From: Ignavibacteria bacterium
GTDB taxonomy: Bacteria > Bacteroidota > Ignavibacteria > Kapaibacteriales > UBA4661
Length of the DNA: 37,534 nt
Reading direction: 5' to 3'
Assembly: GCA_013298775.1 (NCBI GenBank)
Contig: JAAFIV010000043.1
Span: forward strand, 1 to 37,534
This document shows positions 1 to 37,534 of the stretch, in pieces; within the stretch, counting starts at the first letter, position 1, and the number at the start of each line of letters is the position of its first letter. The notes beneath the pieces are model-generated. The model saw nothing but the letters and a program-made list of their open reading frames with translations, did not search any database and had not been told where the DNA came from. A program made the translations under genes and the position numbers.

Positions 1-1231
1 AATCCAGCAAGCCTTCGTCCATGTTCACGTCAATCACCTGCGCACCGTTCTCTACCTGACTTTTCGCCACTTCGAGTGCTTTTTCGTAATTCTCTTCTTT
101 GATAAGTTTCGCAAATGCCGCCGAACCCGTAACGTTGGTGCGCTCGCCGACGTTCACGAAGTTTGTTTCGGGACGAATTTCAAACGGCTCAAGCCCTGAA
201 AGGCGCATGAGTGCTGGGCGCACGGACGGCTTGCGCAAGGGCAAATCCGCTACCGCTTTCGCCATTGCGCGGATGTGGTCAGGCGTAGTGCCGCAGCAAC
301 CGCCGATGATATTCACAAAGCCAGATTCTACGAAGTCTCGCGCAAATTCACCCATGCGCTCCGGCGTTTCGTCGTAACCGCCCATTGCGTTTGGCAAACC
401 TGCGTTTGGATGCGAACTCACAAAAACGGTCGAAACACGGCTCATTTCCTCGATGTACGGACGCATGAGGTCGGGACCCAATGCGCAGTTCAAACCCACC
501 GAAAGTAGATTTGGTGCGTGATGCACGGAATTCCAGAATGCCTCGGTGGTTTGTCCTGAAAGAGTACGCCCTGAAAGGTCGGTGATGGTGCCGGAAATCA
601 TGACGGGAAGCTGCTTTCCGCCTGCTTGGAAGAACTCCGAAATGGCGTAAATAGCAGCTTTCGAGTTCTGCGTATCGAAAATCGTTTCCACAAGCAGAAT
701 ATCCACACCGCCGTCTGCCAAGCCGCGTATCTGCTCGGTATATGCGGCAACAACTTGGTCCCACGTAACGGCGCGGAATCCCGGATCGTTCACATCGGGC
801 GAAAGCGAAAGTGTTTTACTAAGCGGACCGATTGCACCCGCTACGAAGCGAGGTTTTGCAGAGTTCTTAGCGGTGTACTCATCGGCAAGCGTGCGCGCCA
901 ATTTTGCTGCTTCAACGTTCAGTTCGTAGGCAATATGCGCCAAACTGTACTCTTCCTGCGAAAGCGAGGTTGCGTTGAACGTGTCGGTTTCGATAATATC
1001 CGCCCCCGCTTCGAGATATTGACGGTGGATGTCGCTGATAATATGCGGCTGCGTCAGCACGAGAAGGTCGTTATTTCCCTTCAAATCTGAGGCATGGTCT
1101 TTGAAGCGTTCACCGCGATAATCGTGTTCTTCAAGTTTATGGCGTTGAACCATTGTTCCCATTGCTCCGTCGAGAATGAGGGTGCGTTCGCGGAGCAAGG
1201 ATTGGAGCGGGTGGTGGAGTTTGTTGGTCAT
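1..1231 (-). CDS. metH: Cobalamin-dependent methionine synthase, N-terminal part (runs off window)
   Basis: MetH transfers a methyl group from methyl-tetrahydrofolate via cobalamin to homocysteine, making methionine in the cytosol. I translated 410 residues from the ATG at 1231 to the window edge. The homocysteine-binding barrel comes first: an N-terminal LDGAMGT motif, then zinc ligands Cys249 (GLNCALG) and Cys312-Cys313 (GGCCGTTP). The pterin-binding domain begins near residue 358 with [11 protein letters not shown]. The cobalamin-binding and reactivation domains lie beyond the edge. The start codon overlaps the stop of the upstream DUF2442 gene as ATGA, so translation is probably coupled and metH is likely co-transcribed with the small genes above it. 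No Shine-Dalgarno sequence is visible. Identification is firm; only the total length is unknown. Confidence 0.96.
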
Positions 1232-1500
1232 GGTGTGATAATGGTTTTCGATTGATATAATTGTTGTTGTGCTAATTCGTAGAGAAATTCCGGTGCAAAA
1301 TCAGCACCGTTTTCCCATTCAATGGTTTGTGTATGAGGATTGACGCGGACTTTGGCGAATAACTCTTTGTCTAATAGTGGTGCAAATACTTCACCATAAA
1401 GTTCACTTTGCAAATCTACGAGCAGCATTTCGCCATTCGTAAAATTGCATTCGAGACGGTAATTGCCACAATATCCCACTTCGAGAATATGAAGAAACAT
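1228..1500 (-). CDS. DUF2442 family small protein
   Basis: A 90-residue protein from the ATG at 1500. A longer reading from 1545 would run back into the upstream gene, so I prefer this start, 4 bp after the upstream stop. The C-terminal half carries the family signature ([15 protein letters not shown], near residues 60-75). DUF2442 proteins are usually encoded beside DUF4160 proteins, as here. The pair resembles type II toxin-antitoxin modules in size and layout, but I know of no proven activity and assign none. The gene ends in an ATGA overlap with metH, which makes it the immediate translational neighbour of a core metabolic gene. Confidence 0.82.
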
Positions 1501-1504
1501 AGTG

Positions 1505-1762
1505 TTATTCCAATGGTTCGATGGTTGCGAGTGCTTTATGTTCACGTGCTAAAAGCCAATTTTCACGAAGTTCGTCTTTGTGCTGGTCAGACCATTCCAA
1601 AACAAGATTTAATGCGCGACGCGGCATTTTTCCTGTTATCGCGCCCGTTTCAATCTCAACCGTAACTTCGTAATCATTATACCGAGCATGAAAATGCGGT
1701 GGTTGGTGGTCGCGGTAATTCATAAAAATAACAATACCCAAAAAGCGACTGAGTTCAGGCAT
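1505..1762 (-). CDS. DUF4160 family small protein
   Basis: An 85-residue protein starting MPELSRFLGIVIFMNY. The DUF4160 core follows at about residues 15-35 (DHQPPHFHARYNDYE), with the closely spaced His residues typical of the family. The start is set by a GGAGG at 1773-1769, six bases before the ATG at 1762. An upstream in-frame ATG at 1801 would give a 13-residue extension that overlaps a different short frame, so I reject it. The gene is followed 4 bp later by DUF2442. DUF4160/DUF2442 pairs are common in bacterial genomes and are suspected, not shown, to be toxin-antitoxin-like. Molecular function is unknown. Confidence 0.82.
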   Translation of the reverse strand: MPELSRFLGIVIFMNYRDHQPPHFHARYNDYEVTVEIETGAITGKMPRRALNLVLEWSDQHKDELRENWLLAREHKALATIEPLE

Positions 1763-1823
1763 GATACACCTCCAGCACGAGATTTGGCGGGAGTGTGGCA
1801 AGTTTTCGGGTGAGTGTGGGCAT
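1755..1823 (-). CDS. Possible 22-residue leader or remnant ORF upstream of DUF4160
   Basis: The ORF opens with an ATG at 1823, 16 bp after the putAbiC stop, and closes with a TGA at 1757-1755 that overlaps the DUF4160 start (ATGCCTGA). The peptide is MPTLTRKLATLPPNLVLEVY followed by HA. The LPPNLVLEV stretch resembles the N-terminal helix of DUF2281-like antitoxins, so it may be a truncated antitoxin. It could also be a translational leader, since its last codons contain the ribosome-binding site of DUF4160. Both readings are inference. Confidence 0.3.
   Translation of the reverse strand: MPTLTRKLATLPPNLVLEVYHA
1769..1773 (-). promoter_or_regulatory. Strong Shine-Dalgarno for the DUF4160 gene
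   Basis: GGAGG on the minus strand, six bases before the ATG at 1762. It stands out because most genes in this window have no recognisable Shine-Dalgarno sequence. It decides the start of DUF4160 and lies inside the preceding 22-codon ORF. Confidence 0.6.
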
Positions 1824-1839
1824 GGTGTATCTATGGAGA

Positions 1840-2670
1840 CTATTTTTTGAAAGAGTTAAGTTTACCCTCTTCTATGAGTTTTGAATCTGCTTTAGTCAAA
1901 TATTTCAGAGTATTGTACTCTCGTACATAGTTGGTAATATCAGGGTGGTTATCCGCTCTTTTCTCTCCATCATACGTTTTGATATGACCATCTTCTATGC
2001 TTTGACAATAAAAAAACAACAAGATAAGTTGATGTTTCGTTAATTGAGCACGTACAACATTGGCATAAAACTTCTGTTTTTGTTTGTTAATGGAATGATT
2101 GTCGTGAATAAGCCGAAATATCATATAGAGCATTCTGAAAAAAGGTGCTAAGGTATCAGCGTTTGAATCAAAACAAGAACTAACAAACAATTTATATCTA
2201 TCAAATGGCGGTTGGGTAACCTCAGCCACACGTGTAAAACGCCCATAAATTTCTTGAAATGCAGCATTACCTGAATAATTATCATACCTCGCCGAATGCG
2301 CTATTTCACGTAACGACGTGAGCATTTGAAAGAAGGTATTCTCAAAGGTTTGTTGAGAGAATGTCGCGCTCTGTATCGTTAATTCTTCACGTTGCAAGCG
2401 AAATTCCTCACGTGTTTGGCGTAATTCAGTGCGCTGGAGAATGATAGTGTAAATAAGTGCTACAAACGCCCATCCTGCAAACAAAGCAGAAAGTGCATTA
2501 AACCAGTCTCCAAGGTTACTGAGGTTGTTTTCTTTACCAATTAAACGCCACATCTGAACATGGTCAGCCCACCACCAGTACCCATGCCAAACAAGAAAGA
2601 TAGTGAAAAATAGCAGAACAAGCATCCATGGGCTTTGCCAAAGTTTATCTTTCGTTTGATTGTTGCTCAT
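1840..2670 (-). CDS. Putative phage abortive infection protein (putAbiC-like), membrane-anchored
   Basis: A 276-residue protein with two N-terminal membrane segments (about residues 16-35 and 60-80), a charged coiled-coil-like stretch (about 82-110), and then a soluble domain. That domain carries FENTFFQMLTSLREI near 109-123 and YANVVRAQLTKHQLILLFFY near 204-223, both characteristic of the putAbiC family (Pfam 'putative phage abortive infection protein'). Family members are predicted to act in phage exclusion, but the mechanism is not known. The gene sits 16 bp upstream of the 22-codon ORF and the DUF4160/DUF2442 pair, so it probably heads this transcription unit. Family assignment is fairly sure; a defence role is inferred from the family name. 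Confidence 0.72.
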   Translation of the reverse strand: MSNNQTKDKLWQSPWMLVLLFFTIFLVWHGYWWWADHVQMWRLIGKENNLSNLGDWFNALSALFAGWAFVALIYTIILQRTELRQTREEFRLQREELTIQSATFSQQTFENTFFQMLTSLREIAHSARYDNYSGNAAFQEIYGRFTRVAEVTQPPFDRYKLFVSSCFDSNADTLAPFFRMLYMIFRLIHDNHSINKQKQKFYANVVRAQLTKHQLILLFFYCQSIEDGHIKTYDGEKRADNHPDITNYVREYNTLKYLTKADSKLIEEGKLNSFKK

Positions 2671-2854
2671 AATCCATAAAAATCTTATTGTTCATTATTA
2701 CCCAAACACTGTCATCTGCACCAAACAGCTCTTAGTCGAAAATATTCAATTTTCATTTGTAGCATTGAACCACTGCTCTTATTGCGCCGCCCGAAACTAA
2801 GTATATATTAGCCGAATCCGCATATTGACTCTCTCTCCACAACCTTACCTTGCA

Positions 2855-4792
2855 TCAAGCAATAAACCGCTTGTGCCACAATGCAAGATTCACCAGCGCG
2901 TACACCGATTTCCCATACAAATATGTTCCCGCCGAATGAGTATTCAAGAGGCTTTTGAGTGCCTCTGCCTTGAAGAGTCCTGTTTTTGCGAGACTGGAAT
3001 GCAAGAGTGCGTCCTCAGCAAAACTGCGCAGAGGCGAGCGGAACCATTCGCCCACAGGTGCGGCAAAACCTTGTTTCTTGCGGTAGATAATGTCCTTCGG
3101 TAAAATGCTTTCCACCGCTTTTTTCAGCAACACCTTCGATTCGCCGCCATCGGCGAGGTAGCGCGGTACTTTCATCTGTTCAGGAATCGTCATGGAAAAT
3201 TCCACCAAACGATGGTCGAGAAAGGGAACACGCGCTTCTAAGCCATGCGCCATCGTTACTTTGTCCACGCGCATCAGCAGTAATTCCGCCAAGCGATGAC
3301 GCAATTCCACATATACAATGCGCTGAAGGTAGTCTGCATCGGGCTTGTGGCGAAGTGCTTCTGTGTGAAGGGTTTCTGGCAACATGGGCGGGATGCCGCA
3401 TAAATACTGGTGTTGTGGCGCAAGGTAATATTGCAAATGCGTCGGTGTGAAATCCGTTGCGCCGCTCCAGTACAATTGGTTATTTTCCGCGCCACGCCGC
3501 ACGTAATCAAGCGCGAGAAACTGCTTCGCTGCACGCATGGGCGGACGTGCTATGCGATACGCCATACTGCGGGCAAACTGTGGAAGCCGCATAAACGCTT
3601 GCCAATGCGAATGGTAAAATTTCAAATCCCGATGCAGCCACGAATAGCCCGCAAACTGCTCGTCGCTGCCCTCGCCAACCTGCACGACGATTGTTCCACT
3701 TTTGCGCGTGAGTTCGCTGAGGAAATGCAGTGGAATACAAACAGGGTCGCCGTTAGGTTCGTCTTCGTGCCATGCAAGCCGCTCCATTGCTGCTGCTGCG
3801 TCGGTGTGGTCAATCAATACTTCGTGGTGATTGGTCTTGAATAATGCCGCAACACGGCGTGCATACTGGAGTTCGTTGTATTGCTCCAATTCCTTAAAGC
3901 CAACCGTGAACGTATCCACAGGGCGCGACATGAGTTCTGCCATAAGGGCAACATTCGCGCTGGAATCAATGCCGCCGCTCAAATACGCACCAAATGGCAC
4001 ATCACTCATCATGCGGTCGCTCACCGCTTGGCGCAAAAGCCGCATCATTTCTTCCTGCGTTTCCTCAGAACTGAGTGAATATGCGGCATTTGAGGCGTGT
4101 GCTTTTTCAAGCGGATTCCAATATTCCTCAATTTCCATTGTGCCATTCTTCCGCAAACGCAGGAAGTGTGCGGGTGCGAGCTTGTGAATGCCTTCAAACA
4201 TCGTAGAGAAGCCCGTCATGGAGTGCGCGAGATAATTCGCCATTTCCTGCACATTCATTTCCGCGCTCACCTGCGGATGCTGCAAAATTGCTTTTATTTC
4301 CGAACCAAAGAGAAAACGCCCGCCCTGAAGCGTGTAGTAGAGCGGCTTTATGCCAATGCGGTCGCGAGCGCAGAACAGTTCCTCGCGTTCATTGTCCCAA
4401 ATTGCCAAGCCCCACATTCCTACCATTTTTTGCACAATGTTCTCGCCCCATTCGGCAAAACCATACAAAATAGTCTCCGTATCTGATTCGGAGCGGTAGG
4501 TGTAGCCTTTCGCTTGCAACTCGGCGCGAATACTGCGATGATTGTACACTTCCCCATTAAACACAATCGTATAGCGTCCATCGGGCGTGGACATAGGCTG
4601 GTGTCCGTTGGCGGAAAGGTCAATAATGGCGAGGCGGCGGAAGGCAAATCCAGCGCGGCGCGAGGGCGACATCCATTGCCCCTCGTCGTCGGGACCGCGA
4701 TGCGCAATCACATCACTCATGCGTTTCAGCAATGCGGCATCAATACTGGGCTGCGCAGAAGCATATTCAACAATTCCAGCAATTCCGCACAT
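2855..4792 (-). CDS. asnB: Asparagine synthase (glutamine-hydrolysing)
   Basis: A 645-residue cytosolic enzyme that makes asparagine from aspartate, ATP and glutamine. The start at 4792 gives MCGIAGIVEY, placing the nucleophilic Cys at position 2 as class II glutaminases require. An upstream in-frame start would bury this Cys and read through a repeat element, so I reject it. The glutaminase domain (residues 1-210) shows HRGPDDEG, RLAIIDLS and NGEVYNH. The synthetase domain has the pyrophosphate loop SGGIDSS at 272-278 and, later, EGSDEQFAGY. Length is normal for family members of the longer type. A 143-bp repeat element ends about 40 bp upstream of the start, so the promoter must lie in or beyond it. 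Confidence 0.95.
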   Translation of the reverse strand: MCGIAGIVEYASAQPSIDAALLKRMSDVIAHRGPDDEGQWMSPSRRAGFAFRRLAIIDLSANGHQPMSTPDGRYTIVFNGEVYNHRSIRAELQAKGYTYRSESDTETILYGFAEWGENIVQKMVGMWGLAIWDNEREELFCARDRIGIKPLYYTLQGGRFLFGSEIKAILQHPQVSAEMNVQEMANYLAHSMTGFSTMFEGIHKLAPAHFLRLRKNGTMEIEEYWNPLEKAHASNAAYSLSSEETQEEMMRLLRQAVSDRMMSDVPFGAYLSGGIDSSANVALMAELMSRPVDTFTVGFKELEQYNELQYARRVAALFKTNHHEVLIDHTDAAAAMERLAWHEDEPNGDPVCIPLHFLSELTRKSGTIVVQVGEGSDEQFAGYSWLHRDLKFYHSHWQAFMRLPQFARSMAYRIARPPMRAAKQFLALDYVRRGAENNQLYWSGATDFTPTHLQYYLAPQHQYLCGIPPMLPETLHTEALRHKPDADYLQRIVYVELRHRLAELLLMRVDKVTMAHGLEARVPFLDHRLVEFSMTIPEQMKVPRYLADGGESKVLLKKAVESILPKDIIYRKKQGFAAPVGEWFRSPLRSFAEDALLHSSLAKTGLFKAEALKSLLNTHSAGTYLYGKSVYALVNLALWHKRFIA

Positions 4793-4833
4793 AATAAACA
4801 AGGTTGGTGTGAAAAAACATGGAGCAAACCTAA

Positions 4834-4976
4834 TGACACAATAAAACCTCTGAGGAGCTGATAAAATCAGGCTTTGGTGGCACAGACATTCTTGTCTGTG
4901 TTTTCCGCCTACAACCCGCACTAACGCTCACAGACAAGAATGTCTGTGCCACTATTGATAAAATTTTATCATGTAC
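4834..4976. repeat. Paired-hairpin repeat element, copy A (about 143 bp)
   Basis: Two 24-bp arms in inverted orientation (4877-4900 and 4929-4952) flank a 28-bp spacer. Each arm contains the hairpin CACAGACA-TTCT-TGTCTGTG. Similarity to the copy at 11157-11300 continues outward on both sides to GTAC-type ends (right end GTACATGATAAAAT read inward; left end decayed). This copy is inverted relative to copy B. It fills the gap between asnB and the response regulator gene. Confidence 0.8.
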
Positions 4977-4988
4977 TCAGATACCAAA

Positions 4989-6587
4989 TTAGCGAATATC
5001 AAACTTTTGTAATTTCCGATACAAGGTCGCAGGGCTGATGCCAAGCAGTTTTGCCGCTTTTTCCCGATGCCCGCCTACCGACTGCAATGCCGCAACAATT
5101 TCCTGCCGCGCTCGCTCATCTTCTGCGCGGCGCAAGGAAAATTGCAATTCCTGAGCCTGTTCTGGGGTCATTGGTGCGGTGTTGTAAGGATTTGCTCCAT
5201 ACACGGGGAATTGTCCCGAAGGCGCACCATAGCTTGCTCCGCCAGCACCTGCGGGCATGCCTTGTGGCATTCCCCCGCCCATACCATGCCCCTGTTGCGG
5301 ATAGTAGCCACCTTGCCCATAGCCCTGATGTGGTGCGGGGTATGGAGGAGGATAGCCACCGCCGTATTGTGGCTGCATTCCATACATTCCCTGCGGTAAA
5401 TGCCCTGTAAAGCTGATGTCGTCGAGTTCTTGTGCCAGAAGGTCGGGTGTGAGCATGGTTCCCGTACACAGCACAACGGCTCGCTCAATTGCATTGCGCA
5501 ATTCCCGCACATTGCCCTTCCAACGCCGCGCAGCAAGGGCATTCAGGAAGTTTGGCATCATTCCCAGCACATTTTTTTGATATTTCGCGGCAAAACTCGT
5601 GAGGAAGTATTGCGCAAGAATTTCCATGTCTTCACGGCGTTCGCGCAGTGCGGGCAAAATAATCGTAAAACCTTCCAAACGGTAGTACAAGTCAGCACGG
5701 AAGCGACCTGCATTGATTTCCTCTTGCGGATTGCGGTTCGTGGCGGCAATGATGCGAAAATCTACGTCAATCGAATCTGTGGAGCCAACTTTCGAGAACT
5801 TACGCGTCTCCAAGACCCGCAGCATCTTGGATTGCAGTGCCATTGGCATTTCCCCAATCTCATCCAGAAACAGCGTTCCTTCGTGTGCTTCTTCAATCAA
5901 GCCGCGTTTGTCGCGCACCGCACCAGAGAACGCGCCTTTTTGATAGCCAAAGAGTTCCGATTCCAAAAGGTCGGCGGGAATCGCACTACAATTCAGCGCA
6001 ATAAAGGGCTTTTTCGAGCGCGTACTGCCATTGTGGATAGACCGTGCAAATACTTCCTTGCCCGTGCCAGTTTCGCCCAAAAGCAGCGTGGGAATATCGG
6101 TTTGTGCAGCGTGTTTTGCCATTTGAATAGCAGCGTGCAAGGCAGGCGCGACGCCGATTATCGAACTAAACGCATCTTGCGAAACAAGCTGCTTTTGCAA
6201 TTCTTTCACCGCCGATTGCAACTGCGATTTTTCTGCCGCCCGCGCAATTGTGAGCATGAGTTGTTCGTGGTCACCCGTTTTGACGGCATAGTCAAACGCG
6301 CCATTTTTCATAGCTTCCACACCATCTTTCACTTCTGCATGCGCCGTGAGAACGATAACTTCCATCGCAGGTGCGAGGCTGCGCAAGTGCCGTACAAGCT
6401 CAATCCCGTTCATGTCGGGCAAATGCACGTCGGCAATTGCCACCGCATAGGGCTGCTTGACAACTTCCTCCAACGCAGCTTGTCCTGTCTGACACACGGC
6501 AACGTTATAGCCTTCGAGGTCGAACAAGTCCGCGAGCAAGCGAGAAAGCCGCTCGTCGTCGTCAATGAGCAAAATAGTTTTATTCAT
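4989..6587 (-). CDS. Sigma-54-dependent response regulator (NtrC family)
   Basis: A 532-residue transcription activator. The receiver domain (1-120) has acidic residues D10/D11, phosphoacceptor D53 (IADVHLPDMNG) and K103. The AAA+ domain (about 143-375) has Walker A GETGTGKE (171-178), the sigma-54 contact loop as GAFSGA (218-223, against the usual GAFTGA), Walker B LFLDEIGE and arginine finger region RFRADLYYRL. The C-terminal Fis-type helix-turn-helix covers about 490-530. Between AAA+ and Fis lies an unusual Gly/Pro/Gln/Tyr/Met-rich linker (about 398-474). No partner histidine kinase is in the window. I start at MNKTILLIDDD; an ATG three codons upstream is equally possible. Confidence 0.93.
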   Translation of the reverse strand: MNKTILLIDDDERLSRLLADLFDLEGYNVAVCQTGQAALEEVVKQPYAVAIADVHLPDMNGIELVRHLRSLAPAMEVIVLTAHAEVKDGVEAMKNGAFDYAVKTGDHEQLMLTIARAAEKSQLQSAVKELQKQLVSQDAFSSIIGVAPALHAAIQMAKHAAQTDIPTLLLGETGTGKEVFARSIHNGSTRSKKPFIALNCSAIPADLLESELFGYQKGAFSGAVRDKRGLIEEAHEGTLFLDEIGEMPMALQSKMLRVLETRKFSKVGSTDSIDVDFRIIAATNRNPQEEINAGRFRADLYYRLEGFTIILPALRERREDMEILAQYFLTSFAAKYQKNVLGMMPNFLNALAARRWKGNVRELRNAIERAVVLCTGTMLTPDLLAQELDDISFTGHLPQGMYGMQPQYGGGYPPPYPAPHQGYGQGGYYPQQGHGMGGGMPQGMPAGAGGASYGAPSGQFPVYGANPYNTAPMTPEQAQELQFSLRRAEDERARQEIVAALQSVGGHREKAAKLLGISPATLYRKLQKFDIR

Positions 6588-6714
6588 AAGCTGCATCCTA
6601 GATGAAATCTTGAAAGAGGTTTGGTCAAACGCATCAACGCATTTATTGATGCGGCACAGGCAGGTTTTAATTTACGAAATTTTTCCTTCTCGGCACGAGA
6701 CGTAATGCAAAAAT

Positions 6715-9267
6715 TTATTCCTCAAACTGCAACGACTGTACACAGCGCGGGAGAAGTATTGATGAGCGTTTGGGCAATTTCGACCCTTGGTAAAATTCTT
6801 CTTTCTCCATCGTATTTTGCCACGCATTCCACCAAAAGCGCGTAGAATCATGTTTTTGTGCGCTCTCTGGGTGAATTGACGAAGGATGAATGAACGAGGG
6901 ATGAATGAACGAAGGATGAATGAACGAGGAATGAATGAACGAGGGATGAATTGGCGAATACCGCAGCACGCCCAGCAATAGCCGCCTGTGTTGTTGCCAG
7001 TATTCCTCCGCATTTGCAAAGCGAAAGTGCGCCGTATCTCGCGTGATTGCTTGAATAGAATCCAGCGCACGAAACCACCGATTCCCTCGAAAACGCAGTG
7101 TTGAAGCCATGAGTACGACGTTGTGCGGCGTGTGATGTGTGGCGTGATATGCGGCGTGATATGCGGCGGATTTTTTTTCGCGCTGCCATTCTTGGAGAAT
7201 ATCCGCAAAGGCAAGCATGGACGCACTTCCGCTTGCAGAGCAGAGCAGCGTATCGGTTGTGGGGAAAATTGCAGTGCGTACAAAGCGCGTCAAATCTGGG
7301 TCGCGGGCAATAAATTCATTTGCTCCGAAGCAACGGCGGTCGTTCAAAAGCAGTATGCTTGTGCGTGAAACATGAGTAATGGCGAGGCTTGTGCGTGTGC
7401 GCGGGTAAATTGCACAGACTGTTGTGTGAGAACTGGATGAATAGTGCATTGCTCCAAAAGCGCATACAATCACACTTACAAGCGATACCGTGCCGCGAAA
7501 CACCGCATGACGACGCGAAGAGCTACCCACCACATAGACCGTCAAGAGAGCAAACGCGCTGGCAAGACAAAACGCAAACCCCAGTTGCGACGCGCCCTCC
7601 AGCCACGCGCCGCGAAATTCGGCGAAAAATGTATTCAACCAATTCATCAAAAGCAAGCATTGATGCGCTGTTTGGGCGAGAAACGCGCCCCCATTCCACC
7701 AAAAACTTGCAACAACAATACTCGCCATTGTGTAGAGCATTGCCAGTGAACTTATTGGTACAATGAGCAGATTTGCAAAGGGAGAGATAACGGAAAAAAC
7801 GCCAAAATACCACGCAACAATCGGCGCAATCACACACGAAGCGGCAATACTTACGCCAAGCGATTGCTCCAGCAAACGAACAGGGTACGACCGCCGAAAC
7901 CGCATTGATGCTGGCTTTCCACTTACCAGCATTTCGCAAAACTCCGTGCAGCGCGGCAAAAGAACGACAATTCCCAAGACTGCCGCGCACGACATTTGAA
8001 AACCAATCGAAAACAGCAACGATGGCTGCACCGCAAGCAACATAAGCACGCAAAATGCCAGCACATTCAAAAGACGCGCCCGCCGTTCCACGCTTTGCAG
8101 GAACATCAGCACACACGCCATCATTCCCGCTCGCACCGCCGATGCCGCCGCACCCGTCGCCAACACAAAAGCGGCAATACCAAGGCTAAACACCAGTATT
8201 TGTGCGGCTTTTGAACGAATAAACCCAAGCGGCAACAGAAAAATTGCTGCAACAACAGCTAAGTGCAAACCGCTCACGGCGAGAATATGCGCGGTTCCCG
8301 TGCGGGCGTACTGCTGGCGGGTTTCTGCGTCTAAAACGTGCGTATTGCCTGTGAGCAGGGCAAAAGCGAAATTGCTCGTGGAAGCTGGAAAGAGAGCATT
8401 GATGCGGCGTTGCGTCCATTCGGCAGTATATTCGGTGAAATTCCAAAGGCTACGCATTTCGCCGCGCCACGCACAGTGCTGTGCGTCAGCTTCGCCTATC
8501 CACGCGCTTTCGAGCGCATTGGCAACAAACTGTTCATCGCGCTCGCTCGGCAAAATGGGCGTTTGGGGCAATCGTACACGGAGTTCAGCATAGATGCGGC
8601 TTCCAGCGTGAATGTCGCGTGGAAGCAGCGCACGCTGCGCACGGGCAGAATCACGAGCAGTGCGCGGAGCGGGAAAGCGAAGTGTGAGGAGAATTGTTTC
8701 ATCAAAACGGCGTGGGAGTGGCGTTGCATCAAGGTTGCCGCGCACAAGAAGGCGGTATTGCACAGCGTGTGGCAGGGAATCGCAGCGTAGCACGCGGAGA
8801 ATTGTTCCGTGCAATCCAGCGTTCATCGTGGGTTGGAGTACAGAAAAACGCTTTTGTGGCGCGGTACTTTTTTCTGTGCCGAGCGCGGAAAAGGCAATGA
8901 GCAATCCCGCACAAATGCTTGCGCTCCAGTATGCGATTGCATTGAGAACATCAAACGAATGCTGGGCGGTGGTATTGCGTACATTGCGTACAAGTGCGAC
9001 AACACAGAGGACAACACAAGCGCAAGAGCTAGTAAAGATGAGCCTTTCAAGGAAAATTTCTCGCGAGAAGGAAAGCACCGTCATTGGAAAAGCAGCATGC
9101 GCAAGGAATAGTACAGCACAACCAACACCAACACCGCAGAGGAGCTTGAGTGCGGGAAGTTGCGTCGGGCGCGGCGCGGGTTTCACCGAAGGGAAGGAAA
9201 AAGTGGGAAAGAAAAACGCGGGAAAGAAAAATGCGAGAAAGAAAAACGTGGGAAAGGAATTCGGCAA
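6715..9267 (-). CDS. comEC: ComEC/Rec2-family DNA uptake channel protein
   Basis: Up to 850 residues. ComEC carries transforming single-stranded DNA across the inner membrane. Early membrane segments and a soluble OB-like region are followed by the competence domain, with the hallmark YARTGTAHILAVSGLHLAVV and a series of hydrophobic helices. The first possible codon is a TTG at 9267, directly after an in-frame stop, and the real start may be further in (a GTG lies near 9189). The first about 25 residues are a Phe/Pro repeat (FPTFF-type) and the C-terminus carries a FIHPS-type repeat; both come from 15-bp tandem DNA repeats. The C-terminal soluble part is short and I see no clear metallo-beta-lactamase motif. 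It lies in a same-strand run with the response regulator and asnB. Confidence 0.88.
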   Translation of the reverse strand: MPNSFPTFFFLAFFFPAFFFPTFSFPSVKPAPRPTQLPALKLLCGVGVGCAVLFLAHAAFPMTVLSFSREIFLERLIFTSSCACVVLCVVALVRNVRNTTAQHSFDVLNAIAYWSASICAGLLIAFSALGTEKSTAPQKRFSVLQPTMNAGLHGTILRVLRCDSLPHAVQYRLLVRGNLDATPLPRRFDETILLTLRFPAPRTARDSARAQRALLPRDIHAGSRIYAELRVRLPQTPILPSERDEQFVANALESAWIGEADAQHCAWRGEMRSLWNFTEYTAEWTQRRINALFPASTSNFAFALLTGNTHVLDAETRQQYARTGTAHILAVSGLHLAVVAAIFLLPLGFIRSKAAQILVFSLGIAAFVLATGAAASAVRAGMMACVLMFLQSVERRARLLNVLAFCVLMLLAVQPSLLFSIGFQMSCAAVLGIVVLLPRCTEFCEMLVSGKPASMRFRRSYPVRLLEQSLGVSIAASCVIAPIVAWYFGVFSVISPFANLLIVPISSLAMLYTMASIVVASFWWNGGAFLAQTAHQCLLLMNWLNTFFAEFRGAWLEGASQLGFAFCLASAFALLTVYVVGSSSRRHAVFRGTVSLVSVIVCAFGAMHYSSSSHTTVCAIYPRTRTSLAITHVSRTSILLLNDRRCFGANEFIARDPDLTRFVRTAIFPTTDTLLCSASGSASMLAFADILQEWQREKKSAAYHAAYHATHHTPHNVVLMASTLRFRGNRWFRALDSIQAITRDTAHFRFANAEEYWQQHRRLLLGVLRYSPIHPSFIHSSFIHPSFIHPSFIHPSSIHPESAQKHDSTRFWWNAWQNTMEKEEFYQGSKLPKRSSILLPRCVQSLQFEE
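6873..6958. repeat. 15-bp tandem repeat in the 3' end of comEC
   Basis: Five 15-bp units of the type GAATGAACGARGGAT plus a partial one. The unit is a multiple of three, so it encodes a pentapeptide repeat (FIHPS/FIHSS/SIHPE) near the ComEC C-terminus. Unit differences are mostly silent purine changes. Copy number can change without a frameshift. Confidence 0.9.
7656..7669 (+). repeat. Over-represented word AGYATTGATGCGCT (representative site)
   Basis: Full 14-base matches also at 11609-11622, 16804-16817 and 36189-36202. The 11-base core AGYATTGATGC also occurs at 8395-8405 and 27995-28005 (plus) and at 4737-4747 and 25475-25485 (minus). Ten-base AGYATTGATG matches occur near 6755, 18972 and 32610. 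Sites fall in all three reading frames of genes and in one intergenic region. Counted by eye. Confidence 0.7.
9203..9262. repeat. 15-bp tandem repeat at the 5' end of comEC
   Basis: Four 15-bp units of the type GYGGGAAAGAAAAAY. Read on the minus strand they encode a Phe/Pro-rich pentapeptide (FPTFF, FPAFF and similar). The array lies directly at the candidate TTG start, so it may be leader sequence instead of protein. Confidence 0.8.
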
Positions 9268-9333
9268 AGCCTAAACGAAAACCGAGCGGCAGGACGACAA
9301 GCGGCTTTGTTGCTGGTGCTACGGATGGAAATG

Positions 9334-9600
9334 TTAGTAATGTAAACGCTCGTGTTCATCAAATTCATCGTCATCATGGATATTGACAAAAGAAACACCA
9401 ACATTTTTATTGAATAAACGGTATAAATCGTTTACGACTTCATCGAAAGAAGCATCTTCCGCGCCACATTCCTTGCGCCCGAAGCCAATAAGTACAGTGG
9501 TGATGTTGCCAGCACTATCATTGCGGAAAATAATGTCATCGTTTTTTGCCACGTCGAGCATACGCTCAAGAACAATGCGGCATTTTTCATCAGTCGTCAT
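9334..9600 (-). CDS. Hypothetical small acidic protein
   Basis: An 88-residue protein starting MTTDEKCRIVLERMLDVAKN; a start three codons earlier is also possible. I do not recognise a family. The sequence looks like a small mixed alpha/beta protein (TTVLIGFG in the middle, SFDEVVNDLYRLFN helix) and ends in an acidic, His-containing tail (HDDDEFDEHERLHY). There is no signal peptide or membrane segment. It lies 66 bp upstream of comEC and 132 bp downstream of the acyltransferase-like gene, all on the same strand, so co-transcription is possible. Function unknown. Confidence 0.55.
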   Translation of the reverse strand: MTTDEKCRIVLERMLDVAKNDDIIFRNDSAGNITTVLIGFGRKECGAEDASFDEVVNDLYRLFNKNVGVSFVNIHDDDEFDEHERLHY

Positions 9601-9732
9601 AGAGCGCATGAATACAAATGGTTCAAGAGAAATACGAAGAATTATCTACGGAATGAAAATACCATTTTTTCGACAACGATGGTAATTTTTCTTGGTCGCG
9701 GGAAAGGGTAAAATTTTGTCTCCTTTTCTTTC

Positions 9733-10914
9733 TCACACCAAGAGCGCGTACAGCAGCATTGCGGCAAGGGAAATGCGAATGCCTTCGCGAAGGGAGTGGG
9801 AATTGCGCTGGAAGTAGTCCAAAATATACGCAGAAAGCAGGGTAAATCCAACAACGCCGAGAGCGACAATAAAGCCATCCAAAAGCGTCATTGAGCGATA
9901 ATGCGCACGAGCGATGCCACCAAACCACGGCGTACCGAAAAGCAAGATAAGATGCGAGGTATAGATGTACAGCGATTTTTTTCCCAAACGTGAGTAGTAT
10001 TCTTCAAAGCGGCGTGTTGTTGTATAGACATACGTCAGAATGCCCATAAACACAAGCACGCAGCCAATGCGGATGAGCGCAAAACAAGGACTTGTGAGGT
10101 AATAATCATGCGTCGGGAACAGGGAAAGAGGCGAGTATGTGCCGATAATTCCTGCAATGAGCGCGATACTTCCAGATACAAACGCAAAAGGTGGGAAGCG
10201 GCGTTCCCGCTCGCGTGCAGGCATTTCCGATAGCGCGTAACCAATGCCAATTCCCAAAAACATATACGCGGAAAATGGAAGCAACGTAAACAACGAACCA
10301 TGCTTGAACGTAAAATACGCACCCAACCACTCTGGCAAAACCGCGAACCAATCAAGCGAATCGGCAATTGGTGAGAATGCGAGAATGAGCAAGCCCAAGC
10401 CGACAGAAACACCAGCAAATGCGCGGTTCGAGCGAGTTACGCTCATCAGCAATATCGACAAAATCAAGGTTACACCAGAGACGTGGAGGATATTGGTTTG
10501 AAAAAATGCACGCCAACCTTCATTAGAAACAAACGGTAAATCCAACAAACGATTTGCTGGAAAGACCAGTAAATACGCCATTCCAATAAGCAAAATTCCC
10601 CATTGCAAACGTTTCTGTATGGTTTTGTACGGCACGCGTCCGGTAGCATCGCGCTTGGTCGCAAAAATTTGTACCGCGCCAGAAATCATCAAGAATGTTG
10701 GTGCTGTCAAGCCGCGCAAGAAGTGCCAAATGTTCCAAGGAAACTCGGCAACATTCAGATAATTCGTCGAAACCATTGCATCCATCGTATGACCTTGCAT
10801 CATCATTATCATTGCGATAAGACGGACAAAATCAAGGATGTAAAAACGTTGTTTTGCGGGTTGCGCAGTTGCGGTCTGCGCATTCGCACCGAAAGAGGAT
10901 ACAAGCGTGGACAT
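9733..10914 (-). CDS. Polytopic membrane acyltransferase-like protein (HGSNAT_cat/DUF1624 type)
   Basis: A 393-residue protein with about ten hydrophobic segments. The N-terminal part reads RFYILDFVRLIAMIMMMQGH (residues 23-42, with His42), then FLRGLTAPTFLMISGA. This arrangement is typical of the heparan-alpha-glucosaminide N-acetyltransferase catalytic-domain family and related acyltransferase-3-like proteins. Bacterial members are thought to acetylate envelope sugars, but the substrate cannot be read from sequence. The last segments (SLYIYTSHLILLFGTP) also fit. The ATG at 10914 is the natural start. Acyltransferase-3 proteins of the OpgC/O-antigen type are the main alternative. Confidence 0.65.
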   Translation of the reverse strand: MSTLVSSFGANAQTATAQPAKQRFYILDFVRLIAMIMMMQGHTMDAMVSTNYLNVAEFPWNIWHFLRGLTAPTFLMISGAVQIFATKRDATGRVPYKTIQKRLQWGILLIGMAYLLVFPANRLLDLPFVSNEGWRAFFQTNILHVSGVTLILSILLMSVTRSNRAFAGVSVGLGLLILAFSPIADSLDWFAVLPEWLGAYFTFKHGSLFTLLPFSAYMFLGIGIGYALSEMPARERERRFPPFAFVSGSIALIAGIIGTYSPLSLFPTHDYYLTSPCFALIRIGCVLVFMGILTYVYTTTRRFEEYYSRLGKKSLYIYTSHLILLFGTPWFGGIARAHYRSMTLLDGFIVALGVVGFTLLSAYILDYFQRNSHSLREGIRISLAAMLLYALLV

Positions 10915-11098
10915 AGCGTTCGAGCGTGAAGGTCGTATTTTCGTGGTGTTTGGGGTGATTTTATCAATTCATCATACGTTACATGTTTACGCATAGACGT
11001 ACAATGGCAAATGCAAATTGCATACCGCAAAATTGCAGGAAGTTTTCTGGTTTATCAATGTATTACAAATGAATTTTTGTTCATTTTTTGATGACTCT
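10915..11098. other. Non-coding stretch upstream of the acyltransferase gene
   Basis: AT-rich sequence between the acyltransferase start and the tandem array at 11099. It presumably holds that gene's promoter, but I cannot point to a convincing one. Short frames in it run into the repeats and look accidental. Confidence 0.4.
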
Positions 11099-11168
11099 TT
11101 GTACATGATAAATTGTACATGATAAATTGTACATGATAAATTGTACATGATAAATTGTACATGACAAA
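11099..11168. repeat. Five tandem 14-bp units, a multiplied element terminus
   Basis: Units of TTGTACATGATAAA follow each other without spacers from 11099; the fifth (11155-11168) has C for T and forms the left end of repeat element B. The unit is the same sequence as the terminal inverted repeat of that element (GTACAYGACAAAAC), so the element's tip itself has been amplified. Confidence 0.9.
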
Positions 11169-11300
11169 ACTGATTCAACAGTGGCACAGACATTCTTGTC
11201 TGTGAGTGTTCGTGCGGGATTCAGGTAAAAATACACAGACAAGAATGTCTGTGCCACTGAAGCCTGATTTGACATGCTTTTTAGAGGTTTTGTCGTGTAC
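11157..11300. repeat. Paired-hairpin repeat element, copy B (144 bp, best preserved)
   Basis: Terminal inverted repeats GTACATGACAAAAC (11157-11170) and its partner at 11287-11300 (GTACACGACAAAAC on the other strand) bound the element. Inside are 24-bp inverted arms at 11181-11204 and 11234-11257, each with an internal CACAGACA/TGTCTGTG hairpin, and a 29-bp spacer. It ends 17 bp before the miaA stop, so it forms the miaA 3' region. No ORF of its own; it must depend on an enzyme in trans if mobile. Confidence 0.85.
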
Positions 11301-11317
11301 AGAGGATGCCTACATTT

Positions 11318-12295
11318 CTACGTTCCAAGCAATGTTCGCACGACTTCGCGAGCAAGCTCTTTTGGTGGGGCTTCCAGCCACTTGATGCGTTCATCGCGGC
11401 GGAACCACGTGCCTTGACGCTTTGCGTAGCGGCGCGTGTTTTGCGCGGTGAGTTCTTGTGCGCGGTCGCGGCTCATTTCCCCGTGCAAATACGCAATGCA
11501 CTCCTTATAGCCAACGGTATTGAGCGCATTCAGTGTTGGCGCGTAGCCCATGCGCAAAACCGATTCAGTTTCTTCAATAATACCTGTGCGAAACATCGTC
11601 TCGGTGCGAGTATTGATGCGCTGGTAGAGCTTTTCCCGCTCACACGCCACGCCAATAAACATGGTCGAAAAAGAGCGTGTTTGATGCGCCTTCTCGTGCG
11701 CCTCTGAGAGTGCGACACCTGTTATCAAAAAATGCTCCAATGCCCGAATGATGCGGCGTGGATTGCGGTCGGCATATTTTTCGGCGGAGGTAGGGTCGTG
11801 TTGGCGTAATTCTTCGTACAACGCCTCAATACCACGTGCTTCAAACTCTGCTTGTAAGCGGCTTCTGGTCTCTTGTTGCTGGCGGTTGTACTCAGTGTTT
11901 GTATCCTCATACGATTGCTCCGATTCCTCAAACATGCCGTCGCATAAGGCTTGTACGTATAATCCAGAGCCTCCCACGATGACAGGAAAATTGCCGCGCG
12001 AACGGATGTCCGCAAGGATAGAAGCGGCTTGCGAGCCAAATTCTCCTGCACTGCATGTTTCATCAGGATTGAAACAATCCATGAAATGATGCGGGACAGA
12101 CGCACGTTCCGCCTCAGTCGGCTTTGCTGTGCCAATGGTGAGAAAACGGTAACATTGGCGGGAATCAGCAGAAATAATTTCACAGGTAATTCCCTCAGAA
12201 GCAAGCAATGAAGCTACTTCCAGAGAACTAGCTGTTTTGCCAGAAGCTGTCGCGCCAACGAGTGCGAGCGCGTCTGAAGTGGTGGGCAGATTCAT
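11318..12295 (-). CDS. miaA: tRNA dimethylallyltransferase
   Basis: A 325-residue enzyme that adds a dimethylallyl group to A37 of tRNAs reading UNN codons. The P-loop GATASGKT is at residues 14-21, followed by ISADSRQCYRFLTIGTAKPT, the substrate-binding DSRQ region, then HHFMDCFNPDE and VGGSGLYVQAL, all standard for MiaA. The C-terminal region ends with RRYAKRQGTWFRRD, the usual tRNA-contact segment. Length matches the family. It diverges from the flavoprotein gene at 12480 and its 3' end abuts repeat element B. Confidence 0.96.
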   Translation of the reverse strand: MNLPTTSDALALVGATASGKTASSLEVASLLASEGITCEIISADSRQCYRFLTIGTAKPTEAERASVPHHFMDCFNPDETCSAGEFGSQAASILADIRSRGNFPVIVGGSGLYVQALCDGMFEESEQSYEDTNTEYNRQQQETRSRLQAEFEARGIEALYEELRQHDPTSAEKYADRNPRRIIRALEHFLITGVALSEAHEKAHQTRSFSTMFIGVACEREKLYQRINTRTETMFRTGIIEETESVLRMGYAPTLNALNTVGYKECIAYLHGEMSRDRAQELTAQNTRRYAKRQGTWFRRDERIKWLEAPPKELAREVVRTLLGT

Positions 12296-12479
12296 ACAAT
12301 GTACGTCGGAAAATCAGAGAAATGGAAAAAGAAATGAGAAAAGGAATGAGAAAAGAAAGGAAAAAAGCTGCGGAAGTCTTTGTGTATTTTCTTTGTATAT
12401 TTACGCCGAAAGATACACAAAAAGCACAGATTGTAAGCATATCAATTTCAACGCTCCATCACTTCAACACTCAGCAAAT

Positions 12480-13643
12480 ATGACCTCTCTACCACAATCT
12501 TCTTCTGGTCTCTCTGCTTCCTCGCGCCCAAAACTCTCATCTGTTCTCGTTATCGGCGCGGGGATGAGCGGGCTGGTTGCGGCGCGAACTCTGCACAATG
12601 CGGGAATAAATGTAACGGTGATTGACAAAGGACGCGGCGTTGGTGGACGTTTGGCAACGCGTCGGCTCGCTGTTTCTGATAAAGAATCGCAACAGATTGA
12701 AGGGAAACTGGAAGGGAAAGTAGATCATGGCGCACAGTATCTCACCGCCCACGAAGGAGATTTTATTGCACTTGTCGAGGAATTACGCGAACATGGTGTT
12801 CTGAATGAATGGCGTACCACAAGCGGCGACCGACCCGCAACACCGCGCTATTACTCACCAGACGGAATGACTGCCGTTGCGAAATATCTTGCACAGGGCT
12901 TGGAAGTGCGGCTTGCAGAACGTGTTCTTCGTTTGGAGTATGATGCACATGCTGATAAAAATTTCTCAACAGATTCTTCACAGATAACAACCAGTGCAGG
13001 TACGCAGCAGGGCTGGAGAGCGCGTACAGACAAAGACGCAACGCTTCATGCCGACGCTCTCATTATCACCTCTCCAGTGCCGCAAACAATGATGCTGCTT
13101 GAAACGCTTGATTCGGCGAGGCTTGCAGAGATGTTGCCTGATACCACGCGCATCCTTCTCAATACAATTGAATACTCTGCCGCTCTTGTGTTGATGCTTG
13201 CTCTGAAGGAATCTCCCCGCTTTCTTGGGCAGCCGCTCGCTCCCAATGGTGGCATCCGCCTTGATACAAAGCACGTGTGGTGGTTGGCGGATAATCAACG
13301 GAAAGGAATCTCGCCGCATGTTCCCACATTAACCCTGCACGCGACACCAGAAGCCAGCCGTGAGCATTGGGACACCCGCGAAGAAGAACTCATACCGCTT
13401 TTGCTGCGCGATGTGAGTGATTATATTGGCATGCAAGAGATTGTGACGCATTCGCTGCATCGGTGGCGATACAGCCGTGTGTTGAAGCCTTTTCCTGAGC
13501 CGTATTGCCGTCTGCAAAGCCAATTCCCGTGCTATCTCGCGGGTGATGCCTTCACGCGCTCTGAGTGGCTTCCCACGCGTGCCGAAGATGCTGCATTGTC
13601 GGGCTTGGCTGCTGCTCGTGCATTATTGCTGGAAAGAGCGTAA
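12480..13643 (+). CDS. NAD(P)/FAD-dependent amine oxidoreductase, renalase-like
   Basis: A 387-residue flavoprotein starting MTSLPQSSSG. The Rossmann dinucleotide-binding motif is VLVIGAGMSGL (about 22-32), ending in an acidic residue (TVIDKG) that binds the FAD ribose. GRGVGGRLATRR and DHGAQYLTA follow, the signature of bacterial renalase-like proteins. The C-terminal LAGDAFTRSEW segment contributes to the FAD pocket. The substrate is unknown; eukaryotic and Pseudomonas renalases oxidise isomeric dihydronicotinamides, and the same could hold here by homology only. An upstream in-frame ATG would add a Lys/Arg/Asn-rich segment from the purine-rich intergenic DNA and is rejected. Confidence 0.85.
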   Translation: MTSLPQSSSGLSASSRPKLSSVLVIGAGMSGLVAARTLHNAGINVTVIDKGRGVGGRLATRRLAVSDKESQQIEGKLEGKVDHGAQYLTAHEGDFIALVEELREHGVLNEWRTTSGDRPATPRYYSPDGMTAVAKYLAQGLEVRLAERVLRLEYDAHADKNFSTDSSQITTSAGTQQGWRARTDKDATLHADALIITSPVPQTMMLLETLDSARLAEMLPDTTRILLNTIEYSAALVLMLALKESPRFLGQPLAPNGGIRLDTKHVWWLADNQRKGISPHVPTLTLHATPEASREHWDTREEELIPLLLRDVSDYIGMQEIVTHSLHRWRYSRVLKPFPEPYCRLQSQFPCYLAGDAFTRSEWLPTRAEDAALSGLAAARALLLERA

Positions 13644-13690
13644 ACGCTGGTTTGGTTCGTTTTGAAATTTAGATAAAATCGTCTGTTTCC

Positions 13691-13775
13691 GCCCTCATCC
13701 CCCGCATTCTCCCAGAGGGAGAAGGAGCTAAGACGAAGAAAATCAGACGCTTCTGAAGCCCTCTCCCTCTGGGAG
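13691..13775. repeat. CCCTC-type REP element, left part (interrupted)
   Basis: Matches the intact element at 23089-23190 (shared GAAGCCCTCTCCCTCTGGGA segment and a CCCTC start). The element stops after GGGAG at 13775 and resumes at 14014 with AGGGTTGGGTGAGGG. The interruption is the 227-bp element at 13776-14002. Confidence 0.8.
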
Positions 13776-14002
13776 CTAACAAGGGTAGGTATTCCAGAAG
13801 GCGCATAAAAACTAATGTTCTGTGTGAGGGTCTGACTTCTTCGTCAGGCTCTCACTTTCTTCACAGAGAAGAAGAAGAAGTGAGAGCCTTGAGTAAGAAT
13901 TGAGACCCTCACACTTGGCGTAAAATCTTAGTCTTGTATTTTCGATGTGTTTTCATAAACACGAGATTTTATGAGGCTTCCAGTAATATCTACCCTTATC
14001 AG
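13776..14002. mobile_element. MITE-like element, 227 bp, with 11-bp target duplication
   Basis: Imperfect terminal inverted repeats: left CTAACAAGGGTAGGTATT, right (other strand) CTGATAAGGGTAGATATT, with similarity continuing for roughly 30 bp. It is flanked by CCCTCTGGGAG (13765-13775) and CCCTCTGGCAG (14003-14013), an 11-bp duplication with one mismatch. Removing the element plus one flank restores the REP sequence seen at 23159-23190. It has no coding capacity. Inside lie two inverted REP-like hairpins (13825-13854 and about 13881-13911). Confidence 0.8.
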
Positions 14003-14111
14003 CCCTCTGGCAGAGGGTTGGGTGAGGGCAAGCACAAAATCAAGGTTTTATGCTAGGTACAGATTTTTATCTCAACTTCAATTCGTTCAAACAGGAAAAT
14101 ATCACAGATAC

Positions 14112-15416
14112 TTACTGAAAACGCAACGCTCGTAAAATAGGAATCTTCCCACCAATTCGCGCTGGAATCCATGCTGCAAGGAGGCTCATGGCAATGCTGA
14201 GACCAATGACAAGCGCGTAGTGCTGCCATGCAAATTCAATCGGTAAATAGCTCATAAAATAGATACTGCCTTGCAAGCGAATCAGATGAAAATGTGCTTG
14301 AAGAGCGCATAAAATCAAGGCAAGACTGCACCCAGCTATACTTCCTGCACCGCCAATAAACACGCCCTGCAAAAGAAATATCCGCGTGATACGTTTAGGA
14401 GCCATGCCCATTGCTCGTAGCACGCCGATAGACGACATTTTCTGTACCACCGCCATCAGAAGCGTGGCAATGATGTTAAACACTGCAACAATAGTAATCA
14501 AGCCAAGGACAAGCGGTACGGGTTGTTTTTGTAAATCAATCCACGCAAAAATATCATTGTATTTTTCGTAGAGCGTCATCGGAAAAAAGGGATACCCGAA
14601 GAGTGAATCAATCGCAGCAGAACTTTGTTGTACGAGCCGAATGTCATGCACCAGCACATCGAAGCCGCTTGCAGCGTCATCGGGCAGACGAAAAAGCTGC
14701 GCTGCTCGCTTAAAGGGGATGTACACGTACAAATCGTCGTATTCGCTCATGCCCGTTTCAAACATTCCCACGACCACAAACTGCTCCACAACGGCTTGCG
14801 AAAGCATTGTTTCGGCATAACTGCGCAGTGAATCTTGGTTGGTGGCAAGATTGCGCATGCTTGATTGCGATTGCTGAAGGATTTGCGCTGCTCCAGCATT
14901 ATCGGTGGAGTAAATTGTCAGTTTATTTCCTAAGCCCAAGCCCAGTTTTCGCGCCATTTTCGCGCCGATAATCACTTCGCGGGCATCGGGCAAAGAAAAG
15001 GCGAACGTTCCAGCAATCATATTTGCTCGAACGCCCGCCACATCTGATTCGGGAACAATTCCTTTTATCATTACGCCGTCAATAAACGTTTTCGACCGAG
15101 CCAAGCCTTCCGCCTGCACAAACGCAGAAACCGCACGGATATTCGGGACGCGCTCTTTCATCAAACGCCGCACAATCTCTGCTTGCGCCAGCGTGCGTTT
15201 ATTGAAACCCGTTACTTCAATATGCGCGGTAAATTTCACCGCATTTTCGCTCAGTTCTCGCTCAAAGCCGCCTAAAATTGCTAATGCTAAAATAAGTGCC
15301 ATGCTGCCCAGCGCAACGCTCCCAAAAGCAAACCACGACGCAAACGCAAGGAGCTTACCCGACGAGCCAGAACGCACGTAACGACGCGCTATGTAGAGAC
15401 TGGTTGCATCAATCAT
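14112..15416 (-). CDS. ABC transporter permease, LolC/LolE (FtsX) family
   Basis: A 434-residue inner-membrane protein. One membrane helix near residues 22-50 (LLAFASWFAFGSVALGSMAL) is followed by a large periplasmic domain of the MacB-PCD type and three C-terminal helices in the FtsX domain (VVQKMSSIGVLRAMGMAPKR between them is diagnostic). LolC/E proteins release lipoproteins from the inner membrane to LolA together with the LolD ATPase. No ATPase gene is adjacent, so substrate and partner are inferred from similarity only. The gene starts 34 bp after the end of the chemotaxis receptor gene on the same strand, so the two may share a transcript. Confidence 0.82.
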   Translation of the reverse strand: MIDATSLYIARRYVRSGSSGKLLAFASWFAFGSVALGSMALILALAILGGFERELSENAVKFTAHIEVTGFNKRTLAQAEIVRRLMKERVPNIRAVSAFVQAEGLARSKTFIDGVMIKGIVPESDVAGVRANMIAGTFAFSLPDAREVIIGAKMARKLGLGLGNKLTIYSTDNAGAAQILQQSQSSMRNLATNQDSLRSYAETMLSQAVVEQFVVVGMFETGMSEYDDLYVYIPFKRAAQLFRLPDDAASGFDVLVHDIRLVQQSSAAIDSLFGYPFFPMTLYEKYNDIFAWIDLQKQPVPLVLGLITIVAVFNIIATLLMAVVQKMSSIGVLRAMGMAPKRITRIFLLQGVFIGGAGSIAGCSLALILCALQAHFHLIRLQGSIYFMSYLPIEFAWQHYALVIGLSIAMSLLAAWIPARIGGKIPILRALRFQ

Positions 15417-15450
15417 ATTCCGTCTGTATTACGCGTTGTGTACACATTTT

Positions 15451-17736
15451 TTACGCATTCTTCTGTGATGCGCGTGCTTGCTGCTTGTGTGCGCTAAAAC
15501 CGATATTGAATTGCCCAAGCATGCGCTCAAGATTTGCTGCCAAGTGGCTTAAATTCTCAACCGCGAGGTTAATTTGCGCCAAGCCCGCCGAATTTTGCTC
15601 GGTAATTTGCTGAATCACTTCTGCATTGCGTAAGACTTCATCGCTTGCTTGCGATTGCTCTTCGCTGGCTGCTGCAACAGAATAAATCGAACCAGCAACA
15701 TCATTCACGCGAGCAATAATCGCATCCACAGAAGATTGCGCCCGATTTGCGGATTCTCTGCCGCGCTGCACTTCGTTCATACCTTGATTGATAGAATCCA
15801 CCGCATCTTCGGTTGCTTCCTGAATATGCTGAATCATTTCGGCAATCTGTTTCGTCGCTTTTGTGGTGCGCTCGGCGAGCTTTCGTACTTCATCCGCAAC
15901 AACCGCAAAGCCGCGTCCTTGCTCACCTGCGCGTGCCGCTTCAATTGCCGCATTCAGCGCGAGCAAGTTTGTTTGGTCAGCAATTTCGTTAATCACTTGA
16001 ATAATCTCGCCAATTTGCTGGCTTTGGCTACCGAGTTCACGCACGGTATTGGAAGAGCGTTCTACAATCGTCGCAACAGCGTTAATATCTCGTGTGGTGG
16101 CAGCAAGGATGAGACCGCTTTCGGTTGCAAGCCGCCCTGCATCTTGCGCAGCAGAGGACACGCTCATTACCTGACGGGAATTATCATTGATGCTTTGGCT
16201 CATTTGCGCAATTGCCGTAACAACGGATGTCACCTCGCTCATTTGCCGACGTGAACCATTCGACATTTCATTGACATTCGCTGCTATTTCCGTGCTTGCC
16301 GCCGCCGTAACGCTCACGCTTTCATACACTTTTTCAATAATATTGCGCAAGTTTTGTGCTGCCGATGTAAAGCCTTCAAAGAGTGCGCCTACGTCGTCTG
16401 CCTTGTCGTGATGCAGTCGTACGGTCAAATCACCTTTTGCGAAGCGGTCCATTTCTTTCAACATCACTTGGGTATTGTTCGCAAGATACTCGCTCTTCTG
16501 CTCGGATTCATACACCGCGTCGTCCACTTTCTGCTGGATTCCCGCTTTTTCTGCTTGCAAATCGTTGATACCGCGCCGAATCTGCATAATCATTGTATTG
16601 ACGGATGTTGCCAGTTCTCCAAGTTCGTCTTTATTGAGGACGTTCGACTGCGCGGCGAGATTCCCTGTTTCTACATGATGTGTTGTTTCTACAAGATTGT
16701 CAATTGCACCTTTCACGTCGCGAATGATGCGCACAACGAGAAACAGCACGAGAAGGACAATCACAATAACGACAGCGAGATTCACATACAATTTTGTTCG
16801 GAAAGTATTGATGCGCTCATAAAACAACTTATCCAGCTCATCGCTTGCGTGATACCAGAGGCTATGCCCCACGCCAGAGGTCATTTTGGTCAAATCCTGA
16901 ATATCTGATTGAGTGATGTTCATCACCTCACTTTGCACATATTTTTCCTGCAATGTTGCAGCTAAATTGCGCTGAGTATTGAGATAGATACGCAAATTTG
17001 CATCCAGAGCGGGTTTCAGATTAGCAAGAGCATTATTGTCGTAGGCAGTGGCAAAATCTGCTTCAATGCCTATCAAATGCGCACTCATCAGCACGAGCAA
17101 AACTTTTACGTCGGCACGTTCATTTGCCGTTGCCGCGCTGCGCCGAATGGCACGTTCTACCTGCAAGAGAGCTTGGTAGCGCAAATCGGTGAAATCCATC
17201 ATGCGGATAAGCACGACATCCATCACGTAGTAGGTGTCGAGGTCGGGGTCGAGAATGAGATTCGATTTATCGCCGACCCATACAACAAGATTACGGACAT
17301 CAGCAATGAGCGCGTCGTGTTCTGCTTGCGATTCTTCTGCTGTCATTGCGCTTACTTTTGAGGCAAGTAAATTCCACTTTGCAATGAGATTTGCAGAACG
17401 CGCACCAATACTGAGCGATTCAGCATATTTTTTATCTGCTTCTTGTAATTCCGCAAGTAAGGTACGAACATTATTGGCGGTACGATTGAGATTTTCCTGT
17501 GCCGTGCCGTCGCCAGTTTTTATGCGGTCTGCATAGAGGCGGTGATAGGAGAATTGCCCCAAAAGCCCTCGCAAAGGTCGTAAATACGCCGTTCCTTCAA
17601 TTTCTTTCGCTGCAAAGTCAATCCCCTTTTTCGATTCTTGAATAAAGAAAAAGAGCAGCACCGCAATCGGGATGGCAAAGCCAACGATAACGAGGGCAAA
17701 TTTCTTGCCGATGGAGAGATAACGAAGGAACTTCAT
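15451..17736 (-). CDS. Methyl-accepting chemotaxis protein with large periplasmic helical sensor
   Basis: A 761-residue receptor. Membrane helices at about 14-32 and 317-337 enclose a roughly 285-residue all-helical sensory region containing [17 protein letters not shown], a motif I associate with helical sensor domains of receptors and kinases. A HAMP domain follows ([13 protein letters not shown]...[13 protein letters not shown]), then a second HAMP-like unit ([13 protein letters not shown]). The signalling tip is [20 protein letters not shown] followed by [20 protein letters not shown]. There is no CheW-binding pentapeptide at the C-terminus. The ligand is unknown. No che genes are in the window. 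I start at [10 protein letters not shown]; an ATG three codons upstream is possible. Confidence 0.93.
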
Positions 17737-18204
17737 AAAGCTCAAAGGAAAAAATCACGGACGAAAAAAGATTGCCCCACGACCAAGGATGAGCAAAACT
17801 TTATCGTTACCGCAAAGAGAGGGAAAAAGAAGAATACAGCAATCAGAGTTGGTGCTATCAGCGAGCGATTGCTCGGTGTTGCATTGCGCATACAATTCAA
17901 CCCAAAACACTCAAAAAGTATATTCAGTTTCAAACGTGCAATTTTAATGCCAAAATCACTATTGATGAATGACACATAGAACATATACACAACACACAAA
18001 TACGTCCGCGTACAACTAATGAATCCCAAAACGCATACTGCACGGCAGCATTCTCCAAACACAATAGAAGTTTGCAATATAGGAATTGGAATCGAAAAGC
18101 AAACACGTTGTTGAAGAATTTATTGTATTTTTATAGAAGAAATGTACGACTTTCAATCACAATGAACCACAAACACTCTTCGCTCATTATTTCCTCCAAA
18201 AACT
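17737..18204. other. 468-bp gene-free divergent intergenic region
   Basis: Separates the chemotaxis receptor (minus) from the bacilliredoxin gene (plus). AT-rich, without repeats of the families seen elsewhere. The one longer frame in it (minus strand, about 110 codons) is Phe/Cys-rich and looks accidental. It must hold the promoters of both genes. Confidence 0.5.
18108..18137 (+). promoter_or_regulatory. Possible promoter of the bacilliredoxin gene
   Basis: TTGTTG at 18108-18113, 18 bp spacer, TATAGA at 18132-18137; this would give a leader of about 60 bases before the ATG at 18205. Read by eye only, and the region is AT-rich, so chance matches are expected. Confidence 0.25.
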
Positions 18205-18564
18205 ATGACACAAATGCAGGAACTCCGCCAGCTGTCCGACCTCACAAGCGCACTGGAAGCAGCTCAAACAGGAACAACACTTCTTTTTAAGCACAGCGCA
18301 ACCTGCGACCTCAGCGCAGCAGCGTGGGAGGAATTGTTAGATTTTCTTCGCGAAAATACCGCTCCAGTGAAGGTATATTATTGCGTTGTGCAGGATGCTC
18401 GTCCTCTTTCCAACGAGATAGAATCACGCTTTGGCATTCGCCATGAAAGTCCGCAAGCAATTTTCTTGCGAAATGGTGTGCCGTATTGGAACGCTTCGCA
18501 TCGGCGTATTACCACAAAAGTTCTCCATGAACAGGCGCAAACACCGCAGGAAATGAGTGCGTAG
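18205..18564 (+). CDS. ytxJ: Monothiol bacilliredoxin-like protein (YtxJ/BrxC family)
   Basis: A 119-residue thioredoxin-fold protein. The active site is FKHSATCDLS with a single Cys34 in the TCDLS position, as in YtxJ/BrxC; RFGIRHESPQAIFLRNG (about 71-87) and the ASHRRIT segment match the family's C-terminal half. YtxJ proteins reduce bacillithiol-mixed disulfides on proteins in the cytosol. Its presence suggests that the organism uses bacillithiol or a methylated form, as reported for Chlorobi, but no biosynthesis gene lies here. An upstream intergenic region of 468 bp suggests its own promoter. The alternative of a general thioredoxin is unlikely given the motif. Confidence 0.85.
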   Translation: MTQMQELRQLSDLTSALEAAQTGTTLLFKHSATCDLSAAAWEELLDFLRENTAPVKVYYCVVQDARPLSNEIESRFGIRHESPQAIFLRNGVPYWNASHRRITTKVLHEQAQTPQEMSA

Positions 18565-18590
18565 AGCAGGTGTAGCAGCTATTCTTGTTG

Positions 18591-19010
18591 CTATTTCAAA
18601 ATCGTGACAGCAATGTTCGGATGCTTCGGATTAACCGTCATTTCTTGCGCTTTCGTGTCAATGACCACATCCATTCCTTCGAGCGGAATCGCGCCTAAAA
18701 GAATTTGCTCATCGCCTGGAATCACGACCGCATCAACGGTTGTGCGGCGATTCTTGAAGCGCACTTCGATTGGACCAACAATATCCACTGGCAACTGCGA
18801 ACCATCTGCTAAAATCGCAACTTCATCATCCACTTTCGGCACACCAAGCTGATAGCGCACGGTTTCGTTTATCGTGAGCATATACGCGCCTGTGTCCACG
18901 AGTGCGCGGACGTTCATGCGGCGTACGTCTGTCATTGGCAGTCGGTCAATGCGGGCATTAAAAATATCACCAGCATTGATGAGTTCAATATCTGCAAAAA
19001 TGAGTCCCAT
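18591..19010 (-). CDS. Clan AA (retropepsin-like) aspartic protease family protein
   Basis: A 139-residue single-domain protein. The catalytic motif is ALVDTGAYMLTIN (D39-T40-G41). The second half has the expected ILLGAIPLEGMDVVIDTKAQ strand-turn that closes the fold. Such proteins work as dimers, each giving one Asp. The substrate is unknown; short bacterial members without membrane segments are common and poorly studied. It lies 49 bp downstream of the PPC-domain gene on the same strand and converges on the bacilliredoxin gene with a 26-bp gap. Fold assignment is good, activity is inferred. Confidence 0.75.
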   Translation of the reverse strand: MGLIFADIELINAGDIFNARIDRLPMTDVRRMNVRALVDTGAYMLTINETVRYQLGVPKVDDEVAILADGSQLPVDIVGPIEVRFKNRRTTVDAVVIPGDEQILLGAIPLEGMDVVIDTKAQEMTVNPKHPNIAVTILK

Positions 19011-19059
19011 TTTAGATTCCTTGAAAATTCAGTAAAGATAGATGTACAATGAATTGCCC

Positions 19060-19638
19060 TCAACGCGGCTTCACGACTAGCTCTTTGTAGCCGCTCGCGC
19101 TGTCCAGTTCACGAGAAAAAACAGCCTCTGGCAGCACTGCAAGCAGAATTTCCGCCGTTGTGAACACGCGGCAGCCCTTCAATACATGACCGCCGACGGT
19201 GCGCCCTTCGCCATCGGAAACAGCGATGTGCAGATGCGAGCCGCTCTCCGAACCCAGCATTCCCGTCAAAGACACGATTTCAAGCGGTCCGCGAATACCT
19301 GTGCCGTTGGGTTTATTAGCAAAGCGAATAACCGCGTCGCGCAGACTTCCAACACACGTCAGCACGGATGCTGCTTTTATGCCACGCTCCTGTACAATGC
19401 GCTCCAATTCTTCCTTCACATCCATTTCTGGCGACAAGCGCAGTGCCAGCATCTTTGCGGATGATTCGACCACGCGCACTGTTGGGCGCACGATTGGCTG
19501 CGGACGAGGTGCCGCGCCTGTTTGTGGTGCTTCATCACTTTGTGCGTTTGTGGAATTCAGCATGATGTTGAGCATGAAATATAGTACCGCCAAGGTAGAT
19601 ACTATCAGCTTTTGAGGGAATGTTGTGCTGTTGTGCAT
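19060..19638 (-). CDS. Exported PPC/DUF296-domain protein
   Basis: A 192-residue protein. The start at 19638 gives MHNSTTFPQKLIVSTLAVLY, a signal peptide ending around NAQS; longer upstream readings are rejected because they would bury it. A Pro/Arg-rich linker (about 35-50) leads to a PPC domain: MLALRLSPEMDVKEELERIV, then TCVGSLRDAVIRFAN and the hallmark GSHLHIAVSDGEGRTVGGHV with its His residues. PPC domains form trimers; in plants they join AT-hook proteins, and bacterial stand-alone versions are of unknown function. The export signal argues against a DNA-binding role here. Likely co-transcribed with the aspartic protease gene. Confidence 0.8.
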   Translation of the reverse strand: MHNSTTFPQKLIVSTLAVLYFMLNIMLNSTNAQSDEAPQTGAAPRPQPIVRPTVRVVESSAKMLALRLSPEMDVKEELERIVQERGIKAASVLTCVGSLRDAVIRFANKPNGTGIRGPLEIVSLTGMLGSESGSHLHIAVSDGEGRTVGGHVLKGCRVFTTAEILLAVLPEAVFSRELDSASGYKELVVKPR

Positions 19639-19750
19639 GATTTCATCAAGGATTTGAGAATGATGAGGAACAATGCCATACAAATATACAACCCGCCGAA
19701 CAACTTGCACAGTGCCAAGTTCTTCGGCGGGTTGATGAAATCTACATGGT

Positions 19751-19834
19751 GTGAGGCTCTCGCTTCTCAAGCGAGGGTCTCACTTTCGGCAAGAGGAGGC
19801 GGAAAGCGAGAGCCTCACCAAGAAGTGAGACCCT
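19751..19834. repeat. REP-type hairpin pair
   Basis: Hairpin TGAGGCTCTCGCTT / AAGCGAGGGTCTCA (19752-19782) with a 3-base loop, followed by an inverted partner (19804-19834). The 14 bases at 19752-19765 also pair perfectly with 19804-19817. The local stem has G.T pairs at positions 5 and 7, as do the related hairpins at 13825 and 29976. It lies just beyond the secA stop and could also act as its terminator. Confidence 0.75.
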
Positions 19835-19849
19835 AGCGAAACCCCAGCA

Positions 19850-22800
19850 TTACTGCCGAATACAGCTCTTATGCCCTGCTGCACCGCAGCAATTCTTGAA
19901 CTTCTTCGCGCTATCATGCGGACAAGGGTCGTTGCGACCAATCTTTGGTGCGGTGTTCACGATTGGCGTAGCTTTTACGCCATTACCATTCTGTGCGCTG
20001 TTGGCGACGTTTGCGCTCACCGCATCCGCTACTTCGTTAATTGCCTCAGCATTTGCGTAGGTGTACTGCTCGGCGGATGGGCGCGAGAAGCGCATTGCGT
20101 TGGAGCTAATCGTGGTAAAGTTCGGCAACGCGCCTGTTGGTGCGCTTACCGAGACGTTACCATGACCGTTGCGCCCTTGCTGCTGCTCTTGCGCAGGGAA
20201 ATAGCGGAACGCAAAATTGAGCGACTCGCGGTTGATTTCCTTAATAAGCTCTACAAACAGCTTGTAGGCTTCGCCTTTGTATTCCAAAATCGGGTCTTTT
20301 TGCCCGTAGGCGCGAAGGTGGATACCTTCTTTCAATTCATCCATGCCGCGCAAGTGTTCACGCCACTTTTCGTCAATCGTTTGCAAAATTGCAATGCGCT
20401 CAACTTCTGCCATAAACTCGCTTCCGAACATCTGCTCTTTGCGATTGTAGAACTCTTCAGCGATTTCCACAATTTTCTCGACGCAGTCCTCGCGGCGCAA
20501 GGATTTAAGCTCATCCTGCGTGATTTCCATGTCAATCAGCATGGTTGTGCGAAGTTCTTCGCGGAAGTGTTCTACGTCGCCTTCGTCGTGGCAATCGTCG
20601 TACAAATCGCTGATAAATTCTTCTGCGTACTCGAAAATTTCACCGCGCATCCGCTCGCCCAACAGCGCGTGGCGACGGCGGTCATAGACAACTTCGCGTT
20701 GCTGATTCATCACGTTGTCGTACTCAAGCAAACGCTTACGAATGCCGAAGTTGTTTTCTTCCACCTTCTTTTGTGCGCGTTCCACCGACTTCGTAACCTG
20801 GTTATGCTCAATCGGTTCGCCTTCGGGGACTTTGAGAAATTGCATCACGCCCGCAATACGGTCGCCGCCGAAAAGCCGCATCAAATCGTCTTCCAACGAC
20901 AAAAAGAACTTCGTCGAACCCGGGTCGCCTTGCCGTCCCGCACGACCACGCAACTGGCGGTCAATACGCCGCGCCTCGTGGCGTTCGGTGCCAATAATCG
21001 CCAAGCCGCCTGATTCCTTCACTTTCGGGTGCAGCTTAATATCCGTGCCGCGTCCAGCCATGTTCGTCGCAATCGTAACCGCACGTGGCTGACCCGCTTC
21101 GGCAACAATTTCCGCCTCGCGTTGGTGCTGCTTTGCGTTCAAAACATTGTGTTTTACTTTGTCGCGCAGGAGCATTTTACTAAGCAATTCAGAAACCTCC
21201 ACGCTTGTCGTACCAACGAGGACAGCGCGTTCTTTCTCAACTTCGCGCTTGATTTCGTCAATCACAGCAAAGAATTTTTCGCGTTTGGTGCGATAAATGA
21301 GGTCGTTCAAATCATCGCGGACAATGGCGCGATTTGTTGGAATGACGCACACATCGAGCTTGTAGATTTCGTAAAATTCGCCCGCTTCAGTTTCCGCCGT
21401 ACCCGTCATGCCAGCGAGCTTTTTGTAAATGCGGAAATAGTTCTGAAGCGTGATAGTTGCAAGGGTTTGCGTGTCGCGCTCGACATCAACGCCTTCTTTT
21501 GCCTCGATTGCTTGGTGCAAGCCGTCCGAGTAGCGACGACCTTCCAAAATACGTCCCGTGAACTCATCCACGATTTTCACTTTGCCGCCATCCACGACGT
21601 ACTCCACATCTTTTTCGTAGAGCGAATAGGCGCGTAAAAGCTGCGTAACGGTGTGAATACGGTCGCTACGTTCCGCGTAAATGCGCATTGCAGAATCTTT
21701 GCGCAAAACGCGCTCTTCGGCGGAAATTTCCTTGTCGCCTTCAATCACCGACATTTCTGCCGCAATATCAGGAATGACGAAAAATTCTTTGTCTGCTTGC
21801 CCTGAAGTCAAGAATTCACGCCCTTTTTCGGTGAGGTCAATCTGGTGCTGGCGTTCATCAATGGAATAAAAAAGCTCTTCATCAATCTCACTCATGCGCG
21901 TACCTTGGTCGCGGAGATACTCCAACTCGGTATCGCGCATAAGGCGCATATTATCTGGGTTGGAGAGCATTTTCGTGAGTTTGTTATTCTTCGGCATTCC
22001 GCGATACGCACGAAGGAGCGCAATCCCCGCAAGGCGCGTATTTTCTTTGTCCTGCTTGTTGTCGCCTGTCGGTTGCAAGCCGCGCTCTGCCTCGCCAACA
22101 ATTTTCGCCACCAAACGCGATTGCGCTTCCACCAAACGGCGCATGGACGGGTTCATTTCCTCGTAACGATGGTCGCTCTGATGCACGGGACCTGAGATAA
22201 TAAGCGGTGTTCGCGCCTCGTCAATCAAGACCGAATCCACCTCATCCACGATGCCGAAGAAGTGCGGACGCTGCACCATATCTCGCGCATCGCCGACCAT
22301 GTTGTCGCGGAGATAATCAAAACCAAACTCGTTGTTTGTGCCGTAGGTAATGTCGCACGAATACTCTTTTTGCCGCTCGTCGGGTTCCATGTTCGAGGTA
22401 ATACAGCCCGTCGTAATGCCGAGAAAATCAAACACGGGAAGCATCCATTCGCGGTCGCGTTGGGCAAGGTAATCGTTCACCGTAATCAGGTGAACACCGC
22501 GCTGTGGCAGGGCGTTCAGGTACATCGGTGCAACGCCCACAAGCGTTTTTCCTTCGCCCGTCGCCATTTCAGAAATTTTTCCTTCGTGAATCACGATTCC
22601 GCCCATCATCTGCACATCGTAGGGAACCATATCCCAGAGTGCATCACGCCCAACGACTTTGTACTGCTTGCCCTGCAAGCGGCGACAAACCTCTTTCACA
22701 ACAGCGAAGGCTTGCGGTAAAAGTTCGTCCAATGTGTCTTGAATCGTCGCGTATTCGTCATCTTCGAGCGTTTTGATTTGGTCGTACGCATCACTTATTT

Positions 22801-23038
22801 CCTCGCCCGTAAGCTGTTCGGTGCGAAGGCGTGTGCGCAGTGCGCCCAGTTCTTGCTTAAATTCGCTCGTGCGCTCGTCAAGAATGGTGCGAAATTCAGC
22901 GGTTTTCGCTTTCAAATCCTCGTCGGACAAGGATTTCAGCGTTTCGTAGATTTCATTGATTTCATCCACGATGGGAAGCATTCGTTTCACGTCTTTATCG
23001 TGCTTGCTTCCGAAGACTTTTTCGAGAAATTTTAACAT
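19850..23038 (-). CDS. secA: Preprotein translocase ATPase SecA
   Basis: A 1,062-residue motor that drives proteins through SecYEG. Walker A is MATGEGKTLVG (about 158-168); VDEVDSVLIDEARTPLIISG marks the DEAD-box Walker B region; later GTERHEARRIDRQLRGRAGR is the arginine-finger helicase motif. An insertion of roughly 120 residues after ISGPVHQSD (with long charged helices) is of the type seen in Bacteroidota/Chlorobiota SecA and makes it longer than the about 900-residue E. coli form. The C-terminal zinc tail reads DPCPHDSAKKFKNCC, with His in place of the usual second Cys. The start has no Shine-Dalgarno sequence. Confidence 0.97.
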   Translation of the reverse strand: MLKFLEKVFGSKHDKDVKRMLPIVDEINEIYETLKSLSDEDLKAKTAEFRTILDERTSEFKQELGALRTRLRTEQLTGEEISDAYDQIKTLEDDEYATIQDTLDELLPQAFAVVKEVCRRLQGKQYKVVGRDALWDMVPYDVQMMGGIVIHEGKISEMATGEGKTLVGVAPMYLNALPQRGVHLITVNDYLAQRDREWMLPVFDFLGITTGCITSNMEPDERQKEYSCDITYGTNNEFGFDYLRDNMVGDARDMVQRPHFFGIVDEVDSVLIDEARTPLIISGPVHQSDHRYEEMNPSMRRLVEAQSRLVAKIVGEAERGLQPTGDNKQDKENTRLAGIALLRAYRGMPKNNKLTKMLSNPDNMRLMRDTELEYLRDQGTRMSEIDEELFYSIDERQHQIDLTEKGREFLTSGQADKEFFVIPDIAAEMSVIEGDKEISAEERVLRKDSAMRIYAERSDRIHTVTQLLRAYSLYEKDVEYVVDGGKVKIVDEFTGRILEGRRYSDGLHQAIEAKEGVDVERDTQTLATITLQNYFRIYKKLAGMTGTAETEAGEFYEIYKLDVCVIPTNRAIVRDDLNDLIYRTKREKFFAVIDEIKREVEKERAVLVGTTSVEVSELLSKMLLRDKVKHNVLNAKQHQREAEIVAEAGQPRAVTIATNMAGRGTDIKLHPKVKESGGLAIIGTERHEARRIDRQLRGRAGRQGDPGSTKFFLSLEDDLMRLFGGDRIAGVMQFLKVPEGEPIEHNQVTKSVERAQKKVEENNFGIRKRLLEYDNVMNQQREVVYDRRRHALLGERMRGEIFEYAEEFISDLYDDCHDEGDVEHFREELRTTMLIDMEITQDELKSLRREDCVEKIVEIAEEFYNRKEQMFGSEFMAEVERIAILQTIDEKWREHLRGMDELKEGIHLRAYGQKDPILEYKGEAYKLFVELIKEINRESLNFAFRYFPAQEQQQGRNGHGNVSVSAPTGALPNFTTISSNAMRFSRPSAEQYTYANAEAINEVADAVSANVANSAQNGNGVKATPIVNTAPKIGRNDPCPHDSAKKFKNCCGAAGHKSCIRQ

Positions 23039-23088
23039 AGAATTTTTGAAGTGAGATGTTTATTGTTGAATGCTAGATTTGAAATATT

Positions 23089-23190
23089 GCCCTCACCCCG
23101 CTCTTGCGAGCGACCCTCTCCCAGAGGGCGAGGGTGAAGACGAAAGCTCGCTCTGAAGCCCTCTCCCTCTGGGAGAGGGTTGGGTGAGGG
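23089..23190. repeat. CCCTC-type REP element, intact copy
   Basis: Starts with GCCCTCACCCCG and ends with GAGGGTTGGGTGAGGG, forming long-range inverted ends; inside are two smaller palindromes (CCCTCTCCCAGAGGG and CTCCCTCTGGGAGAGGG). It fills the space between the hypothetical gene and secA. It is the reference for the interrupted copy at 13691-14028. Confidence 0.85.
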
Positions 23191-23197
23191 TCGGATA

Positions 23198-23758
23198 CTA
23201 CAAAAACGAAATACTCTGCAAAGCCGCATCAAATGTGTCACGCAGGGCATCGTACTCATCAGGCGGCGCGGAAAAGGAGAACACAAACACGTTTTGCGCA
23301 TCTTTGGTTTTTCGTACCGTAAAAATCTTGCGTATTTTCGTCGTGGAATCGCCCATCGTTTGGCGCAGAAGAACATCTTTCGCGGGCGCACCTAAAAACT
23401 CGAAATCCCGCGTGGTTTCTATTGCCCAAGCATCTTCGTAGAATGAAAATGAGGATTGTACATACTCCTCAAGCGTGGGCAACAGCAGTGTTCCGGCGGC
23501 AACTTTGATGTAGGTTTTGGATTGCTTCCGCGCCGCATCATTGCGTAGTTTTGGCGTAATTCCAACACGTAGCGCAGGAAAGAGAAACGGCTCGCGGTCA
23601 ATATGCCAGCCCTTTGGCGCGGTAAGCGTAAAATGAAACTGTGCATCGTTAAAAATTCCTTGCCCGCCGCCGTCAAGCCCCACGAAACCTCGTCCCCACG
23701 CCGAAAGCGTGAGAAGAAGCGTGTGCATGGTCGAGTGGACAATCGTGAGGAATGACAT
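23198..23758 (-). CDS. Hypothetical protein, possibly secreted, PsbP/DcrB-like
   Basis: A 186-residue protein from the ATG at 23758 (MSFLTIVHSTMHTLLLTLSA); the hydrophobic N-terminus suggests a weak signal peptide, and a start ten codons further in is also possible. The rest alternates strands and helices: FHFTLTAPKGWHIDRE near the front and, near the end, NVFVFSFSAPPDEYDALRDT. This layout resembles the PsbP/Mog1/DcrB fold family, in which proteins of unknown role are common. No catalytic motif is visible. It precedes secA on the same strand, but a REP element lies between them. Confidence 0.55.
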   Translation of the reverse strand: MSFLTIVHSTMHTLLLTLSAWGRGFVGLDGGGQGIFNDAQFHFTLTAPKGWHIDREPFLFPALRVGITPKLRNDAARKQSKTYIKVAAGTLLLPTLEEYVQSSFSFYEDAWAIETTRDFEFLGAPAKDVLLRQTMGDSTTKIRKIFTVRKTKDAQNVFVFSFSAPPDEYDALRDTFDAALQSISFL

Positions 23759-23777
23759 ACGTCTAAGAAAGGATGAA

Positions 23778-23810
23778 AGGTGAGGGCTGAAGTTTGAAAG
23801 CCTCACACGT
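23778..23810. repeat. Degenerate REP-like hairpin
   Basis: GTGAGG at 23781-23786 pairs with CCTCAC at 23802-23807; the intervening sequence loosely resembles the hairpins at 13825 and 29976. It sits just upstream of the hypothetical gene. Weak, possibly a decayed copy. Confidence 0.35.
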
Positions 23811-23913
23811 TTGGTGGCGTTTTATTTCATGCTCGCGCATGGGGTGAACGTGCGTAAAAAGACGTGCAATATACCATTTTTTGTAAACCTAACCAATTTC
23901 AAACCAATCTGCT

Positions 23914-24171
23914 ATGACCACCGCAACACCCGATATACACTTGTTTTCCGAAGAAATGCTCCGAAAACAACTCGAAACCGCCGATGAAAAACTTGGCTAT
24001 AAAATCGTTCATTTTTACGTGGATGAGCATGGTGTACTCAGTAAGACACCAAGCACCACCACAGAGGTTTTTTATCTCTCGCCATCGGGCGGAACGCTGC
24101 GCGATAAGTCGTTTAATCTCGTAACATACAGTGCGCGGTATGATATGTATAAAGGGCTGGGCAGGGCGTAA
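23914..24171 (+). CDS. Hypothetical small protein
   Basis: An 85-residue protein beginning MTTATPDIHLFSEEMLRKQL. I do not recognise a family. An N-terminal helix (about 12-27) is followed by KIVHFYVDEHG and TEVFYLSPSGGTL strands, which looks like a small alpha/beta fold; there is no signal peptide or membrane helix. The frame is well behaved and lies between the divergent 23758 gene and a clear terminator at 24250, which supports it being a real gene. Function unknown. Confidence 0.55.
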   Translation: MTTATPDIHLFSEEMLRKQLETADEKLGYKIVHFYVDEHGVLSKTPSTTTEVFYLSPSGGTLRDKSFNLVTYSARYDMYKGLGRA

Positions 24172-24249
24172 GAGAAGGATGAAATATGAATTTTGAAGGA
24201 TGAAGCTCGAAAATTGCATCACCACTTGCATTGAGGGCTTTCAAATAGC

Positions 24250-24290
24250 AAAAAGGCTGCTTTGCCTGAATAGTGCAAAGCAGCCTTTTT
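24250..24290. terminator. Bidirectional rho-independent terminator
   Basis: Perfect 16-bp stem, AAAAAGGCTGCTTTGC (24250-24265) and its complement (24275-24290), 9-base loop, with A-run and T-run at the two ends so that it works for rpsD (minus) and for the small gene ending at 24171 (plus). Confidence 0.92.
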
Positions 24291-24311
24291 GTTGATTCAA
24301 TTTCCGAGCGA

Positions 24312-24914
24312 TTAGCGTGAGTAGTATTCCACAACGAGAGGAATTTCACAGATAATCGGTACTTCTTCGCGCGGCGGAACGTAGAGCATTTTCACGCTGA
24401 GGTTCGATTTAGAAACTTCTAAATACGCTGGCGGCGCAGAAGTGCGAATAGCTTCTTGGAAGCACACCAATTTACGGCTTTTCTCGCGGACGCTGATGGT
24501 ATCATTGATTTTCACATGATACGATGCGATATCCACTTGCTTGCCGTTTACTTCGATGTGTCCATGTGTTACATACTGGCGAGCCGCATAAATAGAGCGT
24601 GCCAAGCCTGCGCGGTAAATAACCGCATCCAAACGCGCTTCCAAAAGCTGCACGAGGATTTCACCCGTGTTGCCAAGCGAGCGTTGTGCTTTATCAACGT
24701 AGCGGCGAAGCTGACGCTCATGTACGTTGTATTGCAAGCGCAAACGTTGTTTTTCAAAAAGCTGCTTACCGTAATCCGATACTTTTGCGCGGCGTTTGTT
24801 GCCACCGTGCTGTCCGGGAGGATTTGGCTTGCGCTCCATGAGCTTGCCCGCCTTCAACGTCATCGCAATACCAAGTTTGCGCGAGAGGCGGACTTTGGGT
24901 CCTGTATAATTCAT
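24312..24914 (-). CDS. rpsD: Ribosomal protein S4
   Basis: A 200-residue primary 16S-binding protein of the small subunit. MNYTGPKVRLSRKLGIAM and the ERKPNPPGQHG segment form the N-terminal domain; the S4 RNA-binding domain (about 90-155) has RLDAVIYRAGLARSIYAARQ and HGHIEVNGKQVDI-like sequence. Length is close to the usual 200-206. It stands alone here, without the rpsK, rpoA or rplQ genes that usually accompany it. The leader (24915-25080) could host autoregulation by S4, but I see no clear structure. A strong terminator follows. Confidence 0.97.
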   Translation of the reverse strand: MNYTGPKVRLSRKLGIAMTLKAGKLMERKPNPPGQHGGNKRRAKVSDYGKQLFEKQRLRLQYNVHERQLRRYVDKAQRSLGNTGEILVQLLEARLDAVIYRAGLARSIYAARQYVTHGHIEVNGKQVDIASYHVKINDTISVREKSRKLVCFQEAIRTSAPPAYLEVSKSNLSVKMLYVPPREEVPIICEIPLVVEYYSR

Positions 24915-25092
24915 AGAACAAAAAAAAGAAATGAAATGGAGAAACGTTGAAAAATAAAGCTAGTGTGAGGGATAAGCGCGTTTTTCTCCAAAAGTCGCAT
25001 CAAAGCTCGCTTTTACGGCGAAACTTTGTCAAAAATTATCCATCATAAACAAGCATTCAACGATGAGTTGGTGCCGATAAGCATCTCTGCAT

Positions 25093-25126
25093 AAAAAAAG
25101 CCGCATCTTCAAAGAGATGAGGCTTT
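25093..25126 (-). terminator. Rho-independent terminator of tRNA-Thr
   Basis: Minus-strand stem AAAGCCTCATCT / AGATGCGGCTTT (one mismatch) with a 6-base loop, followed by a run of seven T. It lies 9 bp beyond the tRNA 3' end. Confidence 0.85.
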
Positions 25127-25135
25127 GTATCGGTG

Positions 25136-25207
25136 AGCCACTTGTCGGAATTGAACCAACGACCGACGGTTTACAAAACCGTTGCTCTACCGCTGAGCTA
25201 AAGTGGC
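25136..25207 (-). tRNA. tRNA-Thr (anticodon TGT)
   Basis: 72 nt. The acceptor stem is GCCACTT/AAGTGGC, the D arm contains AGCTCAGCGGTAGAGC, the anticodon arm is ACGGT-TTTGTAA-ACCGT with anticodon TGT, and the T arm is GTTGG-TTCAATT-CCGAC. The discriminator base is T and the following bases are CACC, so the terminal CCA is not encoded and must be added after transcription. Confidence 0.95.
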
Positions 25208-25328
25208 GTGTGATGAGCGAGTTGTCAAATGAGATTACAAATATAATTGTTTGTAAAAAAAAAGTCAAGAGTTTTGTAAAAAAAATCTCAACTTCTTGGC
25301 TTTCCTACAACAACATTTTCAATCATGA

Positions 25329-25404
25329 GTGGCACAGACATTCTTGTCTGTGAGTATTTGTGCGACTTTGAGGCGACAAACACAGCAAAGAATGCCTGTA
25401 CCAC
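25329..25404. repeat. Paired-hairpin repeat element, copy C (right arm decayed)
   Basis: Left arm 25329-25352 is identical to copies A and B; right arm 25381-25404 has several changes. The 28-bp spacer (AGTATTTGTGCGACTTTGAG...) aligns with copy B's spacer, which confirms common origin. GTAC-type ends are not recognisable, so the outer parts are lost or diverged. Confidence 0.8.
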
Positions 25405-25436
25405 TCCTTGACTTTGTTACTTCTTTTTATCCATCA

Positions 25437-27056
25437 CTACGGCAGTTTCGCCAATTTCGCCGACTCTGGAAACAGCATCAATGCTTTTTCCAACTGCTTC
25501 GGTTGCTGCATGGCGTAGATGAAGGCGAAATCTTGCCAGTTCCACAAGTACGAGGCAACTAAACCTTTCATCGTGGTTGTAATCATGCGCTCTTCAGCTT
25601 TCCATTCGTCTTCTTTGATTTCTACTTTTTTCTCTGCAAGGTAGTCTTTGAAGGATTTCATGTAGGCATCATCCACTTTGTAGCCTTCCACGAAGCCTTT
25701 CAAATTTTTGCCGTATTTTTTGCGCACATCGTTGCCGTATTGCAAAATATATTTCTGCGCAACATCGCCAAACGCGCCAGATTTCGCAATCGCTTGGTAC
25801 AATTTCCCAACCGTATCGCTTTTCACAACATAATCTGGCACAATGCCGCCGCCGCCAACAACCTTGCGTCCTGACGGCGTTTTGAAGGTTGGACGCGAGG
25901 AATCAGGCGTGTCGTGGAGGTGGTCGAAATTCGCGCCTTCGGGAAGATTGATGCGTCCTTCTTGCGCATAGTACGATTTTTTATCCTTGAACTGGCGTTG
26001 AATAAGGCGACCAGAGGGCGTGTAGTATTTTGCGGTCGTGAATTTGATAGACGCACCGTCGTTGGAAATCGGGAAAAATTGTTGCACTAACCCCTTGCCA
26101 AAGCTGGTTTCGCCGACAACTAAGCCTCTATCCAAATCTTGAATTGCACCAGAAACAATCTCGCTCGCTGAGGCAGAACCGCCATTTATCAGCACCACAA
26201 CAGGGATGTTTTGGATATTGCCGCTCGTGGTCGAAGGATAGCTTTCGCGGATTTGCTCGCTGCGGTCTTTGGTATAAACCAGCGTCGCGCCTTCTTTGAT
26301 AAATTCATCCGCCAAACGCCATGCTTGGTCGAGGTAGCCGCCTGGATTATTACGCAAGTCTAGCACGAGCTTTTTCATGCCTTGCGCTTTCAGGTTTTTC
26401 GAGGCTTCGACGACATCTTGCGTGGTTGTTGCGGCGAATCTATCCACAAAAATATAGCCGACTTCTTTGTTCAACATATACTGCGCCAGCACCGACGTGG
26501 TACTGATTTGATTCCGCGTAATTTCCACATCAAAGAGCTTTGGCGTACCTTCGCGCTTGATGGTAACGGTTACTTTCGTTCCTTGCGGACCCTTGAGTTT
26601 GCGCGGTACGGAGTCGGTTTTCATGCCGATTGCATCTATGCCGTCAATTTTCACAATTTTATCATTGAACAGCAAGCCTACTTTTTCGCTTGGTCCGTCG
26701 AGAATAGTGGTAATCACGGTAATCGTATCTTTGATAATTTGGAAACGAATACCAATACCTTGAAAATTACCGCGAAAGGCTTCGTCGAATGCTTCTTTTT
26801 GGCGCGGTGGCAAGTATTCCGCGTAGGGGTCGTTCAAATTATCGAGAATACCGCGCACGGCGGCATCACCGAGCTTGTTGGCATCGTTATTATCCACGTG
26901 GAAGCGGGCGATATTGCCCAGCACGTTGTTGATTTTATAAGCCTGCATCGTCCATTCATCCTGCGAGGACAACGATAATGGCTGAATAAGAACACCAGCA
27001 ATCAAGCCAAACACAAGACACGCTGCGGCGACGAGCAATGTTTTTTTCTGATTCAT
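25437..27056 (-). CDS. C-terminal processing peptidase (S41 family) with PDZ domain
   Basis: A 539-residue protease. The N-terminal hydrophobic stretch (6-28) anchors or exports it. The PDZ domain covers about 95-180 (GIGIRFQIIKDTITVITTIL, then DKIVKIDGIDAIG). The S41 catalytic core contains VLDLRNNPGGYLDQA, the nucleophile Ser296 in NGGSASASEI, and the general base Lys321 in GETSFGKGLVQQ; the 25-residue spacing equals that of E. coli Prc. Such proteases trim or degrade envelope proteins. The C-terminal about 130 residues form a helical extension common in Bacteroidota members. Start lacks a Shine-Dalgarno sequence. Confidence 0.93.
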   Translation of the reverse strand: MNQKKTLLVAAACLVFGLIAGVLIQPLSLSSQDEWTMQAYKINNVLGNIARFHVDNNDANKLGDAAVRGILDNLNDPYAEYLPPRQKEAFDEAFRGNFQGIGIRFQIIKDTITVITTILDGPSEKVGLLFNDKIVKIDGIDAIGMKTDSVPRKLKGPQGTKVTVTIKREGTPKLFDVEITRNQISTTSVLAQYMLNKEVGYIFVDRFAATTTQDVVEASKNLKAQGMKKLVLDLRNNPGGYLDQAWRLADEFIKEGATLVYTKDRSEQIRESYPSTTSGNIQNIPVVVLINGGSASASEIVSGAIQDLDRGLVVGETSFGKGLVQQFFPISNDGASIKFTTAKYYTPSGRLIQRQFKDKKSYYAQEGRINLPEGANFDHLHDTPDSSRPTFKTPSGRKVVGGGGIVPDYVVKSDTVGKLYQAIAKSGAFGDVAQKYILQYGNDVRKKYGKNLKGFVEGYKVDDAYMKSFKDYLAEKKVEIKEDEWKAEERMITTTMKGLVASYLWNWQDFAFIYAMQQPKQLEKALMLFPESAKLAKLP

Positions 27057-27435
27057 TGGAAGTGAAAATGGTTAAAAGTTGAGGGGAATGCTTGGGAAAT
27101 GTGAGAATGTACCTTAAAAAAGGACATTCTTCATCAAGACGCAAATTACGCTAAAAAAGTTTCATATCGCCGTAAGAAAATTGTCGTAAAATCTGTACTT
27201 ACGAAAAAAAATATACTGGCAGAACACGCTTGGTTTCGTATTTTGGCACGTTCTTTTGGAAATTGTGTCGCATTCTGCGTATACAATTGTGGACGCAAAC
27301 GTTAGCGTCGCGTGGCGCAGACAGGAGTGTCTGCGCTACCGACAAACACTGGCTTCGGTAGAACAGACACTCTTGTCTGTTCCCACCCCATAGTATTCCC
27401 GAAAATTCTTCCTTCTTCATTTTTTCATTTTGTCT
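27057..27435. other. 379-bp divergent intergenic region between the protease gene and adk
   Basis: AT-rich sequence carrying promoters for both directions (none pinpointed) and, near adk, the divergent hairpin pair at 27312-27386. A small GACGC...GCGTC stem (27292-27309) precedes it. No gene seen. Confidence 0.5.
27312..27386. repeat. Divergent paired-hairpin element, copy D
   Basis: Left hairpin GCGCAGACA-GGAG-TGTCTGCGC (27315-27336) and right hairpin GAACAGACA-CTCT-TGTCTGTTC (27361-27382). Compared with copies A-C, the outer stem bases have changed on both sides together, so pairing is kept while sequence is not. It lies in the leader region of adk. Confidence 0.7.
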
Positions 27436-27987
27436 ATGATTATCATTTTTTTTGGCGCGCCTGGCGTTGGTAAAGGCACACAAGCCGCGCTTATTGCCGA
27501 GCAGATGGGCTTTGGTCATCTTTCAACGGGCGAGGCGTTACGCAATGCAATCGCTGCACAAACAGATGTGGGCAAGCTCGCCCAGCAAATCGTGGAATCG
27601 GGCGGTTTGGTGTCGGACGAAATCGTGACGCAGATTGTGAAAGAAACCTTAGACCAAGCGAAATTTCAAAAAGGTGCTATTCTGGATGGCTACCCGCGCA
27701 CAATTGGTCAGGCGCGAGATTTGGCGGGGCTTCTGGAAGCATCGGGTAAAAAAGTTGCTGTGGTGGTGAATATCACGGTGGACAAAGAAAAAGTTATCCA
27801 ACGCCTCATTTTGCGCGGTCGCAAGGATGACAAAGAAGACGTTATCCGTGAACGCTTCAACGTCTATGAAAAAGAAACTGCGCCACTTCTGGACTTTTAT
27901 CTCGCAACGCCAAACCTCGTAAAAAATGTTGATGGCGACGGGCAAGTGGAAGACGTAACAGCGCGAATTAAAGCTATTCTTGCCTAA
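27436..27987 (+). CDS. adk: Adenylate kinase
   Basis: A 183-residue enzyme that interconverts ATP + AMP and two ADP. The P-loop GAPGVGKGTQ is at 7-16, the AMP-binding region has HLSTGEALRNAI, and DGYPRTIGQA is the conserved nucleotide-site motif. The LID is short (RGRKDDKEDVIRERFNVY), without the zinc-type insertion of long bacterial enzymes. I take the ATG at 27436; a TTG two codons upstream is also in frame. The gene stands alone, outside a ribosomal protein operon, and is closed by a strong terminator. Confidence 0.96.
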   Translation: MIIIFFGAPGVGKGTQAALIAEQMGFGHLSTGEALRNAIAAQTDVGKLAQQIVESGGLVSDEIVTQIVKETLDQAKFQKGAILDGYPRTIGQARDLAGLLEASGKKVAVVVNITVDKEKVIQRLILRGRKDDKEDVIRERFNVYEKETAPLLDFYLATPNLVKNVDGDGQVEDVTARIKAILA

Positions 27988-28027
27988 GCATGTTAGCATT
28001 GATGCTTTCAGGTTTGATGCACCTTGT

Positions 28028-28065
28028 AAGCCATGCGAACCTTTTTTATTCGCATGGCTTTTTTT
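28028..28065 (+). terminator. Rho-independent terminator of adk
   Basis: Perfect 12-bp stem AAGCCATGCGAA / TTCGCATGGCTT with a 9-base loop, followed by a T-run to 28065. Confidence 0.92.
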
Positions 28066-28131
28066 GTAGTTTTATGGTCTTTTTCAAAGTAGATTTGCCG
28101 TGATGACTCTTGTTTCAGAATTGCTTGTCCG

Positions 28132-28147
28132 AGACTTTCTTGTCTGT
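28132..28147. repeat. Solitary degenerate hairpin of the paired-hairpin family, copy E
   Basis: AGACTTTCTTGTCTGT differs at one position from the core of the arms of copies A-C. No partner arm is recognisable. It lies about 90 bp upstream of the second chemotaxis receptor gene. Confidence 0.4.
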
Positions 28148-28236
28148 TTCTCTGCACGATTCTCGTGCGGTAGCTTGTGTGCGGTTATGTACGTTTCACG
28201 AATATCTTTTTCTTTTTACACTTTTTGGTCTGAGTT

Positions 28237-29928
28237 ATGCTTCAACGTCTTTCCCTCCAACGCCTTTCGCTTCAAAACAAAATCCGCTCGGTTGCCGTAG
28301 CGGTTATCAGCGTGATTTCGCTCGCAATTATTGTCTATTTCCCCTACCAGCAACAGCGCGTCCTTACAAGCGAACTGACGCAAAAAACAAACTCCTTCGT
28401 GGAAACGATTCATCTCGGCATGACGATTGGTCTCTCAAGCGGCGATATGTCGTCTATTCCAAAGGTGTTGGATTTTGCGAAAAACGACCCCGCCGTGAGC
28501 TTTGTTGCGGTGCAGAGCGAGGGACAGACCTTTGCTGCATATCCGAAAGGTTTTATCTATAAAACGGAATTGGAAAATGAGGGCTACATTATTGCCCGAA
28601 AGCCGCTTGATACCGAGGTTGTGAAAGGTGAAGTGATTGTCGGTTGCTCTACGTCGGCAATGAAGCAAAGTATTTGGGTTTCGCGTGGTATTGCGCTTGG
28701 CGTGGCAGCGTTGGCAATGCTTTTGGGGGTGTTGGGGGCAGCGTTCCTTGCACGCGAGGTAGCTCGACCGATTCAGCGTTTGCGCGATGCCTCACGCCGC
28801 GTGATGGATGGCGATTTAAGCGTTCACGTAACGGCAGAAACACAGGACGAAATTGGCGAACTTTCAGAAGCATTCAACGCAATGGTTTCCTCTATTCACA
28901 CGACGACGCAAACGCTCCAGAACGAAAAAGAGACGCTTTCAGCAAATGTAAAAATGATTTTAGAACAAATGCGCTTGCTCTCGGAGGGCGATTTAACGGC
29001 ATATCTACCAGTGCAAGGCGATGACGATATTGCGCGGCTGTGCGAAGGATTCAATGGCACAGTGGGCAATATTCGCGCTCTCGTTTTGCAGGTCATTGAT
29101 TCGGTAAATACAACCGTAAACGTCTCGACGCAGCTTTCTTCCAATGCTGAAGAGGTCTCAGCGGCAATGGAATCGCAAGCAGAGCAAACCAAGCGTATTT
29201 CTGGTGCTATGGGCAACATCACCGACCAAATGCGCATGAATGCTGATAATGCCAATCAAGCAACGGCTCTTGCCAAGCAATCACGCGGCTTTGCGGAAAA
29301 AGGGAACTCCACAATGGACGACCTCATGCAAGCTCTCGCCGAAAACAATGATGCCAGCCGAAACATTATTAAAATCATCAAAGTTATTGATGAAATTGCC
29401 TTCCAAACAAACCTTCTTGCCCTGAATGCGGCTGTGGAAGCGGCTCGTGCGGGACGGCATGGAAAGGGCTTTGCAGTGGTTGCCGAAGAGGTGCGAAATC
29501 TTGCCTCGCGCAGCGCGAAAGCTGCCCGCGAGACCAACGCGCTCATTGAAACAGCAACACAGAAAGCAGAACACGGTATTCGGGTTGCGAGAGAGACCAA
29601 TAGCTCTTTGGGCGACATTGAAACCGCTTCGCACAAGGTGGCAGATATTATCATGGAAATTTCGTCCTCAGCAAGCGGCGTGCAGCTAAGTTCTGCAAAT
29701 GAGGTGGCGCAACGCTTGAACGACATCAACATTGTTGCTTCGCAAACGTTTCAATCGGTAAACTACATCGCCCAAGCAGCCGTGCGCCTTACCGAGCTTA
29801 CGGATAACTTGCAATTCCTTGTCGGACGCTTCAAAACAGAGCGAAAAGCGCATGGAAATTCGCATAATGAATCGCATAATGAATCGCATACTCTTCGTGC
29901 AAATGAACAGCCACGCTTGCAGTTTTGA
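28237..29928 (+). CDS. Methyl-accepting chemotaxis protein
   Basis: A 563-residue receptor. A membrane helix near 17-37 ([19 protein letters not shown]) and a second near 150-172 ([20 protein letters not shown]) enclose a small periplasmic sensor of about 110 residues. Two HAMP-like units follow ([20 protein letters not shown] and [20 protein letters not shown]). The signalling tip is [20 protein letters not shown] followed by [20 protein letters not shown]. The C-terminus has a short Asn/His/Ser repeat ([11 protein letters not shown]) from a 12-bp DNA repeat. The region after [14 protein letters not shown] departs from the usual EQSxGIxQVN pattern, which may affect adaptation. Ligand unknown. 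Confidence 0.92.
29861..29890. repeat. 12-bp tandem repeat at the 3' end of the receptor gene
   Basis: CGCATAATGAAT twice plus a partial third copy, in frame, encoding HNES units in the C-terminal tail. Confidence 0.8.
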
Positions 29929-31650
<1,722 letters not shown>

Positions 31651-31666
31651 TTTTTTGGTAGTACAG

Positions 31667-31701
31667 AAAATGGAGTTCGTCGGTGCGGCGAACTCCATTT
31701 T
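31667..31701 (+). terminator. Rho-independent terminator after atpD
   Basis: Perfect 13-bp stem AAAATGGAGTTCG / CGAACTCCATTTT with a 9-base loop, 16 bp after the atpD stop. The T-run is short (four, then GC), so read-through is possible. Confidence 0.8.
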
Positions 31702-31760
31702 GCTTCAGTGGTACTTCGGTGCTCGTTTGGCAAGCATTTTTCGATTTTTACAAAAACTCC

Positions 31761-32141
31761 ATGGTACCCAACCACGTCAATATCGCTGAGAAATACAGCT
31801 TGTTTAGTGAAACATGGTCGCCGCGTATTGTGGGTGATTTGAACGAAAATTACATCAAAATTGCTCGCCTACAAGACGACTTCGTCTGGCACAGCCACGA
31901 ACATGAGGACGAACTTTTTGTCGTGTACAAAGGCACACTGTGTATGGATTTCCGCGACGGACGCACGGTGGAAGTACAACCAGGTGAAATTCTCATTGTG
32001 CCAAAAGGCGTGGAACACCGCCCCTACACACGCAATGGCGAGGAAGTTTGGGCAATGCTGGTCGAACCAAAATCCACGCTACACACGGGAACAACGAACA
32101 CGGAAAAAACTGTTGCCGTTGAAGCGCAGCAAAGGATTTGA
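31761..32141 (+). CDS. Cupin-domain protein
   Basis: A 126-residue single cupin barrel. Motif 1 is WHSHEHEDELFVVYKG (about 43-58) with metal ligands H44, H46 and a Glu; motif 2 is PGEILIVPKGVEHRPY with the last His. This is the general stand-alone cupin used for sugar isomerases, dioxygenases and binding proteins; the substrate cannot be told. I start at MVPNHVNIAEKY, as the longer reading from 31683 overlaps the atpD terminator. It lies between atpD and atpC, with no obvious link to ATP synthesis. Confidence 0.82.
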   Translation: MVPNHVNIAEKYSLFSETWSPRIVGDLNENYIKIARLQDDFVWHSHEHEDELFVVYKGTLCMDFRDGRTVEVQPGEILIVPKGVEHRPYTRNGEEVWAMLVEPKSTLHTGTTNTEKTVAVEAQQRI

Positions 32142-32196
32142 GCGGGCTTGAAGGCTATACAGATAGTTGCCTTTTGACAATTACTCTTGAACAATA

Positions 32197-32769
32197 ATGC
32201 TTGCAACAGCGCAGAAATACACGCTTGCAGACTACGAGGCACTTCCCGAAGGCGCACCGTATCAGCTTATTCATGGAGAACTTGTTATTTCGCCTACGCC
32301 AACGCCTTATCATCAAAAAATTCTTGGGCGCATACTTTGCAAAGTGTTAAAGTTCGCAGAACAAAGCGACTTGGGGCAGGTATTTCCTTCCCCGATAGAT
32401 GTCTATTTCAACGACGATAATGCCTACCAGCCTGATGTAGTCTTTGTTTCGACCGAGCGACTGGATATTATCGGAGAAACAAACGTACAAGGCGCACCAG
32501 ACCTCGTTGTTGAGGTATTATCCAGCAATGCCAAGCGTGATTTGGTGGACAAAAAAGATGTGTATGAGGCATTCGGCGTGAAGGAGTATTGGATAATTGA
32601 CCCTGAGCGCAAAAGTATTGATGTGCTGGAAAATACGCTCGGCAAGTATGGCAATGAGTTTCGCTTGTATTCTCGCGCTCGCAACGGCGAAGGTGCTGTG
32701 GAATCAAAAGTGCTAACAGGACTGAGTGTGGAAGCGGGATATGTGTTCGCGCCTCTGCACAAAAAATAG
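32197..32769 (+). CDS. Uma2 family putative endonuclease (PD-(D/E)XK fold)
   Basis: A 190-residue protein of the Uma2/DUF820 family, which has a restriction-endonuclease-like fold and is often multiplied in cyanobacteria and Bacteroidota. Typical parts: YTLADYEALPEGAPYQLIHG at the N-terminus, YQPDVVFVSTERLDII, GAPDLVVEVLSSNAKRDLVD (the catalytic D...E segment), KKDVYEAFGVKEYWIIDPER near the end. No cleavage activity has been established for the family. It starts 55 bp after the cupin and ends 56 bp before atpC, and so interrupts the atpD-atpC pair. Confidence 0.88.
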   Translation: MLATAQKYTLADYEALPEGAPYQLIHGELVISPTPTPYHQKILGRILCKVLKFAEQSDLGQVFPSPIDVYFNDDNAYQPDVVFVSTERLDIIGETNVQGAPDLVVEVLSSNAKRDLVDKKDVYEAFGVKEYWIIDPERKSIDVLENTLGKYGNEFRLYSRARNGEGAVESKVLTGLSVEAGYVFAPLHKK

Positions 32770-32825
32770 TAACGTGTATTCAAATCAAAAATCTTCTTTC
32801 ATTCTCGTTTCGTATTCACAAAACT

Positions 32826-33233
32826 ATGACCACAGGAAAACCATTCGACTTGGAAATCGTTACGCCGACAGGGCTTGCATTTGAAGGCAAAGTAGAAGCG
32901 GTGCTGGTTCCGGGTAAAGATAAGCCGTTTCAGGTCTTGGCAAACCACGCACCTGTTGTGGCGGAATTAGGCATTGGCGCAATCATTTTCAATGATAGTG
33001 CCAATAAAAGTACGAACTACGCAACAAGCGGAGGCTTCGTGCAAGTGCTAAAAAACAAGGTTTCATGCGTTGTTGAGACAGCAGAAGAAGCTGGCAGCAT
33101 CAACGTTCAACGCGCTCAAGAAGCAAAACAACGCGCCGAAGAACGCCTCGCAAAACGTGCCGAGCATGACGCAGTTCGCGCAGAGCTTTCTCTTGCACGT
33201 TCTATCAATCGCTTGAAAATTGCAGGAAAATAG
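32826..33233 (+). CDS. atpC: F1 ATP synthase epsilon subunit
   Basis: A 135-residue subunit of the F1 central stalk. The N-terminal beta sandwich reads FDLEIVTPTGLAFEGKVEAV, then VLVPGKDKPFQVLANHAPVV; the C-terminal helical hairpin is QRAQEAKQRAEERLAKRAEH and following residues. It starts at 32826 without a Shine-Dalgarno sequence. It is separated from atpD by about 1.2 kb holding a terminator, a cupin gene and a Uma2 gene, so it probably needs its own promoter or read-through. Confidence 0.93.
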   Translation: MTTGKPFDLEIVTPTGLAFEGKVEAVLVPGKDKPFQVLANHAPVVAELGIGAIIFNDSANKSTNYATSGGFVQVLKNKVSCVVETAEEAGSINVQRAQEAKQRAEERLAKRAEHDAVRAELSLARSINRLKIAGK

Positions 33234-33310
33234 GAAGTCGCAACGTCGAAGCGATGATGATTTGTTGTCTTGAATTTGTTTTCTTCAGACAACAGAAATA
33301 TTCGACACAA

Positions 33311-33384
33311 AAAAGCCCTCAACAAACTCTAGGTCTAGCACGAGATTTTACGCGCTTTTCCATCTGAGTTTATTGAGGGCTTTT
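33311..33384. terminator. Probable bidirectional terminator with long loop
   Basis: AAAAGCCCTCAACAAACTC (33311-33329) pairs with 33366-33384 at 18 of 19 positions; A- and T-runs at the ends suit convergent atpC and dapF. The 36-base loop is unusually long and may itself be an insertion. Confidence 0.6.
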
Positions 33385-33385
33385 C

Positions 33386-33548
33386 CTTAGTACATGGTTC
33401 TTGAAATACGTAATGATTATTGGAACGCGGATGAAGTCCCAGACTCTCAGGATATTGAGGACTTTTTGCCATCCTCACCATCCTCCAGTCCGCGTTCCTT
33501 TCTCACATTGTGTAGTATCATTGCATAATGTAAGAATCATGTACTTAG
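33386..33548. mobile_element. MITE-like element, 153 bp, flanked by CTTAG duplication
   Basis: Direct repeats CTTAG at 33386-33390 and 33544-33548 flank inverted ends TACATGGTTCTT (33391) and TACATGATTCTT (other strand, from 33543); similarity continues with mismatches for about 30 bp. Inside, GGAACGCGGA (33422-33431) pairs with TCCGCGTTCC (33489-33498). A 44-codon frame inside it is taken as accidental. Confidence 0.65.
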
Positions 33549-33618
33549 CACGACCTACGCTATAAAAAATTTGAACATTCATACCAATTCTTTCCCAGAC
33601 TGGAGATTTCCCCCTACC

Positions 33619-34506
33619 CTAGACTTCTACGTACATCGTTGCGAGCGTCCGTGCGTTCCCTTCGAGCGAGACCTCCGTAAAATCGCCGTTGCTGAGGGAG
33701 AAATTTACGACTAATTCCTCGCCACTGGGCGGGATGATACGAACAGGTGGCTGTACATCATGCCGCAAATACGCAATAATCGCGGTGGAAATAGCACCTG
33801 TGCCGCACGCGCCTGTTTCGGCTTCCACACCACGCTCAAACGTGCGCAAACGAAGGGTTTGTTCACCGATAATAGTATAAAAATTTGCATTCGCGCCGCG
33901 AGAGAATTGAGCATGATGACGTATTTTCGCGCCCCACGTGGCGATATCGAAATCAGGAAAGACAGACCGAATGAAACTGCTTGCCTCTGGAAACCAAATA
34001 ACGGCATGGTCGGAGCCGACGTTTACAAATCCTACTGTCAGTTTATCGCCGCTGTCAAACGTGAGAAGGAGCGGAAAATCTACTTCTTCTGGCGCGGGGA
34101 AAAAGAGACGAATAGTGTTTGCCTCAAGGTTTACCAAGCCTTTGTAACGCACACCGAGCGTAGAAAAATACACGTTCCCGTCTTGTGTGGAATCAATGTG
34201 TGTAGAATCAAAAAATCCATGCGTTTCCGCAAAACGTACCGCACAACGTCCGCCGTTGCCACACATTGCGCCATGCGAACCGTCGGGATTGAAAAAATTC
34301 ATAGTAAAATGCTCGCCTGAAGCTGCACGTGCCGCATCCAGCAGAATCAAACCTTCGGTGCGCGGCAATTGTGTCTCTCCACCAATGCCACCACAAAGAC
34401 GCTGTGCAAGCGCACTGCCTTCCTGCACGGAGAAACGATATTGCCGATTATCCAGTACCACAAACGTATTTCCCGCGCCAGACATGTAATCAAGTTCTAT
34501 GTTCAT
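33619..34506 (-). CDS. dapF: Diaminopimelate epimerase
   Basis: A 295-residue cofactor-free enzyme that converts LL- to meso-diaminopimelate for lysine and peptidoglycan. The two catalytic cysteines are Cys82 in MCGNGGRCAVRF and Cys234 in ETGACGTGAIS. The N-terminal DYMSGAGNTFVVLDN matches the family's KMHGLGNDF region. The start at 34506 gives MNIELDYMSGAGN; an in-frame ATG 29 codons upstream adds residues without family similarity. Length is close to the usual 275-290. A repeat-filled intergenic region follows. Confidence 0.95.
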   Translation of the reverse strand: MNIELDYMSGAGNTFVVLDNRQYRFSVQEGSALAQRLCGGIGGETQLPRTEGLILLDAARAASGEHFTMNFFNPDGSHGAMCGNGGRCAVRFAETHGFFDSTHIDSTQDGNVYFSTLGVRYKGLVNLEANTIRLFFPAPEEVDFPLLLTFDSGDKLTVGFVNVGSDHAVIWFPEASSFIRSVFPDFDIATWGAKIRHHAQFSRGANANFYTIIGEQTLRLRTFERGVEAETGACGTGAISTAIIAYLRHDVQPPVRIIPPSGEELVVNFSLSNGDFTEVSLEGNARTLATMYVEV

Positions 34507-34822
34507 AATGATTCTTTCCTTGAATTCCAAAATGTATGGAAGCCATTGCGACAAGCAAATATCTTGCACAGTAAGCAATAGTTCTACTCCCAAATGTGTA
34601 TCCCAAGGGAATATTGCCGTTGTAGCCGCAATTTGTCAGCGAAATGTTTGACTGAAAAGTCTATGGTTCTCTGTTTGAAAAGCTCTTGTAGATAAGTCTC
34701 ACATTATTCCTTGTGTGCTGCCCGTGAGTCTCACGCAACGCGTTGGAAATTTACTTCTGACGCACCTATGTCGCTTGCGCCAGTTTCGCAAAAATGCTTT
34801 GAAATCGTTACAGTCAAAAAAA
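34507..34822. other. 316-bp intergenic region upstream of dapF
   Basis: Lies between the dapF start and the methylase stop, both minus strand. AT-rich near dapF, more mixed towards the methylase. A short minus-strand frame overlaps the methylase end (34699-34905) but shows no family similarity. I see no repeats or clear terminator. Confidence 0.5.
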
Positions 34823-36391
34823 TTATTCAAAAAGCGACTCGGTCTCGCGGGTAAAAGAAAGTAGTTGGGAAATGCGTCCGGGCTGCGCCCAATTACACGT
34901 GCCATCCATACGCTGGGATTGGAGAAAGGTCAGAATATGCGGATGTCGTAATGCCTCGCAAATGCGCTCTGCTTCTTCCAAAGAGTCCGCACAAATACTT
35001 GCGTGGAGGGCTTGATTTCCTTGCCATGCCTGCCCTGCCAGCGTTGCGAAGACACGAGGCGTAAATGTTTTCTGCCCAAATGCTTCCCACAAAACTTTAT
35101 ATGGCGCGAAACTATACGCTCCAACACCGAGTAATGCCCACCACAAGCCTTTTGTAACCAATGATTGAATAAGAGTCCCCTTGCGGGCTGTGAGGCGTTC
35201 TTGGTGCGCTGAAAGATAGTGCCACAGGGCATCGTGAGCCTGCACTTCCGCTTCTGTGAGTGGCTTACCGGTGTGCGTGTTGTGTGGAAGAAGTATCCAT
35301 TTATGCGGTATTGGAGCGGTTTCGCTAAAATTTATTTTGGTGGTAAGCGGATAGATACATTGCTTCGGTAATAACAATGGTGCGTTTGAGGCATTGCTTA
35401 CCCGCACCATTGCTGGGTTTTCGGTGTCAAGTTCGTATTGGTCAAAAATGAATACATCATTTGCTCCACACGTATTCGCGCCTTGTCGTGGTTTGGCTTT
35501 CTCAGGTAAAGAAATTTTCACAAAGCCTTGTATTGACGAGGCTTCTGCGCTCGTTGCTGTAACCGTTAATGGCGCGTTTTTGCGATACATTGGCTGCGCT
35601 GTCTGCTGCTTGAATCCCGTGCCATTAGCAATGTCGTCCGCAATAAAGTATGGAATGGGAAATTGCTGCTGCACGTCGCGCTGAAACGAGGCAAATCCGT
35701 AGCGCGTAGCAATGCCGTCGAAGATGTGATGCGGGTTGCAGTCGTAAATGCTTTGCACAGCAAAATCAATATTTTGCAAACGATACGAGCGAAACTGCTC
35801 ATGTGCGCCATCGTTCAAGAAAATAGACAACGGCAAGAAATAGTGCGCCTTTCCGCCCTTCTGAAGGTTTTTCACCAAAGTTTTTGCGATAATAAGCGCG
35901 GCAATATCCGCCCGCGAATTACCCAATAAAACATCGCCCGCAGAAGCAACCAAGCCATATTCATAAAACAATGGCTTGACAAGATTTTTATAGTCCGTCG
36001 GCAAATTCGTAAAGTTTTCCCATGGTGGGTTGCCGATGATAATATCCGCTTGCACGGGCGGCGCATTCAGCAAAATATCGGCGCAAACGAAATGTTCACG
36101 GGGAAAATCTATTCCAATATCAGCTTTCACAAGCGCGAAAAACTCTTCAACAAACGCTGCTTCGCGCTCTACGCCATGCAGCCGTGCCAGCATTGATGCG
36201 CTCACCAAGATATTCTGCTCTTGGGCAAGTTCTAGCATTGCCCGCAGAAACGCACCATTACCTGCCGTTGGGTCGAGGACGGACGCGCCTTCCAGCCATG
36301 CTTGAAACGCGCCTGTTTCTTGCAATGCCCATTTCGCCCATTTGAGAGGGGTGAAAATTGCGCCGAGTGGCTTGGGGTCTTGGTTTGTCAT
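34823..36391 (-). CDS. N6-adenine DNA methyltransferase (type II restriction-modification)
   Basis: A 522-residue enzyme. Motif I, binding S-adenosylmethionine, is VLDPTAGNGAFLRAM (38-52); the catalytic motif IV is IIIGNPPWENF (NPPW at 121-124), typical of adenine-N6 methylases with methylase domain first and target recognition after (gamma type). The C-terminal half (about 300-520) probably carries sequence specificity. The gene begins 6 bp after the stop of the predicted nuclease gene, which fits a restriction-modification operon. The recognition sequence cannot be read from the protein. Confidence 0.85.
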   Translation of the reverse strand: MTNQDPKPLGAIFTPLKWAKWALQETGAFQAWLEGASVLDPTAGNGAFLRAMLELAQEQNILVSASMLARLHGVEREAAFVEEFFALVKADIGIDFPREHFVCADILLNAPPVQADIIIGNPPWENFTNLPTDYKNLVKPLFYEYGLVASAGDVLLGNSRADIAALIIAKTLVKNLQKGGKAHYFLPLSIFLNDGAHEQFRSYRLQNIDFAVQSIYDCNPHHIFDGIATRYGFASFQRDVQQQFPIPYFIADDIANGTGFKQQTAQPMYRKNAPLTVTATSAEASSIQGFVKISLPEKAKPRQGANTCGANDVFIFDQYELDTENPAMVRVSNASNAPLLLPKQCIYPLTTKINFSETAPIPHKWILLPHNTHTGKPLTEAEVQAHDALWHYLSAHQERLTARKGTLIQSLVTKGLWWALLGVGAYSFAPYKVLWEAFGQKTFTPRVFATLAGQAWQGNQALHASICADSLEEAERICEALRHPHILTFLQSQRMDGTCNWAQPGRISQLLSFTRETESLFE

Positions 36392-36397
36392 TTATGA

Positions 36398-37078
36398 TTA
36401 GCGTGAAAATTTGAATGCCGTGTAGCCATTCGCTTTGAAATCTTGAAGCGATTTGATGCGTTTGTGTGCGTCGCGGCTTACCCGCTCGTAGTGCGTGATG
36501 GCAAGAGCCGTGAACATATCGTAAAACCTTGTTATTGAGCGATTCCACTCAATTTCTTCCCACACTTGATTCAGAGTGTAATTGAGCCTAACTTGACCAG
36601 TACCGAGATTTTCAATTCGATAACAATTCTCTGGAAGCAAGTGAAATGGCGCGACGCGAATATACTCCAAGTCTCGCCCGTTATGCTTGTCAGTGGATTG
36701 CGTATGCCCAAATTCCACAATCATAAACACGCCGTTATCGTTGGCAAGGAATTTGAGCAAATTCCCAATCGCACAGACACCACCGTCGGAATAGCGTGTA
36801 CTGTCAAGGTCTTTCGTCTTGACATCAAAACCAAACAAGACGGTATCACGCCTGCAAGCAAAATCAAAAATCGTTCTGCGCCCGGGAAGTTGCACAAAAT
36901 CAGTCTTCAATATTGTGCAGATTGATTCCCAGCTTTCGGTAATGCGCTTTTCAATCATTGCGCCAAAAGCCCGTGAATCCTCACGTGCGGAGATACCAGA
37001 TTGTAAATCGTCAAAAAGAGCGGTTATTTCGCGCTCAAAATTTTCACACAAACGCTGAAAATCTATTGTATCTGCCAT
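36398..37078 (-). CDS. Predicted type II restriction endonuclease (PD-(D/E)XK)
   Basis: A 226-residue protein beginning MADTIDFQRLCENF. A likely nuclease core is RTIFDFACRRDTVLFGFDVK (about 69-88), with D72 and D85-x-K87 as the metal-binding and catalytic residues. I do not recognise a named enzyme. The call rests on this motif plus position: 6 bp upstream of an adenine methylase and downstream of another. The ATG at 37078 is chosen because GGAGG lies eight bases before it; a GTG one codon earlier is possible. It overlaps the preceding fragment's stop (TGATG). Confidence 0.7.
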   Translation of the reverse strand: MADTIDFQRLCENFEREITALFDDLQSGISAREDSRAFGAMIEKRITESWESICTILKTDFVQLPGRRTIFDFACRRDTVLFGFDVKTKDLDSTRYSDGGVCAIGNLLKFLANDNGVFMIVEFGHTQSTDKHNGRDLEYIRVAPFHLLPENCYRIENLGTGQVRLNYTLNQVWEEIEWNRSITRFYDMFTALAITHYERVSRDAHKRIKSLQDFKANGYTAFKFSR

Positions 37079-37212
37079 CACATATTCCTCCGATACTGCC
37101 CACCAACCTCATACAACGCCCCCGAAATCTGCCCCAAACTGCACACCTTCGCCGCTTCCATCAGTTCGGCAAAGATGTTTTGATTGTTGATATAGGTTCG
37201 GTAGTTGCTCAT
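37078..37212 (-). pseudogene. Orphan C-terminal tail of a B12-dependent acyl-CoA mutase (IcmF/MCM type)
   Basis: A 44-codon frame from the ATG at 37212 to the natural C-terminus. It reads [20 protein letters not shown], then [14 protein letters not shown], which is the characteristic end of the IcmF/methylmalonyl-CoA mutase family (fused isobutyryl-CoA mutase). The catalytic barrel and B12 domain are absent. Its start overlaps the upstream methylase stop as ATGA and its stop overlaps the nuclease start as TGATG. The final codons supply the nuclease gene's GGAGG. I read it as a scar of a mutase gene replaced by the upstream methylase; a functional small peptide cannot be excluded. Confidence 0.75.
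37087..37091 (-). promoter_or_regulatory. Shine-Dalgarno of the nuclease gene, inside the mutase tail
   Basis: GGAGG on the minus strand, eight bases before the ATG at 37078. It is formed by the codons for the Arg-Arg of the terminal RRNM of the mutase tail, in a window where most starts lack such a site. Confidence 0.6.
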
Positions 37213-37534
37213 GGCGTGAGGAGTGAGTGAAAAATTTCGTTGAGTATTTGCACTGCTTCCGTTGTTTTTTGTCCCGTGTAATGATGTTGAAATATGCTTG
37301 CCAAGCATTGTTCAATTCGTTGTTCAGATTGAGCATCAATTACCGATAGATCCAGCACCAAAGAGGAGTTCAAGTCATTCGGCTCGAATTTTTCCAAGCC
37401 ATCACCATACTCACGACGATTATCGCGGAAGATTTCTTTGGCAACATCCGTGATGAGATACGCAAATAAGAGCTTTTCTTTGCCTTGCGCAAAAAGATTG
37501 GGATAAAAGCAGTGATACGCTGTCAAATTACGCA
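37209..37534 (-). CDS. C-terminal end of a DNA methyltransferase (runs off window)
   Basis: At least 108 codons are open to the window edge; the true start is outside. The text [20 protein letters not shown], then [20 protein letters not shown], matches the end of N6-adenine methylases of the Eco57I/TaqI type, where this region closes the target-recognition domain. A TTG near the edge is not a credible start. The stop overlaps the mutase tail (ATGA). Together with the nuclease and second methylase it suggests a two-methylase type II system, as needed for an asymmetric target. Confidence 0.7.

Follow-up and report, generated by a model that had tools for sequence, protein, structure and literature searches.

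Displaced ends of a mutase gene among restriction-modification and other defence genes suggest recurrent insertion at the icmF 3' end in Bacteroidota

Background

SCC elements integrate site-specifically at rlmH and are found stacked there. Stacked SCC elements and integron cassette arrays resemble the 3' end of icmF, the mutase gene considered here, in that serial cassettes lie behind a fixed gene or site, each by a copy of a repeat. The icmF site differs from both in that neither ccr nor an integron integrase was found, and in that the repeat is a stretch of mutase coding sequence of variable length.

Insertion of restriction-modification (R-M) genes with a long and variable target duplication has been described (Nobusato et al. 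2000 and Furuta et al. 2010, as cited in PMC3031569). These events share with the icmF site the placement of R-M genes between the end of a target gene and a long second copy of variable length, with no insertion sequence or integrase seen. The icmF site is unlike them in being used repeatedly at one gene end, serially and in many species, and in carrying genes other than R-M genes as well. The icmF copies moreover differ by up to about 15%, and so they need not be fresh duplications. A relative with an uninterrupted site is available for one of the arrays described below (the icmF-R.AccI junction of genome G000, for the array of genome G005); for the scar of the window itself, none was found among 123 genomes of the order.

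Homology-facilitated illegitimate recombination, known from experiments (PMC3240628), would yield one homologous and one illegitimate joint. The icmF loci have the same appearance, as judged from their joints. The defence hotspots at core genes of E. coli are islands that mostly carry prophages, integrases or other mobility genes (PMC10121019). They are comparable to the icmF site in placing variable defence genes at a fixed core-gene position, and they differ in that mobility genes were not found at the icmF site among the 34 proteins scanned. Long target duplication at R-M genes, homology-facilitated illegitimate recombination and defence hotspots at core genes are known already. The literature matches listed contain no description of an icmF or mutase end as an insertion site, or of serial scars of one gene. 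The locus bears on the question of how small defence genes that lack an integrase are moved and come to be stacked beside core genes.

A mutase gene end between a methylase and a putative nuclease

The window, i.e. the whole stretch of DNA that was analysed (37,534 nucleotides), is the entire contig C38 of genome G000 of the order Kapaibacteriales; other genomes, contigs and loci are given survey numbers in the same way. Read on the minus strand, it starts inside a methylase gene and contains the following features.

37209..37532, minus strand: M.AccI, AccI-type methylase, C-terminal 107 codons, running off the contig end (PADLOC PDLC03331, 1.9e-25)
37078..37212, minus strand: scar mini-ORF of 44 codons, seven non-mutase residues followed by the last 37 residues of the mutase
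37192..37212, minus strand: non-icmF beginning of the mini-ORF (MSNYRTY), overlapping the M.AccI stop
37075..37191, minus strand: second copy of the icmF 3' end, 117 bp, with stop and TGATGG junction (by DNA identity)
37087..37091, minus strand: GGAGG, candidate ribosome-binding site of R2, within mutase codons (by sequence reading)
36398..37078, minus strand: R2, putative restriction endonuclease, 226 aa (start overlapping the scar stop; linkage to M2 homologues)
34823..36391, minus strand: M2, adenine methylase-like, 522 aa (PADLOC type IIG, 8.9e-28)

The scar frame is open from the ATG at 37212 to the TGA at 37078, and read upstream the same frame extends to 76 aa. The preliminary description of this DNA had reported a 44-codon frame overlapping a methylase stop and a nuclease-like start, and such a frame is present: ATGA at 37209-37212 couples the scar start with the stop of the upstream methylase frame, and TGATG at 37076-37080 couples the scar stop with the start of the R2 frame. 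The peptide had been called an exact mutase C-terminus, which is correct for residues 8-44, identical to the C-terminal 37 residues of the genome's own mutase, and incorrect for the first seven (MSNYRTY), which are unrelated. Joints similar to that between MSNYRTY and the M.AccI stop occur in G001, G002 and G007. At the DNA level, positions 37075-37191 (117 bp) match positions 30499-30615 of contig C44 of the same genome with 97% identity (E 1.1e-49), so that the match is not due to chance. The earlier view of the peptide as a mutase 3' end displaced by recombination is supported. The composition of the scar (GC 0.49, GC3 0.68), based on 44 codons only, is closer to that of the mutase (0.51, 0.58) than to that of the M.AccI tail (0.42, 0.42) or R2 (0.45, 0.47). 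The GGAGG at 37087-37091 sits in mutase Arg codons, 8 nt ahead of the R2 ATG, in agreement with the proposal that a ribosome-binding site for R2 may be made from mutase codons.

As had been proposed, another methylase now precedes the peptide. The M.AccI tail is a type II methylase C-terminus, with 94.9% DNA identity over 196 bp to the methylase that lies beside R.AccI in G005. The nuclease of the preliminary description is putative, named from its linkage to M2 and an IFD..FDVK motif conserved in a two-sequence alignment. R2 gave no Pfam or PADLOC match and no PDB relative beyond E 0.05, and a single-sequence structure model was unusable (pLDDT 39.5). The Pfam matches of M2, to Eco57I (2e-4) and N6_Mtase (6e-3), both fall below the cut-off. 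R2 occurs in three of the 123 order genomes (G000, G021 and G025). In the latter two, its homologues (66%; partial, 68%) adjoin M2 homologues (45% and 40%) on contigs other than the icmF contigs, which argues that the icmF piece belongs to the site and not to R2-M2.

The resident mutase and the AccI genes

The recombination event originally envisaged would have replaced most of the mutase gene. This is ruled out by the intact gene that was found elsewhere in the genome, as the preliminary description had suggested looking for. The gene, on contig C44, encodes a PF01642 mutase-domain protein of 694 aa, which is not the full fused IcmF; the fused form, of about 1157 aa, is present in Hymenobacter. 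Its last codons pass through ATGTGATGG, the same junction sequence as at the scar, into an AccI-family restriction gene (R.AccI; PF09545, 7.4e-128) that is cut by the contig end. The mutase is thus itself joined to a nuclease gene; an entire R-M system seems to have entered at its 3' end.

The methylase of the window is the only M.AccI tail in the G000 assembly, where the sole other match to PDLC03331 is a weak N-terminal one on contig C65; the methylase beside R.AccI in G005 matches this family at 1.8e-155. On the G005 locus (L051), the end of C44 maps to position 5374 and base 5 of C38 to position 6731, with about 1352 bp between. From this synteny we strongly infer that C44 and C38 are neighbours across one unsequenced gap of about 1.35 kb. 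The most likely gene order in G000 is icmF, R.AccI-M.AccI, icmF 3' fragment, R2-M2. In G005, the adjacency of R.AccI to its cognate methylase and the placement of R-M genes between direct icmF copies are each seen on one contig; in G000 both would span the gap.

Other features of these contigs may be recorded here. G000:C38 and G002:C571, contigs from two species, break at the identical base inside M.AccI, perhaps because of a second AccI copy (compare G002:C285). Tandem Uma2-family genes lie immediately before icmF on C44 (L003:13423-16493), four of the five assigned by Pfam and the first (13423-14049) by resemblance only. At 30244-33233 of the window (plus strand), a cupin gene and a gene of the Uma2 family (putative restriction endonuclease) split ATP synthase beta (30244-31650) from epsilon (32826-33233), and are accessory genes within the atpDC unit.

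Recurrence in the order

The 123 order genomes were searched with a 38-aa mutase C-terminus, and 101 gave a match. A truncated icmF copy was found in six (G000, G001, G002, G005, G007 and G011), a count from which short copies in G025 and G119 were left out as contig-end effects; frames of 247-406 aa in G050, G054, G066 and G082 were also left uncounted. In G001 and G002 the truncated copy is the sole match, the genome's own icmF end being missing from the assembly.

The most complete arrangement, on a single contig of G005, runs icmF, R_X, a type II methylase, a 65-bp icmF fragment, R.AccI, M.AccI and an M2 remnant. R_X has no family match, and the neighbouring methylase (M_X) belongs to PDLC03354 (3.5e-123). 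The icmF-R.AccI junction is uninterrupted in G000, and the R_X-M_X pair intervenes in G005. R.AccI (96% identical over 900 bp) thus occupies the first slot, directly behind icmF, in G000 and the second, behind a scar, in G005. This comparison indicates that new cargo entered at the full icmF end and displaced the older cargo, together with a piece of icmF, downstream.

G007 holds three icmF ends on two contigs. Its first array consists of the full icmF, two other genes, a 50-bp M.AccI remnant, a 44-codon scar and then a broken frame; its second scar has an M2 homologue (85%) on one side and an AAA_21 ATPase gene (best PADLOC matches HEC-01A) on the other, in a region that also has a gene with a sub-threshold DUF4276 match. 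In G001 and G002 the scar follows M.AccI immediately, as in G000, and the DNA beyond it differs. Contig C285 of G002 has a weak icmF copy (71% over 87 bp) ahead of R.AccI. In G011, from another family, the order is icmF, a DUF1016/YhcG nuclease gene, an 82-bp icmF fragment and a HATPase_c_4 gene. In G006 and G009, icmF is not followed by a fused defence gene. In other Kapaibacteria families, and with no scar, a KAP NTPase gene with QatA-like matches overlaps the icmF stop in G032 (L174:1999-4998), and an AAA_21 ATPase gene begins about 60 nt after icmF in G018 (L013:3562-4863).

Recurrence in Hymenobacter and a control

Beyond the order, a second C-terminus was found downstream of icmF in six of 80 named loci, four of them from Hymenobacter. 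In a survey of 120 genomes of that genus (114 with a match), 17 have at least one truncated icmF copy, and these copies lie on the same contig and strand as icmF, 0.4 to 8.2 kb downstream. G224 was dropped from this count for a contig-end effect, and G217 and G180, with two full-length copies each, were not counted; G219 was, though the contig with its array is short and a different contig holds one more full icmF.

As a control, icmF was compared with other genes within the named loci. A truncated second C-terminus was present for six of the 66 icmF genes that had 1500 bp or more behind them, versus one of 409 other ORFs of at least 250 aa (Fisher p 3.7e-5), and the lone control match runs antisense to an icmF scar. 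No icmF ORF was recovered from five of the 80 loci, and length and overlap filters removed the rest of the missing ones.

The cargo changes slots in Hymenobacter as well. A PD_DExK gene (PDLC01472) is first behind icmF in G202, G203, G205 and G238 and second in G123 and G125, and a MYTARTG-type gene (weak PD-T4-9_A match) is first in G123, G126 and G226 and second in G182. In G169 (L221), Hachiman genes for HamA and a HamB-like helicase (HamB in two frames) lie directly behind icmF, and a PD_DExK gene and an icmF scar are found 8.2 kb downstream of icmF. Other cargo includes a PDDEXK_2 nuclease, DUF6000, DUF1493 and a sub-threshold PIN match, along with several genes that have no match. A vector for these cassettes was not found in the phage and plasmid records searched: no phage record matched the scar peptide, and the six plasmid records that did are annotated as mutase or IcmF (three) or unannotated (three).

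The joints and the route of insertion

Repeated insertion at the icmF end is well supported by these comparisons. Our main reading, to which we give a probability of about 0.72, is that defence genes have repeatedly been inserted at the mutase 3' end and that the AccI pair entered there, leaving the scar. The edges of the icmF pieces bear on the route. Of the 25 pieces aligned, which come from 20 loci, 20 have their end no more than 6 nt from the icmF stop (the remaining five at +57, -16, -40, -53 and -187), and the left edges of these 20 range from -45 to -247, so that no constant core is seen at the crossover. A variable edge inside icmF together with a sharp edge at the stop fits homologous recombination in the coding end, combined with illegitimate joining at the opposite side. 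Copies from different strains would likewise show a sharp edge at the stop, because intergenic DNA diverges. For the 20 pieces ending at the stop, the copies share 84.8-97.8% identity, and for 14 Hymenobacter scars a sister-species comparison did not distinguish the native copy from a foreign one.

The AccI R-M pair would have entered at the mutase 3' end by two unlike joints. On one side, joining by homology in the mutase coding end would have kept the gene whole, continuing past its stop into R.AccI. On the other, presumably by illegitimate joining, the pair would have joined within a mutase end, whose final ~114 bp would now separate M.AccI from R2 as a scar. Such cargo would later move by ordinary double crossover between the two mutase ends. 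One Hymenobacter gene has different right joints in G203 and G205; the G203 joint falls on CGAGCT of the resident end (CCGAGCT in other Hymenobacter ends), a sequence also present at the end of the gene in G205. This microhomology of 6-7 nt is a single case, noted by eye.

The first scar of G007 looks like a mosaic, differing from the resident end at 14 of 58 positions in its first half and at 1 of 56 in its second (p 0.0005). The corresponding values for the G000 scar, 4 of 58 and 0 of 56, are not significant (p 0.12). In the window's genus, the last 24 icmF codons have the lowest synonymous divergence among 648 windows (0.083 vs 0.291 for four species, 0.159 vs 0.352 for five), and against G003, which lacks the TGATG junction, the icmF end is not low (0.67-0.71 vs 0.52-0.55). 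The low divergence within the genus would be explained by exchange of ends, and equally by selection on the translation signal. In close pairs of Hymenobacter, the last icmF window is raised (0.216, 127 pairs), as is the first (0.214); the icmF end there is more divergent than its neighbouring windows, which does not help the recombination model.

The joints also bear on a different history, in which the icmF fragment is the tail of an AccI cassette that moves between species as a unit by crossovers in icmF and in the tail, with R2-M2 either already behind the recipient icmF or joined to the scar later. We regard this as possible and somewhat doubtful. It accounts for the identical M.AccI/icmF-fragment joint in G000, G001 and G002, the 50-bp M.AccI remnant before the G007 scar and the different DNA behind each, and at the markers in its first half the G000 scar has 3 differences from the G002 scar and 4 from the resident end, a small margin in favour of the former. 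The shared joint may, however, reflect plain inheritance within one genus, and left edges vary between cassettes and, for the same Hymenobacter gene, between species, arguing that cassettes do not generally include the tail as a fixed component.

Several orders of events are conceivable at the window's locus. Insertion of the AccI pair may have preceded that of R2-M2, the pair may have arrived already carrying the scar as a tail, or R2-M2 may have been added behind the scar afterwards. That the M.AccI/scar joint is common to G000, G001 and G002 while the DNA beyond it differs suggests that R2-M2 may have come later. The preliminary description had the nuclease-methylase pair sitting first behind the mutase; this finds no backing in the order, where no icmF-R2 junction without AccI was found (123 genomes, R2 in three) and the M.AccI/scar joint occurs elsewhere with other DNA behind it.

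Site-specific integration, in which an unseen tyrosine or serine recombinase would use an attachment site at the icmF 3' end and the scar would be the displaced end, is an unlikely account. It would explain the single fixed gene end, the sharp edge at the stop codon, the stacking and the recurrence, yet the spread of left edges argues against it, and no integrase or site-specific recombinase family was found among the 34 proteins scanned with Pfam, a subset of the ORFs. One cargo protein in this set belongs to PF12784 (PDDEXK_2), a family named PD-(D/E)XK nuclease family transposase.

Translation across the junction

The sequence around the scar suggests how the inserted genes may be translated. 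In all eight listed junctions of the genus that have a gene behind them (one gene broken), GGAGG precedes an ATG, and this ATG overlaps the stop or comes one base after it. G006 and G009, which have no fused gene, also show GGAGG with TGATG or TGATGA, and the GGAGG/ATG arrangement is absent from G003 and from the G001 scar. The scar frame is open in all five scars among the eight junctions, including that of G002:C285, which reads MSSEKTLSVLPEIHGQCGRNM. It is broken at G002:C571, where no gene follows directly, and G001 has an open scar ORF although no gene is fused. Through GGAGG and TGATG, the scar ORF would couple translation of M.AccI and R2, and the pattern would fit a bridge in which the frame matters and the sequence does not. 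The earlier suggestion that the peptide could serve only as a translational bridge is in this sense supported.

A small functional peptide or regulator retained for its own sake is a very improbable explanation of the scar ORF. The frame is open in G000, G001, G005, both G007 scars and G011, and the four differences between the G000 scar and the resident end, all in the first 58 bp, are synonymous. Against this, the frame is broken in G002:C571 and replaced by an almost unrelated open frame in G002:C285, icmF copies in four Hymenobacter genomes hold internal stops, and the N-termini differ. The preliminary description had considered that the peptide might recur in unrelated genomes as a functional gene. 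Icm­F ends do recur between defence genes, in several species and in Hymenobacter, but some copies drift or break, which argues for repeated insertion rather than a conserved peptide gene and rules out the latter as the main reading.

An assembly or binning artefact can practically be dismissed: although G000 is a draft of 95 contigs, C44 and C38 both end inside AccI genes and three other short copies (G025, G119 and G224) were contig-end effects, the scar and R2-M2 lie well within C38, G005 has a full array on one contig, and the complete genome of Hymenobacter sp. BT18 carries an icmF scar.

Conclusions

Insertion at the mutase end leaves oriented fragments of one gene, with the same cargo found before and behind fragments, so that the history of these loci can be read and their joints compared. 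The finding also provides a search handle, in that a core gene followed downstream by truncated copies of its own 3' end would flag an integrase-free defence island. A broader proposal, which we offer tentatively, is that the mutase 3' end in Bacteroidota may serve as a recombinase-free cassette dock. A defence gene between two icmF ends would be a homology-flanked cassette, carried between species and stacked by ordinary recombination, with transcription provided by icmF, which in the window's genus would also contribute an embedded ribosome-binding site. If this is true, the dock would be an analogue of an integron, made from the last codons of a housekeeping gene.
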